Of a stretch of 64,000 bases of DNA, positions 1-64,000 are shown in pieces. The stretch is from Nitrosomonas sp. GTDB lineage: Bacteria > Pseudomonadota > Gammaproteobacteria > Burkholderiales > Nitrosomonadaceae. The notes beneath the pieces were generated by a model. It saw only the letters and a program-made list of their open reading frames with translations, ran no database searches and had not been told where the DNA came from. The stretch spans positions 1 through 64,000 of the forward strand of contig JAGNZK010000004.1 of assembly GCA_017984435.1 (NCBI GenBank), read 5' to 3'. The first letter of the stretch is position 1; each line of letters starts with the position of its first letter. Both the position numbers and the translations under genes were made by a program.

Positions 1-2
1 AT

Positions 3-197
3 GAGGAAGTTGCGAAGACGGACTTGAATGCGAGCTTGGCGGCGGGCAAGATGGTATTGGTGAAGGAAGAAGAGGATAGTGGTGATGGAGATGAGGAAGA
101 AGACGAAGAGGATGAAGAATCTGAAGGGGAAGGTAGTAGTGGAGCGGTAGAAAGTAAAGCCTCCGAAGATGAGGAAGAGGAAGAAGATGAGGAGTAG
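3..197 (+). CDS. C-terminal end of an unidentified protein with a strongly acidic tail (partial)
   Basis: The reading frame is open from the left window edge to a TAG stop at 195-197. The visible 64 residues start with an ordinary stretch (about 20 residues ending in KMVLVK) and continue into a tail made almost only of Glu, Asp, Ser and Gly. The two other plus-strand frames are closed near the edge, so this frame is the likely gene. The family cannot be named from the tail alone. In related genomes glmM or pstS often lies upstream of pstC, but nothing visible here identifies either. Acidic tails of this kind are usually disordered. Confidence 0.55.
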   Translation, partial: EEVAKTDLNASLAAGKMVLVKEEEDSGDGDEEEDEEDEESEGEGSSGAVESKASEDEEEEEDEE

Positions 198-268
198 ATC
201 ATCTATGATTCTCAATCCCCTATCTCTGATAATAATCACAATATAGTTAAGGATAGTCGATGACAAAG

Positions 269-308
269 GGAAATTCTGGAGAATGATATTGTCATCTCTA
301 GAATTTCC
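269..308. other. Intergenic hairpin between the acidic-tail gene and pstC
   Basis: The arms GGAAATTCT (269-277) and AGAATTTCC (300-308) are perfect inverted repeats. The pairing continues inward through one G-T wobble and GAGA/TCTC, so the stem reaches 14 pairs. There is no T-run on either side, so it is not a canonical Rho-independent terminator. It could protect or process an mRNA 3' end. The rest of 198-528 is AT-rich and shows no open frame or Pho-box-like repeat that I can support. Confidence 0.5.
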
Positions 309-528
309 ATATAGGAAGAGCATCGTAAAGAGAAGAAATCTTTCCTGATAGAATTTTTATTTTAAACTTGCAATGTTAGCTGATTCTAATGATGTCAGTG
401 TTTAATAAATTTTTTCTGAAGTAAATCAAAGTTAATTTCAATCTCTTCTCTAAGTTTAAGATTGGTTTTTTCCTTTAAATTAACAGCTCTCTTACTATAA
501 TGCTTCAATTTGTAGAAGGGCCTTCATA

Positions 529-1461
529 GTGGCAGAAGAGTCACATAATAAAATATCTCATGCTGGTAAACTCGGATACAGCTTTCGTCGTAATCTGCGA
601 GAGAGATTTATAGAAGTACTTTTACTCTTGTCGGCAATGCTTTCCGTTGCAATTATGCTTGCAATCATTGTGATGTTAGTGAAAGAATCATTTGTATTTT
701 TTCAACATGTATCCATTTGGGAATTTCTAACGGATACACAATGGACACCGCTATTTGACGATGCTCACTATGGCATTTTGCCACTCGTTTCGGGTACGGT
801 AGTAAGTTCATTGATTGCATTGTTGGTCGCGCTTCCTCTGGGAACTCTCATTGCTATTTATCTTTCTGAATTTGCTCCATTTGCTGTGCGCGAAATAGCA
901 AAACCTTTCCTAGAGCTGTTGGGAGGAGTGCCAACAGTGGTGTATGGTTATTTTGCTTTACTATTTGTAACCCCCTTATTGCAGGTAATATTTCCTGAGT
1001 TGCCAGGATTTAGCTTGCTATCTGCCGGGTTGGTTATGGGAATTATGATCATACCGTATGTCAGTTCGATGACTGAAGACGCCATGCGGGCGGTTCCAAT
1101 GAATTTGCGGGAAGGCTCTTATGCCATGGGGGCTACACGTTTCCAGACAGCTATACGAGTAGTTATGCCAGCAGCATTTTCTGGAATAGCTGCGGCTTAC
1201 ATATTGGGTATATCGCGTGCTGTAGGAGAGACGATGGTAGTGGCAATTGCGGCAGGGATGCAGCCTAATCTAACATGGAATCCAATGGAACCGGCGGCTA
1301 CCATTACGGCGTATATCGTGCAAGTTAGTTTGGGTGACTTGCCGCACGGAAGTATCGGTTACCAAACAATATTTGCTGCGGGCTTAACTCTGTTGATACT
1401 GACACTTGTGTTTAATATCATTGGACATGTATTACGCAAGCGATATCGTGAGATTTACTAA
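529..1461 (+). CDS. pstC: Phosphate ABC transporter permease PstC
   Basis: This is an inner-membrane permease subunit of the high-affinity phosphate importer PstSCAB; it pairs with PstA and sits on the PstB ATPase. The 310-residue protein has a cytoplasmic N-terminus, about six hydrophobic segments and the permease EAA loop (EGSYAMGATRFQ near residue 195) that docks with the ATPase. The start is GTG at 529, preceded by AGAAGGG at 514-520 with good spacing. The next gene is pstA, 58 bp downstream. The periplasmic phosphate-binding gene pstS is not visible upstream in this window. Length and motifs fit the family well. Confidence 0.95.
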   Translation: MAEESHNKISHAGKLGYSFRRNLRERFIEVLLLLSAMLSVAIMLAIIVMLVKESFVFFQHVSIWEFLTDTQWTPLFDDAHYGILPLVSGTVVSSLIALLVALPLGTLIAIYLSEFAPFAVREIAKPFLELLGGVPTVVYGYFALLFVTPLLQVIFPELPGFSLLSAGLVMGIMIIPYVSSMTEDAMRAVPMNLREGSYAMGATRFQTAIRVVMPAAFSGIAAAYILGISRAVGETMVVAIAAGMQPNLTWNPMEPAATITAYIVQVSLGDLPHGSIGYQTIFAAGLTLLILTLVFNIIGHVLRKRYREIY

Positions 1462-1519
1462 ATGATTTTGGTTTATAAGCTTTGAGAATTTCTAGTGTGC
1501 TATCAAGTGATGTTTTGCG

Positions 1520-2446
1520 ATGAAAAGTGTAAATAATCTAGTAGAAATTAGAAAAATTATCGGACAGCACAAGAGATGGGATCTAATCTTCATGATTGCC
1601 GGTATTTTTGCATTAATGATCGCTGTGTTAACTTTTATGGCACTATTTGCACACATGCTATTTGATGGAATGCCACGCTTATCTTGGGATTTCTTTACTT
1701 CCTTTCCATCACGTCGGCCAGAATCTGCGGGAATTTTATCAGCTTGGGTGGGAACGACCTTGGTGATGCTTGTAACAGCAATATCTGCAGTTCCATTAGG
1801 TATTGGATCAGGCATTTATCTCGAAGAATATGCACCTAAGAATTTGATAACAGAAATTATTGAAATTAATGTGACGAATCTGGCAGGTGTTCCCTCAATC
1901 ATTTATGGCTTGCTCGCATTAGGTTTATTTGTTTATCAACTTGGTTTTGGACAAAGTATTTTGGCGGCCGGATTGGCTTTGGCACTCTTGATTCTGCCGG
2001 TCGTGATAGTTGCGACACGTGAAGCCATACGATCCATTCCTGTTACCATACGTGAAGGTGCTTATGCACTGGGCGCAACTAAATGGCAAACAGTATCGGA
2101 TCATTTATTGCCGTACTCATCCGCCGGCATTTTAACTGGTATCATCATTGGTCTTGCGCGGGCAATTGGTGAAACTGCACCGATTATTACTATTGGTGCA
2201 TTAACATTTATAGCTTTTTTACCGCCGTCTCCCGTTAAAAATGAATTTCCTTATGTGTCATTTGAATGGTTAACTGCGCCTTTTACAGTGATGCCAATAC
2301 AAATGTTTAATTGGGTTTCGCGACCGGAAGAAGCTTTTCAATTAAATGCGGCTGCAGCTGGATTGGTGTTGGTTGTTATGACGCTTGCCATGAATGGATT
2401 GGCAATTTATTTGCGTTATCGCATGCGAAAAAATATTAAGTGGTAA
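1520..2446 (+). CDS. pstA: Phosphate ABC transporter permease PstA
   Basis: Second inner-membrane permease of the Pst phosphate importer. The 308-residue protein carries about six membrane segments and the EAA-loop motif [12 protein letters not shown], the counterpart of the loop in PstC. It begins with ATG at 1520 without a strong ribosome binding site and ends at TAA 2444-2446. The end overlaps or abuts the start of pstB, so the two are translated as a coupled unit. The insertion between the last helices ([13 protein letters not shown]) is typical of PstA proteins with a periplasmic loop. Confidence 0.95.
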
Positions 2447-2451
2447 AAATA

Positions 2452-3246
2452 ATGCAGATTAACCAAGAAAAAATTGCAGAACCAATTCAATATAAATCTG
2501 AAGTCAAGAATCTTAGTTTCTATTATGGCGAGTTTAATGCGCTAAAGAATATTAATATGGTTTTGCACGATAAAAAGATTACAGCCCTGATAGGGCCATC
2601 AGGGTGCGGTAAATCAACATTTTTGCGATGTTTTAACCGTATGCATGATCTCTATCCAGGTAATCGTTATGAAGGTGAGATCATTCTTCATCCTGACGAT
2701 GTGAATATTTTAGCATCCAATGTTGATCCGATTGAAGTACGGATGCGAATAAGTATGGTATTCCAAAAACCCAACCCTTTTCCTAAATCAATTTATGAGA
2801 ATGTAGCTTACGGGTTACGCGTGCGGGGTATTAAGCAACGTGCCGTTTTAGATGAGCGAGTTGAATTAGCGTTGCGTAATTCGGCTTTGTGGGAAGAAGT
2901 AAAAGATCGTCAACATGATTTGGCCTTTAATCTCTCTGGTGGGCAACAACAAAGGCTTTGTATAGCACGTGCGTTGGCGACCGATCCAGAGATATTGTTG
3001 TTTGATGAGCCGACTTCCGCGCTTGATCCAATTGCAACAGCTAGTATCGAAGAATTAATAACTGATTTAAAGAACAAAGTGACGATATTAATCGTGACGC
3101 ATAATATGCAGCAAGCTGCTAGGGTCTCTGACTATACGGCTTATATGTATTTAGGTGAGTTAATAGAATTTGATGTAACAGATACAATTTTTATTAAGCC
3201 TAAAAATAAGCAAACAGAAGATTACATTACAGGACGATTTGGTTAG
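2452..3246 (+). CDS. pstB: Phosphate ABC transporter ATP-binding protein PstB
   Basis: Cytoplasmic ATPase that powers phosphate import through PstC/PstA. It has the Walker A motif GPSGCGKS, the Q-loop region, the ABC signature LSGGQQQR, Walker B ILLFDEP and the switch histidine in IVTHN. I chose ATG 2452, giving 264 residues. A GTG at 2440 in the same frame would overlap the pstA stop and add four residues; neither site has a clear Shine-Dalgarno. No phoU follows: the next gene is tpiA after 132 bp. Where PhoU, PhoR and PhoB lie cannot be seen here. Confidence 0.95.
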
Positions 3247-3316
3247 TTTGAGATAGATTTTTGGATGCAGTTTCCGAAGTTACAGATATGGATGCTTTGC
3301 TGAGGAATATATACGA

Positions 3317-3345
3317 TTGACTAGATAAGGAATCAAGGGTAGCAT
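3317..3345 (+). promoter_or_regulatory. Putative sigma-70 promoter for tpiA-secG
   Basis: TTGACT (3317-3322) and TAGCAT (3340-3345) are separated by 17 bases, a good fit to a housekeeping promoter, and lie 34 bases before the tpiA start. Prediction from consensus only. Confidence 0.45.
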
Positions 3346-3378
3346 CGCCCCTTTTGGGAAGTAGAGGTTAGAGGTAAA

Positions 3379-4134
3379 ATGCGTAAAAAGCTGGTTGCTG
3401 GTAACTGGAAAATGTATGGTAATTTGGTTGAGAATAAACAGTTACTTGATGCGATTATTGCGGGTCTTGACGGATTGCGTGATGCTCAATTTGCAGTTTG
3501 TGTGCCTTATCCTTATCTGTCGTCAGTGCAAGATATGCTGCAGCATACAAATATATCCTGGGGTGCTCAGAATGTAAGTCAATATGAAAAGGGTGCCTAT
3601 ACTGGGGAAGTGGCAGCTGCCATGCTAAATGATTTTAAGTGCAGCTTTGTAATCGTGGGACATTCGGAACGGAGAGCTTTATTTGGTGAAGATGACCATA
3701 CTGTCGCAAAGAAATATATTGCAGCTCAATATGCAAGTTTGATGCCAATTCTGTGTGTAGGCGAGACGCTTGAGCAACGTGAAACAGGAGCAACAGAGCA
3801 AGTTATTGAGAAACAATTAAAGGCAGTTATTGATGCCGCTGGAGTTGAATCTCTAAGTAAGGCAATCATTGCTTACGAGCCGGTCTGGGCTATTGGTACC
3901 GGTAAAACAGCATCGCCACAGCAAGCTCAAGACGTGCATGCGTTTATAAGGAAAGGCATTGCGGCACAGAATATAAATATTGCAAGAGAGCTCACTATTC
4001 TTTATGGCGGTAGTGTTAAAGCCAATAATGCATCTGAGTTGTTTGAAATGCCAGATATTGATGGTGGTTTGATAGGTGGCGCATCGCTGATTGCGGATGA
4101 TTTTGTTGCAATTTGTCGTGCATTAAGTAATTAA
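3379..4134 (+). CDS. tpiA: Triosephosphate isomerase
   Basis: Cytoplasmic glycolytic and Calvin-cycle enzyme interconverting dihydroxyacetone phosphate and glyceraldehyde 3-phosphate. The 251-residue chain is the normal length for a single TIM barrel. It shows the substrate-binding Lys of GNWKM at residues 8-12, the catalytic His in VGHSERR (about residue 95), the catalytic Glu in AYEPVWAIGTG (about 167) and the phosphate-binding YGGSVK and GGLIGGAS loops near the end. It starts with ATG 3379 and is followed after 16 bp by secG, a pairing common in proteobacteria. Confidence 0.97.
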   Translation: MRKKLVAGNWKMYGNLVENKQLLDAIIAGLDGLRDAQFAVCVPYPYLSSVQDMLQHTNISWGAQNVSQYEKGAYTGEVAAAMLNDFKCSFVIVGHSERRALFGEDDHTVAKKYIAAQYASLMPILCVGETLEQRETGATEQVIEKQLKAVIDAAGVESLSKAIIAYEPVWAIGTGKTASPQQAQDVHAFIRKGIAAQNINIARELTILYGGSVKANNASELFEMPDIDGGLIGGASLIADDFVAICRALSN

Positions 4135-4150
4135 ATTTTCTGGAGTATAC

Positions 4151-4528
4151 GTGTTGGAAACCTTAGTTTGGGCAGCTCATATTGTATTGGCAATTGTATT
4201 AATAGTTTTAGTATTATTACAGCATGGAAAAGGTGCGGATATGGGCGCTGCATTTGGTAGTGGTTCGGCAGGTAGCTTATTTGGAGCGAGCGGTTCAGCT
4301 AATTTTCTGAGTCGCGCAACAAGTGTGACTGCAGCAATGTTTTTTGCTACCAGTATGAGTTTAACCTATCTTTCGGCAAATCAAACTAAAGACACAAGCA
4401 TAATGAGTATCATGGATCAGCTTGAAGAAACTGAAGCAGCAGATCTGGAAAAAAAGTCTGGCGTTGAAAGTGATGCGGGTGTTTCTGATGCTCGGGGTAA
4501 TTCAAAAGTTGATCGGATACCCGAATAG
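4151..4528 (+). CDS. secG: Preprotein translocase subunit SecG
   Basis: Small inner-membrane subunit of the SecYEG protein-export channel. The 125-residue protein has two hydrophobic helices (roughly residues 2-22 and 55-75) joined by the family's Gly/Ser/Ala-rich linker after VLLQHGKGADMGAAFG. The start is GTG 4151. A polar acidic C-terminal tail follows the second helix, as in other betaproteobacterial SecG proteins. It sits between tpiA and a tRNA-Leu gene, a conserved arrangement upstream of the nuo cluster. Confidence 0.93.
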   Translation: MLETLVWAAHIVLAIVLIVLVLLQHGKGADMGAAFGSGSAGSLFGASGSANFLSRATSVTAAMFFATSMSLTYLSANQTKDTSIMSIMDQLEETEAADLEKKSGVESDAGVSDARGNSKVDRIPE

Positions 4529-4587
4529 TTACCGAGAAAAATGATCTGGCAGCCTATTAATGTGAACGTAATGTGCGTGGTTTTGCC

Positions 4588-4672
4588 GCCGACGTGGTGG
4601 AATTGGTAGACACGCCGTCTTGAGGGGGCGGTGGCGAAAGCTGTGCGAGTTCGAGTCTCGCCGTCGGCACCA
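4588..4672 (+). tRNA. tRNA-Leu (anticodon GAG)
   Basis: The acceptor arm GCCGACG (4588-4594) pairs with CGTCGGC, followed by the discriminator A and an encoded CCA ending at 4672. The D arm TGGTGGAATTGGTAGACACG, a long class II variable arm and the T arm GAGTTCGAGTCTC are present. The anticodon stem CCGTC/GGCGG encloses loop TTGAGGG with anticodon GAG. The long variable arm and anticodon identify a leucine tRNA. Confidence 0.96.
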
Positions 4673-4722
4673 CTTGTGATTTTATTTATAATAAGATTTT
4701 AATTTAAATATTTTCTTCTAAA

Positions 4723-5079
4723 ATGCTAGAGAATTATTTTGCAATTTTGTTATTTCTAACCATCGGATTTTTGGTTGGTGCAGCTTGTATGTTGGGTGGT
4801 TGGCTATTGGCACCCAATCGTCCGGATAGCGAAAAGCTATCGTCATATGAATGTGGTTTTGAAGCATTTGAAGATGCGCGAATGAAGTTTGATGTACGTT
4901 ACTATTTGGTTGCAATTTTGTTTATCTTGTTTGATTTGGAAATTGCATTCCTTTTCCCTTGGGCAATCGTGCTGGATGAGATTGGATTATTTGGATTTAC
5001 TGCGATGATGGTATTCCTGGGTATCCTGGTAGTGGGATTTATCTACGAATGGATGAAAGGAGCATTGGAATGGGATTGA
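4723..5079 (+). CDS. nuoA: NADH-quinone oxidoreductase subunit A
   Basis: Small membrane subunit of respiratory complex I, part of the interface with the quinone site. The 118-residue protein has three hydrophobic helices and the conserved segment [20 protein letters not shown], which carries the loop Cys and acidic residues of the family. It opens the fourteen-gene nuo cluster, 50 bp after the tRNA-Leu. A TATAAT at 4687-4692 lies in that short gap but without a convincing -35, so the promoter is unsettled. NuoB follows after 4 bp. Confidence 0.96.
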
Positions 5080-5083
5080 TGCT

Positions 5084-5560
5084 ATGAGTATCGAAGGAAC
5101 TCTCGAAAAGGGTTTTATTACGACGAGTCTGGATTCAGTTATTAATTGGGGGCGTACGGGATCCATGTGGCCAATGACCTTTGGTTTGGCGTGTTGTGCC
5201 GTTGAGATGATGGAAACAGGGGCATCGCGCTATGATCTGGATCGCTTTGGTATTGTATTCCGACCAAGTCCTCGTCAATCAGATGTAATGATTGTGGCAG
5301 GAACGCTTTGTAATAAGATGGCACCTGCCTTACGTAAAGTTTACGATCAGATGGCTGAGCCACGGTGGGTAATATCAATGGGCTCATGTGCTAATGGTGG
5401 TGGCTATTATCACTACGCCTACTCTGTGGTGCGTGGATGTGATCGCATTGTGCCGGTTGACATCTATGTGCCGGGTTGCCCGCCTACAGCAGAGGCCCTG
5501 TTGTATGGCATCATTCAGCTGCAAAATAAAATTAACCGTACCAATACTATAGCACGCTAA
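5084..5560 (+). CDS. nuoB: NADH-quinone oxidoreductase subunit B
   Basis: Peripheral-arm subunit that holds the terminal 4Fe-4S cluster N2, which passes electrons to the quinone. The four expected cysteines are visible: the CC pair in [10 protein letters not shown] (about residues 37-38), one in MGSCANGG (about 102) and one in VPGCPP (about 132). The length of 158 residues is normal. It lies 4 bp after nuoA and 7 bp before nuoC, so it is cotranscribed. Confidence 0.97.
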
Positions 5561-5567
5561 TTCAAGC

Positions 5568-6191
5568 ATGTTTACGAGTACTCAACAACAAAATCTTGCG
5601 GGAGCATTACAAAATGTATTGGCTGATAAATTGGTCAGTTTGCAAGTTCGATATGACGAATTAACTATAACTGTGCGTGCAGAAGACATTCTCGCCGTGA
5701 GCGAGATGTTGCACGACAATCCCGTACTTAGCTTTGATACATTAATTGATTTATGTGGAATTGATTATTTAGTTTATGGCGAAGGTTTGTCAGCGAAACA
5801 TGGTTTGCGAGATAGACGTTTTGCAGTAATTTATCATCTGCTTTCGGTGAATCTAAATCATAGACTGCGCATTCGAGTTTTAGCTGAGAATAATGAGTTT
5901 CCAGTGATCGATTCAGTAACTGAAATATGGCCCGCTGCTAATTGGTTTGAACGTGAAGCATTTGATCTTTATGGTGTCGTCTTTAGTGGTCATCCAGATT
6001 TGCGTCGAATATTGACGGATTATGGGTTTATAGGAAACCCATTCCGCAAAGATTTTCCATTAACAGGCTATGTCGAAATGCGATATGACGCAGAGCAGAA
6101 ACGCGTTATTTATCAGCCAGTCAGTATTGAGCCGAGAGAAATAACACCGCATGTGATACGAGAAGAATATTACGGAGACTGTGAGTCTTAA
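5568..6191 (+). CDS. nuoC: NADH-quinone oxidoreductase subunit C
   Basis: Peripheral-arm subunit (30-kDa family) that packs on NuoD. The 207 residues show the family signature [19 protein letters not shown] (about 125-143), followed by [14 protein letters not shown] and the [10 protein letters not shown] segment. It is a separate gene from nuoD, unlike the fused nuoCD of enterobacteria; the two are 58 bp apart. The C-terminal arm after EPREITPHV is the usual extension in betaproteobacteria. Confidence 0.96.
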
Positions 6192-6249
6192 GGTTTGCGT
6201 GATATTTATTGTATTAATTGTTTTAGATAAAAATTCTTTGAAGTAACTT

Positions 6250-7503
6250 ATGGCTGAAATACGTAATTACACCATGAATTTTGGACCACAACACCCTGCA
6301 GCACATGGCGTGCTGAGATTAGTGTTGGAATTGGATGGAGAAGTTGTGCGGCGTGCGGATCCACATATTGGATTATTGCATCGTGCGACTGAAAAATTGG
6401 CAGAGAATAAGACGTATATTCAGTCAGTTCCCTATATGGATCGATTGGACTACGTCTCAATGATGGTCAACGAGCATGCCTATGTGATGGCCCTTGAGAA
6501 GCTGCTGGAGATTGAAGTACCACTGAGAGCGCAATACATACGTGTGATGTTCGATGAGATTACTCGTATACTGAATCACTTGCTATGGATCGGTGCACAT
6601 GCACTTGATGTAGGGGCGATGACAATGTTTTTGTATGCTTTCCGTGAAAGAGAAGATCTGATGGATTGCTATGAAGCAGTATCAGGGGCCAGAATGCATG
6701 CTGCCTATTACAGACCCGGTGGTGTATATCGTGACTTACCCGATACAATGCCGCAATATCAATCTTCAAAAATTCATAATGATAAGCAAACGCGTTTGCG
6801 AAATTCTAATAGAGAAGGTTCACTACTGGATTTTATTGAAGATTTTACGAATCGTTTTCCACAGTATGTCGATGAATATGAAACATTATTGACTGACAAC
6901 CGGATCTGGAAGCAGCGACTGGTTGATATTGGTATTGTTTCTTCGGACCGTGCCAAAGCATTGGGTTTTACCGGCCCAATGTTGCGTGGTTCAGGAATAG
7001 AGTGGGATTTAAGAAAGAAACAACCCTATGAAGTTTATGATCGGATTGATTTTGATATACCAGTGGGCGTGAATGGTGATTGTTACGACCGATATCTGGT
7101 GCGTATGGAAGAGTTTCGTCAATCGAATCGCATTATCAAACAGTGTGTTGATTGGTTGCGTAAAAATCCAGGACCAGTTATTACAGATAATCATAAAGTC
7201 GCACCGCCTTCACGGGTGGATATGAAACAAAATATGGAAGAGATGATTCATCATTTCAAACTATTTACAGAAGGTTTTCACGTGCCTTCAGGCGAAACTT
7301 ATGCTGCTGTTGAGCATCCTAAAGGCGAGTTTGGTATCTATCTGGTATCGAATGGCGCCAATAAACCTTATCGACTGAAAATACGCGCACCTGGGTTTGC
7401 GCATTTGGCTGCCATGGACGAGATGTCACGAGGGCATATGATCGCTGACGTGGTTACGATCATTGGTACACAAGATATAGTATTTGGTGAGATAGATAGA
7501 TAA
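6250..7503 (+). CDS. nuoD: NADH-quinone oxidoreductase subunit D
   Basis: The 49-kDa subunit of complex I, forming much of the quinone-binding cavity together with NuoB. The 417-residue protein begins with the family motif [14 protein letters not shown] near the N-terminus, whose His lines the quinone site, and contains [12 protein letters not shown] and [10 protein letters not shown] shortly after. The C-terminal end EIDR is typical for the family. The start is ATG 6250, and nuoE begins 2 bp after the stop. Confidence 0.97.
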
Positions 7504-7505
7504 CG

Positions 7506-7982
7506 ATGTTAAGCACTGAATCCCTTAAAAAAATAGATCAAGAGATCGCTAAATATCCGCTTGACAAGAGGCAGTCGGCTGTTATGTCAACGCTTGCAAT
7601 AGCACAAGAAGAAAAAGGCTGGTTGGCTGATGAGACAATCAATTTCGTCGCTGAGTACTTAAATATGCCTCCCATCGCAGTGTACGAAGTGGCCACATTT
7701 TATAATATGTATAATCTGGAGCCGATGGGTAAATGCAAGATTACAGTATGTACTAATTTACCTTGTGCTTTATCAGGTAGTAATGAGAGTGCCGCCTATT
7801 TGAAGAAGAAATTAGGGATAGAATTCAACCAAACTACATCTGACGGGAAATTTACACTTAAAGAAGGTGAGTGTTTTGGTGCATGTGGGGATGCACCTGT
7901 ATTACTGGTCAATAATAAGCGCATGTGCAGTTTTATGTCCAACGAAATGATCGATAAGCTGTTGGAGGAACTGAGTAAATGA
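7506..7982 (+). CDS. nuoE: NADH-quinone oxidoreductase subunit E
   Basis: The 24-kDa thioredoxin-like subunit that carries the 2Fe-2S cluster N1a next to the flavin subunit NuoF. The four cluster cysteines are seen in [11 protein letters not shown] (about residues 81-86) and [10 protein letters not shown] (about 120-124). Its 158 residues are normal length. The TGA stop overlaps the ATG of nuoF (ATGA at 7979-7982), a sign of translational coupling between the two subunits that form the NADH dehydrogenase tip. Confidence 0.96.
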
Positions 7983-9256
7983 AGCATTATCCACAGACAT
8001 TAATGAATGGAGTTGATTCATCCGATCCTGAAAATTGGCGACTTAAAAGCTATGAGAGACGCGAGGGATACACAGCTCTTAGAAAAATACTGGCAAAAAA
8101 AATTACACCAGAGGAGATTATTGATGAGGTTAAGAAATCAGCACTTCGGGGTCGAGGTGGTGCTGGTTTTCCTACTGGATTGAAATGGAGCTTCATGCCT
8201 AAGGGGTATGAAGGGGATAAATATATCGTTTGTAATTCAGATGAAGGGGAGCCGGGTACATTTAAAGATCGTGACATTATGCGATTTAACCCTCATTTGC
8301 TGATCGAGGGAATGATTATTGCGGCATACGCTATGGGTGTTAAAGCAGGATACAATTATATCCATGGTGAAATATGGGAGACCTATGAACGCATGGAAGA
8401 AGCTGTTGAAGAAGCTCGGGCAGCTGGTTATCTGGGAAACAATATCCTTGGCTCACCGTTTAGCTTCCAATTGTATAATCATCATGGATATGGCGCTTAT
8501 ATTTGCGGCGAAGAAACTGCATTATTAGAATCTATAGAAGGTAAGAAAGGTCAACCGCGATTTAAGCCACCATTTCCGGCAAACTATGGTCTTTATGGAA
8601 AACCGACTACCATCAATAACACTGAAACTTTTGCTTCAGTTCCCTGGATTATTCGTAATGGTGGAGAAAAATATCTTCAGCTCGGAAAGCCTAACAACGG
8701 TGGTACAAAGTTATTTTCAGTATCGGGTCATGTTAATAAACCGGGCAACTATGAAATACCGCTTGGAACTCCATTTGCTGAGTTATTAGAACTGGCAGGC
8801 GGAATGAGAGGCGGTAGAAAATTAAAGGGTTGCATTCCCGGTGGATCATCAATGCCTGTATTACCCGGTGATATCATGATGCAGACAGATATGGATTATG
8901 ATTCCATTGCCAAAGCTGGATCTATGCTGGGTTCAGGGGCTGTCATCATTATGGACGAAACCACATGTATGGTAAGAGCATTAGAACGTTTGTCATACTT
9001 TTATTACGAAGAGTCTTGTGGTCAATGTACGCCATGTCGTGAAGGAACAGGGTGGCTTTATCGTATCGTTAGTCGCATTGAGCATGGTAAGGGAAAGCCG
9101 GAGGATCTTGGTTTGTTAGACAATATTGCTGACAACATACAAGGACGAACGATTTGTGCTTTGGGCGATGCAGCTGCTATGCCTGTTCGTGCAATGATTC
9201 AACATTTTCGGGACGAGTTTGTTTACCATATAGAACATAAGAAATGTATGGTCTAA
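7979..9256 (+). CDS. nuoF: NADH-quinone oxidoreductase subunit F
   Basis: The flavin subunit that binds NADH and FMN and starts electron transfer through cluster N3. It has the NADH-binding glycine loop [14 protein letters not shown] (about residues 62-75), the FMN-binding stretch [16 protein letters not shown], the family motif [15 protein letters not shown] and the 4Fe-4S ligands in [12 protein letters not shown] with a further Cys in TICALGD. The length of 425 residues fits. It overlaps nuoE by four bases. Confidence 0.97.
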
Positions 9257-9318
9257 CTACTTAAATGAGTAGAACGCGTCAATTTAATAATTCGTGATTA
9301 ATCCAAGAATTTGAGCCG

Positions 9319-11733
9319 ATGGTCAATATAGAAATCGACGGTAAGCAGGTATCTGTAGCTAAAGGAAGCACTATTATGGATGGTGCTAAACAGATTGGTG
9401 TTTATATACCGCATTTTTGCTATCACAAAAAATTATCTATCGCAGCAAATTGCCGAATGTGCTTAGTACAAGTGGAAAAGGCACCCAAGCCATTACCAGC
9501 TTGTGCTACTCCAGTGATGGATGGAATGAAAGTTTTTACACATTCTCAGCAAGCAATTGTGGCACAGAAAGGGGTCATGGAATTTTTGCTGATCAATCAT
9601 CCGCTGGATTGTCCAATTTGTGATCAAGGTGGAGAGTGTCAGTTACAAGATCTTGCCGTGGGGTATGGGGCGAGTGGATCGCGGTATACTGAAGCGAAAC
9701 GCGTTGTGGTCAATAAGAATTTGGGACCGCTGATATCAACAGATATGACGCGATGCATTCATTGTACACGGTGTGTGCGTTTCGGCCAGGAGATTGCAGG
9801 GATTATGGAGCTTGGAATGGTTGGACGTGGCGAGCATTCAGAGATACTTGCATTTGTTGGCAAGACGGTGGATTCTGAACTGTCCGGTAATGTCATTGAT
9901 CTTTGTCCCGTTGGTGCGTTAGTCAGTAAACCATTTCGTTATTCGGCGCGTACTTGGGAGTTGTCACGTAGAAAATCAATAAGTCCTCATTGTGGTTTGG
10001 GTTCAAATCTAGTCGTGCAAATCAAACAGAATCGTGTGATGCGTGTTTTGCCTCGAGATAATGAAGCGATTAATGAATGTTGGTTGTCCGATAAAGATCG
10101 CTTTTCCTATGAGGGATTAAACTCTGAAGATAGGTTAACGCGTCCTATGATCAAGCGTGATGGACGGTGGATTGAGTGTGACTGGCAAGAGGCACTGGAA
10201 TTTACCGCCAATGAGCTGCAGGCAATTAAACATAAGTATGGCGCGAAAAGTATTGCCGCATTAGGATCTGCATATAGCACATTGGAAGAGCTTTATTTAT
10301 TGCAAAAATTAATGCGAACCATGGGTAGTGGTAATATCGATCATCGTTTACGCCAATCGGATTTTCGTGCGGATAAACAGTTGCAGGGAATTCCATGGTT
10401 GGGTAACAGTATTGCGGATATGTCGCGATTGAAATCAGTATTGATTATCGGTAGCACGCTGCGCAAAGATCATCCGCTTATTGCACAGCGTTTACGCCAA
10501 GCTGCGAAGAGCGGTATGCAATTGAATATAGTAAATCCGATAGATGATGATTTATTAATTAATATTGCAAATAAAGTGATAGTGGCACCTAATGAGATAG
10601 TTAAGACACTGGCAGAAATCCTAAAGGCAGCGATTGAGATAAAAGGAACGCGACAAGCCAGTGAAGTGCAGCAATTCGTCAATTCAATGGGTGTTGCGAG
10701 TACAGCCAGTGCATTTGCTATCGCTTCCAGTTTAATTGAAAATACGCCAGCAGCGATTTATCTAGGCAATTTAGCTCAACATCATCCCGATTACTCAATG
10801 ATTAATATGCTTGCTGGTTTAATTGCAAAAATTACAGAGGCGAGCTATGGCGTGTTGGGTGAAGCTGCGAATAGCGTGGGTGCTTATTTAGTGGGCGCAA
10901 TACCGGAAATCAGTGCATTATCGATTGCGAAAAAAATGAATCTTGCAGAAATAACCGGATTAAATGCGGCACAAATGCTTGGATTCAGCACTGATTCCAC
11001 TGATGAAGAATGTCAGGCCTTTATATTGATGAATATGGAGCCGGAATTTGATACCTATAATTCCCAGCAGGCACTAAAAACAATCAAGTCGAGTAAATTC
11101 GTGGTATCTATGAGTGCTTATAAAGGGAATGCAGGAGATTATGCAGATGTATTGTTACCCATAGCACCATTTACGGAGACATCAGGTACTTATGTTAGTA
11201 CAGAAGGTAGGATACAAAGTTTCAATGGTGTTGTGTCGCCGTTAGGAGATGCTCGACCAGCCTGGAAGGTGCTGCGTGTACTGGCTAATTTGTTGATGCT
11301 GGAAAAATTTGATTATGAAGCGCCAGAACAAATTCGTGCAGAGATTTTTCCTGATGAACTAGAAATTAATCATTATCTTAATAATACCTTAGGAAGTTTA
11401 GACACTTCGATTAAGGTGACTGAAGGACAAGGGATGCAACGTATTGGAGAGGTGCCGATTTACCGTGCAGATCCTATTGTTCGTCGTGCTGAATCCTTAC
11501 AAACTACACATGATGCGCTACCGCCAAGAGCCTGGATGACAGCTGCAATGATGAAAGATCTGGGTATTGCTGAAGGTGATCAGGTAAAAGTTAGGCAAGG
11601 AGAAGGATTTGTGCATCTTGAAGCTGCTCATGATGAGAAATTACCCGTCAATTGTGTGCGTATTGTATGTGCACACCCGGAAACAATGGCATTGGGTGCC
11701 TTATTCGGGGAAATATTGGTAGAGAAGCTGTGA
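9319..11733 (+). CDS. nuoG: NADH-quinone oxidoreductase subunit G
   Basis: The largest peripheral subunit, a molybdopterin-oxidoreductase homologue that carries a chain of iron-sulfur clusters. The N-terminal ferredoxin domain shows the 2Fe-2S ligands (CYHKK, then CRMC and ACATPV), the His-ligated cluster region [17 protein letters not shown], and a 4Fe-4S motif [10 protein letters not shown], with CPVG later. The remaining part (from about residue 215) is the molybdopterin-like domain. At 804 residues it has the usual length for the proteobacterial short form. It starts with ATG 9319, 62 bp after nuoF. Confidence 0.96.
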
Positions 11734-11755
11734 TGGTAAAGTTTGGGGTTTATTA

Positions 11756-12853
11756 ATGGAATATGTTCAACAACAGTTTGTGCAGATATTTGGAACAGAA
11801 TGGGGTTCCATGCTGTTTTCATTAATGACAAACGTAGTATTTATCTTTGCTATTGTCGTTCCATTACTACTAGGTGTTGCTTATCTAACCTTTGCTGAGC
11901 GCAAGATAATTGCCTATATGCAGATTCGTGTTGGGCCTAATAGAGTGACTTTTTTTGGTATTCCATGGTTGCGCGGGTGGGGGCAACCGATTGCTGATGC
12001 AGTTAAGGCAATCATGAAAGAAATAATTATCCCGACCGGTGCAAATAAATTTTTATTTATTTTAGCGCCAGTACTCACAATTATGCCGGCACTTGCGGCA
12101 TGGGCGGTAATGCCCTTTTCTGCCGAGCTTGTTCTCGCTGATATCAATGCCGGTTTATTATATATTTTGGCAATGACATCGATGGGCATATACGGCATCA
12201 TTATTGCTGGGTGGGCATCGAACTCCAAATATGCATTCTTGGGTGCTATGCGTTCCGCAGCCCAGGTAGTTTCCTATGAGTTGGCAATGGGGTTCGCTTT
12301 GGTATGTGTGCTAATGATGTCGCAAAGTTTGAATCTCGGTGATATAGTGAACGGTCAACAGGGAGACAGTCTGTTGAATTGGTACTTGATTCCATTATTT
12401 CCCATGTTTTTGGTGTATCTGATTTCTGGTGTCGCAGAAACAAATCGTGCGCCATTTGATGTGGCGGAAGGTGAGTCAGAGATTGTTGCGGGTTTTCATG
12501 TTGATTATTCGGGTATGGCCTTTACAGTATTTTTTCTGGCTGAATACTCCAACATGATTCTGGTAGCAGCTTTAACATCAATTATGTTTCTGGGAGGATG
12601 GTTACCGCCTATTGATATTGCGCCATTTACATGGATACCTGGCTTTATCTGGTTGCTGTTAAAAATTGCATTTATCTTGTTCTTTTTTCTTTGGTTTCGC
12701 GCAACCTTTCCGCGATATCGTTACGATCAGATCATGAGACTGGGTTGGAAAATATTTATTCCAATTACGCTCATATGGATTGTTTTATTAGGATTAATAA
12801 TGCAGCTACCTGAATCAGTAAGAAATCTACCTCCACTAAATATCTGGTTTTAG
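11756..12853 (+). CDS. nuoH: NADH-quinone oxidoreductase subunit H
   Basis: Membrane subunit that joins the peripheral arm to the proton-pumping arm and lines the quinone entry. The 365-residue protein has about eight to nine helices. It holds the conserved cytoplasmic loops [20 protein letters not shown] (about residues 60-79) and [20 protein letters not shown] (about 227-246), the latter with the acidic cluster of the E-channel. It lies 22 bp after nuoG and is followed 2 bp later by nuoI. Confidence 0.97.
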
Positions 12854-12855
12854 GA

Positions 12856-13356
12856 TTGAAGAGTATGATGGATCGTATAAAAAATTTTTTTAGTACCTTT
12901 TTATTATTCGAATTGCTAAAAGGTATGACGGTTACTGGAAAATACCTGTTTAAACCGAAAATAACTGTACACTATCCGGAAGAGAAGACGCCTCAGTCAC
13001 CACGTTTCCGTGGTTTACACGCATTGCGTCGTTATCCCAACGGAGAAGAACGTTGTATTGCCTGCAAACTATGTGAGGCAGTGTGTCCAGCATTGGCTAT
13101 TACCATAGATTCTGAGCAACGTGACGATGGTACACGACGTACTACACGTTATGATATCGATTTGAGTAAATGTATCTTTTGTGGTTTTTGTGAGGAATCT
13201 TGTCCCGTTGATTCAATTGTAGAAACGCGCATACTGGAATATCACGGTGAGAAACGGGGTGATTTAATATACACCAAAGAAATGTTACTGGCTGTTGGGG
13301 ATCGTTATGAAGAGCAGATTGCTAAGGACAGAGAAGCCGATGCACAGTATCGTTAA
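12856..13356 (+). CDS. nuoI: NADH-quinone oxidoreductase subunit I
   Basis: The 8Fe-ferredoxin-like subunit that carries clusters N6a and N6b and leads electrons to NuoB. Two 4Fe-4S motifs are clear: [12 protein letters not shown] (about residues 61-72) and [12 protein letters not shown] (about 100-111). The reading frame opens as TTG AAG AGT ATG ATG at 12856; a later ATG in this cluster could serve as the real start, a difference of only a few residues. The length of 166 is normal. Confidence 0.96.
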
Positions 13357-13375
13357 ATCTTGCTGGTAAATACAC

Positions 13376-13981
13376 ATGAATTTTCAAGATGTTATATTTT
13401 ATATTTTTTCGGCTATTCTGATCACATCGGCACTCGGTGTTATTACGTTTCGTAATCCGATTTATTCAGCATTATTGCTTGTGTTAGCGTTTATTACCTG
13501 TGCTGGCTTATGGTTATTATTGGAAGCAGAATTTCTTGCGATCACTTTAGTGTTGGTCTATGTAGGTGCAGTAATGGTGTTGTTTCTGTTTGTTGTGATG
13601 ATGTTGGATATTAATTTGGATCAATTACGTGAAGGGTTCTGGAAGTGGTTTCCTTTTGGAGCACTTGTTGCGCTGATTATGGTTGGTGAAATATCAATGG
13701 TTTTAATGGGTAAGTATTTCGGACTTGAAGAAATGCCAGTGCCCAACCCACAAGGTGCAGATTACAGTAATACCAGAGAGCTGGGGCGTCTGATTTATAC
13801 CGAATATGTGTATGCCTTTGAGCTCGCCGCGGTACTTTTGTTAGTTGCAATGGTAGCAGCAATAGCACTAACTTTACGTCATCGTGAGGACAAGAGATCA
13901 CCGAATCCATCCAGACAGATTAGAGTGAAAAAAGAAGATCGGATACGTATAGTGGCTATGCCATCAGAAAAGAAAGAATGA
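13376..13981 (+). CDS. nuoJ: NADH-quinone oxidoreductase subunit J
   Basis: Membrane subunit of the complex I hydrophobic arm, with five helices. The segment EFLAITLVLVYVGAVMVLFL (about residues 51-70) is the family's signature third helix with its pi-bulge. The 201-residue length is normal; the C-terminal tail after helix five is basic and cytoplasmic. It lies between nuoI (19 bp upstream) and nuoK (56 bp downstream). Confidence 0.95.
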   Translation: MNFQDVIFYIFSAILITSALGVITFRNPIYSALLLVLAFITCAGLWLLLEAEFLAITLVLVYVGAVMVLFLFVVMMLDINLDQLREGFWKWFPFGALVALIMVGEISMVLMGKYFGLEEMPVPNPQGADYSNTRELGRLIYTEYVYAFELAAVLLLVAMVAAIALTLRHREDKRSPNPSRQIRVKKEDRIRIVAMPSEKKE

Positions 13982-14037
13982 AGAAGTCATTCAAAATTGT
14001 CAGATAATTAATAAAAATATGAGAAGAGGTAGTTAGT

Positions 14038-14343
14038 TTGGTATCGTTATCCCATTATCTGGTACTTGGTGCAATTTTGTTTGCTATCGGTATCGTCGGT
14101 ATTTTTCTCAACCGAAAAAATGTCATTATTATATTGATGTCTATTGAATTGATGCTATTAGCTGTCAATATGAATTTTGTGGCATTTTCACATTATTTAC
14201 AGGATATATCCGGACAAATTTTTGTGTTTTTTATTTTAACAGTTGCTGCAGCTGAATCAGCCATAGGCTTAGCAATACTCGTCGCGTTATTTCGTAATCA
14301 GCAAACGATTAATGTTGATGATCTGGATAAACTCAAAGGCTAA
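14038..14343 (+). CDS. nuoK: NADH-quinone oxidoreductase subunit K
   Basis: Small three-helix subunit homologous to MrpC, part of the proton path. The 101 residues show the buried glutamates in [19 protein letters not shown] (about 35) and in [11 protein letters not shown] (about 72). The start is TTG at 14038: it matches the family N-terminus ([14 protein letters not shown]), and GAGG at 14026-14029 lies 8 bases upstream. No in-frame ATG near this place would preserve the first helix. Confidence 0.95.
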
Positions 14344-14389
14344 TACAAAAGTATAAAAATTTAAATATATATAATTGACATAAGAATTA

Positions 14390-16339
14390 TTGACCGAGAT
14401 GCAAAAACTTTATTTATTGGTGCCGCTAGCACCGCTAGTGGGAGCACTCATAGCTGGATTACTGGGACGTTTTATTGGGCCTGCATGGAGTCATCGTGCA
14501 ACGATCTCGCTTGTTTCTGTTTCCTTGCTGGCATCTATTATTATTTTTCTGGATGTACTGGAAGGCAATAGCTATAACGGCAGTGTTTATACATGGCTGG
14601 TGACTGGTGATACACGATTCGAAATAGGTTTTTTAATTGATCAATTATCAGCAACTATGATGGTTGTTGTCAGCTTAGTTTCACTCATGGTGCATATTTA
14701 TACCATTGGTTATATGCATGGTGATCCTGGCTATCAGCGTTTCTTCAGCTATATTTCATTATTCACTTTCTCAATGATGATGCTGGTGATGTCAAATAAT
14801 TTTTTACAATTATTTTTCGGTTGGGAGGCTGTTGGTCTTGTATCTTATTTATTAATTGGATTTTGGTATACTCGTCCAACTGCTATCTATGCCAATATGA
14901 AGGCATTTTTAGTTAATCGTATCGGCGATTTTGGCTTTCTCCTGGGAATCGCGATGGTATTGATGCATTTTGGTACATTGGATTACGCCACTGTTTTTGC
15001 GCAAGCGCCTGAGATAGTTAATGAGAGGGTTGAATTAATACCCGGTATGTCCTGGTTGGTAATTACACTGATCTGTATTTTGTTGTTTGTTGGTGCCATG
15101 GGCAAATCAGCACAATTTCCGCTACATGTGTGGTTACCTGATTCGATGGAAGGGCCTACGCCAATTTCTGCGTTGATTCATGCAGCTACTATGGTGACAG
15201 CAGGTATCTTCATGGTGGCACGGATGTCGCCACTATTTGAATTATCGGATACGGCACTATCGGTTATATTGGTGATTGGCGGCATTACGACATTGTTTAT
15301 GGCACTCATAGCTGTAGTACAGAATGACATCAAGCGAGTGGTTGCCTATTCCACTTTGTCGCAATTGGGGTATATGACCGTCGCATTAGGCGCATCTGCT
15401 TATTCCGCTGCTATTTTCCATTTGATGACACATGCATTCTTTAAAGCCGTTTTATTTTTAGGCGCGGGTTCTGTCATTATTGCCATGCACCATGAACAAA
15501 ACATGCAAAAAATGGGTGGGCTTAAAAATTATATGCCGATTACCTATTGGACAATGTTTGTTGCTGCACTGGCTAGTGCCGGTGTACCTGGTTTCTCTGG
15601 TTTCTTTTCTAAAGATGCAATCATCGAGGCTGTTCATTTTGCTAATGTTCCCGGTGTCGGTTTTGCTTATTTCTGTGTATTGACAACTGTATTTGTTACA
15701 GCCTTGTATACATTCCGACTGATATTCATGACCTTCCATGGACATCCTCGGATGGATGCGCATACCAAAGAGCATTTACATGAATCGCCTTGGGTGGTGA
15801 CATTACCACTAGCCATTCTAGCAATACCAACGATTGCTGCCGGATGGTTTATAGGTCCCATTGTTTTTGGTGATTATTTTAATAATGTGATTTATGTCTT
15901 GCCGCAGCATGATGCTATTGAGAAATTAGGTGCAGAATTTACGGGCATTACGGGAATGATGGTGCATGCGCTGTCTACAGCACCATTTTGGTTATCAGTT
16001 GCAGGCATTTTTACCGCTTGGTATTTATATAGCGCAAGAACGGATATACCAGGAAAAATAAAAGCTCGCTGTGGTTTCCTGTATAACCTACTAGATCGCA
16101 AATATTACATTGATGAATTTTATTCCTGGTTGTTTGCTGGTGGCACACGTGCTTTAGGTACGGCATTGTGGAAATATGGTGATATTAAAGTGATTGATGG
16201 TTTTTTTGTCAATGGAACAGCTCGCGTGGTAGCGTTGACGGCGACAATAGTAAGGCGTTATCAGACGGGTTATATCTATCATTATGCGTTTACTATGATT
16301 GTTGGCATATTTGTTATCATGACGTTATGGCTTTACTAG
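14390..16339 (+). CDS. nuoL: NADH-quinone oxidoreductase subunit L
   Basis: The distal antiporter-like proton-pumping subunit with the long lateral helix. The 649-residue protein contains the Mrp/ND5 core, with LQLFFGWEAVGLVSYLLIGF (about residues 140-159) carrying a key Glu, MGKSAQFPLHVWLPDSMEGP (about 236-255) with the pumping Lys, and the C-terminal lateral-helix region. The frame can open at TTG 14390 or at ATG 14399. The ATG gives the usual MQKLYLLVPLAP start and is preferred by family comparison, but neither site has a clear Shine-Dalgarno. Confidence 0.96.
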   Translation: MTEMQKLYLLVPLAPLVGALIAGLLGRFIGPAWSHRATISLVSVSLLASIIIFLDVLEGNSYNGSVYTWLVTGDTRFEIGFLIDQLSATMMVVVSLVSLMVHIYTIGYMHGDPGYQRFFSYISLFTFSMMMLVMSNNFLQLFFGWEAVGLVSYLLIGFWYTRPTAIYANMKAFLVNRIGDFGFLLGIAMVLMHFGTLDYATVFAQAPEIVNERVELIPGMSWLVITLICILLFVGAMGKSAQFPLHVWLPDSMEGPTPISALIHAATMVTAGIFMVARMSPLFELSDTALSVILVIGGITTLFMALIAVVQNDIKRVVAYSTLSQLGYMTVALGASAYSAAIFHLMTHAFFKAVLFLGAGSVIIAMHHEQNMQKMGGLKNYMPITYWTMFVAALASAGVPGFSGFFSKDAIIEAVHFANVPGVGFAYFCVLTTVFVTALYTFRLIFMTFHGHPRMDAHTKEHLHESPWVVTLPLAILAIPTIAAGWFIGPIVFGDYFNNVIYVLPQHDAIEKLGAEFTGITGMMVHALSTAPFWLSVAGIFTAWYLYSARTDIPGKIKARCGFLYNLLDRKYYIDEFYSWLFAGGTRALGTALWKYGDIKVIDGFFVNGTARVVALTATIVRRYQTGYIYHYAFTMIVGIFVIMTLWLY

Positions 16340-16436
16340 ACTTAGTAAAAAGACTGTAAAACATAATGCTTAATATAGATATTAATAAATCAAATATTTA
16401 GCGATAATAAATACTAATAAATAAAACGGAATAAGT

Positions 16437-17921
16437 ATGTCGTTTGAGTTCCCACTGTTGAGTTTAATTATTTGGCTGCCAATTGTGTTTGGTATTGCCG
16501 TATTTGCAACCGGAAATGATCATAATGCGCAAATTGCTCGCTGGATAGCTTTTGCAGGATCAATTCTGGGATTGTTAGTGGCTATTCCTCTTTATACTGG
16601 CTTTGATTCCACAACGAGTGCAATGCAGTTTGTTGAGAATCACAGTTGGTTTGAGCGTTTTAATGTCAATTATCATGTGGGTGTGGATGGTATATCAATG
16701 CCCTTGATATTGTTAAATTGCTTCATTACACCGCTGGTTGTGGTCGCAGGCTGGGAAGTTATAAAAGAACGTGTATCCCAGTATATGGGTGCTTTTTTAA
16801 TTATGTCCGGCATTGTTAACGGTGTTTTTTCTTCATTGGATGCCATTCTGTTTTATGTGTTCTGGGAAGCATCACTAATACCAATGTTCCTGATTATCGG
16901 GATATGGGGTGGACCTAATCGTGTTTATGCGTCTATCAAGTTTTTTCTTTATACATTACTTGGTTCTCTGTTGATGTTGATCGCCTTTATTTATCTGTAT
17001 CGGATATCGGGTGGCAGCTTTTCGATACAGGATTATCATCAACTAGCTATTCCGTTGACGCCGCAGATCTTAATTTTTGTCGCATTTTTACTGGCATTTG
17101 CAGTGAAGGTACCGATGTGGCCGGTACATACTTGGTTGCCTGACGCACACGTAGAAGCGCCGACGGGTGGTTCAGTTGTTCTAGCAGCTATTTTACTTAA
17201 ACTAGGTGGCTACGGTTTCCTGCGTTTTTCGCTGCCCATTGCTCCTGATGCCAGTCATTATCTGGCAGGTATGATGATTGTACTTTCTTTGATAGCAGTG
17301 GTTTATATTGGATTGATTGCGCTCATGCAAGTGGATATGAAGAAGCTGATCGCCTATTCGTCGGTAGCGCATATGGGATTTGTTACTTTAGGTTTTTTTC
17401 TGTTTAACGCCTACGGTGTTGAAGGCGCTATGGTTCAGATGATTTCGCACGGATTTATTTCTGGCGCTATGTTCCTGTGTGTAGGTGTGCTATACGATAG
17501 ATTACATTCGCGTCAAATTGCGGACTATGGTGGGGTCGTCAATAAAATGCCCGTATTTGCTACTTTTTTTATGTTATTTGCGATGGCAAATGCCGGACTA
17601 CCAGGTACAAGCGGCTTTGTAGGTGAATTTATGGTTATTATGGGCAGTATGGAGGTTAGCTTTTGGTATGCATTTTTAGCTGCGACTACACTGGTTTTTG
17701 GTGCAGCTTATACATTATGGATGTATAAACGAGTTATATTTGGTGCTGTAGCGAGCCCGGCTGTTGAAGGATTAGAAGATATATCAAAACGTGAGTTTGC
17801 ATTACTGGCAGTTTTAGCGATTTCAGTTTTATGGATTGGTGTTTATCCTAACCCATTAACTGAAGTAATGCATGCAACAATAGATCATTTACTGACACAT
17901 GTGAGTAGCAGTAAGCTGTAA
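16437..17921 (+). CDS. nuoM: NADH-quinone oxidoreductase subunit M
   Basis: Antiporter-like proton-pumping subunit of complex I. The 494 residues show the conserved Glu helix FYVFWEASLIPMFLIIGIWG (about residues 140-159) and the pumping-Lys segment FAVKVPMWPVHTWLPDAHVE (about 221-240), followed by APTGGSVVLAAILLKLGGYG. It starts with ATG 16437, about 100 bp after nuoL in an AT-rich gap, and precedes nuoN by 50 bp. Confidence 0.97.
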   Translation: MSFEFPLLSLIIWLPIVFGIAVFATGNDHNAQIARWIAFAGSILGLLVAIPLYTGFDSTTSAMQFVENHSWFERFNVNYHVGVDGISMPLILLNCFITPLVVVAGWEVIKERVSQYMGAFLIMSGIVNGVFSSLDAILFYVFWEASLIPMFLIIGIWGGPNRVYASIKFFLYTLLGSLLMLIAFIYLYRISGGSFSIQDYHQLAIPLTPQILIFVAFLLAFAVKVPMWPVHTWLPDAHVEAPTGGSVVLAAILLKLGGYGFLRFSLPIAPDASHYLAGMMIVLSLIAVVYIGLIALMQVDMKKLIAYSSVAHMGFVTLGFFLFNAYGVEGAMVQMISHGFISGAMFLCVGVLYDRLHSRQIADYGGVVNKMPVFATFFMLFAMANAGLPGTSGFVGEFMVIMGSMEVSFWYAFLAATTLVFGAAYTLWMYKRVIFGAVASPAVEGLEDISKREFALLAVLAISVLWIGVYPNPLTEVMHATIDHLLTHVSSSKL

Positions 17922-17971
17922 CAAAATGATTCCAGAATGGTGATATTTCCCGACATGAGGATTAAGAATTA

Positions 17972-19417
17972 ATGAATTTTATACCGCCTGATTTTACGCC
18001 GGCTTCTTCTGAGATATTTATGCTTATTATGGTGTGCGTGGTAATGCTGGCTGATCTCACTGTAGGCGAGAATAGGCGTTATGTCGCCTATTTGCTAACA
18101 CAAATTACGTTATTGGGTTGCGCATTACTGACTTTTTTATCATTTTCGACAGAAACCACTCAAACATTCTCCGGCATGTTTGTTGATGATGCGATGGCAG
18201 ATATACTCAAGTTGATGGTGTACGGTACGGTTTCAGCAGTGCTGGTTTACTCCCATACTTATATCAGTGATCGTGGCATGCTGAGAGGTGAGTTTTTTAG
18301 CCTAATATTGTTCGCGACATTGGGAATGATGGTGATGATTTCCGCCAGTCATTTTCTGACACTCTATCTCGGTCTAGAGTTGCTCTCGCTTTCTCTTTAC
18401 GCTTTGGTGGCATTACGTCGAGATTCGGTCATGGCAACTGAAGCAGCTATGAAGTTTTTTGTATTGGGTGCATTAGCTTCTGGATTTTTGCTTTATGGTA
18501 TGTCGATGGTTTATGGTGCAACCGGGACATTACATGTTTCTCAACTTACTCAAATCATACAAAGTGGAGCGAGTAGTAAAGAGGTTTTAGTTGTAGGGCT
18601 GGTATTTATTGTGGCTGGTATCAGCTTCAAGTTAAGTGCAGCACCTTTCCACATGTGGGCACCTGATGTTTATCAAGGCGCACCCACTGCAGTTACATTG
18701 TTTATTGGTTCTGCACCAAAGTTGGCAGCTTTTGGTTTTGTGATGCGCCTGCTGATTGAAGGATTGGGAGAAATGGTCGCTGATTGGCAAGGAATGTTGA
18801 TGATTCTGGCGGTCATGTCAATGGCAGTAGGTAATATTGCAGCTATTGCGCAAACGAATATTAAACGTATGCTGGCTTATTCAACCATTTCTCATATGGG
18901 ATTTCTGCTATTAGGTTTCATAAGTGCAGATTCAAATGGTTATAGTTCTGCATTATTTTATGTTATCGCCTATGTTCTGATGACACTGGGTACTTTTGCA
19001 ATGATCATGGTATTGTGCCGTAGTGGTTTTGAGGCGGAGAATATTAGTGATTTCAGAGGATTGAGTAAGAGAAGTCCCTGGTATGCGTTTATTACTTTGC
19101 TACTGATGTTTTCGCTGGCAGGTATTCCACCCATGATCGGGTTTTATGCCAAGATGGCTGTATTGCAGGCAGTTGTTAATGCAGGCTATGTCTGGTTAGC
19201 GGTCGCAGCTGTACTATTTTCATTAATCGGTGCCTTTTATTACTTGCGTATTATTAAATTGATGTACTTTGATGAACCAGAAACTGATGAGCCTATTCTG
19301 CCTAGTAATGATGTAAAAATTCTGTTGAGCGCGAATGGTTTTGCAGTACTGGCACTTGGTCTATTTCCTCAGGCGTTGATGGGATTAAGTCTCTACGCTA
19401 TTCAAAATTCAATGTAA
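17972..19417 (+). CDS. nuoN: NADH-quinone oxidoreductase subunit N
   Basis: Third antiporter-like proton-pumping subunit and last gene of the nuo cluster. The 481-residue, about 14-helix protein has the Glu-bearing motif [18 protein letters not shown] (about residues 131-148), the Lys-bearing stretch [20 protein letters not shown] (about 216-235) and [15 protein letters not shown] strong 18-bp hairpin follows the stop directly and probably marks the 3' end of the operon mRNA. Confidence 0.97.
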
Positions 19418-19420
19418 TCA

Positions 19421-19471
19421 TAGTTGCTAATAGCAAGGGCGCGTTTAAGAAATCCTTGCTATTAGCAACTA
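19421..19471. terminator. 18-bp hairpin at the end of the nuo operon
   Basis: The arms at 19421-19438 and 19454-19471 are perfect inverted repeats of 18 bases (inner part GTTGCTAATAGCAAGG / CCTTGCTATTAGCAAC), with a 15-base loop, starting 4 bases after the nuoN stop. There is no T-run on either side, so it is more likely an RNA-stabilising or Rho-assisted 3' end than a classical intrinsic terminator. Confidence 0.6.
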
Positions 19472-19632
19472 ACAAAGATATTCGAAACAGATTCTTGCTA
19501 AATAGAATGTTTTCTCATGACATGTGCGCAAGATTTTCTTAGGTTACTTCTTTTTATAAAATAGGTTTTTTGTTGGAAGTTATTCTATGGATACTGTATG
19601 TCTTAATTTAGAATAACTTACTAACAAACTGA

Positions 19633-19660
19633 CTTGAATTTTTCTGCATGATCCCCATAC
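19633..19660 (+). promoter_or_regulatory. Sigma-32 (RpoH) heat-shock promoter of htpG
   Basis: CTTGAAT (19633-19639), 13 bases, then CCCCATAC (19653-19660). This fits the known sigma-32 consensus CTTGAAA-N13-17-CCCCATNT closely and lies 28 bases upstream of the htpG start, leaving a short leader with the AAGGAG ribosome site. The match to a known heat-shock gene makes the call strong. Confidence 0.85.
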
Positions 19661-19688
19661 AAAAAACAAAATTTTTAAGGAGACAAAT

Positions 19689-21599
19689 GTGCAAGCTGAA
19701 ACAACCAAAGAACATCTAAGTTTTCAAACTGAAGCCAAGCAACTATTAAAGTTGATGATCCATTCCTTATACAGTAATAAGGAAATCTTTTTGCGTGAGT
19801 TAATTTCGAATGCTTCTGATGCTGCGGATAAGCTTCGTTTCGAAGGCCTGACAGATGGTGCGTTATATGAATCTGATTCTGACCTCAAAATTTGTGTGGG
19901 CTACGATAGCAATGAAAGGACGATTACCATTTCTGATAATGGAATCGGTATGTCCCGGCAAGAAGTTATCGATCATATCGGTACTATAGCCAAATCCGGT
20001 ACACGGGAATTCTTTAATTCGCTGACAGGAGATCAGGCCAAAGATGCTCATTTGATAGGACAATTCGGTGTCGGATTTTATTCAGCGTTTATCATTGCTG
20101 ATAAGGTAATTTTAAATACCAGACGTGCGGGATTAACTACCGAACATGGTGTTCGTTGGGAATCCAGTGGTGAGGGTGATTACACACTAGAGACAGTAGA
20201 AAAATCAACGCGTGGTACTGAAATAATTCTGCATTTGCGCAAGGATGAAGACGACTTTCTCAATGGTATGAGGATTCGCAATATTATTCGCAAATATTCC
20301 GATCACATCACGTTGCCTATCGTGATGAAGAAAGAAGAATGGTCCCAAGAAGAGAAGAAAAACAAAATCACTGATGAAGATGAAACCATCAATCAGGCAA
20401 GTGCTTTATGGGCGCGTCCAAAAAATGAAATTACTGTTGAGCAATATCATGAGTTCTATAAACATGTTGCGCATGATTTTGAGCCGCCGTTGGCTTATTT
20501 GCATGCACGAGTGGAAGGCAAGCAGGAATACACGCAGTTACTCTATATTCCGGCACGGGCGCCTTTTGATTTATTTGATCGTGAGCGTAGCCATGGCATT
20601 AAGCTATATGTGCAGAGGGTTTTTATCATGGATGATGCTGAGAAACTGTTGCCTAATTACTTACGCTTTGTACGAGGCGTGATTGATTCAAACAGTCTAC
20701 CTTTGAATGTCTCGCGAGAGATATTGCAGGAATCTAAAGATATCGACACGATCAGAGCGGGTGTCGTCAAAAAAGTTCTGGGATTGATAGAGGATTTATC
20801 CAAGGATGAGGATGATGAAGGTAAAGAGAAGTTCAGAACTTTCTATCAAGAGTTTGGCTTGGTTCTCAAGGAAGGTGTGGGAGAAGATTTTGCGAATCGC
20901 GAGCGTATTGCCAAGTTATTACGCTTTGTTACTACCCAAAGCGATGTGGAAGAACCAACAGTTGCATTAGAAATGTATGTGCAGCGCATGAAAGAGGGGC
21001 AGGAAAAGATTTACTATGTAACAGCTGATAATCTCAAAGCGGCAAAAAATAGCCCTCATTTGGAAGTTTTTCGTAAGAAAGGCATAGAAGTACTGCTGCT
21101 ATCAGATCGTGTCGATGAATGGTTCGTAACCAATCTGACTGAATTTGAAGGAAAGCCACTGCAATCAGTCGCTAAAGGCGGGTTAGATCTGGGAAGCCTG
21201 GAAGACGGAGCTGAGAAAGAAGAGCGCGAAAAGGAAGCTAATGCCTATCAGGAATTAACAGAAAAAATGAAAGTAGCACTGGGTGAGCAGGTAAAGGATG
21301 TGCGTGTCACATTTCGTTTGACAGAATCTCCAGCTTGTCTTGTTGCAGATAATTATGAAATGGGTGGTAATTTGGAGAGATTGCTGAAGTCGGCAGGACA
21401 AAAGGTACAGCATGCCAAGCCCATTCTGGAGATCAATCCGCATCACCCAATGGTGCAGCGATTAAAAACAGAAATAAATAATTTTGAGGATTGGAGTCAT
21501 ATCTTATTTGATCAGGCATTACTGGCCGAGGGCGGGCAGCTTGAGGATCCAGCAGCCTTCGTAAAGAGGCTCAATGAATTATTACTGCTGAAATCCTAG
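19689..21599 (+). CDS. htpG: Molecular chaperone HtpG (Hsp90)
   Basis: Cytoplasmic ATP-dependent chaperone. The N-terminal GHKL ATPase shows the Glu/Asn motif [14 protein letters not shown] (about residues 38-51), [14 protein letters not shown] and the GQFGVGFYS lid motif. Middle and C-terminal dimerisation domains follow, for 636 residues in total, the usual length. The start is GTG 19689, placed six bases after AAGGAG (19677-19682). It overlaps an out-of-frame ATG at 19687 that would give only about ten codons, so GTG is the true start. A sigma-32 promoter lies just upstream. Confidence 0.97.
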
Positions 21600-21748
21600 C
21601 TTCATAATTTTCTGAGAACCTCCGGCATAAATACCATGTGCCGGAAGATGAGGAGTGTAATTTGAAACTTCTACTTATTTTTAATGTCCATTTTTCGAGT
21701 AAAGCGAGAAACATTAAATAACTTTTCAAATAGCGACTTAAACAGATA

Positions 21749-22252
21749 GTGGGTAAATACAAAAATAATCAAATGGCGGACTCGGTCAAGATCTATCAAG
21801 CGAAACTGATCACCCCGTTTGCTGTGTTAGGGATTGTTACTGAGGAGGATTGGCTGACCGATATTGATTATTTGCCTATAGATACGCAACCTTTGATACC
21901 GCAAAGCTTTTTAGCCAAAGAAGTTTATAGGCAATTACAAGCATACTTAACTGAACCCGGTTTTAGATTTGATTTAAGCTTGCATATTGGTGGTACAACG
22001 CATCAACGTCGAGTGTGGCGAACCATTCAAGCCATTCCGAGTGGAAGAACAAGTAGCTATGCTGAAATAGCGGCACAGCTACATTCCGCACCCAGGGCTG
22101 TGGGTCGTGCATGTGGCGCCAATAGGATTCCGATAATCATACCTTGTCATCGAGTGATTGCTAAGAATGGTGGATTAGGAGGGTTTATGAATGCAAGTGA
22201 TGGGAATCCTTTAGAAATAAAGCGGTGGTTATTGCGCCATGAGAGTGCTTGA
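21749..22252 (+). CDS. ogt: Methylated-DNA--protein-cysteine methyltransferase
   Basis: Suicide repair protein that takes the alkyl group from O6-alkylguanine onto its own cysteine. The active-site motif PCHRVI occurs at about residue 128, followed by GGLGGF, and the DNA-binding helix with its Arg finger is in SAPRAVGRACGANRIP. The N-terminal part is short, as in Ogt/MGMT. The frame opens with GTG 21749; ATG 21773 in frame is an alternative start, and no ribosome site decides between them. The end overlaps the following recombinase gene by 14 bases. Confidence 0.9.
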   Translation: MGKYKNNQMADSVKIYQAKLITPFAVLGIVTEEDWLTDIDYLPIDTQPLIPQSFLAKEVYRQLQAYLTEPGFRFDLSLHIGGTTHQRRVWRTIQAIPSGRTSSYAEIAAQLHSAPRAVGRACGANRIPIIIPCHRVIAKNGGLGGFMNASDGNPLEIKRWLLRHESA

Positions 22253-23150
22253 ATTGGACGCAGGTCTGCTGGATGAGTTCTCTGATGCTTTATGGTTGGA
22301 AGATGGTTTATCGCGCAATACGTTGGATAGCTACCGCAATGATCTACGACTATTCAGTGAATGGTTGAGAAGACGAAATCAAGAAGACAGCGTATTAACA
22401 GACGCGACTCATTCAGATTTGCTCGAATTTCTTGCATCCAGAGTTTCTGCCAAGATTAAAGCCAGTACAACCAGCCGTGAATTATCCAGTTTGAAGCGTT
22501 TCTATCGCTTTTTGTTGCGCCAGGGAAAAATAGCGACGGATCCTAGTCTTAATATTGAATCGCCTAAACTGCTGCGCAATCTACCTGAAAGCTTAACAGA
22601 AAATGAAGTGGAGCTTTTGCTGAGCGCACCTGATCTTAAACATCCACTTGGTTTGCGTGATCGCGCAATGCTGGAGGTTCTATATGCCAGCGGACTAAGG
22701 GTATCGGAATTAATCAATCTAAGATACTCACAAGTAGGTATGGATATGGGAGTTCTAAGGGTGATGGGTAAGGGCAGGAAAGAACGTTTGGCGCCACTGG
22801 GAGAAGAATCCCTGGAGTGGCTTGGTCGTTATACCAAAGAAGCCAGATTGATTCTGCTGGATGGTATTATTACCGATACCATATTTGTGACCGCGCGCGG
22901 TGCCGCCATGACACGTCAGGCTTTTTGGTATCTTATCAAACGTTATGCGCAATTGGTGGGTATTGATAAGCAACTATCTCCGCATACATTACGCCATGCA
23001 TTTGCTACCCATCTGCTGAATCACGGTGCTGATTTACGTGTGGTGCAGCTGCTATTGGGACACGCCGATATATCTACTACGCAAATTTACACACATATTG
23101 CACGTGAGCGTCTGAAACAACTGCACGCCAAACACCATCCCCGGGGATAG
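22239..23150 (+). CDS. xerD: Tyrosine recombinase XerD
   Basis: Site-specific recombinase that, with XerC, resolves chromosome dimers at dif near the division septum. The 303-residue protein has the SAM-like N-terminal core-binding domain and the catalytic set: Arg in YASGLRVSEL, Lys in GKGRKERLAPL, His-x-x-Arg in SPHTLRHAF, His in LLGHADIST and the nucleophile Tyr in QIYTHI. Its N-terminal sequence and length favour XerD over XerC. It overlaps ogt, suggesting coexpression, and converges on dsbB. Confidence 0.92.
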   Translation: MRVLELDAGLLDEFSDALWLEDGLSRNTLDSYRNDLRLFSEWLRRRNQEDSVLTDATHSDLLEFLASRVSAKIKASTTSRELSSLKRFYRFLLRQGKIATDPSLNIESPKLLRNLPESLTENEVELLLSAPDLKHPLGLRDRAMLEVLYASGLRVSELINLRYSQVGMDMGVLRVMGKGRKERLAPLGEESLEWLGRYTKEARLILLDGIITDTIFVTARGAAMTRQAFWYLIKRYAQLVGIDKQLSPHTLRHAFATHLLNHGADLRVVQLLLGHADISTTQIYTHIARERLKQLHAKHHPRG

Positions 23151-23173
23151 AGCCACCTAAGCAAAATATCCGG

Positions 23174-23647
23174 TTATTTTTTAGCCGACAGTGTATAGAG
23201 TGCCAGAATCCCAAGCGCAAAAAACGCAATCAATGACCAATCAGGAATTGTCAGCGATAAGAATTTCCAATCAACATTGGAACAATCTCCATTGGCTTCA
23301 AACATCCCGGGCCACCATTCGGCAATAGGTAAAGTATTTAGAAAAGCTTCTTCTGGACTGATACCACATTCAAAGGATTCAGGATATCGTATCAACCAGG
23401 CATGCCTAGCAGCAATGATTGTGCCTGCAAATGCAAAAATACTCATCAGGAAACCATAAAAGCGACGTCCAATGATTCTGGGATTGTGCAGAAATGCTAG
23501 CAGCGCAGTTAAGCCTAATAACCAGTAAGCGAGCCGTTGCGCTACGCATAACGGGCAGGGTAACAATCCTTCCACATATTGCAGGTATTGCGCATAAGTG
23601 AGAAGACCGATACAACTGAATAAGATAATTAAAAATAGTAACCTCAT
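23174..23647 (-). CDS. dsbB: Disulfide bond formation protein DsbB
   Basis: Inner-membrane quinone reductase that re-oxidises periplasmic DsbA. Four hydrophobic helices are visible in 157 residues. The first periplasmic redox pair is in PCPLC (about residues 30-34) and the second is the pair in FECGI (about 95) and NGDCSN (about 122). It faces xerD tail to tail with 23 bp between, and its start is divergent from the small secreted-protein gene at 23782. Confidence 0.94.
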   Translation of the reverse strand: MRLLFLIILFSCIGLLTYAQYLQYVEGLLPCPLCVAQRLAYWLLGLTALLAFLHNPRIIGRRFYGFLMSIFAFAGTIIAARHAWLIRYPESFECGISPEEAFLNTLPIAEWWPGMFEANGDCSNVDWKFLSLTIPDWSLIAFFALGILALYTLSAKK

Positions 23648-23781
23648 TTTGATTTTCTCATTTGTTTATTAATTATTTGTGGATTTTACACAATTTGCTA
23701 TGATGAACTGATTCAGATGACTGAATAGAATATAGTAGTAGTGGAATTCCTTTTTCATTTATCTAATCAAGGAGACTCACC

Positions 23782-24138
23782 ATGCAAACGAAGCTGTTTT
23801 TTACGATTTTGATTATCCTCACTTTCTTGGTTTCAAGTGTTTGCATCGCTGCAGAATCGGAAGAAATAAACGAGATTGCTGAAGCCAAAGCTAAAACTAA
23901 ATTCGATCATATCGGATTAGCTGTGTATTACGAAAATGAAGCTAAGGAAATGAGTGCAAAAGCAGAAGAACAAAAAAGGCTGTTGGACGAGTATAACACT
24001 CACAGTGAATACTATGGTCGGGAAGGTCAAGACTTCCAATCACATCATGAAGCATTATTAAGAAAATATACCAAATCGGCAGAACGCAATAGGGAAATGG
24101 CTGCTTCTCATAGAAAAATAGTAGAAAGAATTAAATAA
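23782..24138 (+). CDS. Small secreted helical protein, function unknown
   Basis: A 118-residue protein with a clear signal peptide (about residues 1-24, cleavage after IAAE-like Ala) and a mature part that is very rich in Glu, Lys, Ala and Tyr, predicted mostly helical and coiled-coil-like. AAGGAG lies seven bases before ATG 23782, so it is a genuinely translated gene. I recognise no domain. The size and composition recall periplasmic stress or metal-related small proteins, but no motif supports a function. It stands alone between dsbB (divergent) and an insertion-sequence relic. Confidence 0.75.
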   Translation: MQTKLFFTILIILTFLVSSVCIAAESEEINEIAEAKAKTKFDHIGLAVYYENEAKEMSAKAEEQKRLLDEYNTHSEYYGREGQDFQSHHEALLRKYTKSAERNREMAASHRKIVERIK

Positions 24139-24344
24139 ATACTTTATTCATACTGCTGATTATTTATATTCAAACAGGAAGCACTCCAGTGTCGCCGATT
24201 TAATCGGATTCAAGAACAATAGAAGATACGGGAGCTATAGTCAAATCTGGTGTATAGAGAATCAAGCGGCACTCTGTTTCTGATCTGCTGTATGTTTAAT
24301 ATGTAGTAGTTCAGATCTGATCTGATATTAGGATCTTGCCAAGA

Positions 24345-24372
24345 GGTGGGATTACCCAGCGGTAATCCCACC
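24345..24372. repeat. Perfect 12-bp hairpin upstream of the IS relic
   Basis: GGTGGGATTACC (24345-24356), loop CAGC, and GGTAATCCCACC (24361-24372) form a perfect stem with a four-base loop. No T-run follows. The rest of 24139-24433 has no convincing open frame. The hairpin may belong to the mobile element or to a short palindromic repeat family. Confidence 0.55.
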
Positions 24373-24433
24373 GAGAAATAGCAGGATTTAAAAGTAGAAT
24401 TTTCTTGTAATTTAGAGACAGAGAGATTTTGCA

Positions 24434-24700
24434 ATGAAGAAATTGAAGTTCAGTGACAGCCAAATTATGATGATACTCAAACAAACTGAGGCAGGGATTC
24501 CGGTGCCTGAATTATGCCGAGAACATGGCATGAGCAATGCGACATTTTACAAATGGCGTAGTAAATACGTCGGTATGGATACATCGATGATATCCCGGCT
24601 CCAAGAATTGGAAGAAGAGAACCGGCAGTTGAAGAAGGTGTATGCCGAAGAGCGGTTAAAATCCGAGTTATGCGAGGAAGCGCTCGAAAAAAAGTGGTAG
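24434..24700 (+). mobile_element. IS3-family (IS407-like) transposase OrfA
   Basis: An 88-residue OrfA of an IS3-family element. It has the helix-turn-helix of the family (FSDSQIMMILKQTEAG, then CREHGMSNATFYKWRSKYVG) and the leucine-zipper segment SRLQELEEENRQLKKVYAEE. It starts at ATG 24434 and ends at TAG 24698-24700. The A7G run at 24687-24694 is a typical minus-one slippery site for making the OrfAB fusion. OrfA is intact, but the downstream orfB is cut after about 30 codons, so the element cannot move by itself. Confidence 0.88.
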
Positions 24701-24789
24701 CGCGCTGGCAGCGGCGCGATGTGGCTAAACAGGTTGTTACACAAAGAAAGATCAGTATCCGCCTAGGGTTTGTTGACGTTTGCAGATAA
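24688..24789 (+). pseudogene. Truncated OrfB of the IS3-family element
   Basis: In the minus-one frame relative to orfA, reading on from the slippery A-run, the sequence gives KKVVARWQRRDVAKQVVTQR then KISIRLG. This matches the usual start of IS407-group OrfB. The match stops after ISIRL and a TAA closes the frame at 24787-24789. The catalytic DDE domain is missing; the sequence continues into an unrelated IS5-type remnant. Confidence 0.75.
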
Positions 24790-24839
24790 ACATTTAATAG
24801 ATAGAAACAAACTCGTAATATTTGGATTCCATACCACCA

Positions 24840-25320
24840 ACATTGTGAATGGGAATTTATTGATGGTAGCTATGTTAAAGCGCATCAGCATAATGCAGGT
24901 GCAGCGGGCGAGGAACTACAGGCGATCGGAAAAAGCCACGCAAAATACCACAGAGATTCACCTGGTGGTTGACAGTTATGGTTTACCAGCCGAGTTTGAA
25001 ACACCCAGTGGGGCAGTCAATGACTGTTTTGTAGCACCTAATTTGATTGCCAAACTGTCTGTGCGAAAGCGATTGTTGCGGACAAGGGCGATGACAGCGA
25101 ATGTATACGAGAACAAATGACGAAGAAGGGACTCGAGCTGTGATACCGAGAAAGCGGAATTCGTTCAAGGGTAACGCAGATATGGATTGGGGTATGTATA
25201 GATACCGTCATTGGGTGGAATGCTTTTGCCCGACTAAAGCAGTATCGGGCAGTAGCGATACGATATGACAAAAATTGAAGAGAAATTTTGAGAGTATGTG
25301 GTAGCCATGGTATGTGGATA
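24840..25320 (+). pseudogene. Decayed IS5-family transposase
   Basis: Pieces of an IS5-type (DDE) transposase can be read across several frames. WEFIDGSYVKAHQHNAGAAG, with the first catalytic Asp, comes from one frame at 24847. TTEIHLVVDSYGLPAEF is in the next frame at about 24948. VADKGDDSECIREQ follows at about 25077 with the second Asp. WNAFARLKQYRAVAIRYDK, at about 25218, includes the C-terminal helix that normally carries the catalytic Glu. At least three frame changes and several stops separate them. No clean inverted repeats were found at the edges. Confidence 0.8.
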
Positions 25321-25327
25321 TCTGTGA

Positions 25328-26545
25328 TTATCTATGTGAAATGTCAACAGACCCTAGCGTAGGCGTATAGTCACGTGGCATCAGTACCCACATTTTTCCG
25401 GATTGCTTCATTTTTCCTGCTTGATTGCCGGCTTCCTGACCGAATCCCCAAAAGAAATCGGCGCGTATTCCGCCTTTAATCGCACTGCCGACATCTTGCG
25501 CCACCATTAAGCGGTTAAGCGGTTTCTGTGTGTTAGGCCAGGTGGTTGCCAGAAATACCGGTGCGCCTTGCGGAATTGATTGTGGATCGATGGCGATGCT
25601 TCTACCCGCGGTTAGTGGTACACCCATGGCGCCGATTGGACCGGATAAATCGGCTGGCAGTTCACGAAAAAATACATAGCGTGCATTTTGTTGCAGTAAT
25701 TCGGGCAGTTTGGTTGGATTTTGTTGTCCCCATTGTTTTATTCCCTGCATAGATGCTTTTTCCAAGACCAATTCACCGCGTTGCACCAATATCTTGCCAA
25801 TCGATTGATAAGGATGACCGTTTTGATCGGAAAAGCCGATTTTCATGATCTCACCATTATCAAAAACAATACGTCCAGATCCTTGGATATGTAGAAAAAA
25901 TAATTCAACTTCATCTTCTACCCAAAGAAACTCATAACCATTCAGTATCTTCGGGTTATTCATGATTTCTGCGCGGGTGTAATATGGTACAACCTTGCGA
26001 CCATCCAGGCGACCTTTTAGGCGCAACTCTTTAAGTTCCGGGTTTATTGCGCCTAAATCAATGGTCAGAAGTTCAGCGGGGGCGGTATAAATCGGGTGGC
26101 GATAACGTTTTGAAGGCTTGCGACTGCCTTTGAGCAAGGGTTCAAAGTAACCCGTTACTAATCCTTCTTCACTGCTATCCCTATTGATAACCTGATAGGG
26201 AATGAAATAAGTCTCAAAAAAATTTCTCAGCGTGGTGTTGTCCGATTTTTGCAACGCTGTAGCTGCTGTGCAGGTTTCCTGCCAGAGCGGTTGCTTACTT
26301 AAAACTGTGCAGCTCTTCAAAAAAGCTTGCCATGCCGGCAACAGATCGTCATTGGCCCAATCCGTTAGTGCAGACCACTGGGCACGTTTGTGAATCGATT
26401 TCTTCACCGATTTTTCAGGCTGTGGCGGCGTGATGGATTCAGTGGGTTGATCAGATGGTGGGGTAGGACTGATTGTTCTGGTAGAACAAGCGGCCAGCAG
26501 CAAGAATAAGATAACTAAAATAAAACTTAATTGGTTTTTCATCAA
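25328..26545 (-). CDS. mltA: Membrane-bound lytic murein transglycosylase A
   Basis: Outer-membrane lipoprotein that cleaves the glycan strands of peptidoglycan to 1,6-anhydromuropeptides. The 405-residue protein starts with a lipoprotein signal ending in LLLAAC (Cys about residue 20) and a Pro/Ser-rich linker. The MltA domain follows (LVTGYFEPLLKGSRKPS, about 130-146), then the 3D barrel near the C-terminus with VAQDVGSAIKGGIRADFFWG, which carries the family's catalytic Asp. It lies next to the IS relic and is divergent from the small membrane gene at 26597. Confidence 0.93.
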   Translation of the reverse strand: MMKNQLSFILVILFLLLAACSTRTISPTPPSDQPTESITPPQPEKSVKKSIHKRAQWSALTDWANDDLLPAWQAFLKSCTVLSKQPLWQETCTAATALQKSDNTTLRNFFETYFIPYQVINRDSSEEGLVTGYFEPLLKGSRKPSKRYRHPIYTAPAELLTIDLGAINPELKELRLKGRLDGRKVVPYYTRAEIMNNPKILNGYEFLWVEDEVELFFLHIQGSGRIVFDNGEIMKIGFSDQNGHPYQSIGKILVQRGELVLEKASMQGIKQWGQQNPTKLPELLQQNARYVFFRELPADLSGPIGAMGVPLTAGRSIAIDPQSIPQGAPVFLATTWPNTQKPLNRLMVAQDVGSAIKGGIRADFFWGFGQEAGNQAGKMKQSGKMWVLMPRDYTPTLGSVDISHR

Positions 26546-26596
26546 ATATTGGTTAAAGTAACAGCTTAATTTACTAATTTTACGGCAATCTCAATT

Positions 26597-26707
26597 ATGT
26601 GGTTACTTGCAGTCGAAGCAGCAGTGGTGCTAGGTTTATTGTTTTTTATTATCTGGTGGACCATGTTTTCAAGTAAGAAAAAGAAGGATGATGAGAACAA
26701 AGACTAA
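26597..26707 (+). CDS. Small single-helix membrane protein (36 aa), unknown function
   Basis: An open frame of 36 codons between the divergent mltA and the convergent nif3-family gene. The product has a Met-Trp start, one strongly hydrophobic helix (about residues 3-25, with the motif FFIIWWTMF) and a highly charged Lys/Asp/Glu cytoplasmic tail (SSKKKKDDENKD), the positive-inside pattern of a real bitopic protein. No strong Shine-Dalgarno is seen. Codon use and topology support a gene, but its function is unknown. Confidence 0.6.
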   Translation: MWLLAVEAAVVLGLLFFIIWWTMFSSKKKKDDENKD

Positions 26708-26768
26708 CCAACAGCACTAATGCTTTGTCATTATATATTTTGATGTGAAATTTGCCAGATGCATTGCG

Positions 26769-27515
26769 TCATACAGGATTCTCAATATCAATAAACTGAT
26801 GCTGGATGCCGAATTTTTGTGCGAGGTGATCACCCAGTGCTTGCACGCCATAACGCTCGGTAGCATGGTGTCCCGCGGCAATAAATGCAACACCGGATTC
26901 ACGTGCGGCATGCACGGATTGTTCTGAAATTTCACCGGTAATAAATGCGTCAACCCCTTGTTGGATCGCTGCTTCAAAATAGCTTTGTGCAGCACCAGTA
27001 CACCACGCAATCTGGCGAATGATTTTGTTCCGATCGCCGATCATCATCGGTTTGCGTAATAAAGTCCGCGATATTTTCTCACCCAACGCACTTAAGGTTG
27101 TCGCTTGCGTGAGTTCTCCCTGGACGGCAATACCCTGATCGCCAAAACGGCCTGTTTCAATCAGCCCCAATTTTTTTCCTAGTAACGCATTATTACCAAA
27201 CTGCGGGTGTACATCCAGCGGCAAGTGGTAGGCAAATAGATTGATTGAATGTGTCATTAACAACGCAATGCGACGGCTTTTCATGCCGGTTATGCGCATG
27301 TCCTCACCACGCCAAAAATAACCATGATGCACCAGAACAGCATCCGCTTTCGTCGTTACAGCCGCTTGCAGCAGATCAAGTGAAGCAGTGACGCCACTGA
27401 CAATAGTGTGAATGTCATGACACCCTTCCACTTGCAGACCATTTGGGCAATAATCATGGAAGCGGGATATGTCCAATAATTGATTCAGATGGTTCTCAAG
27501 TTCATCTCTATGCAT
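26769..27515 (-). CDS. Nif3-like dinuclear metal-centre protein
   Basis: Member of the Nif3/YbgI/DUF34 family, a toroidal hexamer with a two-metal site; some members act as GTP cyclohydrolase I type 2-like or metal-insertion proteins, but the true role is unsettled. Metal ligands are seen as HH in VLVHHGYFW (about residue 63), Asp in LPLDVHPQFGNN (about 100) and a C-terminal His/Glu pair in AAGHHATERYG (about 215-223). AGGA lies seven bases before the ATG. The length of 248 residues is normal for the short form. Confidence 0.9.
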   Translation of the reverse strand: MHRDELENHLNQLLDISRFHDYCPNGLQVEGCHDIHTIVSGVTASLDLLQAAVTTKADAVLVHHGYFWRGEDMRITGMKSRRIALLMTHSINLFAYHLPLDVHPQFGNNALLGKKLGLIETGRFGDQGIAVQGELTQATTLSALGEKISRTLLRKPMMIGDRNKIIRQIAWCTGAAQSYFEAAIQQGVDAFITGEISEQSVHAARESGVAFIAAGHHATERYGVQALGDHLAQKFGIQHQFIDIENPV

Positions 27516-27591
27516 TGTTTTTCCTTTTAGCGCTAAACGACTTAATGATTATATTACCGCGCTCAATTTAATTTTGGAGTAAAACGTTTTC

Positions 27592-28731
27592 ATGTACAGA
27601 CTCTGGTTGATTTTTGCACAAACTGCAACAGTATTGCTGGCTATTTTTTTTGTGATCTCCACATTGCGTCCGGAATTGTTACCTTGGAAGCCACGAGGGG
27701 AAATTGTGGCAGTCAGGGAGGTCGCGCCTGTGGTTGATAATGAGAGACCCGATAGTTATGCTAAAGCGGCTGAGACAGCCATGCCGTCAGTGGTCAACAT
27801 TTTTACCAGTAAAGAAATACAAGAACCCGCTCATCCGCTGCTGAATGATCCCGTGTTTCGTAAGTTTTTTGGCGAACAATTTGAGGCCAGACCGAAACGG
27901 ACATCAAGCCTGGGTTCTGGCGTCATTGTCAGTCCTAATGGCTATATATTGACGAATCATCATGTGGTCGAAGCAGCGGATGAAGTTGAAATTGCATTGG
28001 TGGATGGCAGAAAAACCAAGGCAAGCATGATTGGTTCGGATCCCGAGACCGATTTGGCAGTGTTGAAGATTAATTTGCAGGATTTGCCGGCAATTACTTT
28101 CGGTCAGTCGCAGCAAGTCAAAGTGGGCGATGTTGTACTGGCGGTAGGCAATCCCTTTGGTGTCGGACAAAGTGTTACCATGGGCATAGTGAGCGCATTG
28201 AGCAGGAGTCAGGTTGGCATCAATACCTTTGAAAATTTCATTCAAACCGATGCAGCGGTTAATCCGGGTAATTCCGGTGGTGCATTGACGGATACATCCG
28301 GTAATTTGATTGGCATTAATACGGCGATTTATTCACGCACGGGCGGCTCATTAGGTATTGGTTTTGCCATTCCTATCCATGTCGCCAAGCAGATTATGGA
28401 GCAGATTATTCAATCCGGCAGCGTAGTGCGAGGCTGGTTGGGTGTCAGTATGCAGGATATGACGCAGGAATTGGCGGAGTCATTTAACCTGGATAGTTCA
28501 ACCGGGTCTTTAATCGCTAGCGTGCTCAGGGATGGTCCGGCAGACAAAGCAGGCATCAAACCGGGTGATATATTGATTGCGGTAGAAGGTAAGCCGGTTA
28601 AAAATTCATCGGAGATGCTCAATCTGGTTGCGGCATTGTTGCCGGGTGATACCGTGGCTGTGACCGTGATGCGCAATAAACAGAAAAAATCCATTCCTGT
28701 GAAAGTAGGTGTACGTCCTAAACAGAAGTAG
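27592..28731 (+). CDS. degS: DegS/HtrA-type periplasmic serine protease
   Basis: Trypsin-like S1C protease with one PDZ domain. Residues 1-25 form an uncleaved membrane anchor, as in DegS and AlgW. The catalytic triad is His in ILTNHHVVE (about 124), Asp in DPETDLAVL (about 155) and Ser in NPGNSGGAL (about 229). The single PDZ domain covers about residues 275-370 (VRGWLGVSMQD onward). The anchored, single-PDZ form suggests a regulatory protease that cleaves an anti-sigma factor, but no rseA-like gene is adjacent, so this role is inferred. It is followed 34 bp later by a transporter gene. Confidence 0.9.
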   Translation: MYRLWLIFAQTATVLLAIFFVISTLRPELLPWKPRGEIVAVREVAPVVDNERPDSYAKAAETAMPSVVNIFTSKEIQEPAHPLLNDPVFRKFFGEQFEARPKRTSSLGSGVIVSPNGYILTNHHVVEAADEVEIALVDGRKTKASMIGSDPETDLAVLKINLQDLPAITFGQSQQVKVGDVVLAVGNPFGVGQSVTMGIVSALSRSQVGINTFENFIQTDAAVNPGNSGGALTDTSGNLIGINTAIYSRTGGSLGIGFAIPIHVAKQIMEQIIQSGSVVRGWLGVSMQDMTQELAESFNLDSSTGSLIASVLRDGPADKAGIKPGDILIAVEGKPVKNSSEMLNLVAALLPGDTVAVTVMRNKQKKSIPVKVGVRPKQK

Positions 28732-28765
28732 CAACATTTAAAAATTTCAAGTCTGCATAAAATTT

Positions 28766-30418
28766 ATGAAAAATCTACAACCGTCCGACGGCTTGCTATC
28801 CGTGATCGCCCAGTGGTTTAACGTTAATATTCTTGCCTTAGGGCGTGAAATGCGACTGTCTTATCTGCCGCCGCTGATGGTTTATGTTGCCGCAGGCATT
28901 TCAGGTCTGACAGGTATTGTAGGTACGTTTTACGTGAAGGAAAAATTGGGTCTTTCCGCTGAATTCTTAGCCATGCTGGGATTCTGGATGATGTTGCCGT
29001 GGGCATTAAAAATGCCCGTGGGGCATTTAGTTGATCTGGTATGGCGTTGGAAAGGTTTGCTGGTGTATCTGGGAGCCAGTTTGATCATGCTGAGTTTGCT
29101 GATCATGATTGGCTTGCTTGGACATACTGAGGCAATGGCTGCTGTGGCATCCATTGAAACCTGGTATGTATTGTCAGCCTTACTCGCACCGGTCGGTTAT
29201 GTGCTACAAGATGTGGTGGCGGATGCTATGACCGTCGAAGCGGTGCCACGTGTCGATGAGAATGGTCAGAAGTTGGATCCGGAGAAACGTAAATTAATGC
29301 ATGTCACCATGCAGACTCTGGGGCGTGTCGCCATTATCGGTGGTGGTGTGCTTGTGTCCGTTGCCAATGTTTTCTTGTTGCGCGATGCCGGGATATTGCC
29401 GGAAGCTGAAAAGGAAGCCGTGTATTTATTGGTTTATCAACTGGCCGTCATTATTCCACTCATTTCTATTTTGGGCGTGGTTTTCGCTTCCTGGTTGCAG
29501 CGACGTGAACGCAAGCACTTTCTCGCACAAGGGCATAGCCGGCAGGAAATTGATGCGCTACTTGGTATCCATGCGGAATCACCGGCAATAAACTGGTGGA
29601 TTCTGGGCGGTGGATTGGTTTTTACTGTTATGTCATTGGGTATCGGTCTGAGTCGTATATCCGGTGGAGAAGAAATCATTTTTGTGATTTCCATGGCGAT
29701 TGTTATATTTTTGATGTGGCGATTGACCGAAGAGCTTGAACCTGAAGCACGCAATGTATTAGTTGGCACCGCCGTGATGATCTTTATATTTCGTGCAATT
29801 CCCGGACCGGGTGCAGGCTCCACCTGGTGGATGATTGACGAGCTGGGTTTTGATCAGCAATTTCTTGCTGTGTTGTCATTAGTCGGTGCTGTACTGACAC
29901 TATTCGGCATGTTCATTTTCCGTCGCTTCATGGCAGAACGTTCGATTGCTTATATTATTGGCTTTCTCACTATCGTGGGCACCTTCCTGTCGATGCCTAT
30001 CATTGGTATGTATTTTGGTCTGCATGCGTGGACTGCCTCATTAACCGGCGGTGTTGTCGATGCGCGTTTCATTGCTTTGATTGATACCGCGTTGGAGTCG
30101 CCGCTCGGTCAGATTGCCATGATTCCGATGCTGGCTTGGATTGCCAATTCTGCGCCGGAAAAACTCAAAGCCACTTTTTTTGCCGTGATGGCATCGTTTA
30201 CCAACTTGGCTTTGTCCGCTTCGCAACTGGGAACCAAGTATCTCAATCAGATTTATGAGGTTAAACGCGAAGTGAAAGATGCTGTTTCAAGCCAGGTAAC
30301 TGTTCCAGCGGATTATAGTGAGCTAGGACAATTACTGATTACCGTCACCATCATTGGCTTTGTTTTGCCGCTCGTTACGATTCTGATCGTTAAACAGTCG
30401 CGCTTTCGGAATGCTTGA
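28766..30418 (+). CDS. Membrane transporter of the MFS/BT1-like type
   Basis: A 550-residue integral membrane protein with about twelve hydrophobic helices. The arrangement (start SYLPPLMVYVAAGISGLTGI, then FYVKEKLGLSAEFLAMLGFW, LPWALKMPVGHLVDLV, and PVGYVLQDVVADAMTVEAVP) resembles the folate-biopterin transporter (BT1) branch of the major facilitator superfamily, where the VADA-type motif is conserved. The substrate cannot be told. It lies 34 bp downstream of the DegS-like gene and may be cotranscribed with it. Confidence 0.75.
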   Translation: MKNLQPSDGLLSVIAQWFNVNILALGREMRLSYLPPLMVYVAAGISGLTGIVGTFYVKEKLGLSAEFLAMLGFWMMLPWALKMPVGHLVDLVWRWKGLLVYLGASLIMLSLLIMIGLLGHTEAMAAVASIETWYVLSALLAPVGYVLQDVVADAMTVEAVPRVDENGQKLDPEKRKLMHVTMQTLGRVAIIGGGVLVSVANVFLLRDAGILPEAEKEAVYLLVYQLAVIIPLISILGVVFASWLQRRERKHFLAQGHSRQEIDALLGIHAESPAINWWILGGGLVFTVMSLGIGLSRISGGEEIIFVISMAIVIFLMWRLTEELEPEARNVLVGTAVMIFIFRAIPGPGAGSTWWMIDELGFDQQFLAVLSLVGAVLTLFGMFIFRRFMAERSIAYIIGFLTIVGTFLSMPIIGMYFGLHAWTASLTGGVVDARFIALIDTALESPLGQIAMIPMLAWIANSAPEKLKATFFAVMASFTNLALSASQLGTKYLNQIYEVKREVKDAVSSQVTVPADYSELGQLLITVTIIGFVLPLVTILIVKQSRFRNA

Positions 30419-30612
30419 TTAACCCTGATATCTTTGCAAGTACTTGAATAAATTCATGCGTTTGCTCAATTAATTTCTTTTGTATCCGATATCATTCTGA
30501 CCTGTGCATGTAGGATTTTAGGTAATTATATGCGGGTATTTTTTAACCAGCAAAAACTGAAGCGCTTTTCTTGTTTTATGCATCAGTATTTGTTTCTGAT
30601 AAAGGAGAAGTT

Positions 30613-30903
30613 ATGAAGAAATTGTTTCTTATTATGATTCTGTCATTCTTGTTTAATGGCATTGCATTTGCGGCTGTTAATATCAATACAGCTTCGCAAA
30701 CCGAGCTTGAATCTCTGCAAGGGATTGGTCCCGCAAAGGCTAAGGCGATCATTGAATATCGTGAGAAAAATGGTTCCTTTGCTTCTACAGATGATTTGGG
30801 CAAAGTAAGCGGTATTGGTTCCGGAACGATCAAACAACTGCATGATGCGATTACAGTTGAAGCAGAGAAAAGTGCAGAGGCTCCAGTTGCTCCGGTTAAA
30901 TAG
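30613..30903 (+). CDS. ComEA-like helix-hairpin-helix protein (periplasmic)
   Basis: A 96-residue protein with a signal peptide (about residues 1-18, ending in IAFA) and one ComEA-type double helix-hairpin-helix domain: VNINTASQTELESLQGIGPA then FASTDDLGKVSGIGSGTIKQ. Such proteins bind DNA without sequence preference; the competence protein ComEA pulls DNA into the periplasm, but isolated short versions are common and their role is open. ATG 30613 is chosen because GGAG lies five bases upstream and the signal peptide begins there; the frame is open further upstream but without support. A clear terminator follows. Confidence 0.88.
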   Translation: MKKLFLIMILSFLFNGIAFAAVNINTASQTELESLQGIGPAKAKAIIEYREKNGSFASTDDLGKVSGIGSGTIKQLHDAITVEAEKSAEAPVAPVK

Positions 30904-30929
30904 GAATAGTTTTTTGCTGTAGAGACTGA

Positions 30930-30961
30930 CCCCTCCTTGAAGAAAATCAGAGGGGTTTTTT
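30930..30961 (+). terminator. Rho-independent terminator after the ComEA-like gene
   Basis: CCCCTC (30930-30935) pairs with GAGGGG (30950-30955), directly followed by six T (30956-30961), about 30 bases after the stop codon. Confidence 0.85.
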
Positions 30962-31036
30962 ATTTGGATGGTGATAGGGTTTCAATACAAGCGTTATGTG
31001 TGATACTCTGAAAAGATCTGCGATGAAGTTTGTATC

Positions 31037-31924
31037 ATGTATAAGACTATTGAAAATTTTGTTGGTAATACGCCTTTAGTAAGACTCAAGCATCTGCCTG
31101 CAACAACAACGAATGTGATACTTGCCAAACTTGAAGGTAATAATCCTGCGGGTTCAGTTAAGGATCGACCTGCATTATCAATGATTTCTCATGCACAAAA
31201 ACGCGGAGAAATTAAGCCCGGTGATACGCTCATTGAAGCAACCAGTGGCAATACCGGCATCGCGCTGGCAATGGCGGCGGCTATTATGGGTTATCGCATG
31301 GTGTTGATCATGCCGGAAAACCTCAGTATAGAACGGCGGCAATCCATGCGTGCATATGGTGCGGAAATTATTCTGACACCTAAAACCGGCAGCATGGAGC
31401 ATGCACGGGATTTGGCGGAGAAAATGCAAAACGAAGGACGGGGAATTATCCTGAATCAATTTGCTAATCCGGATAATCCATTAGCACATTATGAAGGAAC
31501 GGCGCCAGAGATCTGGCGCGATACCGATGGGAAAATCACCCATTTTGTCAGCAGCATGGGAACCACGGGAACGATTATGGGCTGTGCGCGATTCTTTAAA
31601 GAACAGCAACCGGCGATTAGGATTATTGGTGTGCAACCGGAAGAAGGGGCACAGATTCCCGGTATCCGCAAATGGTCTCCCGCTTATTTGCCTAAAATTT
31701 ATGATGCCGACCGAATTGATGAATTGTTGTATGTTTCTCAAAACGAGGCTGAAGATTTAACGCGACGACTGGCAAGTGAAGAGGGGATTTTTGCCGGCAT
31801 TTCCACAGGTGGTGCATTGGCAGTAGCGCTTAGAATATCCGCTCAAGTTAAAAATGCTGTCATTGTGTTTATTGTGTGTGACCGAGGTGATCGTTATTTA
31901 TCTACCGGTGTTTTCCCTGCTTAG
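31037..31924 (+). CDS. cysM: Cysteine synthase B (O-acetylserine/O-phosphoserine sulfhydrylase)
   Basis: PLP enzyme that makes cysteine from O-acetylserine and sulfide or thiosulfate. The lysine that binds PLP is in NPAGSVKDRPAL (about residue 42), and the substrate loop is EATSGNTGIALA (about 69-80). The length of 295 residues and the C-terminal end CDRGDRYLSTGVF place it with CysM rather than CysK. It stands alone between the terminator at 30.95 kb and the ybgC-tol cluster. Confidence 0.94.
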   Translation: MYKTIENFVGNTPLVRLKHLPATTTNVILAKLEGNNPAGSVKDRPALSMISHAQKRGEIKPGDTLIEATSGNTGIALAMAAAIMGYRMVLIMPENLSIERRQSMRAYGAEIILTPKTGSMEHARDLAEKMQNEGRGIILNQFANPDNPLAHYEGTAPEIWRDTDGKITHFVSSMGTTGTIMGCARFFKEQQPAIRIIGVQPEEGAQIPGIRKWSPAYLPKIYDADRIDELLYVSQNEAEDLTRRLASEEGIFAGISTGGALAVALRISAQVKNAVIVFIVCDRGDRYLSTGVFPA

Positions 31925-32003
31925 AAAGGAAATTTCAGGTAAGTTTGCATACTGATTGCTAGTTTAATTTTATAAATGCCTTATAAATAGGTATCCAACC
32001 GGA

Positions 32004-32414
32004 ATGTTCAAAAACAATTTTTCACTCCCCGTGCGTGTTTATTATCAGGATACTGACGCTGGCGGCGTGGTATATCATTCAACGCATCTCAATTTCATGG
32101 AACGAGCACGCTATGAGTGGCTCAGGGAGTTGGGATTTAATGTCAATTCATTGATTGAAGTTCACAAAATGCTATTTATGGTACGTTCGCTTGAAATCGA
32201 GTACTTCAAACCGGCAGTACTGGATGATTTGCTCAATGTGACGGTAGCGGTCGCGGAGATAGGTAGGAGCCGCATCACGCTATCGCAAGAAATTTTATGC
32301 AGCCATGTTAAGTTAGTGAGTGCCACGATCCATGTGGTATGTGTCGGTACGGAAACGCTCAAACCAGTCAGCATTCCTGTACCATTACGTGAGAAAATTG
32401 GGAAGCCCGCATGA
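32004..32414 (+). CDS. ybgC: Acyl-CoA thioesterase YbgC
   Basis: Hotdog-fold thioesterase that opens the tol-pal cluster. The catalytic Asp occurs in YYQDTDAGGVVYHSTHLNFM (about residues 14-33), the signature of the YbgC family, followed by ERARYEWLRELG. The 136 residues are the usual length. Its TGA overlaps the ATG of tolQ by four bases, so the two are translationally coupled. Confidence 0.94.
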   Translation: MFKNNFSLPVRVYYQDTDAGGVVYHSTHLNFMERARYEWLRELGFNVNSLIEVHKMLFMVRSLEIEYFKPAVLDDLLNVTVAVAEIGRSRITLSQEILCSHVKLVSATIHVVCVGTETLKPVSIPVPLREKIGKPA

Positions 32415-33091
32415 GTACAACAGTAACACAAGATATGTCACTTCTTCATCTGATTAGTAGCGCCAGCCTGCCTGTGCAACTGGTAATGCTGATTTTGGTC
32501 ATGATTTCGCTTTTTTCATGGTGGTTTATTTTTCGTAAATTGTTTGTTATCCGCAATGAGATAAAGAAGACCGATGATTTTGAAGATATCTTCTGGCGTG
32601 GTGCCGATCTGAATGCGCTTTATCAACGAACAACAAACTCACGATATGATGCGGGCAGTATGGAACGTATCTTTGCTGCCGGCTTCGGTGAATTTAATAA
32701 GCACCCAGCGGGATCTGACCTGGAGGCGGTAATGGAAAGTACTCGCAGAGCTATGCGAGCCACTTATCAACGGGAAATGGATTATCTGGAGTCACATTTA
32801 TCATTCCTGGCCACAGTTGGATCGGTCAGTCCCTACATTGGTTTATTAGGCACCGTATGGGGAATTATGAATTCTTTTCGTAGTCTCTCCAGTGTCACGC
32901 AAGCGACCATTGCCCATGTTGCGCCGGGAATTGCGGAAGCTTTAATTGCGACAGCGATGGGATTGTTTGCGGCTATTCCGGCTGTGGTGGCTTATAACCG
33001 TTATGCCAGCAAAACGGATCAATTGGCTACCCGATTTGAGAGCTTCATGGAAGAATTATCCAATGTGTTGCAACGGCGAGCAGCCGCATAA
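32411..33091 (+). CDS. tolQ: Tol-Pal system protein TolQ
   Basis: Inner-membrane motor protein of the Tol-Pal system, an ExbB/MotA homologue. The 226 residues have three helices: one near the N-terminus and two in the C-terminal half (LATVGSVSPYIGLLGTVWGI and IAEALIATAMGLFAAIPAVV), with the conserved Thr/Pro residues of the proton path. It forms a complex with TolR and uses the proton gradient to drive outer-membrane invagination at division. It overlaps ybgC and is followed by tolR after 19 bp. Confidence 0.96.
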   Translation: MSTTVTQDMSLLHLISSASLPVQLVMLILVMISLFSWWFIFRKLFVIRNEIKKTDDFEDIFWRGADLNALYQRTTNSRYDAGSMERIFAAGFGEFNKHPAGSDLEAVMESTRRAMRATYQREMDYLESHLSFLATVGSVSPYIGLLGTVWGIMNSFRSLSSVTQATIAHVAPGIAEALIATAMGLFAAIPAVVAYNRYASKTDQLATRFESFMEELSNVLQRRAAA

Positions 33092-33110
33092 ACAGAATTA
33101 AGAGGGTTTT

Positions 33111-33524
33111 ATGGCGCGTCGTGCTAAACATAGATTAATGAATGAAATCAATGTTGTGCCTTACATTGATGTGATGCTGGTGCTGTTAATCATTTTTATG
33201 GTGACAGCGCCGATGATTAACCATGGACAGATTGAACTACCTCAGATTGGTAAATCGTTAGCGACTCCTGCGGTACCGCTGGAAGTCATCATCAAAGCGG
33301 ACGGCAGTCTTACTTTACGTGATCGCGCCAAATCGTCGGTAGAACAGAAAGTCGATCAGAATCAATTGATTGAGGCCATTAAACAAAAGCAGGCGCAAAA
33401 TGTGGAACAGCCGGTAGTGATTGCAGCTGACAAAAATGTGCGTTATGAAGAAGTCATCAAGGTAATGGATATTCTGCAGCAGAATCAAGTGCAGAAAGTT
33501 GGTCTGCTGGCTCAACAAAAATGA
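33111..33524 (+). CDS. tolR: Tol-Pal system protein TolR
   Basis: Inner-membrane protein of the TolQRA motor, an ExbD/MotB homologue. One helix (about residues 16-36) contains the proton-carrying Asp in VVPYIDVMLVLLIIFMVTAP. The periplasmic part, with DGSLTL and NVRYEEVIKVMDILQ, has the ExbD/TolR fold. The length of 137 residues is normal. AGAGGG lies upstream of ATG 33111. Confidence 0.96.
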   Translation: MARRAKHRLMNEINVVPYIDVMLVLLIIFMVTAPMINHGQIELPQIGKSLATPAVPLEVIIKADGSLTLRDRAKSSVEQKVDQNQLIEAIKQKQAQNVEQPVVIAADKNVRYEEVIKVMDILQQNQVQKVGLLAQQK

Positions 33525-33534
33525 ATGATTTGTA

Positions 33535-34521
33535 ATGAGTGTGAGCGTCTTACGCAATTCATCCTATTCCGAACCTAGAATATTATGGGCTGGCGTGCTG
33601 GCTTTGCTGGTACATCTCGTTTTTGTTGCTGTCATGATTTTTGGTTTGAATTGGAAAGACCATCCACCGGAAGGCATGATCGTGGATATTTGGACTGAAC
33701 TGCCCAAACCTATTCAGGAGCCTGTGAAAACCCAACCACCTCCTAAGCAGCAACCAGCACCGGTTCAAGAGCCTGTCAAACCTAAGCCAGAGCCGGAACC
33801 ACCCAAACCGGAACCGCCAAAACCCGAACCAGTTAAGTCTGAGCCGGCCAAGCCTGTGCCGCAGAAAGTGGTTACAACACCGCCCGTCAAGAAGCCGGAT
33901 ATTGCAATGAAACAGAAGCCTGAGCCAATTAAAGAGACTCAGCCAGATCTGGAAGAGCAGAAGAAGAAAGAACAGGAAAAAATTAAAGAGCAGGAGAAAT
34001 TAAAAGAGCTGGAAAAACAAAAAGAGTTGGAGAAAAAGAAAGCATCAGAGAAACAGAAAGAGTTGGAGAAACAAAAAGAATTAGAGAAACAGAAGGAACT
34101 GGAAAAACAAAAGGAATTACAGAAGCAAAAAGAAAAAGAGCAGGCAGCTCAACGACAGCGTGAACAAGAAGCGAAAGCACGGCGGGAAGCTGAAGCGCAA
34201 CGTGCCGCACAGCAGGCAGCAGCACGGAATCAGATAACGAATGAGATCTCTAAATATAAGGCGCTTATTCTTGCTAAAATCAGGAGTCGAATTGTGATGC
34301 CGCCTGATTTGCCAGGTAATCCAGTGGCTGAGTTCCGTGTCACGCTGCTTCCGGGTGGCGATATTCTGGATGTCAAATTAAGCAAGAGTAGCGGACATGC
34401 AGCATTTGATAGTGCTGTCGAACGGGCGATCTTTCTATCAAAGCCATTGCCATTACCGCCTGATCCTGCGCTATTCAATGAGTTTCGTAATTTGAATATT
34501 ACCGTGCATTACCGTGAATGA
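33535..34521 (+). CDS. tolA: Tol-Pal system protein TolA
   Basis: Energy-transducing protein that spans the periplasm between TolQR and TolB/Pal. The 328 residues contain an N-terminal membrane anchor (about 17-37), a Pro/Lys/Glu-rich stretch (about 58-120), a long Lys/Glu/Gln helix built on repeats of KQKELE (about 140-205), and the C-terminal TonB-like domain (about 235-328, ending FNEFRNLNITVHYRE). The low-complexity repeat DNA at 34000-34130 could expand or shrink by slippage. Position and domain order make the identification firm. Confidence 0.94.
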   Translation: MSVSVLRNSSYSEPRILWAGVLALLVHLVFVAVMIFGLNWKDHPPEGMIVDIWTELPKPIQEPVKTQPPPKQQPAPVQEPVKPKPEPEPPKPEPPKPEPVKSEPAKPVPQKVVTTPPVKKPDIAMKQKPEPIKETQPDLEEQKKKEQEKIKEQEKLKELEKQKELEKKKASEKQKELEKQKELEKQKELEKQKELQKQKEKEQAAQRQREQEAKARREAEAQRAAQQAAARNQITNEISKYKALILAKIRSRIVMPPDLPGNPVAEFRVTLLPGGDILDVKLSKSSGHAAFDSAVERAIFLSKPLPLPPDPALFNEFRNLNITVHYRE

Positions 34522-34567
34522 TTGTTATAATCAGCGGGAAATTTTTTGTTCTTAACACTTAATACTT

Positions 34568-35866
34568 ATGTCAATTCACTGGTTTAAAACTATCCGAGGT
34601 ACCTTGATCCTGATTTTGTGGTGGATCAGTGCTTCTGTGCACGCTCAACTGAATATTGAAATTTTTGGTGGCGGAGCGTCGCGCATTCCCATTGCGATTG
34701 TTCCTTTTGCCGATGAAAATAAACTGCAACAAGGTATCACCACAGTGATCGGTGCTGATTTGCAACGTACCGGTTTGTTCAAATTGGTGGATCCTTCCGG
34801 ATTGTCTCCGCATGCGCCAACAGATGTTGTTTATGCCGATTGGGTCAACCGTGGTGCCAATGCGTTGGTGATTGGCCGCGTAATAAATCAACCTGGTGGT
34901 CAGGTGGAGATTCAATTTCGCTTGATGGATGTTGCTAAAAAATCGCAACTGACCGGTTTAGCGATCACAGTTCCTACAACACAATTACGCGCAGCAGCGC
35001 ATCGTATTGCGGATGTTATCTATGAAGCGCTGACAGGTGATGTGGGTGTGTTTAGTACACGTATTGCTTACGTGTTGAAACGCGGCAATAAGTACGCGTT
35101 GCAAGTTGCGGATGCGGATGGCTATAACGCGCAATCTATCATTGAGTACACGGAGCCGATTATTTCTCCTGCCTGGTCGCCGGATGGAAGTCAATTGGCT
35201 TATGTTTCATTTGAAAATAAAAAACCGATTGTTTATGTACAGGCGTTAGCAACGCGTGAACGTAGAGCGGTCGCCAGTTTTAAGGGCAGCAATAGTGCAC
35301 CGGCTTGGTCTCCGGATGGTAAGAAACTGGCGGTTGTGCTGACGGGACAAGGTGGATCGCAAATATTTTTGGTGAATGTGGATGGGAGCGGCCTGCAAAG
35401 ACTGAGCAGAAGCTCCGGAATTGATACTGAACCCAATTTTTCTCCCGATGGCCGGTGGATTATATTTACTTCCGATCGAGGCGGCAGTCCGCAAGTTTAT
35501 CGTATGTCAGTGACCAATACCGAGAATAGCAATGCGGAACGCATTACGTTTGAAGGTAGCTACAATGTCAGTCCGGATTTTAGTCAGGATGGTAAAAGCT
35601 TTACGTTTATTCATCGGAATAATAGTCAATTTAACGTGGCAGTTCAGGAAATTGGTTCACGTCAGGTACAGATTCTAACGAACTCCAAATTTGATGAATC
35701 CCCCAGTTTCGCACCTAATGGCAAGATGATCTTATATGCAACCGAGATTGATGGGCATGGTATATTATCCGCTGTTTCCAGGGATGGACAGACAAGACAG
35801 CATCTATCGGTACAAACAGGCGATATTAGAGAACCGGCTTGGGGGCCTTTACAAAAATGGAAGTGA
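34568..35866 (+). CDS. tolB: Tol-Pal system protein TolB
   Basis: Periplasmic protein that links TolA to the lipoprotein Pal. The 432 residues start with a signal peptide (about 1-26, ending VHAQ), followed by an alpha/beta domain and a six-bladed WD40-like propeller with repeated motifs such as PAWSPDGSQLAYVSF, PAWSPDGKKLAVVL and PNFSPDGRWIIFTSD. It starts with ATG 34568, 46 bp after tolA. Confidence 0.95.
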   Translation: MSIHWFKTIRGTLILILWWISASVHAQLNIEIFGGGASRIPIAIVPFADENKLQQGITTVIGADLQRTGLFKLVDPSGLSPHAPTDVVYADWVNRGANALVIGRVINQPGGQVEIQFRLMDVAKKSQLTGLAITVPTTQLRAAAHRIADVIYEALTGDVGVFSTRIAYVLKRGNKYALQVADADGYNAQSIIEYTEPIISPAWSPDGSQLAYVSFENKKPIVYVQALATRERRAVASFKGSNSAPAWSPDGKKLAVVLTGQGGSQIFLVNVDGSGLQRLSRSSGIDTEPNFSPDGRWIIFTSDRGGSPQVYRMSVTNTENSNAERITFEGSYNVSPDFSQDGKSFTFIHRNNSQFNVAVQEIGSRQVQILTNSKFDESPSFAPNGKMILYATEIDGHGILSAVSRDGQTRQHLSVQTGDIREPAWGPLQKWK

Positions 35867-35899
35867 CGGTTTGATTTTTCAATAAGAAGGAGTGAGTAA

Positions 35900-36418
35900 A
35901 TGAGGAAATTATTAGGTATTTTATTGATTGTTTTGTTATCAGCGTGTGCCAGCCAAACAACGCAACCTGAAGTCGATGATTTAACAGGAGGCGCAGGTAG
36001 TGGTTCAGGAGGTAGTGACCTAATGGGCTCCGGTTCGGGTAGACCCAGCTATTTCAGTCAGTTACAGGATCCCAATAGCATTTTGTCGCAACGTAGCGTT
36101 TATTATGAATATGACAGCTATACCGTTAAAGGTGAATACCGGGAACTGGTGCTGTCTCACGCCAGATTCCTACGTGATACGCCGGATGCCAGCGTAATTC
36201 TGCAAGGCAATACCGACGATCGTGGTAGCCGCGAATACAATCTGGCTTTGGGTCAGCGTCGTGCCGATAGTGTCAAAAATATGATGACGCTGGCAGGTGC
36301 ACGGGATGGTCAAATTGAGTCTGTCAGCCTAGGAGAAGAAAAACCGCGTGCCTTGGGACATGGTGAATCGACCTGGAGTCAAAATCGTCGTACAGATATT
36401 ATTTATCGGGGTGAATAA
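35900..36418 (+). CDS. pal: Peptidoglycan-associated lipoprotein Pal
   Basis: Outer-membrane lipoprotein that binds peptidoglycan. The lipobox is LLSAC (Cys about residue 16). A Gly/Ser-rich linker leads to the OmpA-like domain with ILQGNTDDRGSREYNLALGQ (about 100-119), which binds diaminopimelate. The length of 172 residues is normal. AAGGAG precedes ATG 35900, and cpoB starts 2 bp after the stop. Confidence 0.96.
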   Translation: MRKLLGILLIVLLSACASQTTQPEVDDLTGGAGSGSGGSDLMGSGSGRPSYFSQLQDPNSILSQRSVYYEYDSYTVKGEYRELVLSHARFLRDTPDASVILQGNTDDRGSREYNLALGQRRADSVKNMMTLAGARDGQIESVSLGEEKPRALGHGESTWSQNRRTDIIYRGE

Positions 36419-36420
36419 AT

Positions 36421-37311
36421 ATGCTGATACGCGCTTTCTTTCTGTTGTTATTAATGAGTTGTAACATCAGTTATGCAGCGTTGTTTGGTGACGATGAAGC
36501 ACGCCAGCAGATTCAGGTGTTACGTAAGCAAGTCAGTGAAATGGAAGCGCGTATCGCCAAGATGGAGCAAGCACTGAATAGCCAGGCGTTACTTGAGCTT
36601 TATGCACAAGTTGAAACGCTTGGACTTGAGTTGGGGAAATTGAACGGGCAAATAGAAATGCTGAGTAATGATAATACGTTGTTACAGAAGCGTCAGCGCG
36701 ATTTCTATATCGATCTGGACAATCGGCTACGCGAAATTGAGCAATCTACGAATAAGCGCGCACCTTCCTCAACACCGCCTAAAAGCTCTCCTCACAGCAT
36801 GGCAGCACCACCATCCACAGAGTTAGCAGCAGCGCCACCGGCTGCTGTAACAACGCCAGAAACTGAAGAAACGGTGGTTGCAGCAGTGCAATCTGACGCC
36901 GGATCAGTACTGGCCAGTACATTGGTGCCACCTGGTCCGGAAGAAAATAGTGTTTATAAAGAAGCCTTTAGTTTTTTTAAGAACGGTGATTATGTAAGTG
37001 CTATTGGGCGATTTGAAAGTTTTTTGGAAAATTATCCGCAATCCAATCTGGCGCCCGGCGCCGCGTATTGGATTGGCAATGCACGCTACGCATTGCGCGA
37101 TTATCAAATGGCGATTGATGCACAGAGAAAACTGATCAATAAGTACCCGGATAGTCTTAAAACATCGGATGCTTTGCTGAACATTGCCAGTAGTCAGTAT
37201 GAAATGGGTGATAGTAAGGCGAGCAAACACACCTTGGAAGATCTGGTAGCAAAATATCCGCTAAGTGAAGCAGCAAAAAAAGCGAAACAGCGTTTGGCCA
37301 ACGTCAAATAA
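36421..37311 (+). CDS. cpoB: Cell division coordinator CpoB (YbgF)
   Basis: Periplasmic protein that coordinates Tol-Pal with peptidoglycan synthesis at the septum. The 296 residues show a signal peptide (about 1-19), an N-terminal coiled coil (DDEARQQIQVLRKQVSEMEA onward) that trimerises, a Pro/Ala/Thr-rich linker and a C-terminal TPR domain (ENSVYKEAFSFFKNGDYVSA onward). It is the last gene of the tol-pal cluster and is followed by a good terminator. Confidence 0.93.
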   Translation: MLIRAFFLLLLMSCNISYAALFGDDEARQQIQVLRKQVSEMEARIAKMEQALNSQALLELYAQVETLGLELGKLNGQIEMLSNDNTLLQKRQRDFYIDLDNRLREIEQSTNKRAPSSTPPKSSPHSMAAPPSTELAAAPPAAVTTPETEETVVAAVQSDAGSVLASTLVPPGPEENSVYKEAFSFFKNGDYVSAIGRFESFLENYPQSNLAPGAAYWIGNARYALRDYQMAIDAQRKLINKYPDSLKTSDALLNIASSQYEMGDSKASKHTLEDLVAKYPLSEAAKKAKQRLANVK

Positions 37312-37351
37312 ATTCATCACAAAGGCAAATAGCTGAATGCTATTTGTTGCA

Positions 37352-37381
37352 TTAACCGGCAGGTAGCCCGGTTAAATTTTT
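37352..37381 (+). terminator. Rho-independent terminator of the tol-pal operon
   Basis: TTAACCGG (37352-37359) pairs with CCGGTTAA (37368-37375), followed by A and a T-run to 37381. It lies between cpoB and queE, so queE-queC may have their own or read-through expression. Confidence 0.8.
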
Positions 37382-37399
37382 CTCCAGGTAATCATCATT

Positions 37400-38056
37400 G
37401 TGCAAATGCTAGAAACGACAACCTTGCGTATCAGTGAGATTTTCTTTTCCTTGCAAGGCGAGACAAGCCGAGTGGGTCTGCCGACAGTTTTTATACGTCT
37501 GACGGGGTGTCCTTTGCGCTGCGGTTACTGTGACACCGCATATGCTTTTACTGGCGGTGAAAATATATCGATAGCAGAAATTCTGGATCAAGTGGCGCAC
37601 TATAAAACCAATTATGTCACTGTGACAGGGGGTGAGCCGTTGGCACAGAAAGCGTGCTTGGTTTTACTGACAGCGTTATGTGATGCGCAATATTCCGTAT
37701 CGCTTGAAACCAGCGGGGCGATGGAATTATCCAACGTGGACACACGTGTATGCAAAGTGATGGATATCAAAACACCCGGATCCGGTGAGATGGCTAAAAA
37801 TAACTGGCTCAATCTTGCGCACCTGACACAGCATGATGAGATTAAGTTCGTGCTTTGCGATGAAGCAGATTATCAATGGGCTTGTGAAATCATTCATGCC
37901 AAGCAATTACACGTAATTTGTCCCATTTTATTTTCTCCTGTTTATGGCAGCTTGGATCCCGCAATACTAGCGGCCTGGATTCTGCGCGATGCGTTGCCCG
38001 TTAGAATGCAGATTCAAATGCATAAATTGCTTTGGGGAGAAGGACCGGGACATTGA
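37400..38056 (+). CDS. queE: 7-carboxy-7-deazaguanine synthase QueE
   Basis: Radical SAM enzyme that turns 6-carboxytetrahydropterin into 7-carboxy-7-deazaguanine in queuosine synthesis. The cluster-binding motif is seen in [14 protein letters not shown] (about residues 31-44, a CxxxCxxC pattern), after [18 protein letters not shown]. The family motif TGGEPL follows at about residue 76. The start is GTG 37400; ATG 37406 is an alternative two codons later. It is followed by queC after 37 bp, the next enzyme of the pathway. Confidence 0.94.
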
Positions 38057-38093
38057 AGCTTACAATGTTTCAATTTATCAGGTTGATTTGCGT

Positions 38094-38774
38094 ATGAAAA
38101 AAGCGGTTGTATTGTTATCGGGTGGACTGGATTCCGCAACGGTCTTGGCCATTGCGCGTGACAAAGCATTTGAGTGTTATGCCTTGAGTCTCGATTATGG
38201 TCAGCGGCATCAATCAGAATTAACAGCCGCACAAAATGTTGCGCGATCGTTGGGTTCTCATACCCATCAAACCATCCAGTTGGATCTGGCTGCATTTGGT
38301 GGATCAGCGCTCACCGATCAGTCGATCGAAGTGCCAACTGCTGGACGAACTACAGGCATCCCTGTCACTTATGTTCCTGCCAGAAATACCATCCTGTTGT
38401 CGCTGGCACTGGCATGGGCAGAAACATTGGATTGTCAGGATATTTTTGTCGGTGTGAATGCAGTCGATTACTCCGGTTATCCGGATTGTCGCCCGGAATA
38501 CATTCAAGCATTTGAGCGCATGGCGAATTTGGCAACCAAAGCGGCTATTGAAGGTAAAGAGCTTACTATTCATACACCGCTTATCAATCTATCCAAGAAG
38601 GAGATCATCCAGACAGGGATTTCCTTGGGGATTGATTACGGATTGACTATTTCCTGTTATCAAGCGGATGAGATGGGACTGGCTTGCGGTATTTGTGATT
38701 CCTGTCGTATTCGGCATGCTGGGTTTTTGGCAACGGGCGTACCGGATCCTACGTACTATAAATCGCGATCCTGA
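38094..38774 (+). CDS. queC: 7-cyano-7-deazaguanine synthase QueC
   Basis: ATP-dependent enzyme that converts 7-carboxy-7-deazaguanine to preQ0 using ammonia. The PP-loop motif SGGLDSAT is at residues 9-16, followed by [10 protein letters not shown], and zinc ligands are near the C-terminus (SCYQ and [10 protein letters not shown]). ATG 38094 gives the canonical start [13 protein letters not shown] and 226 residues; the frame is open further upstream but overlaps queE without support. It converges on a Spy-like gene with only 40 bp between and no terminator in that gap. Confidence 0.95.
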
Positions 38775-38814
38775 ATACTAACAAGTGATTTACTGTGTGA
38801 TCTCGGGTAAGTTA

Positions 38815-39159
38815 TTATTTCTGCTGATTATTGTTTTCATTGTTTCCCTGACGCATTTTCTTGTCGAGTTTATCCATCTGTTCAGGTGTTAGTACCGCTT
38901 TTAGACTGGATCGCGTTTCTTCCTGAACTGATTGCAGCTTTTTTCTTTCTTCATTGAAAATGGCTTCAACTTTCTTCCTTTCTTTATTGAGAATTGCTTC
39001 AACTTTGGATTGCTGTTTTTCATTGAGACCTAGCTCTTGAGTTATTCGATTGATGGCATCGCGGTTATCAGCAGCCGGACCGTTCTTCTGAGCCTGCACA
39101 ACAGGAGCAGTAAAAGACAAAACTAAGGTTAATACGATAGGGATTGTTTTTATTTGCAT
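38815..39159 (-). CDS. Spy/CpxP-like small periplasmic protein with an internal repeat
   Basis: A 114-residue protein with a signal peptide (about residues 1-23, ending VQAQ). The mature helical part contains LGLNEKQQSKVEAIL and a VLTPEQMDKLDKKMRQ end, the LTxxQ pattern of the Spy/CpxP/ZraP family. The segment KVEAILNKERK is followed directly by KVEAIFNEERK, a tandem duplication of eleven residues. The end is Asn/Gln/Glu-rich. AAGGAG lies before ATG 39159 (an in-frame TTG precedes it by one codon). The family acts in periplasmic chaperone or metal-stress roles; the specific role here is unknown. Confidence 0.78.
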   Translation of the reverse strand: MQIKTIPIVLTLVLSFTAPVVQAQKNGPAADNRDAINRITQELGLNEKQQSKVEAILNKERKKVEAIFNEERKKLQSVQEETRSSLKAVLTPEQMDKLDKKMRQGNNENNNQQK

Positions 39160-39235
39160 CAAGATCTCCTTGATTAGATTATTGCGCGTTAATAAAGATA
39201 AATTTCATTATTTCCAGGTGACGGAAATGATCTGT

Positions 39236-39279
39236 ATGTTCTTCAGTTGCAATGAGTTACAACTGAAGAACATTTTTTT
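39236..39279 (+). terminator. Strong intrinsic terminator on the plus strand
   Basis: ATGTTCTTCAGTTG (39236-39249) pairs perfectly with CAACTGAAGAACAT (39260-39273), followed by a T-run to 39279. The T-run is on the plus strand, but the flanking genes (38815 and 39334) are both on the minus strand. It would therefore end a plus-strand transcript, for example read-through from queC across the Spy-like gene or an antisense RNA. Confidence 0.8.
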
Positions 39280-39333
39280 ATGCATAGCATTAATCAATGG
39301 CACAATCTAAATATTGTGGGGTGGATGCGCTAT

Positions 39334-40107
39334 TTAAAAAAGCCCCGAAATAGAGCGCGCTAATCCGTTGGTCAATTCAACGGCGGCTTCTTCGTACAAT
39401 AGATTTGCTTTGTTAGCTGTGCTGACAACGCGAGTACGATATTTATTCATTTCGCTGACTTTGGTGGAAGATTGTCTTCTTGCGCCACCTACGCCTTGCT
39501 TTGCGTCCTGTTGTCTATCTTCGCGAACAATAACCCCTTTCTCGACGCGTTCTGCGATTTCAACGTCGGTAATCGCCATAAATGTGACATCTTTTACAGA
39601 GGCATCCGCAATTGTACTGGCGATGCCAAAAGCGGCAGCACCTGCCAATCCACCGATACCTGCACCGCTCCAGCCGTCTATCGCTGCGCCGGTAGCTGTT
39701 CCTACCGCGGCGCCCAGCGCAGCACTGCCCATGCCACCATAACCAGCTCTCAAAGCGGCTTCTGCGGCAGTTGGGCTGGCCTTATCGACACTCAGGACGT
39801 TGACTTGTAACCAATAATGTGCTTCTTTGGGATTATTGGTGATGAGGTAGCCTCTACCTTCCAGTGCCCTGGCAACCGTAGCTGTAATATCAAAATTGGT
39901 TTTATCGGAGGTGTTGCGAATGTTCAGGTAAATGACTTTCTGGCTTGGTTCAACGGGGTCCAGAAAAATGGTGTCGCTCATTTTAGTTTGGACATCCAGA
40001 TCTTTTTTGGCAATGGATGTGTGAACCGCGGCACATCCACTTAAAATCAAAGAAAATACAATGATTCCTGTCAGTATCCAGGTATTCCTGTTGGTGAAGC
40101 ACTCCAT
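39334..40107 (-). CDS. TraT-like complement-resistance lipoprotein
   Basis: A 257-residue outer-membrane lipoprotein of the TraT family. The lipoprotein signal ends in LILSGC (Cys about residue 25), followed by AAVHTSIAKKDLDVQTKMSD and SDKTNFDITATVARALEGRG. A central Gly/Ala-rich hydrophobic stretch (about 118-170) resembles a glycine-zipper. On F plasmids TraT gives surface exclusion and serum resistance; chromosomal copies in environmental bacteria have no established role. It is separated from the Spy-like gene by a plus-strand terminator hairpin. Confidence 0.85.
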   Translation of the reverse strand: MECFTNRNTWILTGIIVFSLILSGCAAVHTSIAKKDLDVQTKMSDTIFLDPVEPSQKVIYLNIRNTSDKTNFDITATVARALEGRGYLITNNPKEAHYWLQVNVLSVDKASPTAAEAALRAGYGGMGSAALGAAVGTATGAAIDGWSGAGIGGLAGAAAFGIASTIADASVKDVTFMAITDVEIAERVEKGVIVREDRQQDAKQGVGGARRQSSTKVSEMNKYRTRVVSTANKANLLYEEAAVELTNGLARSISGLF

Positions 40108-40249
40108 TTCATTTCCCTTTTAATGTTATTTAATAAAAAATCCGAACGCTTAAATGATCAAAACAAGTTGCTAGTTAATTTGTGAATCTAGTTATCATTT
40201 TAAATGACTTAAGCTGGAGTTACATCATAAGCTACATTGTTTTTTAAAG

Positions 40250-40606
40250 TTACCAACCGGAATAATAAGGAAGATAATTGTTGGTACCATAAAAACCGCC
40301 ATAGTTCGGACGTGCATACCCCCCCAAATAACTGCCATAACCAAAGTTGTTTTGTCCTAAAACACACCCCAAACCAAAGCAGCCTGGCGCGTATACTTGT
40401 GTCCTGGTTGGTGTGCCTCTTTGTGTGGCTTCTTTAAGCGCAGAATTTAAGGCCGCGTCACTAGGAACACTGAAGCGCTTGTTGATAGTTTCTGCATTAA
40501 ATCGTTTTTGAATTTCACTTGTATCCTCATTTGCCAGAACTATGCCATTCATGAAAAATACCAGCAAAACGGCATAAGAGATGAGGTTGATGTGTGTTGT
40601 GTGCAT
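40250..40606 (-). CDS. Small secreted Gly/Tyr/Asn-rich protein, unknown function
   Basis: A 118-residue protein starting at ATG 40606, with a perfect GGAGGT five bases upstream; the open frame extends further but has no such site. A signal peptide (to about residue 26, ending VLANE) precedes a helical part (about 27-70) and a tail rich in Gly, Tyr, Asn and Phe (FGYGSYLGGYARPNYGGFYG). The mature part has two cysteines (PGCFGLGC). No family is recognised. The tail composition recalls envelope-associated or matrix proteins, which is only an impression. Confidence 0.7.
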   Translation of the reverse strand: MHTTHINLISYAVLLVFFMNGIVLANEDTSEIQKRFNAETINKRFSVPSDAALNSALKEATQRGTPTRTQVYAPGCFGLGCVLGQNNFGYGSYLGGYARPNYGGFYGTNNYLPYYSGW

Positions 40607-40792
40607 AGAACACCTCCAGATATCAGATGAATGAAATAATATTATCAAATATAGAGTTAGCTGTTGTAAGTTTTTAGATATGAAATAGATAATTACTTAG
40701 AAATACTCCTCAAATCGAATAATGAAAAGAAGTCTGCTAATTACCTTGTAATGGACTGTGAACAATCCAGTTGGTTCTCTGATATATAACGC

Positions 40793-41152
40793 TTATTCGG
40801 CATCAGTGCTTCGTTCGATGCAGATACCCAATTTTTTTACTCCACGTATAATTCCAAGTTTTGCAACGCTGACTTTAACCCAGGGTGATCGAAATTCTTT
40901 CAGGATGGTTTGAGCGATATGTTCAGCCAATGCCTCCAATAAAGAGAAGTGTTTTTGTGCCAGAATTTCGTTAATTCTCTCGATGATCAATGCATAGTCC
41001 AGCGCATCTTCAATCTTATCCGATTGACATGCACGACTGGTGGGAAGTGCAATTTCCAGGTCTATCCGGATTATTTGGGGAACTTTACGTTCCCATGGGT
41101 AAATGCCAATCAGGGTTTTTGCTTTAAAGTTGTGCAGAAAAATAATGTCCAT
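40793..41152 (-). CDS. folB: Dihydroneopterin aldolase
   Basis: Folate-pathway enzyme that cleaves dihydroneopterin to 6-hydroxymethyl-dihydropterin and glycolaldehyde. The 119 residues show the family pattern: FKAKTLIGIYPWERKVPQII near the start, DYALIIERINEILAQ (about 49-63), the catalytic Glu/Lys region LLEALAEHIAQ and VKVSVAKLGIIRGVKKLGIC at the end. It is divergent from plsY; the 110-bp gap should hold both promoters. Confidence 0.92.
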   Translation of the reverse strand: MDIIFLHNFKAKTLIGIYPWERKVPQIIRIDLEIALPTSRACQSDKIEDALDYALIIERINEILAQKHFSLLEALAEHIAQTILKEFRSPWVKVSVAKLGIIRGVKKLGICIERSTDAE

Positions 41153-41262
41153 CGGTGATTAAGCGCTAAAATGAGCAGGTTGTTGTTCGGAATTGATGCG
41201 GGTTTTTGCTGGTGTGAAATATATGGGATTTTATTCTATTTTGTTCGGGAGATGCTGATCAC

Positions 41263-41877
41263 ATGACAATATGGGTATTTGTGTTGTTAGCGTATTTGTT
41301 GGGGTCTGTTTCTTTCGCGGTAGTATCCAGTTGGGTTTTTAAATTACCGGATCCACGCACATACGGTTCCAAGAATCCCGGGGCAACCAATGTTTTGCGT
41401 AGTGGCAAGAAGGCTGCAGCTGTTTTGACGTTGTTGGGTGATGCCGGTAAAGGTTGGCTTGCGGTGGTTCTGGCGCAATACTATGTCCCGCTCTGGGGCC
41501 TGGGAAATGAAGGAATTGCTGTGGTCGCATTGGCAGTGTTTCTGGGGCATGTGTTCCCGGTATTTCTACGTTTTCGGGGCGGTAAAGGGGTGGCCACCGC
41601 GGTTGGTGTGTTGCTGGGTTTGAACCCATGGATTGGTTTAATGGCGATAGCAACTTGGCTATTGGTTGCCATAATCTGGCGCATATCATCCTTGTCTGCC
41701 TTGGTTGCGGCCATACTGTCGCCGCTTTATGCGCTGAGTATGCTTGGTTTTGAAGGGAGTACTTTGGCGGTTTTTCTCATGTCACTCGTGCTGATTTGGC
41801 GTCATCAATCGAATATCGTGAATTTGATGGCGGGAAAGGAGGGACGTATTGGTGAGAAAAACTCTTCCGTTTCCTGA
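41263..41877 (+). CDS. plsY: Acyl-phosphate glycerol-3-phosphate acyltransferase PlsY
   Basis: Inner-membrane enzyme that makes lysophosphatidic acid from acyl-phosphate and glycerol 3-phosphate. The 204-residue, five-helix protein has the three family motifs: GSKNPGATNVLRSGKK (about 35-50), GDAGKGWLAV (about 59-68) and GHVFPVFLRFRGGKGVATAV (about 94-113). Its stop directly abuts the stop of the convergent tsaD gene. Confidence 0.95.
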   Translation: MTIWVFVLLAYLLGSVSFAVVSSWVFKLPDPRTYGSKNPGATNVLRSGKKAAAVLTLLGDAGKGWLAVVLAQYYVPLWGLGNEGIAVVALAVFLGHVFPVFLRFRGGKGVATAVGVLLGLNPWIGLMAIATWLLVAIIWRISSLSALVAAILSPLYALSMLGFEGSTLAVFLMSLVLIWRHQSNIVNLMAGKEGRIGEKNSSVS

Positions 41878-42909
41878 TTAGCTGTCCGGCGTTTCAAGCA
41901 TTTCCAGATTCCAGCGTGCGTTGACGGTAAAACCGCTTGCCGGTTGCCAGGTTCTGTCAGTTGTGGCCTGCAGCCGCATGGCACCGGCAAAGGCAATCAT
42001 GGCGCCATTGTCGGTACAGAATTCTAGCTTCGGATAGAAAACCGTTGCGCCTCGTGCAACTGCTCTGTTGCTGAGATTCCGGCGTAATTGTTCATTGGCG
42101 CCTACTCCGCCGGCTACTACCAATTGGGTAAAGCCGGTTTGTGATAAGGCTGCTAATGATTTCTCCGTCAACACGTCGACGACGGCATCTTGAAAAGCCA
42201 AAGCAATGTCCGCACTGGTTTGTTGTGTGACTTCCTGTTTGTTGATCAGGGTGAGTACTGCGGTTTTCAGGCCGCTAAAGCTGAAATTGAGATCTCCGCT
42301 ATTGAGCATGGGGCGAGGAAGTTTAAAGCGCCCCGGCTGGCCCTGTCGTGCAAGTTTGGATAAGGCTGCGCCGCCCGGGTAACCCAATTCCAATAGTTTG
42401 GCTGTTTTATCAAAAGCTTCGCCTGCGGCATCATCAACAGTTTCACCGAGCAGCTTATATTGGCCTACAGCATTCACTTGCATCAGTTGCGTGTGGCCTC
42501 CCGATACCAATAGTGCAATGAACGGGAAGCTTGGCGCTGGTGTGGATAGTAAAGGCGATAACAGATGCCCTTCCAGATGATGGATACCCAGTGCAGGAAT
42601 TTTTAATGCGAAACTCAGCGCAGCGCCAATACTGGCACCCACCAAAAGAGCGCCAGCTAGGCCGGGACCTTGCGTATACGCGATGGCATTGACTTCTTGA
42701 AGTTGACACTTGGCTGCGAGCAAAGCTTGCTTAATCAGGGGAAGAACACGTCGGATGTGATCGCGTGATGCCAGCTCTGGCACCACACCGCCATATTCAT
42801 TGTGCATTTCTATTTGCGAATAGAGGGCATGGCTGAGTAGGCCACGCTCTGTGTCGAAAAGGGCGATCCCGGTTTCGTCGCAGGAGGTTTCAATACCTAA
42901 AACAAGCAT
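41878..42909 (-). CDS. tsaD: tRNA N6-adenosine threonylcarbamoyltransferase TsaD
   Basis: Universal enzyme that transfers threonylcarbamoyl to A37 of ANN-decoding tRNAs, together with TsaB and TsaE. The 343 residues contain [13 protein letters not shown] at the N-terminus, the metal-binding HHLEGH (about residues 110-115), [10 protein letters not shown] and the [12 protein letters not shown] motif (about 265-276). Length and motifs are typical. It is divergent from rpsU, as in many proteobacteria. Confidence 0.96.
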
Positions 42910-42957
42910 GGGAAAAAGTAGAAGAGAAGATTTGCTCTTTTATAACAGTATTCTTGG

Positions 42958-42966
42958 TGTTATAAT
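42958..42966 (+). promoter_or_regulatory. Extended -10 promoter element of rpsU
   Basis: TGTTATAAT (42958-42966) is a perfect -10 box with the extended TGn element, about 100 bases upstream of rpsU. No good -35 is seen at 17 bases, which fits an extended -10 promoter. Confidence 0.5.
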
Positions 42967-43069
42967 CCAAAACTTTTGTTGCGTCCATCTATTTTGTTGT
43001 TCTAACGTAGAAAATAGAATTGAATTAACCGCTTATTATATATTAACCAACCAGGGGTTTTGCATATTT

Positions 43070-43282
43070 ATGACAACTATCAAAGTCAAGGAAAACGAAC
43101 CATTTGAAGTAGCAATGCGACGCTTTAAGCGTTCCATAGAAAAAACCGGGATACTGACAGAATTGCGTGCACGTGAGTTTTATGAGAAACCAACCGCAGA
43201 GCGTAAACGTAAACTGGCAGCCGCTGTAAAACGTAATTACAAGCGATTACGTAGTCAATTATTACCTCCTAAGCTGTACTAG
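43070..43282 (+). CDS. rpsU: 30S ribosomal protein S21
   Basis: Small basic ribosomal protein that takes part in translation initiation, first gene of the macromolecular-synthesis block. The 70 residues include the family pattern [20 protein letters not shown] at the start, a basic middle ([20 protein letters not shown]) and normal length. ATG 43070 is chosen by homology and because AGGGG lies upstream at about 43053-43057; the frame is open further upstream but without support. Confidence 0.96.
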
Positions 43283-43367
43283 CAATAAGATCCGTTTGAA
43301 GTGATTTTACCGATACTCATTTCGAGTTGCTGGTTGCTATGAAATAAACTTCATTATAATTTTTACT

Positions 43368-43814
43368 ATGAGTTTAAAACAGAGAATTACTGAAGACATG
43401 AAAGCGGCTATGCGCTCTGGCGATACCAAGCAGCGGGATACTATTCGCTTGCTGCAAGCCGCTATCAAGCAACGCGAAGTGGATGAACGTATTGTGCTTG
43501 ATGACGCAGCAGTCATCGTGGTCATTGAGAAAATGCTTAAGCAGCGTAGAGATTCTATTGCACAATATGAGGCTGCGCAGCGAATTGATTTGGCTGATAT
43601 TGAGAAAGATGAAGTCTCTATTTTAAGTACCTATATGCCGCAAGCATTGAATGATTCTGAGATAGATAGCTTGATTGCTGAAGCAATTTCAGCAGCGGAA
43701 GCGAAAGGTATGCAGGATATGGGTAAAGTAATGACTCTATTGAAGCCAAAACTTGCGGGGCGCGCGGATATGGGGAAAGTATCGACACGCATTAAAGAGA
43801 AAATATCAAACTAA
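43368..43814 (+). CDS. yqeY: GatB/YqeY domain protein
   Basis: A 148-residue protein homologous to the tRNA-binding tail of the amidotransferase subunit GatB; often found between rpsU and dnaG. The family pattern is seen in LKQRITEDMKAAMRSGDTKQ at the start, ESKISTYMPQ-like ILSTYMPQALND (about 85-96) and GMQDMGKVMTLLKPKLAGRA (about 114-133). No Shine-Dalgarno is present; a TATAAT at 43355-43360 lies only 7 bases before the ATG, so a leaderless transcript is possible. Confidence 0.92.
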   Translation: MSLKQRITEDMKAAMRSGDTKQRDTIRLLQAAIKQREVDERIVLDDAAVIVVIEKMLKQRRDSIAQYEAAQRIDLADIEKDEVSILSTYMPQALNDSEIDSLIAEAISAAEAKGMQDMGKVMTLLKPKLAGRADMGKVSTRIKEKISN

Positions 43815-43914
43815 TATTAAGATTTATCTCAGAGGATATTGTGATCCTCAAAGAAATTTTAGTTGTATTATTTCTTTATAATTGAACGCTGGCATTATTG
43901 ATAGCATTCGATAG

Positions 43915-45723
43915 ATGATTCCACAGTCTTTCATTCATGATTTACTTAGCCGTGTAGACATCGTTGATGCGATTGACCGCCATGTTCCGCTCAAGAAAGC
44001 AGGGGCTAATTTTGTAGCTTGTTGTCCGTTTCACAGTGAAAAAACTCCCTCGTTTACAGTCAGCCAGGCCAAACAGTTTTATCACTGTTTTGGTTGCCAT
44101 GAACATGGTAGTGCAATTGATTTTCTTATTAAATATAGTGGCTTGAGTTTTGTTGAAGCAGTGCATGACTTGGCAGTTTATGTCGGTATGCAAGTGCCTG
44201 TGCAAGTTGATATTGCTCCAAAACAGATTGGCTCCAATGATGCATCGCGATATACGGGAGAGGACGGCAATAGTAATCCGGAAATATCGCCACAGGATTT
44301 AATAGGTGCGCTGCAAGTTGCCACGCAGTTCTATCGAGAACAACTAAAGATTTCAGAAAAAGCGATTGCTTATCTCAAAAAGCGTGGGTTATCCGGTAAA
44401 ACGGCTGCGCGATTTGCAATAGGCTATGCGCCTGCGGGTTGGCAAAACCTTGAAGCGGTTTTTCTAGGCTATAAATCAGAAAGAATCCGGAAATTATTGG
44501 TGCAAGCAGGGTTGGTGATTATTGCCGATGAAACCAAGCAATATGACCGATTCAGAGATCGCATCATGTTTCCTATTCTTAATCAGAAAGGCCAGATCAT
44601 TGGTTTCGGTGGTCGGGTGCTGGAGCAGGAAGAACCGAAATATCTGAATTCTCCAGAGACAGCTTTATTTGAGAAAGGGCGCGAATTATATAATTTTTTC
44701 TCGGCACGTCGGGCCATTCGTGAAGCAAATTGTGCGATTGTTGTAGAAGGCTACATGGATGTAATCGCGCTTTCGCAGCACGGGATTGATTATGTGGTGG
44801 CTGCCTTGGGTACAGCTACCACCGGTTTCCATATTCAAAAGCTTTTGCGTCAGACGGATAACATTATTTTTTGTTTTGATGGCGACAAAGCGGGCAGGAA
44901 AGCGGCATGGCGCGCACTCGAGAACAGCCTGGCACTGCTTTCGGATGGTAAATATCTGAGTTTTCTTTTTTTACCCGAAGGAGAAGATCCTGACAGTTAT
45001 GTGAGTCAATATGGTAAGGAATACTTTGAACAGCAGCTTAGGAAAGCAATACCTTTGTCAGAATTTCTATTCAAGGAATTATGTTCAGAGGTAAATCTGC
45101 AAACCAGCGAAGGTTGTGCCAAGCTAGTAAGTGATGCAACACCTTTATTGAAACAAATAGTAGAAGAAAAAGCGCCGGCATTATCGTTATTACTTTTAAA
45201 GCGTCTGGTGGAGTTGAGTGGAATAAGCCAAAGTGAGTTAGAAGAAAATGGACTGTTGAAAGTAAAGCATAAATCAAGTACTCGCAGGATAGAGAATATA
45301 CCAAGGAGGCAGCTTACTACACCTTACCATTGGGTGATTCTAATGTTGCTGTGTAGCCCGGGTCATATTGCTAAACTGGATAGAAGTTTACTTGTCTCAT
45401 CTCATGAGAATAATGAAGAGATCGCTGCATTAAAAACGCTGGTTGATTTTTTGGATGAGCATCCACATCTGGTTGAAGGTGAATCAGGGCCTTCAATACT
45501 GACTTACTTGCAAGATAGTCCATATAGAGGATTGCTGGAAAGTATTGAGAGTGAGATGCTAGAGTGGAGCGATTCGCTTGATCTAGAAGCAGAATTTCTG
45601 GGAGCTTTGGAAAAATTACAGCAAGTGCAACGTAAGAAACGTATGACTGAATTACATAGTAAATCTTTGGATCAATTAACTGACGAAGAGAAGCGGGAGT
45701 TGCAACGATTGGCTATGTTATGA
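43915..45723 (+). CDS. dnaG: DNA primase DnaG
   Basis: Makes RNA primers at the replication fork and binds the DnaB helicase. The CHC2 zinc-binding domain has CCPFHSEKTPSF (about residues 39-50) and FYHCFGCHEHGSAI (about 58-71). The TOPRIM catalytic core shows CAIVVEGYMDVIALSQ (about 273-288) and IFCFDGDKAGRKAAWRAL (about 320-337) with the metal-binding acidic residues. The C-terminal helicase-binding part ends the 602 residues. It lies 100 bp after yqeY and 75 bp before rpoD. Confidence 0.96.
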   Translation: MIPQSFIHDLLSRVDIVDAIDRHVPLKKAGANFVACCPFHSEKTPSFTVSQAKQFYHCFGCHEHGSAIDFLIKYSGLSFVEAVHDLAVYVGMQVPVQVDIAPKQIGSNDASRYTGEDGNSNPEISPQDLIGALQVATQFYREQLKISEKAIAYLKKRGLSGKTAARFAIGYAPAGWQNLEAVFLGYKSERIRKLLVQAGLVIIADETKQYDRFRDRIMFPILNQKGQIIGFGGRVLEQEEPKYLNSPETALFEKGRELYNFFSARRAIREANCAIVVEGYMDVIALSQHGIDYVVAALGTATTGFHIQKLLRQTDNIIFCFDGDKAGRKAAWRALENSLALLSDGKYLSFLFLPEGEDPDSYVSQYGKEYFEQQLRKAIPLSEFLFKELCSEVNLQTSEGCAKLVSDATPLLKQIVEEKAPALSLLLLKRLVELSGISQSELEENGLLKVKHKSSTRRIENIPRRQLTTPYHWVILMLLCSPGHIAKLDRSLLVSSHENNEEIAALKTLVDFLDEHPHLVEGESGPSILTYLQDSPYRGLLESIESEMLEWSDSLDLEAEFLGALEKLQQVQRKKRMTELHSKSLDQLTDEEKRELQRLAML

Positions 45724-45756
45724 AATCAATTACCAGGTGTCAGTAGTGTCGAATTT

Positions 45757-45765
45757 TGATATAAT
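45757..45765 (+). promoter_or_regulatory. Extended -10 promoter element of rpoD
   Basis: TGATATAAT (45757-45765) is an extended -10 box located about 45 bases before the rpoD ATG, in the gap after dnaG. It would let rpoD be expressed apart from dnaG. Consensus-based prediction. Confidence 0.5.
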
Positions 45766-45810
45766 CTGACGTTTTCAGCTTTTAATTTATCCATATTATT
45801 GGAATCCAAT

Positions 45811-48081
45811 ATGTCAAAAACAAAAGCGGTCAAGTCAAAAGATAATGAAGTTATCGAGAAAACAACAACTAAAAAAATAAAAGATACCGATAAAGAAATG
45901 GTGGAAAAAGAAGGGGCTAATCAATTGGCAGCTAAAGCTGAAAAAAAAGTCAAAGTAACTACTGGCACGATGGCTAAGGAATTGAATAAAAAAGTAATTA
46001 ATGAGGATGCCGCTAGTTTGCGGATTTCTTCTAATGCGATTAATAGCGATGTCGACGAAATAGCACAAGCAGTTTTAGGCGCAAATGATATTGAGTCTGG
46101 TAACGGTAAAAAAACCAGAGGCAGGACTCCCAAAAAAACAAAAGCAGCGCATGACAAAGAGCAGCTTGACGAGCTAGAGCCAATTTCTGTCGGCCATAAT
46201 GGCACTTCATTACCGCAAGATATTGAAGCACGTCGCATGCGTCTGAAGATACTGATCGGATTGGGTAAAGAGCGGGGTTATCTGACTTATGCTGAAATCA
46301 ATGATCATCTGCCTGATGATATGTTGGATGCAGAACAGATAGAGGGCATCATCAGCATGATCAATGACATGGGCATATCGGTGCATGATGAAGCACCGGA
46401 TGCTGAAACATTGTTGATGTCGGATGCCGCAACGACCGTTGCCGATGAGGATGTGGCAGAGGAGGCTGAAGCTGCCCTTTCTACAGTGGATTCTGAGTTT
46501 GGACGTACGACGGATCCCGTGCGCATGTATATGCGTGAAATGGGTTCAGTGGGTCTATTGACGCGTGAAAGCGAAATTGAGATTGCGAAACGCATAGAAG
46601 GTGGTTTGCGTCATATGATTCAAGCAATTTCAGCTTGTCCACCGATTATTGCAGGAATTGTCGGTTTGGCAACTGAAATTGAGAAGGATAGCCTGCGCAT
46701 TGATGAAGTGGTGGATGGCTTGCTGGATGCCAATTCTCAAGACATCATGAATGAAGAGTTCTCTGAAGAATCCTTGGAACAAGAATTGGAAGCCAGTGAT
46801 CTCGGCGATGAAGATGAAGATGAAGATGGAGACAGCGCAGCAATTGCCAGTGCGAATTTATTAAAATTGAAAGCTGACGCGCTAGAACGTTTTGCGGTTA
46901 TTGGTGCGATATATAATGAGATGCAGATCCTTCTTGAAAAAGAGGGGCCTTATCATTCTGGATATGTTGAGTTACAGGATAAGATTTCATCCGAGTTGAT
47001 GGCGATTCGCTTCTCAGCAAAGATGGTGGAGAAGCTCTGTGATACGCAACGTGCATTAGTCGGTGATGTGCGTAACTATGAACGTAAGATAATGGACTTA
47101 TGTGTATCCAAAGCGAAGATGCCAAGAAATCATTTCATCAAGACCTTTCCTGGAAATGAGACAAACCTGGAATGGGTAGTACAAGAGATCGAAACTGGAA
47201 AAGCATATAGTCAGGCACTCGAACACTATAAGCCTGCAATTAGGGAAGAACAACAGAATTTACTGGCGCTGAAAGATAAGATTGGCATTCCCATTAAAGA
47301 TCTGAAAGAGATCAATCGCAAGATGTCGACGGGCGAAGCCAAAGCGCGTCGAGCCAAGCGTGAGATGACAGAGGCGAATTTACGTTTGGTGATTTCGATT
47401 GCTAAAAAATATACTAACCGTGGATTGCAATTTCTTGATCTGATTCAGGAGGGTAATATCGGCTTAATGAAAGCGGTGGATAAATTTGAATATCGGCGCG
47501 GCTATAAATTTTCAACTTATGCAACATGGTGGATACGCCAGGCAATAACCCGATCGATCGCTGATCAGGCGCGCACCATCCGAATTCCAGTGCATATGAT
47601 CGAGACAATCAACAAGATGAATCGTATTTCACGCCAGATTTTGCAGGAAACCGGACAAGAACCGGAACCAGCAGTCTTGGCACAGAAAATGGAAATGCCC
47701 GAAGAAAAAATTCGTAAAATTCTTAAAATTTCTAAAGAACCGATCTCTATGGAAACACCGATCGGCGATGATGAAGACTCCCACTTAGGGGATTTTATCG
47801 AAGATGCAGCAACCATGGCACCAGCTGATGCGGCAGTTTATGCTAGCTTGCGAGGTGTTACAAAGGATATACTGGACTCTCTGACACCGCGTGAGGCCAA
47901 AGTACTACGTATGCGTTTTGGTATTGAAATGAATACCGATCATACATTGGAAGAGGTCGGAAAGCAGTTTGATGTCACGCGTGAGCGTATTCGACAAATT
48001 GAAGCAAAAGCGTTGCGTAAATTACGTCACCCAGCGCGTTCAGAGCGTTTGCGCAGCTTCCTAGATACCGGTAACAATTAA
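45811..48081 (+). CDS. rpoD: RNA polymerase sigma factor RpoD (sigma-70)
   Basis: Primary sigma factor. It begins with a Lys/Thr/Ala-rich low-complexity extension (about 100 residues), common in betaproteobacteria. Region 1.1 follows ([20 protein letters not shown]), then region 1.2 ([11 protein letters not shown]), an acidic non-conserved region, regions 2.1-2.4 ([20 protein letters not shown]), region 3 and region 4.2 with the -35-reading helix ([20 protein letters not shown]). ATG 45811 is preferred, giving 756 residues; a TTG at 45799 in frame would add four. The next gene is a tRNA, 10 bp later. Confidence 0.97.
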
Positions 48082-48091
48082 AGAAATATTA

Positions 48092-48168
<77 letters not shown>

Positions 48169-48176
48169 ATAAATCA

Positions 48177-48208
48177 AGAGGTTAGAGTGTTTCTCTGACC
48201 TCTTTTTT
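48177..48208 (+). terminator. Rho-independent terminator after rpoD-tRNA
   Basis: AGAGGTTAGAG (48177-48187) pairs with CTCTGACCTCT (48193-48203) through one wobble, followed by a run of six T to 48208. The same bases encode the C-terminal end of the integrase remnant on the other strand. Confidence 0.88.
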
Positions 48209-48520
48209 CTTAGGATGTGCCAAATTTGTGCCAATAAAGACATTTGAAACCAGTTCGGCATGCTGTAAAAGTTGGGGTTTTGAGAGGTGAACATACCGCC
48301 TTGACATCTCTTCCGATTCCCAGCCTCCAAGCTCCTGTAACAATTCATGGGCGCACCTTGTTGGGCTAACCAACTTGCCCATGTATGACGCAGGTCATGT
48401 CATCTGGAATTATCTATTCCAGTCCGTTTCAAAGCATTTCTCCATGCACTGGTATTTGCCCCAAGAAATTGAGCGATCTTTATAAGTAAATACTCTGCTT
48501 GGATGCTTGCCACTTTGCCG
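48182..48520 (-). pseudogene. Broken tyrosine integrase next to the CAU tRNA
   Basis: Read on the minus strand, the sequence gives GANTSAWRNALKRTGI, a TGA where Trp is expected, then HDLRHTWASWLAQQGAP with the catalytic His-x-x-Arg. A frame change follows, and then HELLQELGGWESEEMSRRYV and HLSKPQLLQHAELV. This is the C-terminal half of a phage or island integrase of the kind that inserts into tRNA genes. At least one stop and two frame changes disable it; another frame earlier (PSRVFTYKDRSIS) suggests more damage. The nucleophile region is present (YVHLS) but out of frame with the core. Confidence 0.82.
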
Positions 48521-48728
48521 AAATAAAATAGCCAAAGCTATTGAAACGTGACAGTAATTGAGACAGGTTACGAAGATTCTGCCATTGGGTTGCTTACTTA
48601 TTGATGGCCAGACATTCATTAAGCTTTCTTCTGGAAAATATGCTAGCCCGCTCTGAATAATCCATAACAATATGATTTTATGTAATGAGTTGATAGATTT
48701 GAGCGGTTAAATTCATCGGTTTTTGGTA

Positions 48729-48753
48729 AATTTGCAGCAATTTCCTGCAAATT
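48729..48753. repeat. 9-bp inverted repeat upstream of the IS5-like transposase remnant
   Basis: AATTTGCAG (48729-48737) and CTGCAAATT (48745-48753) are perfect inverted repeats, 14 bases before the transposase ATG at 48767. It could be part of the element's end or a small hairpin. The stretch 48521-48728 holds more integrase-like debris and no clear gene. Confidence 0.4.
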
Positions 48754-48766
48754 CAGCGAGAGTTAC

Positions 48767-49326
48767 ATGAGACCAAAACCGCGCACGCCAGAGAGCAATG
48801 ACGTATTTCGCCAATTGGCCCAGGTACCGCAGCACCTCAAGCCCAAGGTTACCGATTTGCTGCAGAAAGTCGAGCGCCTGCTCAAGCAGCAACCGCAAGA
48901 CAGCCACAAACTCTACAGCTTGCATGCGCAGCCTGCCGGGTTAATCCTTACGATGGGCACACCTTACACCTGGTTTTGGAGCAGGCGGCAATCCTGATGC
49001 AGCAGCAACCTAAGGAAGTGTTCGTAGACTTGGGTTATCGCGGTGCAACTGTCCCGGCTGGGGTCAAGGTCTATCACCGCAAACTCAGACGCGGCATTAC
49101 CACGCGGCTGAAACGCGATATTCGGCGACGCAGCGCCATCGAACCGGTAATCGGGCATATGAAAAACGACGGCCGCCTTCGCAGAAACTGGCTGCAAGGC
49201 ACAGAAGGCGATGCCTTTCATGCTATCCTCTGCAGGTTGCGGACACAACCTGCGGATGATCCTGAGGAAGCTGCGACTTCTTCTTGTCTTGATTTTCCTG
49301 CGCTTGGATTGGCCATCAATCAATGA
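48767..49326 (+). pseudogene. IS5-family transposase with an internal deletion and frameshifts
   Basis: The start (PKPRTPESNDVFRQLAQVPQ onward) runs to HKLYSLHA, where the family continues into about fifty residues of the catalytic region that are missing here. After the junction at about 48930 the sequence goes on in a different frame as NPYDGHTLHLVLEQAAILMQ, then EVFVDLGYRGATVPAGVKVY and RRRSAIEPVIGHMKNDGRLR with the catalytic Glu region. A further frame change near 49235 restores the end (GHNLRMILRKLRLLLVLI). It is not functional. Confidence 0.8.
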
Positions 49327-49531
49327 TGACAGAACTGATCATCCCCTTGCTGGCGCATATGCCTGAAAATAGAATTGTTCAGGGGGGACTATGCTATGTT
49401 CCGCTACAGCGTTGCAGCAGGTGAATGAGAACAAAGGTGGCAGCGTGAGAAAATTGATAAAAAATTAATCAATATTTATTCATAGTTATTGAACTTGCGT
49501 ATTAGCAATTTCGTGGATAAATCACTACGGA

Positions 49532-50287
49532 TTATTTTCGGATTTTGTATCCTGTTTTTAGCATTCGCAATGTGCACCACGATACCACTAGGAACCATGC
49601 CACCAGAATCCCAAGGCTAAGGTAAGGTGAAACATCCGAGACGCGAAAGAAGCCGTAGCGAAACCCGTCTACCATGTAGAAAAACGGATTCATATACGAT
49701 AATCCTTGCCAGAATGGAGGCAACGAGGAGATCGTATAGAATACCCCCGATAAAAATGTCAGTGGCAGGATGATAAAGTTTTGCAACGCAGCAAGCTGTT
49801 CAAATTTTTCCGCCCAAATACCCGCAATGATGCCTAAGGCACCCAGCAACGCAGCGCCTATCAAGGCAAATGTGAATACCCATGCGAACGAGTACAGGGG
49901 AAGTTCAAAAAACGCCAGCGTCACCACGTAGATACCCAGTCCTACCAGCAAACCACGAACGACCGATGCTAGTACATAAGCAGTGAATATCTCCTGGTAA
50001 GAAAGCGGCGATAACAACATGAAGATGTGATTACCCGAGACCGTCGATTGAATCAGGCTTGATGAGGAGTTAGCGAAAGCGTTCTGCAACAGAGCCATTA
50101 TCACCAATCCGGGGATCAGAAAAACCGTGTAGGTTACACCGGGATATACCTGCACTCTTTCTTCCAGCGCGTGAGAAAAAATCAATAGATAAAGCAAGGT
50201 AGACAGTATGGGTGCAAATACGGTCTGGAGGCCGACTTTCCAGAATCGCAGCAGTTCCTTGTAGAGCAATGTAAGAAATCCATTCAT
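49532..50287 (-). CDS. yadH: ABC-2 type transporter permease (YadH-like)
   Basis: Integral membrane subunit of an ABC-2 exporter. The 251 residues have six hydrophobic segments and the ABC-2 signature toward the end (FLSGVFYTISSLPPFWQGLS and NPFFYMVDGFRYGFF). It overlaps the upstream ATPase gene by four bases and forms a two-gene operon with it. The family includes YadGH and drug or polysaccharide exporters; the substrate is unknown. It is the first intact gene of the accessory region after the transposase remnant. Confidence 0.9.
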   Translation of the reverse strand: MNGFLTLLYKELLRFWKVGLQTVFAPILSTLLYLLIFSHALEERVQVYPGVTYTVFLIPGLVIMALLQNAFANSSSSLIQSTVSGNHIFMLLSPLSYQEIFTAYVLASVVRGLLVGLGIYVVTLAFFELPLYSFAWVFTFALIGAALLGALGIIAGIWAEKFEQLAALQNFIILPLTFLSGVFYTISSLPPFWQGLSYMNPFFYMVDGFRYGFFRVSDVSPYLSLGILVAWFLVVSWCTLRMLKTGYKIRK

Positions 50288-51207
50288 ACCGATGCAGATT
50301 CCAAACTCTCTGTTCCGTGCATGAGTTTTACGAACACTTCTTCCAGATCAGGTTGCAATATCTGCATATCCAGAATTTGGGTCTGGGCCGCGTGTAGTGC
50401 TGACATTACATTTTCAAGCTGAGAGTATCCCTCGATCGCCAGAATGTAGGAGCCTTGGTCGTGGTTGATTGTCAGTAACTGTAACGCTGTTGGCAGCGTA
50501 TCGGGAGATAACCGCAGGCGTACCCGGAGTCCGGAAATATTGCTGATGAGATTTCTGACACTGTCAAGAACAACGACACTGCCATTTTTGAGCATTGCCA
50601 CGCGGTTGCATAAAGCTTCTGCTTCTTCGAGATAATGCGTAGTGAGTACAATGGTATGACCGTTGCGGTTTAATTGCTTGATGAAACGCCACAAGGATTG
50701 GCGCAATTCTACATCTACACCTGCGGTGGGTTCATCCAAAATGATTACCGGGGGTTTGTGGACCAATGCTTGGGCTACCAGTACGCGCCGCTTCATGCCG
50801 CCGGACAACGAACGCATGTTGGTATCGGCCTTATCGGAAAGGTCAAGATGGTGGATTATCTCGTCTATCCAGCCGTTATTGTTCTTTATGCCGAAATAGC
50901 CGGATTGAAACACAAGCGTTTCCCGAACGGTAAAGAACGGATCAAATACCAACTCCTGCGGCACCACGCCCAGCATGCGACGTGCTTCACGGTACCCGGT
51001 GACGACATCATGCCCCATTACCCTGACACTGCCGCTGCTGGCAAGGGTAAGACCTGCGATGATATTGATCAGCGTCGTCTTTCCCGCCCCATTAGGGCCA
51101 AGTAAAGCAAAGAATTCGCCGACATTGATTTCGAGATCAACGCCGTACAAGGCATGCAACGTACCAAAGCGCTTATGCACCTGTCTAACTTCAATTGCCG
51201 GTATCAT
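50284..51207 (-). CDS. yadG: ABC transporter ATP-binding protein (YadG-like)
   Basis: ATPase partner of the ABC-2 permease. It shows Walker A GPNGAGKTTL (about residues 35-44), signature LSGGMKRRV (about 134-142), Walker B VIILDEPTAGVD (about 154-165) and the switch His in LTTHYLEEAE. The C-terminal extension (about residues 220-307) is typical of the drug-export (CcmA/YadG) subfamily. The 307-residue protein starts with ATG 51207 and overlaps the permease start (ATGA). The gap from 51208 to the gshA end holds no other gene that I can support. Confidence 0.92.
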   Translation of the reverse strand: MIPAIEVRQVHKRFGTLHALYGVDLEINVGEFFALLGPNGAGKTTLINIIAGLTLASSGSVRVMGHDVVTGYREARRMLGVVPQELVFDPFFTVRETLVFQSGYFGIKNNNGWIDEIIHHLDLSDKADTNMRSLSGGMKRRVLVAQALVHKPPVIILDEPTAGVDVELRQSLWRFIKQLNRNGHTIVLTTHYLEEAEALCNRVAMLKNGSVVVLDSVRNLISNISGLRVRLRLSPDTLPTALQLLTINHDQGSYILAIEGYSQLENVMSALHAAQTQILDMQILQPDLEEVFVKLMHGTESLESASV

Positions 51208-51455
51208 GAAGGAAACTCCTTTTCAGATGGAGGAATGACAATTACATATCGCCCGACTATACGGCTTTCGGACTCAACTACCACGCAGGCTGCCGCACCA
51301 CGCATCATGGCCACGTTCGAGCACTTATAAATCCTGATGGAATCCCGCTGGTCAAGAACAAAGGTGAGTTTCATTATATTGAGCGATCATCCTGTTACCG
51401 GGAATAGGCCTCAGCATAGCCATTCATTTTCAGTGCTTGCGCTGTTTGCATGAGT

Positions 51456-53129
51456 TTACGAAATTCGTCGAGCAACAGCTCCGACCCCGGTGTCCGGCAA
51501 GTTCTGAAGCAAGTACAACTCCGGGGAATGAACGATGCTGGATGAGGCGCCTTGCGAGAAATAGTTGCTCAGGTATTGATCGAAAGAGATTTCATCCGTG
51601 GTCTCGAGCTGTTTCTGTTGCGCCAGCGATGCCTCGACCTGGAGATCAAAATTCCTCTTTATTGCTGCATCCAGCGCGGCATTCCTGAAATAACGGGTGT
51701 AATCCTGGGACTTCTGCAATACCAGCTCGGTAATTGACATCTTTTGCGCGCGCATGACTGTCAGCATCCTTGCTGAAGCTGTCAACTCGGGAGAGCGAAT
51801 TTTTTCGATCTGCTGATGCAATGCGCGGGTGTAGGGAATATCGGCATTGCCGCTATCCAAGATCTCGCAGATCTCCTGCATCTGCTCACACAGCATCAGG
51901 GCCCACTGCCGCAGCGGGACTTCACGCCTGTTGTCCAGCAGCTTAAGCTTTGGATCCCTGCCACGATTAGCCACCAACAATGCGTTATTGCTGATCTCGG
52001 CATGCTGCTTCAAGTCATGCCCCGAATTGGACTGGAACAAACAGAAAAGACTTAGCGTCTCAAGAAAACGCGTGGTTTCGATTGCTATGCCCGCAGGTTC
52101 AAACACATCAACATCCACGGAGCGTATTTCAACATATTGAATTCCCCGACTTCCCAGCGCCTGTAGCGGCCTCTCTCCGGATCGCGTCGGCTGTTTCGGC
52201 CGCACCGAAGTGTAATACTCATTCTCGATTTGCAAGAAATGAGTATTCAATTGTCGATACCGGTTGCTTGCCTTAATCCCGATTTTTTCATACCCAAGAT
52301 AAGGTATCATCGTTGCCTTGCTCAAATCCCGTATGTATTCCTCGAGGCTGTTGAAGGAAATATGAAACATTGATTGAACGGGATTCAAATAGCCTATCTC
52401 GCTCATCCTCAACGAGGTGGCAAAGGGTTTGTAGCAGGAAGTCTCGTCAAATTCCTGTAACGTACGGGAATAAACAGAGTTGCGACTATCCAGGAAATTT
52501 TTGCTCACTGCCGGGGACGAGCCGAATAAATATAGGATAAGCCAGCCATAACGCTGCAGGTTTCTGATCATTCTCATATAAGCCTGCGTCGTGAAGGATT
52601 GCAGATCGCCGACATTTTTCATCGAATGCTGGTATTGCGGCCAGAATGCTTCGGGAAGCGAATAGTTGAAATGGATCCCGGCGATGACCTGCATACAGCG
52701 GCCATAGCGATAGCTTAAGCCCTGTCTGTAGATGTGCTTCATCCTCCCGACATTGGATGAACCATATTCGGCGATGGGAATGGCAGAATCCTGCAAATCG
52801 CCGACAGGCATACTGGCCGCCAGCAACAATTCGTCATTGATATTGGCGCAGACATATTTATGCAAGTCCATCAAGGAACCCAGCACTTCTGTTTCATCTG
52901 ATAATGCTGGCGTGATCAACTCAAGTAAGGCTTCAGAATAATCAGTTGTAATACTCGGATGAGTCAACGCGGCTCCAAGCTGAAGCGGATGAGGTGACAA
53001 TGATATTGATCCCTCCCGATTAATTCGGAGGCTTTCTTTCTCGATGCCTTTCAAGCCATGAATTAATGACGGCCAAAGAGATTCGTCGATAGTTGTTGGT
53101 CGCTCGCTGCCAGATAATTGTTTTGACAT
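51456..53129 (-). CDS. gshA: Glutamate--cysteine ligase GshA with an apparent C-terminal frameshift
   Basis: ATP-dependent ligase for the first step of glutathione synthesis (E. coli-type GshA). Family motifs are GIEKESLRINREG (about residues 28-40), MPVGDLQDSAIPIAEYGSSN (about 105-124), RYGRCMQVIAGIHFNYSLPE (about 140-159) and RYVEIRSVDVDVFEPAG-like IQYVEIRSVDVDVFEPAGIA. The frame as read ends at 51456 after 557 residues. If one base is removed from the G4 tract (CCCC at 51485-51488 on the plus strand), the frame continues as TGSELLLDEFRKLMQTAQAL to a stop at 51395, giving 577 residues. A LysR-type promoter module lies upstream of its start. Confidence 0.93.
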   Translation of the reverse strand: MSKQLSGSERPTTIDESLWPSLIHGLKGIEKESLRINREGSISLSPHPLQLGAALTHPSITTDYSEALLELITPALSDETEVLGSLMDLHKYVCANINDELLLAASMPVGDLQDSAIPIAEYGSSNVGRMKHIYRQGLSYRYGRCMQVIAGIHFNYSLPEAFWPQYQHSMKNVGDLQSFTTQAYMRMIRNLQRYGWLILYLFGSSPAVSKNFLDSRNSVYSRTLQEFDETSCYKPFATSLRMSEIGYLNPVQSMFHISFNSLEEYIRDLSKATMIPYLGYEKIGIKASNRYRQLNTHFLQIENEYYTSVRPKQPTRSGERPLQALGSRGIQYVEIRSVDVDVFEPAGIAIETTRFLETLSLFCLFQSNSGHDLKQHAEISNNALLVANRGRDPKLKLLDNRREVPLRQWALMLCEQMQEICEILDSGNADIPYTRALHQQIEKIRSPELTASARMLTVMRAQKMSITELVLQKSQDYTRYFRNAALDAAIKRNFDLQVEASLAQQKQLETTDEISFDQYLSNYFSQGASSSIVHSPELYLLQNLPDTGVGAVARRIS

Positions 53130-53141
53130 TTATTCTTTCCG

Positions 53142-53240
53142 ATATTCCTTGCAATAAACAAGTAGTGAAAGTATAGGCTTGGAAGCGGACAGGTGGTAGT
53201 CTGCTGATTCAGTTATCAGAGTTCTGTTTTTGAAACGATG
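53142..53240 (-). repeat. LysR-type promoter module, copy 1 (faces gshA)
   Basis: An ungapped 99-bp inverted copy of 54207-54305; I count 16 mismatches (about 84 percent identity). On the minus strand it holds TTC-N7-GAA at 53222-53234 (a T-N11-A box). A TATACT -10 element lies at 53175-53170. The predicted start near 53163 puts the box centre 65 bases upstream, the classical LysR position. The gshA ATG lies 34 bases after the predicted start. A 20-base block in the middle is identical in both copies. Confidence 0.85.
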
Positions 53241-53290
53241 AGGGTTGCAATAGCAGAAATGGATCCGTTGCGCAGGTTCCGGTGGCTTTC

Positions 53291-54196
53291 TTAGTCCTCA
53301 TGCAGCACCTCGAAACGCTGTGCGAGAAAATCGATCAATGCCCGCACGGATGGCAGAAGACCGCGTCGGGACGGAAACACCGCATGAATGATTATCCGGC
53401 GAGGTGTCCAGTCGGGTACCAGTTTGACCAATAGACCAGCCGTCAGCTGGTCTCGTACCGCAATCACTGGCAGTTCTACTACGCCAACACCGGCCACAGC
53501 GGCATCTCTTAGCGCAACCATGTCCGTCGTCACAAAGCGTGGCGTGTGATGAAGCGTAACGTTTGCACCATCTGGCCCAAGCAGCGCCCAGGCGTGGACT
53601 TGTTGCAGGATCCCCAGACTAAGGCTTGGCCAGTTGTTCAACGCAGCGGGTGTAGCAGGAAAACCGAGCTTTTGTACAAGGATGGGGCTGGCCACTAGGC
53701 ATTGGCTCCGATCAGCTAGGATGCGCATGACCAGATCACTGTCCTGTAAAGGTGGATGGCGCACGCGCAGAGCAACATCCACCGACTCACTGACCAAATC
53801 GACACGTCGGTTGGTCGCCTCCATCTGCACCGTGACGTGCGGATAGCGCACCATGAAATCGGCCAGCATTGCTCCCACATAAGCATTCACCAGCGGTATG
53901 GGGCATGTCATCCGAATTACACCCCGGGGTTCGGCTGTTAGCGTATCTATTGTTTCCTGAGCTCTTTCGGCTTCTACCAGCATCGCTTTGCAACGCATGT
54001 AATAAGCCTCGCCGGCATCGGTAACTGCAAAGTGACGTGTCGAGCGCTGGATCAGGCGCACACCCAAGCGTTCTTCCAGCTTGGCGATGCGGCGGCTAAG
54101 CTTCGATTTCGGCATGCCCAAGGCCCGGCCTGCCGGAGCAAAGCCGCCATGATCCACGGCTTGGACGTAGTAGTAGAGATCATTCAGGTCTTGCAT
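53291..54196 (-). CDS. LysR-family transcriptional regulator
   Basis: A 301-residue LysR-type regulator when started at ATG 54196 (QDLNDLYYYVQAVDHGGFAP), which matches the usual N-terminus of this subgroup; an upstream TTG at 54217 would lie inside the promoter repeat. The winged HTH covers residues 1-60 (RALGMPKSKLSRRIAKLEER) and the effector domain about 87-290. The gene lies between two inverted promoter modules that face gshA and a GST-like gene. A role in controlling glutathione genes is an inference from this arrangement; the effector is unknown. Confidence 0.9.
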   Translation of the reverse strand: MQDLNDLYYYVQAVDHGGFAPAGRALGMPKSKLSRRIAKLEERLGVRLIQRSTRHFAVTDAGEAYYMRCKAMLVEAERAQETIDTLTAEPRGVIRMTCPIPLVNAYVGAMLADFMVRYPHVTVQMEATNRRVDLVSESVDVALRVRHPPLQDSDLVMRILADRSQCLVASPILVQKLGFPATPAALNNWPSLSLGILQQVHAWALLGPDGANVTLHHTPRFVTTDMVALRDAAVAGVGVVELPVIAVRDQLTAGLLVKLVPDWTPRRIIIHAVFPSRRGLLPSVRALIDFLAQRFEVLHED

Positions 54197-54206
54197 AAGA
54201 GCTACC

Positions 54207-54305
54207 GATAGTTTCAAAAATAGAACTCTGATACCCGAATCAGCAGACTACCACCTGCCCGTCTCCAGGTCTATACTTTGACCACTTGCTAATCGCAAGC
54301 AATAT
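54207..54305 (+). repeat. LysR-type promoter module, copy 2 (upstream of lysR, faces the GST-like gene)
   Basis: Inverted partner of 53142-53240. It contains the T-N11-A box TTCAAAAATAGAA (54213-54225), TATACT (54272-54277) and a predicted start near 54284, again 65 bases from the box centre. The box lies 17-29 bases before the lysR ATG, so binding could also autoregulate lysR. The downstream plus-strand gene is the GST-like gene at 54701. Confidence 0.85.
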
Positions 54306-54309
54306 TTGC

Positions 54310-54700
54310 CAATTGCGCTAGCAAGCCGTTCCCTACTGAAAGAAGTGGTAGTGAGTTAACCAAAAAGAGTATTGAAATGGCAATAAGGTATCGAAGGTTG
54401 CAGCAATTATCCAGAAACAGGTATTCGTGCTTCCAATATGCCGTCATCGCACGAATCAGCGATGTATAAGTTTGGCCTGCTGGATCTGCTTAGAAAAGCA
54501 CTATTCTGAAACGGGCCTCAAACCTTCCCTGGCAGTTGAAGTATATGCAATATTAAATGATGTAACGAGATTTATCCTCATTTGATATTTATGGATAATG
54601 AAGCGAATGCAACTTGGTACTACTGCCGGCAGCACATCAGTACTATGCCTTTAATAAGGCACCTCTTAACATTAATTTGCAATGCAGAAGGAGTTTTACC
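54310..54700 (+). other. Long non-coding leader between promoter module 2 and the GST-like gene
   Basis: About 390 bases without a recognisable gene. It holds an 8-bp inverted repeat, ATTCGTGC (54423-54430) and GCACGAAT (54449-54456), and scattered short frames with no family match. Either the GST-like mRNA has a long leader, or a gene that once followed the promoter has been lost. Confidence 0.4.
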
Positions 54701-55498
54701 ATGTCCACACAATTAAACGTCGAGCGCACGCTGTACGGATTCTGGCTCTCGCCTTATATGTGCCAAGTTGCGCATGTCCTCTCGGAAACCGGTCTAGCTT
54801 ATCGCTATGAACGAGTGTCTCCGTTTCAAGGGAGCACGCTCACGCCAGAGCACATAGAACGAAATCCTCTTGGGAAAATTCCCACTCTTAGGGATGTCAA
54901 TGATATTGATATTTCGGAAAGTCACGCAATCTGTCGTTATCTCGCGAGAATCTACCCAGAAGCACGAAAATTTTATCCTATTGATGATCCGATGCTCTGT
55001 GCAGAGGTCGATGCTAAGAATGATTTCATCACTTTCTCCATAGCAGGCCCATTCTTCAACTGGTTTGTTGTCAGCGGATATTTTCCAAAAGCTTGGAAAC
55101 TCAAGGTTGAAAAAGAAGCACATATCTATCATCTTTGTTCTGCCTTTTTAAGCAAAATGTGGCTATCTCGATTAGTCAACGGCTCGAGAATGGAGCCATT
55201 CCTGCTAGGGAAAGAGCCCTTTCTACCAGATTTCCAGTTGTTCTACACGCTCGAGCTTAGTCAAATGTTTTCCGAGTTGTTTGAAATGCCCGAGATGCAT
55301 CTGTTTCGAGATAATCCTGCATTACAGGCGTTTTACGATGCCATGTGCGAGCGTCCTGCTACCCGTGAAATACTCGCGGCTAAAGAAGCAGAACTCGATG
55401 TTACAAAGAAGGAGCTCTTTGGAGGGTTTGGAGAAGCCTATCTTAGTAAGCATATTGACAAAAAAATCCTTGGAGGGCTATTCGGACGTGAAATCTGA
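54701..55498 (+). CDS. Glutathione S-transferase-like protein
   Basis: A 265-residue protein with an N-terminal thioredoxin-like GST domain (LYGFWLSPYMCQVAHVLSET at about residues 10-29; NPLGKIPTLRDVNDIDISES at about 59-78, including the cis-Pro and the Glu-Ser that bind the gamma-glutamyl part of glutathione) and an all-helical C-terminal domain. ATG 54701 is preceded at seven bases by AAGGAG; the frame is open further upstream but without support. The substrate is unknown. Together with gshA and the LysR module it suggests a glutathione-related regulon. Confidence 0.85.
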   Translation: MSTQLNVERTLYGFWLSPYMCQVAHVLSETGLAYRYERVSPFQGSTLTPEHIERNPLGKIPTLRDVNDIDISESHAICRYLARIYPEARKFYPIDDPMLCAEVDAKNDFITFSIAGPFFNWFVVSGYFPKAWKLKVEKEAHIYHLCSAFLSKMWLSRLVNGSRMEPFLLGKEPFLPDFQLFYTLELSQMFSELFEMPEMHLFRDNPALQAFYDAMCERPATREILAAKEAELDVTKKELFGGFGEAYLSKHIDKKILGGLFGREI

Positions 55499-55781
55499 CA
55501 ACATTAATATCATAGTTGCGCTTGAGATTTCAGGCGATGACTATATTTCATGGTGTGTTGAATTAAAACAAACCGGACAGTCAACTATCATGGTAGCAGC
55601 AAATTGACCTGATCAATGATTCGCTTATAAGGCGTTTTAGCGTGGTACGGCTTGTGATAGCGAGTCCCCATGCGATCCTATAATGTGTACAATGATTGGA
55701 GTCTGAGTATCCTTGGCCGGTAATCAATGTAACAAATCCTGTAGTATCTAACTTGCTCTTACTAAAGGGTTTTCTGAGCAC

Positions 55782-57869
55782 ATGCAAAATCATCTGGAAA
55801 GTAATGTCATACGGCGCGTGATGGTAGGCACCGACCGCTCCGAAACCGCTGACCAGGCCGTCCACTGGGCCGCCGGGTTTGCCGACCGCTACGATGCAGA
55901 GCTGTTCGTGGTACAGGTGGTGGTGACGCAGTATCCGTCCGCCACAGAATTCGGCGAAGCCGAACAAACGCGCGCTGCGGCTGACAACAATGACCTGACG
56001 CACTTCGCGCGGCAGGTCGCCGGGGACCGCGGTCATGCCCGGGTCGTCATTGATGCTGATCCGGCATTGGCGATCGTCCATGCTGCTGAGCAGGAAGCAG
56101 TCGATGTACTAGTGGTCGGCAATTTTGGCATGGCGGGTCGAAAAGAGTTTTTGCTCGGTAACATACCGAATCGCATCAGTCACAGTGCTCACTGCACCGT
56201 GATTATTGTAAACACCGCGCACTCTACCGGTGAGCATGCATCGGGCTCGGTGCGAGCTCATCTATCTAAGGGTGACACCCCGTCTTTTGAGCCTCCACTG
56301 GTAGCGCGTGCTACGCATATCGCAGCCGTGATGGCGAAACATGGCCTCACAGAGCTGTTCGGCCAATCCAACGAACCGGATATGTCCATCCGTCGTCAGC
56401 GGGCCAAACGCTTGCGTGCCGCTTTGGAAGAACTGGGACCGATATTCTCGAAACTCGGGCAAGTGTTATCAACCCGTCCCGATCTCCTTCCAATCGAATA
56501 TATTGAGGAGCTTACCCTGTTGCAATCCCGCGTGCCGCCAATGACTGAGAGCGAGGTTGTCCGGGTTTCTGAACAGGAATTGGGAGTCCCGTGGGAGGAT
56601 GTATTCAAGTCGATCGACCCGAAGCCCCTCGCCGCCGGCACAATCGCTCAAGTCCATCGTGCGACACTCGAAAGTGGTGATCGGGTCGTAGTCAAGGTCC
56701 AGCGCCCCACCGCTCGTGCTGATATCGAACAGGATCTCGCTCTGCTCGAAGTGTTTGCGGAGAAAGTCGGAAAGCGTCCTGCGCTCAATCAGGTGATCGA
56801 CATGGAGGCCGTGTTCAAACACCTCTCCACCTCGCTCCATCGTGAACTCGACTTCCGTCAGGAGGCCGGCAACATTGAGCGGATGCAGGCGGTGCTCGCA
56901 GGCTATGATCGCCTTGCTGTACCCAAAGTACATCGGGATTTGTCCACGTCCCGATTATTGGTGATGGAAGAGATCCAGGGCATACCGATTAAGCAGGCGC
57001 CAGCTGGCCCAGAGCGCATCCAGGCCGCTCGCCAATTGTTGGAGAGCTACTACAAACAGATCATCGTTGATGGCTTCTTCCACGCCGACCCTCACCCAGG
57101 CAATCTGATGTGGTGGAAGGACTGCATCTATTTTCTCGATTTCGGAATGGTCGGCGAGGTAGGAGCCGATCTCCGCGAGCATCTCTTGTTAATGTTGATG
57201 GCTCTGTGGCAGGAAGATGCCGGGTTTCTCACCGATGTCACATTGATGATGACGAGCGGCGTCAATAATGGCGATCTCGATGCGGCCAAATTCCAGAGCG
57301 AGATCGGGGAAGTGATGGCAAGATATCGCACAGCCTCGCTTGCCGAGATGCAGATCGGGCCGCTTCTGCAAGAAATGAGCGCGGTCTCATTACGACACGG
57401 GGTGCCGCTACCGGCTTCGCTCACGCTCGCCACAAAGGCGCTTGCGCAGGTACAGCTGGCAACTGCCGAGCTCGATCCAGCACTTGATCCTTATGACGTA
57501 GCAGGCAAGTACTTGATACGCTTGATGGTCAAACGCATGAGTGTCGCGCTCAATCCAAAGACATTTGTGTATCAATCGCAGAAGCTGAAAGTACGGGTTC
57601 TGCGTGTGGTAGAGGCGGTCGAAAACCTCGTCGGTGTTCGACCTGGTGGCTCAAAGCTTGCGGTGAACTTCCAAGCCAATTCGCTGGAGGATATAGTGCG
57701 TCACACGGGACAACGGCTGGCACTCGGCCTGACCGCTGCTGCAAGTGTCCTGGCCAGTGGATTCACGGCCACATCGATGGTTGTTTCCGAATGGGTGCCG
57801 ATAACATTCGGGGTCGTCGCAGGTCTGCTGATCCTTGGCCTAGTTATCGATCTGCTGCGAGGGCGTTGA
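55782..57869 (+). CDS. Fusion of a universal stress protein domain and an ABC1/UbiB-family kinase
   Basis: A 695-residue protein in one frame. Residues about 10-145 form a Usp domain with the ATP-binding pattern G-x2-G-x9-GN in GNFGMAGRKEFLLGN. Residues about 165-600 form an ABC1/AarF/UbiB atypical kinase: KxGQ motif in IFSKLGQVLSTRPDLLP, the Ala/Gly-rich loop AAGTIAQVH (usually AAASIGQVH), VVVKVQRP, ExD in ELDFRQE, the catalytic HADPHPGN and metal-binding DFGM. Two C-terminal helices (about 640-690) anchor it in the membrane. UbiB relatives support ubiquinone synthesis. The Usp fusion suggests stress- or ATP-sensing control, which is inference. The gene looks GC-rich compared with the core. 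Confidence 0.88.
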   Translation: MQNHLESNVIRRVMVGTDRSETADQAVHWAAGFADRYDAELFVVQVVVTQYPSATEFGEAEQTRAAADNNDLTHFARQVAGDRGHARVVIDADPALAIVHAAEQEAVDVLVVGNFGMAGRKEFLLGNIPNRISHSAHCTVIIVNTAHSTGEHASGSVRAHLSKGDTPSFEPPLVARATHIAAVMAKHGLTELFGQSNEPDMSIRRQRAKRLRAALEELGPIFSKLGQVLSTRPDLLPIEYIEELTLLQSRVPPMTESEVVRVSEQELGVPWEDVFKSIDPKPLAAGTIAQVHRATLESGDRVVVKVQRPTARADIEQDLALLEVFAEKVGKRPALNQVIDMEAVFKHLSTSLHRELDFRQEAGNIERMQAVLAGYDRLAVPKVHRDLSTSRLLVMEEIQGIPIKQAPAGPERIQAARQLLESYYKQIIVDGFFHADPHPGNLMWWKDCIYFLDFGMVGEVGADLREHLLLMLMALWQEDAGFLTDVTLMMTSGVNNGDLDAAKFQSEIGEVMARYRTASLAEMQIGPLLQEMSAVSLRHGVPLPASLTLATKALAQVQLATAELDPALDPYDVAGKYLIRLMVKRMSVALNPKTFVYQSQKLKVRVLRVVEAVENLVGVRPGGSKLAVNFQANSLEDIVRHTGQRLALGLTAAASVLASGFTATSMVVSEWVPITFGVVAGLLILGLVIDLLRGR

Positions 57870-57881
57870 CGATAAAATGGT

Positions 57882-58004
57882 TCAAGATACAAGGCTGTTC
57901 AGTGTCGAAGATTTCTTGTCACTGCGCTTGATCGAACGCAACACGGCTTTCTCGATCAGGTAGGCGATGACTGTCATTGCCATACCAATCAGTCGGTGTT
58001 CCAT
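57882..58004 (-). CDS. Possible 40-residue membrane peptide
   Basis: An open frame of 40 codons on the minus strand, with one hydrophobic helix (LIGMAMTVIAYLIEKAVL, about residues 5-22) and a strongly basic tail (RSIKRSDKKSS). It converges on the Usp-ABC1 gene. The pattern is that of a small bitopic protein or of the end of a longer, lost membrane protein. No ribosome site is evident. The rest of 57870-58157 shows nothing else. Confidence 0.3.
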   Translation of the reverse strand: MEHRLIGMAMTVIAYLIEKAVLRSIKRSDKKSSTLNSLVS

Positions 58005-58157
58005 TTTTCGAGTAAAAGACCTTTTAGAGATCGTATTCATGGAAGTATTGTTCATCATAGGTCTATTAATAATTAAAGGATTACGATCCGCAACGATTAA
58101 ATTTTTAAGCTCAATGCAGTTAATCCCACCCTTGTCGAGCCGGAATATCCACCAATT

Positions 58158-61100
58158 ATGGTGCCCATGATGAATGATCGTATAACAGCATGGCTGGATA
58201 ATCTTGGTCTCAGTATATATCTTGAGTCGTTTCAGCGCAATGCGATCACTTGGGATGTTCTAACCGAGCTGAATGAGGGTGATCTGGAGGCGCTGGGGGT
58301 CTTATTGGGACATCGAAAAATACTCTTGCGCGCGATCGCTCAATTGTCACAGAGCGCTGCAATTATAAGCCCGGAGTTTATACCCGTTAACGTCATTCCT
58401 GAAGAACAACCGTTCCCTCCCGAACGAGATCAAGCAGAACGTCGCCAGTTGACGGTGATGTTTTGTGATCTTGTGGATTCGACAGCACTGTCTAGCCGGT
58501 TGGACCCTGAAGATCTCCAGGATGTGATCCGACGGTTTTTAGACGCCTGTAGCCAAGCGATTGGTCAGCTAAATGGCTATATCGCAAAATATATGGGGGA
58601 TGGGATGTTGGTCTATTTTGGATACCCTCATGCCCACGAAAATGATGCGGAACGAGCGGTCCATGCCGGACTGGCTATTCTAGACACAGTGAGAGCGCTT
58701 AATCTAGACAATTCCCATCCACAATTTGGTATTTCTGCACGAATCGGGATCGCCACTGGTCAAGTCGTAGTCGGCGAACTAATGGGGCAGGGCATCGCCA
58801 AGGAACGGTCAGTGTTCGGTGAAACCCCAAATCTCGCCGCTCGCCTCCAAGCACTGGCTAAACCCAATCAATTGATCATTGATCCGGCAACGAAACGGCT
58901 TGTCGGAAACGAATTCGAGTTCTTGGATCTTGGCGCCTTTTCGCTGAAAGGGTTCGACACACCTATCCAGGTCTGGCAGATTCTGAGTATCAGGCTATCG
59001 GTCAGCCGGTTTGAGTCCTATCGATCCAGCCAATTAGCTAAATTCGTAGGTAGAGAACAGGAAATTTCACTCCTATTGGGCCGCTGGCGGGAAGCCGCCG
59101 ACGGCGAAGGACAGGTCGTACTTCTGAGCGGTGAGGCAGGCATCGGAAAATCGAGGATTGCCCGTAGTTTGTGTGACCGCCTTGCAAATGAACGGCACCA
59201 GACGATTCAGTTTCAATGTTCACCGTACCATACCAATACGGCGCTCTATCCGGCGATCAATTTTCTGCGGCAGGCAGCGGGACTGGCCAGTCAAGACAGC
59301 ACCCAGGCGCAACTGCAAAAGCTCGATGCTCTGGTTCGCGAAAGCGGAATCGAGAACCAGAGTACGGTGTCATTGCTGGCGGATCTGCTCTCGATCCGCG
59401 GAGATCACTGGAATCCGCTGCCCAATGTGTTATCCGAAAAACGCAAGGACATGACGCTGGAAGCACTCGTGCAATATTTACAAGGGCTGGCCGATCACGA
59501 TCTCGTGTTGTTCATTGTGGAAGATGCCCATTGGCTTGATCCAACAACGCTGGAACTCATGACGCGTATCATTGGCCGCATCCGGCAGATGTGCGTGTTG
59601 TTATTGATAACATCTCGACCCGATTTCAAACCGGTGTGGTCGGAATATAGTTACGTGACGTCACTGACGCTCAGTCGGCTCCCACGTCGACATAGCGCTG
59701 AACTCGTTTCGACAATGACAGGAGGAAAAGTGCTTCCGCTCGAGGTGCAGCAGGCGATTCTGGCTAAAGCCGATGGCATACCTCTCTATATCGAAACGTT
59801 GACGGAAAATGTGCTGGGATCCGGGCTTCTGGCTGAGGAAAACGATTCATTTACTTTGAAGTGCCCCCTCAAAGGATTGCCCATTCCGGACAGTCTGCAA
59901 GCGTTGCTCATGGAACGAGTGGACCGATTGGGGTCGGCCAAAGAAATTATCCAAACCGGAGCAGCAATAGGGCGTGAATTTACCTACGAGCTATTACAGG
60001 CTACGGTCGAAATTCCGGACAGCCAGTTGAAAAAAGCCCTCGACCTAATCGTCGCGTCTGGACTCATATTCCAAGAGGGCGAGATACCCCTTGCGACCTA
60101 TCATTTTAAGCATGCGCTGGTCCAAGACGCGGCCTACAGCACCCTACCCAAGAAACCCCGGTGGCTACTTCATACTCGAATCGCCAAAACACTGGAGAAC
60201 CAATTCTCCGAGCGAGTAAACATGGAACCGGAACTCCTAGCCTATCACTATGAACAAGCAGGTTTGGCTGGTCCAGCCGTTGATTATTGGCATCGCGCGG
60301 CTCGTCGCGATGCGGAGCGATCAGCCAATATTGAAGCGCTCAATCATTTTAATAGGGCGCTAGATTTACTAAAGGAACTTCCGGAAGGACTGGAGCGGAA
60401 TACCTTGGAGTTGGAACTCCTGCTTACACGCGGAAGCCCACTGCTGGCCGTCAAAGGCTATGCATCCGACGACATGGAACATAATTATCAAAGAGCGAAG
60501 GATTTGTTATCGGAGCAAAGCAGCTCTGTAGATCAGTTTCGAGTCATTCGGGGATTATGGGTCGTTCATATGATCAGAGGGCACCTCGTCAATGCGCGTG
60601 GTCTGGCCGAAGATCTCCTCGCGCTGGCTCACCGCGAACAAATCCCGGATCTGCTGATTGAGGCTCACCATGCTGTAGGAGCGATCAACCTATTTTTTGG
60701 TCGATTCGATGAAGCCAGAATCCACCTATCCACCGCAAAATCCCTTGACGTTCCGGATAGACACCGCTCGCAGGTCTTCTTCTACGGACAAGATTCTGGA
60801 ATAACTGCGAGGATTCTGCTTGCCAGGACTTTATGGATATTAGGTGAGCTTGATCAAGCTGAAACACTGGCTTTGGAGACGATAGGTATGGCGAGAGCAT
60901 TGGAGCACCCATTCACTCATGTTTTTACTCTCATTTTTCTTGCCTGGATCTACGCCGGTGCCCGCAAAGCAAAGAAAACACTGGAGTTCACCGATGAAGC
61001 AATCGCGGCTTCAACACAATACTCATTTGAATTGGGATTGGCGTGGGCGACAGCCTCTCAAGGTTGGGCATTGGCCAACATAGGACAGGGAGAAGAAGGT

Positions 61101-61568
61101 CTCGCCAAATTAATTAATGGGCTTTCTGCGACTCGAGCTACAGGTGCGATTACTAACAACACGTCTACATTGGCGTTACTGGCAGAAATCTATTTACGTA
61201 GCGATAGAATTGACGAAGGCTTGGGTGTCATTGAGGAAGCGCAGAAACTTGCTGTCACTGGAGGAGAATTATTTTGGCAAGCGGAGTTGTTTCGACTGAA
61301 AGGCGAACTGCTGCTGGGGCAGTCCGACAAATCAGTCCAAGAAGCAGAAGAGTGTTTGTGTGAAGCCTTAAAAATTGCTCAGGATCAGCATGCAACAATG
61401 TTTGAGCTTCGAGCCGCCACGAGCCTGGCTAAACTTTGGAGAAAACTCAATAGAGCCGATGATGCCAAACGTGTCTTACATTCTATTTACTCCAGGTTCA
61501 ACGAACAAGTCGACAACCTCGACTTGATTGAAGCCAAAACAGTTCTAGAACAGCTTAGTGATACGTAG
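58158..61568 (+). CDS. SAM domain-adenylate cyclase-AAA ATPase-TPR signalling protein
   Basis: A 1136-residue protein. Residues about 5-65 form a SAM domain (AWLDNLGLSIYLESFQRNAI). Residues about 90-275 form a class III nucleotide cyclase with both metal-binding Asp (VMFCDLVDSTALS and MGDGMLVYFGYPHAHENDAE) and ETPNLAARLQ, SLKGFDTPIQVW. An ATPase module follows, with FVGREQEISLL, Walker A SGEAGIGKSR (about 323) and Walker B LVLFIVEDAHWLDP (about 450). The rest is TPR-like helical repeats. Such proteins are predicted sensors whose ATPase/TPR part controls the cyclase. The start can be 58158 or the ATGs at 58167/58170. The ligand is unknown. Confidence 0.88.
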   Translation: MVPMMNDRITAWLDNLGLSIYLESFQRNAITWDVLTELNEGDLEALGVLLGHRKILLRAIAQLSQSAAIISPEFIPVNVIPEEQPFPPERDQAERRQLTVMFCDLVDSTALSSRLDPEDLQDVIRRFLDACSQAIGQLNGYIAKYMGDGMLVYFGYPHAHENDAERAVHAGLAILDTVRALNLDNSHPQFGISARIGIATGQVVVGELMGQGIAKERSVFGETPNLAARLQALAKPNQLIIDPATKRLVGNEFEFLDLGAFSLKGFDTPIQVWQILSIRLSVSRFESYRSSQLAKFVGREQEISLLLGRWREAADGEGQVVLLSGEAGIGKSRIARSLCDRLANERHQTIQFQCSPYHTNTALYPAINFLRQAAGLASQDSTQAQLQKLDALVRESGIENQSTVSLLADLLSIRGDHWNPLPNVLSEKRKDMTLEALVQYLQGLADHDLVLFIVEDAHWLDPTTLELMTRIIGRIRQMCVLLLITSRPDFKPVWSEYSYVTSLTLSRLPRRHSAELVSTMTGGKVLPLEVQQAILAKADGIPLYIETLTENVLGSGLLAEENDSFTLKCPLKGLPIPDSLQALLMERVDRLGSAKEIIQTGAAIGREFTYELLQATVEIPDSQLKKALDLIVASGLIFQEGEIPLATYHFKHALVQDAAYSTLPKKPRWLLHTRIAKTLENQFSERVNMEPELLAYHYEQAGLAGPAVDYWHRAARRDAERSANIEALNHFNRALDLLKELPEGLERNTLELELLLTRGSPLLAVKGYASDDMEHNYQRAKDLLSEQSSSVDQFRVIRGLWVVHMIRGHLVNARGLAEDLLALAHREQIPDLLIEAHHAVGAINLFFGRFDEARIHLSTAKSLDVPDRHRSQVFFYGQDSGITARILLARTLWILGELDQAETLALETIGMARALEHPFTHVFTLIFLAWIYAGARKAKKTLEFTDEAIAASTQYSFELGLAWATASQGWALANIGQGEEGLAKLINGLSATRATGAITNNTSTLALLAEIYLRSDRIDEGLGVIEEAQKLAVTGGELFWQAELFRLKGELLLGQSDKSVQEAEECLCEALKIAQDQHATMFELRAATSLAKLWRKLNRADDAKRVLHSIYSRFNEQVDNLDLIEAKTVLEQLSDT

Positions 61569-61581
61569 AACTTAAAATCTG

Positions 61582-61602
61582 AAATTGGAGTTGTTCCAAT
61601 TT
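61582..61602. other. Small hairpin after the cyclase gene
   Basis: AAATTGGA (61582-61589) and TCCAATTT (61595-61602) form a perfect 8-bp stem with a 5-base loop. A T-run starts eight bases later (61611), so it may be a weak, offset terminator between the cyclase and the HD-domain gene. Confidence 0.35.
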
Positions 61603-61715
61603 GACGGACATTTTTTTCATGCTCAGGATTATCTCGGTAATGAGGCAAATGGCATGTTTTTAACCTTTGGTATTACTTTTTATTATGAGACTGCGCGGAA
61701 ATATAATCAAATCCT

Positions 61716-62447
61716 ATGGAATTTGTCATGTCAAACGAAAAAGTTCAAGATGAAGCTGAGTTTCTGGAGCGACTCTCGAGTGATTTAAAGCCCTTTTATG
61801 AGCCGCGTTTACCCTATCACAACTGGGATGAGCATATTGAACATGGTCTTGGCATCATCGACAGCCTTTGTGAGCAAGAAAAGGCCAAAGGCAATCCAAT
61901 TAACTCCTTCATCGCCAAGGTTGCTTACATGGGCCATGACGCTGGTTTCCCACATGATCTCATAACGCCAGATATCTGGAAAAAGCATGGCAGTAAAGAG
62001 GGGTATTCAACCCATATAATGGATGTTCTCTTGCAAAATTACGGGCTTGAAGAATCGTGTATTCGAGGTGTTCAAACATGCATCATGTTTACAAAGATGG
62101 GTGAACAGCTGCCAGAAGATATAGATGAAGAACTTGGTAACACAGCTAAAGCTGTGCGCACAGCTGATCTTTCTCACATCTTTGGACCTTATAAGGACTT
62201 TGTCATCGATAGCTTCAAGCTCATGGAAGAGGGCAAAATGTATGGCCGAGAAACAGTCTTGGCAGAATTTAAAGATAGAACCAGATTTGTGCTTACAAAT
62301 TACTTGAACCTCGGTTTTATTCCTTCTGGTGCTTACAGTATTGCTGATGGCATGAAAAATATTGAACGCTTTGGTAAAGATTCACCAAGTCGTTTATTGA
62401 AAGTTGTCGGGAACCAGGCAAACCGTTTCGCAAGTCTAGTAAAATGA
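61716..62447 (+). CDS. HD-domain protein, possible metal-dependent phosphohydrolase
   Basis: A 243-residue protein with an HD-type metal site: His in YHNWDEHIEHG (about residue 40), the HD pair in MGHDAGFPHD (about 70) and a downstream Asp in RTADLSH (about 145). HD proteins cleave phosphoesters, including cyclic nucleotides and nucleotides, but the substrate cannot be told here. Start candidates are ATG 61716 and ATG 61728; the second has GGA seven bases upstream. It follows the adenylate cyclase gene by about 150 bp on the same strand, so a link with cyclic nucleotide turnover is a reasonable guess only. Confidence 0.8.
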   Translation: MEFVMSNEKVQDEAEFLERLSSDLKPFYEPRLPYHNWDEHIEHGLGIIDSLCEQEKAKGNPINSFIAKVAYMGHDAGFPHDLITPDIWKKHGSKEGYSTHIMDVLLQNYGLEESCIRGVQTCIMFTKMGEQLPEDIDEELGNTAKAVRTADLSHIFGPYKDFVIDSFKLMEEGKMYGRETVLAEFKDRTRFVLTNYLNLGFIPSGAYSIADGMKNIERFGKDSPSRLLKVVGNQANRFASLVK

Positions 62448-62580
62448 GAAGCTGCTTTTCTGTCAATTTCGCACTATTCATCGTTATTCGCCCTGTGCAG
62501 CCTCAAATCACGAAAACAACCGTCTGCGCCACCTTGAAATACGTTTACTACCTATAACCGTACAGTCACGGCTGTGTCTT

Positions 62581-62955
62581 TTATTTATCTTTCCAGATGG
62601 CATAGATCAGCAAAGCCCATGCGCTGAGGAATGAAACACCACCAAAAGGTGTGATCATGCCAAGCCCGCGAATTCCGGTCAGACTTAATACATAGAGACT
62701 TAAACTGAATAAAACAATACCGACCAACATTAACCAACCGGATATCGGAATTAAGCGGGATTTGGGAAAGTGCAGTAATAGCAGACCAATAATGAGAATC
62801 CCGAAAGCATGATAAAAATGGTATTGAATACCTGTTTGATACACTGCCAGCATATCGGCGGAGAGCATTTTTTTCAGGCCGTGCGCACCAAAAGCACCCA
62901 ATGCAATGCAGAAGAAGGTATTAATAGCACCCAGAATCAGGAAAGTTTTTGGCAT
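62581..62955 (-). CDS. DUF423 (YgdD-like) membrane protein
   Basis: A 124-residue protein with four hydrophobic helices and the family features: GAINTFFCIALGAFGAHGLK near the start, YQTGIQYHFYHAFGIL (about 41-56) and GLGMITPFGGVSFLSAWALL near the end. Function unknown in general. ATG 62955 has AAGGA upstream; a TTG two codons earlier is less likely. It marks the return to core-type genes after the accessory region. The gap 62448-62580 is empty. Confidence 0.9.
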   Translation of the reverse strand: MPKTFLILGAINTFFCIALGAFGAHGLKKMLSADMLAVYQTGIQYHFYHAFGILIIGLLLLHFPKSRLIPISGWLMLVGIVLFSLSLYVLSLTGIRGLGMITPFGGVSFLSAWALLIYAIWKDK

Positions 62956-63011
62956 TGACAATATATCCTTGTTGAATAAAGAGAAGTTAACGCTAGGTCT
63001 ATGAGGTTTAA

Positions 63012-64000
63012 TTAAGAATTCTTTGCTTGAGTGACATTCGCTTCACACATTCCGTGCGCGAATTTTACCTGAATTCTATCGCCGGGATGAATTTGTTTAC
63101 TGTCACAGATTGCCGTGCCGTGCATGGAATAGGTGATGCTATAACCACGTTCGAGTACCGATTGCGGATTCAGATGCGATAACTGCGTTTGTAAATGTTG
63201 TTGCCGGACAGCGAGTGTTTCAAAATAGCGTGAATAAGTATAGCGGAAACGTGCAGTCAGTTCTTTTTGCTGTTCTTCTAAACGGGCAACATCAGGACTG
63301 GCAGCCGCCAAATGCTGATTGAACTCAAGTAATTTCCACCGTTTCTTGTCAACTTGATGTGTCCAGGCGTTGATAAGACGATCCTGTAAATACTGTAAAT
63401 GAATGAGCTGCTGCTTGATCCGGTCTCCCGGATAGATTAAACGATGTGTCAGAATATCCATCTGCTGCATCGCGTATTCAATGCGATGCAGTGTAACGCG
63501 GTATATGCGCTGATGCAGTGCATTCAAGCGATGGATTAATTCCTTCTGATCCTTACTGGCCAGTTCGGCAGCACCGGTTGGTGTGGGTGCGCGAATGTCG
63601 GCGGCAAAGTCCGCAATGGTGAAGTCCGTTTCATGACCAATGCCGCTGATAATCGGTATACTACTGGCGGCAACCGCGAGCGCTACGATCTCTTCATTAA
63701 AAGCCCATAAATCTTCAATGCTGCCACCGCCGCGGCAAAGTATCAGCACATCACACTCCGCTCGTTGACAAGCAATTTTAATTGCATCGGCGATACTGTT
63801 AGCTGCTGTTTTTCCTTGCACCAAGGTAGGATAGATGATGATAGGCAGTGATGGCATACGGCGTCGTAATGTTGATAGGACGTCACGTAATGCTGCGGTA
63901 TCCGGAGAGGTGATAATGCCGACTTGCCGGGGAAATGAAGGTGGCGCTTTTTTATTCGCGGGACTGAAGAGTCCGGCTTTTTCCAATTTGGATTTAAGTT
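63012..64000 (-). CDS. xseA: Exodeoxyribonuclease VII large subunit (3' part, cut by the window edge)
   Basis: Catalytic subunit of exonuclease VII, which degrades single-stranded DNA in both directions. The frame is open to the right window edge, so the N-terminal OB-fold domain lies outside. What is visible is the start of the catalytic domain (LEKAGLFSPANKKAPPSFPR, then VGIITSPDTAALRDVLSTLR), the motifs LCRGGGSIEDLWAFNEE and SGIGHETDFTIADFAADIRA, PTPTGAAELAS, the long coiled-coil segment and the C-terminal LERGYSITYSMHGTAI region. Nothing unusual is seen in the visible 329 codons. Confidence 0.94.
   Translation of the reverse strand, partial: LKSKLEKAGLFSPANKKAPPSFPRQVGIITSPDTAALRDVLSTLRRRMPSLPIIIYPTLVQGKTAANSIADAIKIACQRAECDVLILCRGGGSIEDLWAFNEEIVALAVAASSIPIISGIGHETDFTIADFAADIRAPTPTGAAELASKDQKELIHRLNALHQRIYRVTLHRIEYAMQQMDILTHRLIYPGDRIKQQLIHLQYLQDRLINAWTHQVDKKRWKLLEFNQHLAAASPDVARLEEQQKELTARFRYTYSRYFETLAVRQQHLQTQLSHLNPQSVLERGYSITYSMHGTAICDSKQIHPGDRIQVKFAHGMCEANVTQAKNS

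Follow-up and report, generated by a model that had tools for sequence, protein, structure and literature searches.

Several described systems share features with the locus reported here, and the accessible parts of the corresponding papers give the following picture. The LysR-type protein BexR of Pseudomonas aeruginosa occupies its own promoter and also the promoter of a hydrolase operon with a pirin homologue among its genes (PMC2796861). In Escherichia coli, YhaJ, a LysR-type regulator encoded divergently from the pirin-like gene yhaK, responds to quinol-like compounds and has a box, TCA-N7-TGA, that is common to several promoters (PMC5031710). In the case of Rhodococcus sp. AD45, isoprene oxidation genes, a glutathione transferase (GST) gene and gshAB lie in one cluster, and the GST conjugates the epoxide product (PMC7143210). 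For the ammonia oxidiser Nitrosomonas europaea, the AmoC subunit AmoC3 has been linked to stress (PMC5960693). Judged by titles and the starts of abstracts, the papers listed by searches of the open-access literature include none on a LysR controlling gshA together with a GST in ammonia oxidisers, and none of those listed was found to describe the operator of a PRK14997-type LysR. The AmoC3 stress response is under sigma-E control.

In this study we have analysed a 64,000-nucleotide stretch of Nitrosomonas DNA (the window), in which a lysR gene lies between two inverted modules. As the original prediction held, 53142..53240 (minus strand) and 54207..54305 (plus strand) are ungapped inverted 99-bp copies, with 16 mismatches in 99 positions on alignment; a repeat search of the window returned the same pair as 98-nt arms of 85% identity. 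The left module faces gshA and is a copy of the one upstream of lysR, while the right one lies between lysR and a GST-like gene. Each contains a T-N11-A palindrome that we propose as the LysR recognition site, GTTTCAAAAACAGAAC in the gshA module (53221..53236, minus strand) and GTTTCAAAAATAGAAC in the lysR/GST module (54211..54226, plus strand), and a -10 element, TATACT, at module positions 66-71 (53170..53175, minus strand, for gshA; 54272..54277, plus strand, toward the GST gene), which is kept in an alignment of module copies (A1). The spacing of these elements is identical in the two modules. By hand count, the box is centred on position 12.5 of each copy, that is, at -65.5 from the predicted transcription starts (54284 and 53163), in keeping with the predicted distance of about 65 bases; a T-N11-A box some 65 bases before the target start, here a predicted one, is the arrangement of LysR-type transcriptional regulators (LTTRs), and both modules have it. 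The leaders also came out as foreseen, one of 34 bases for gshA and a long one for the GST gene (417 bases to the ATG at 54701). Only 12 bases separate the left module from the gshA start (53129), and 10 bases the right module from the lysR start (54196). A clear -35 hexamer is absent from both promoters, and a consensus sigma-70 scan picked up neither of them, its one other match falling within the range of shuffled sequences. It is very probable that both repeats are copies of a single operator-promoter of the intervening LysR, which would activate gshA and the GST gene together.

As an alternative recognition site we considered an inner palindrome, CTGATACCCGAATCAG. It is palindromic in some copies only, whereas GTTY-N8-GAAC is widely kept, and the box first proposed therefore stands. 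The left arm of this palindrome reads GTTT in the window modules and GTTC in other genomes.

The regulator gene (53291..54196, minus strand) belongs to the PRK14997 group (NF011573, 453.2 bits against a cut-off of 380), and its product has both LTTR domains, the HTH_1 domain (PF00126, 65.9 bits) and the LysR substrate domain (PF03466, 102.3 bits), each over its cut-off. By sequence, the closest solved chains are 7trw for the effector part and 7trv for the DNA-binding part, both titled LysR-family regulator and presumably Yersinia YfbA. Downstream of the left module, gshA (51456..53129, minus strand) encodes a glutamate-cysteine ligase (TIGR01434, 516 bits; cut-off 393) that represents a second type in this genome. 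It is followed on the same strand by the genes for an ABC transporter ATP-binding protein (50284..51207; PF00005, 121 bits) and then an ABC-2 type permease (49532..50287; PF01061, 112 bits). On the other side, the GST-like gene (54701..55498, plus strand) has PF02798, PF13417 and PF13409 over their cut-offs. An open reading frame beside the ABC genes (48976-49326) had on inspection resembled the terminal part of an IS5-type transposase, but it has no Pfam match at E 0.001 and was therefore dropped as evidence. Farther along, the window encodes a universal stress protein domain fused to a UbiB/ABC1 kinase-like domain (55782-57869) and a protein combining SAM, nucleotide cyclase, AAA ATPase and TPR-like parts, below the TIGR03903 cut-off (58158-61568).

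Three models of the module were used. R1 derives from the 35-sequence alignment A1 and was trained on copies from the host's family, an exact duplicate in genome G115 being omitted. R2 has 65 rows, including the two window copies and three family copies. As R2 thus contained window and family copies, R3 was built without any family sequence, from 60 upstream regions outside the host's family; two loci with the palindrome (L160 and L166) were left out of both R2 and R3. In the host genome (2.8 Mb in 85 contigs, 92% complete), the right copy as query found the left one at E 2.1e-25 and next a 20-base stretch at E 2.9. R3 found the window copies only, at E 4.5e-6 and, for the gshA copy, 3.7e-5, and neither R2 nor R3 gave a site beyond the two window modules. 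A third R1 site at E 0.15 was taken as chance. Sequence search, R1 and R3 agree on two clear copies in this genome, both in the window.

Outside the host's family, the regulator has a conserved genetic context. A scan with the LysR alignment gave a longer list, of which the best 80 named loci were considered and 72 used as the outside set (L117, from a family genome, was excluded; L135, from N. nitrosa, also of the family, was kept). The divergent gene is a pirin gene by BLAST in 60 of the 72, among the matches listed; PF02678 and PF00857 were verified on a pirin and a hydrolase, each taken from a family genome, and the others were named by BLAST to these. Upstream of lysR, GTTC-N8-G[AG]AC occurs in 62 of 71 regions among the matches listed (L143 was excluded, its lysR starting 96 bases from the locus end), against a mean of 0.2 and a maximum of 2 in 200 letter shuffles of these regions. 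In L135 both the palindrome and a nearby divergent pirin gene are missing, and omitting this locus gives 62 of 70. Behind the palindrome, CTA[CT] is present in 56 of the 71 regions, in 54 of them at one distance, and a -10-like hexamer, reported for 46 of the 56, stands at the window's distance in 43 (again among the matches listed). The best-kept columns outside the family (GTTC, G.AC, CTGA, TT, CTAC and TA..CT) are those kept in the window. With R1, 39 of the 72 outside loci gave a site ahead of lysR, and many of these sites are weak (E up to 0.07).

A search of 369 genomes of the host's class with R2, whose strict filters lose weak sites, gave 11 sites in nine genomes, two of them the window's own. 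Of the other nine, seven lie beside a LysR gene and six beside a pirin gene; five of the seven LysR proteins are 56-64% identical and two 42-43%. The corresponding nine 3-kb loci have no gshA, gshB or GST match at E 1e-6, so that in this sample the glutathione wiring is unseen outside the host's family. Taken as a pattern of sequence conservation, the module is the putative operator-promoter that the PRK14997 LysR carries upstream of its own gene across Proteobacteria. The modules could in principle be read by another regulator or by sigma factor only, with LysR as a bystander; the recurrence of the palindrome upstream of the same LysR among the outside matches, together with the LysR gene adjoining seven of the nine class-wide sites outside the host genome, makes this very unlikely.

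The original prediction had proposed a search of related genomes for the module. Among 126 genomes of the host's family, the host included, a DNA search found it in 21, and it recurs upstream of gshA in 13, including G094, where some 7.5 kb separate gshA from lysR (the others are the host genome, G000, and G024, G027, G065, G076, G078, G085, G089, G090, G110, G114 and G115). Strong R1 sites in the family fall into three groups, upstream of lysR, ahead of gshA, and in front of a tautomerase gene that has no adjacent lysR; those upstream of lysR face a GST gene, amoC, a tautomerase gene, a pirin gene or another gene. Applied to 33 sources, R3 gave 36 sites, including all 13 gshA copies. The window type of gshA has 32 matches in 26 of the 126 genomes. 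Of the 19 copies without a module, ten fetched loci (L095-L104) were scanned with R1 and R3, neither of which found a site, and nine were judged by a family-wide R1 search with a stricter filter. In five of the ten fetched loci (L095, L097, L100, L101 and L103) the module-less gshA stands beside an HxlR gene whose product is 42-46% identical to the HxlR of the amoC operons discussed below, perhaps indicating a different control; in L104 (from G037) a GST gene is near gshA on one strand, with neither a lysR between them nor a module.

The module on gshA goes together with the regulator. All 13 genomes with it have lysR (12 by the family-wide search and G078, where the gene is a fragment, by locus comparison), against four of the 13 other gshA-bearing genomes (G037, G104, G105 and G106), a difference whose Fisher p of 0.0005 is inflated by linkage and kinship, related genomes not being independent. 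The nine gshA-bearing genomes that lack lysR have no module on gshA. In each of G094, G110 and G114, an extra gshA lacking the module accompanies the module-bearing one. In 12 of the 13 loci lysR adjoins the module-bearing gshA, and the co-occurrence is therefore in part linkage; in G078 and G085 this lysR lies at a contig edge, and in G078 gshA is interrupted by an internal stop. Next after gshA in all 13 loci comes the ABC pair, preceded by gshB in G076 and G024 and by part of gshB in G110. The recurrence of the module on gshA in 13 genomes, with the box kept upstream of LysR, supports the predicted control of glutathione synthesis and use by one regulator, as far as sequence comparison can indicate it.

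It had been recognised from the outset that the repeats might instead be the terminal inverted repeats of a transposon-like unit carrying lysR. Their inverted orientation around one gene and the patchy distribution of lysR (found in 29 of the 126 family genomes with a cut-off of E 1e-60) would fit, but lysR is the sole open reading frame of at least 80 aa between the arms, with no transposase among them. Furthermore, lysR outside the family has a single, partnerless copy upstream, as a rule facing a pirin gene, the gshA copy of G094 is about 7.5 kb from lysR, and conservation tracks promoter elements, with the -10 elements facing outward. We regard transposon ends as extremely unlikely. An inversion of lysR by recombination between the repeats was also considered and rejected, lysR and gshA being co-oriented in all 12 adjacent loci with no flipped form.

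A related question is whether the left copy is a copied promoter or what remains of another lysR that has been lost together with its divergent promoter. Such a loss seems to have occurred elsewhere, to judge by a stretch resembling a lysR start behind the module before the tautomerase gene of G081 and by the two lysR genes of G108. In the 13 gshA copies, however, the match to the lysR-side copies ends at the box, and the first codons of lysR are not visible past it, which argues for copied promoters, and no second lysR divergent from gshA was found in the 13 module-bearing loci. A relic thus appears unlikely, and we retain the reading of a duplicated promoter.

A duplicated promoter might still be passive, maintained by gene conversion between the inverted repeats and irrelevant to gshA expression. 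In the 11 of 13 genomes with both copies (G085 and G078 have no lysR-side copy and were omitted), within-genome pairs agree at 0.857 against 0.794 for permuted pairs (p 0.0005); omitting G076 and G024 weakens the effect (0.850 against 0.822, p 0.03), and gshA and lysR copies are unseparated in a tree. This likeness is compatible with conversion between the two copies or with their having changed together with the regulator. Conversion alone, though, would not hold the box and the -10 element above the spacer, as the column conservation of the gshA copies shows them to be: 0.91 in the box arms, 0.95 in the box centre, 0.95 in AGACTACA and 0.97 in the -10 element (whose columns are one base off for the window rows, owing to an alignment gap), against 0.77 in the spacer and 0.83-0.86 in the remaining columns. 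In addition, the module is maintained in G094 away from lysR, and it ends 11-14 bases before the gshA reading frame in 12 of the 13 genomes (116 bases in G085). A passive left copy is, in our view, highly improbable.

The gene reached by the left copy is not the usual ligase of the family. The latter, a ligase of the ferrooxidans type, passes the TIGR02049 cut-off in 110 of the 126 genomes, among them the host genome (G000:C1:43061-44272). The window gshA thus adds a ligase of a different type. Both types occur in 12 of the 13 module-bearing genomes; G110 retains the ferrooxidans type only as a fragment (E 6e-5), plus a second gshA without a module. A TIGR02049 match is absent in 12 genomes, eight of which (G057, G060, G095, G096, G100, G103, G104 and G113) have a module-less TIGR01434 gshA, while in the other four (G107, G120, G121 and G125) a gshA match was absent at the threshold applied. 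In G075, G105, G106 and G112 the ferrooxidans gene is broken into pieces (those of G105 reach the cut-off only when summed), and all four carry a gshA without the module. Exceptions to a strict rule are G094, G114 and G037, with the ferrooxidans type plus a module-less gshA. Most simply, these genomes would have one basal ligase, to which a regulated one is added where the module is present.

On the divergent side, the module faces amoC in six relatives (G094, G110, G111, G114, G115 and G081), with the operon order amoC, c8, an HxlR regulator gene and GST, except for one G115 locus (L038) with amoC alone. The identity of amoC was checked with PF04896 on three copies, that of G081 being a fragment, and c8 has no Pfam or NCBIfam match at E 0.01. 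In Nitrosospira-type relatives this is a singleton amoC under the same promoter, with c8 and the HxlR regulator (for example, L042:11746-12561). In the host assembly, amoC is found in pieces only (G000:C67 and G000:C55), perhaps from collapse of repeated amo operons. Between promoter and amoC there is a small open reading frame of 51 aa, intact in the six genomes in seven copies; its product, as seen in L037, L038, L039, L041, L042, L043 and L044, has a hydrophobic end. The frame is altered but open in G065 and truncated to 30-31 aa in the host genome and in G090, G089 and G027, the 30-aa remnant of the window lying at 54377..54469 (plus strand) by leader and frame comparison. As the leaders upstream of amoC and GST can be aligned over their length and the small frame is shortened, the long GST leader of the window is probably what is left of the start of a lost amoC-containing operon. 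Other relatives have as divergent gene a GST gene with a short leader, a tautomerase plus aldehyde dehydrogenase, a pirin or an isochorismatase-domain hydrolase.

The operator common to both genes, its position, its tie to the LysR and the second ligase are read from these comparisons, and from them we infer the order of duplication, LysR binding, activation and the inducer as follows. The right copy would be the ancestral one, the upstream region of LysR itself, driving the divergent gene, which is a GST gene now and an amoC-c8-hxlR-GST operon in some relatives. The left copy would have arisen when the whole promoter was duplicated, inverted and set 12 bases ahead of gshA, which would bring both genes under the one LysR. 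LysR dimers may bind the GTTY-N8-GAAC palindrome at about -65 and the CTGA...CTAC stretch toward the -35 region. The range of alternative targets (pirin, tautomerase, aldehyde dehydrogenase, GST and glutathione synthesis) points to a reactive electrophile, such as a quinone, an aldehyde or an epoxide, as the probable inducer; once induced, LysR would activate the TATACT promoters, and the second glutamate-cysteine ligase and the glutathione transferase would rise together. By analogy with the isoprene/GST/gshAB cluster of Rhodococcus AD45, by-products of ammonia monooxygenase would be a plausible source of such electrophiles.

A broader model, which is possible but which we put forward only tentatively, would make this a stress regulon of ammonia oxidisers. 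The LysR operator-promoter would have been copied onto a non-housekeeping ligase, together with an ABC exporter and, in some genomes, gshB, and the parent copy would drive a singleton amoC, a small protein and a GST in some relatives; glutathione might be made and used against by-products of ammonia monooxygenase, with conversion keeping the operators matched.

The locus offers a testable answer to how a gene may join a regulon, namely by taking the whole 99-bp promoter from the regulator's own gene, and it gives a defined, predicted operator for a widespread LysR group. It further suggests that ammonia oxidisers have a second, inducible supply of glutathione, which in relatives is connected with a singleton amoC and with GST; this bears on the survival of nitrifiers during co-oxidation of pollutants.

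All together, the closest counterpart is the LysR-pirin pair of Beta- and Gammaproteobacteria, with which the window shares the regulator group, the palindrome, the distance from box to -10 element and the module directly upstream of lysR. The neighbour there is a pirin or isochorismatase-domain hydrolase gene, whereas the window has a GST gene instead and a second copy on gshA. BexR, as described in the accessible part of its report, resembles the role proposed for the window LysR in occupying its own promoter plus a second one; unlike the case here, the word glutathione is absent from that paper's text (PMC2796861). The YhaJ box TCA-N7-TGA, in the partial description at hand, may be set beside the conserved GTTC-N8-GAAC element of the window (PMC5031710). 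The AD45 locus, so far as the available sections describe it, is by contrast a catabolic cluster with a marR-type regulator and no copied LysR promoter, and its oxidation genes are in the cluster itself, while in the window's lineage amoC stands at the locus in relatives only (PMC7143210). For AmoC3, no link of the stress response to a LysR, a GST or gshA was found in the accessible portion of the report (PMC5960693). The locus is of a known kind, an LTTR regulon; its wiring, in which a second gshA has received a copy of an entire promoter, appears to be new.
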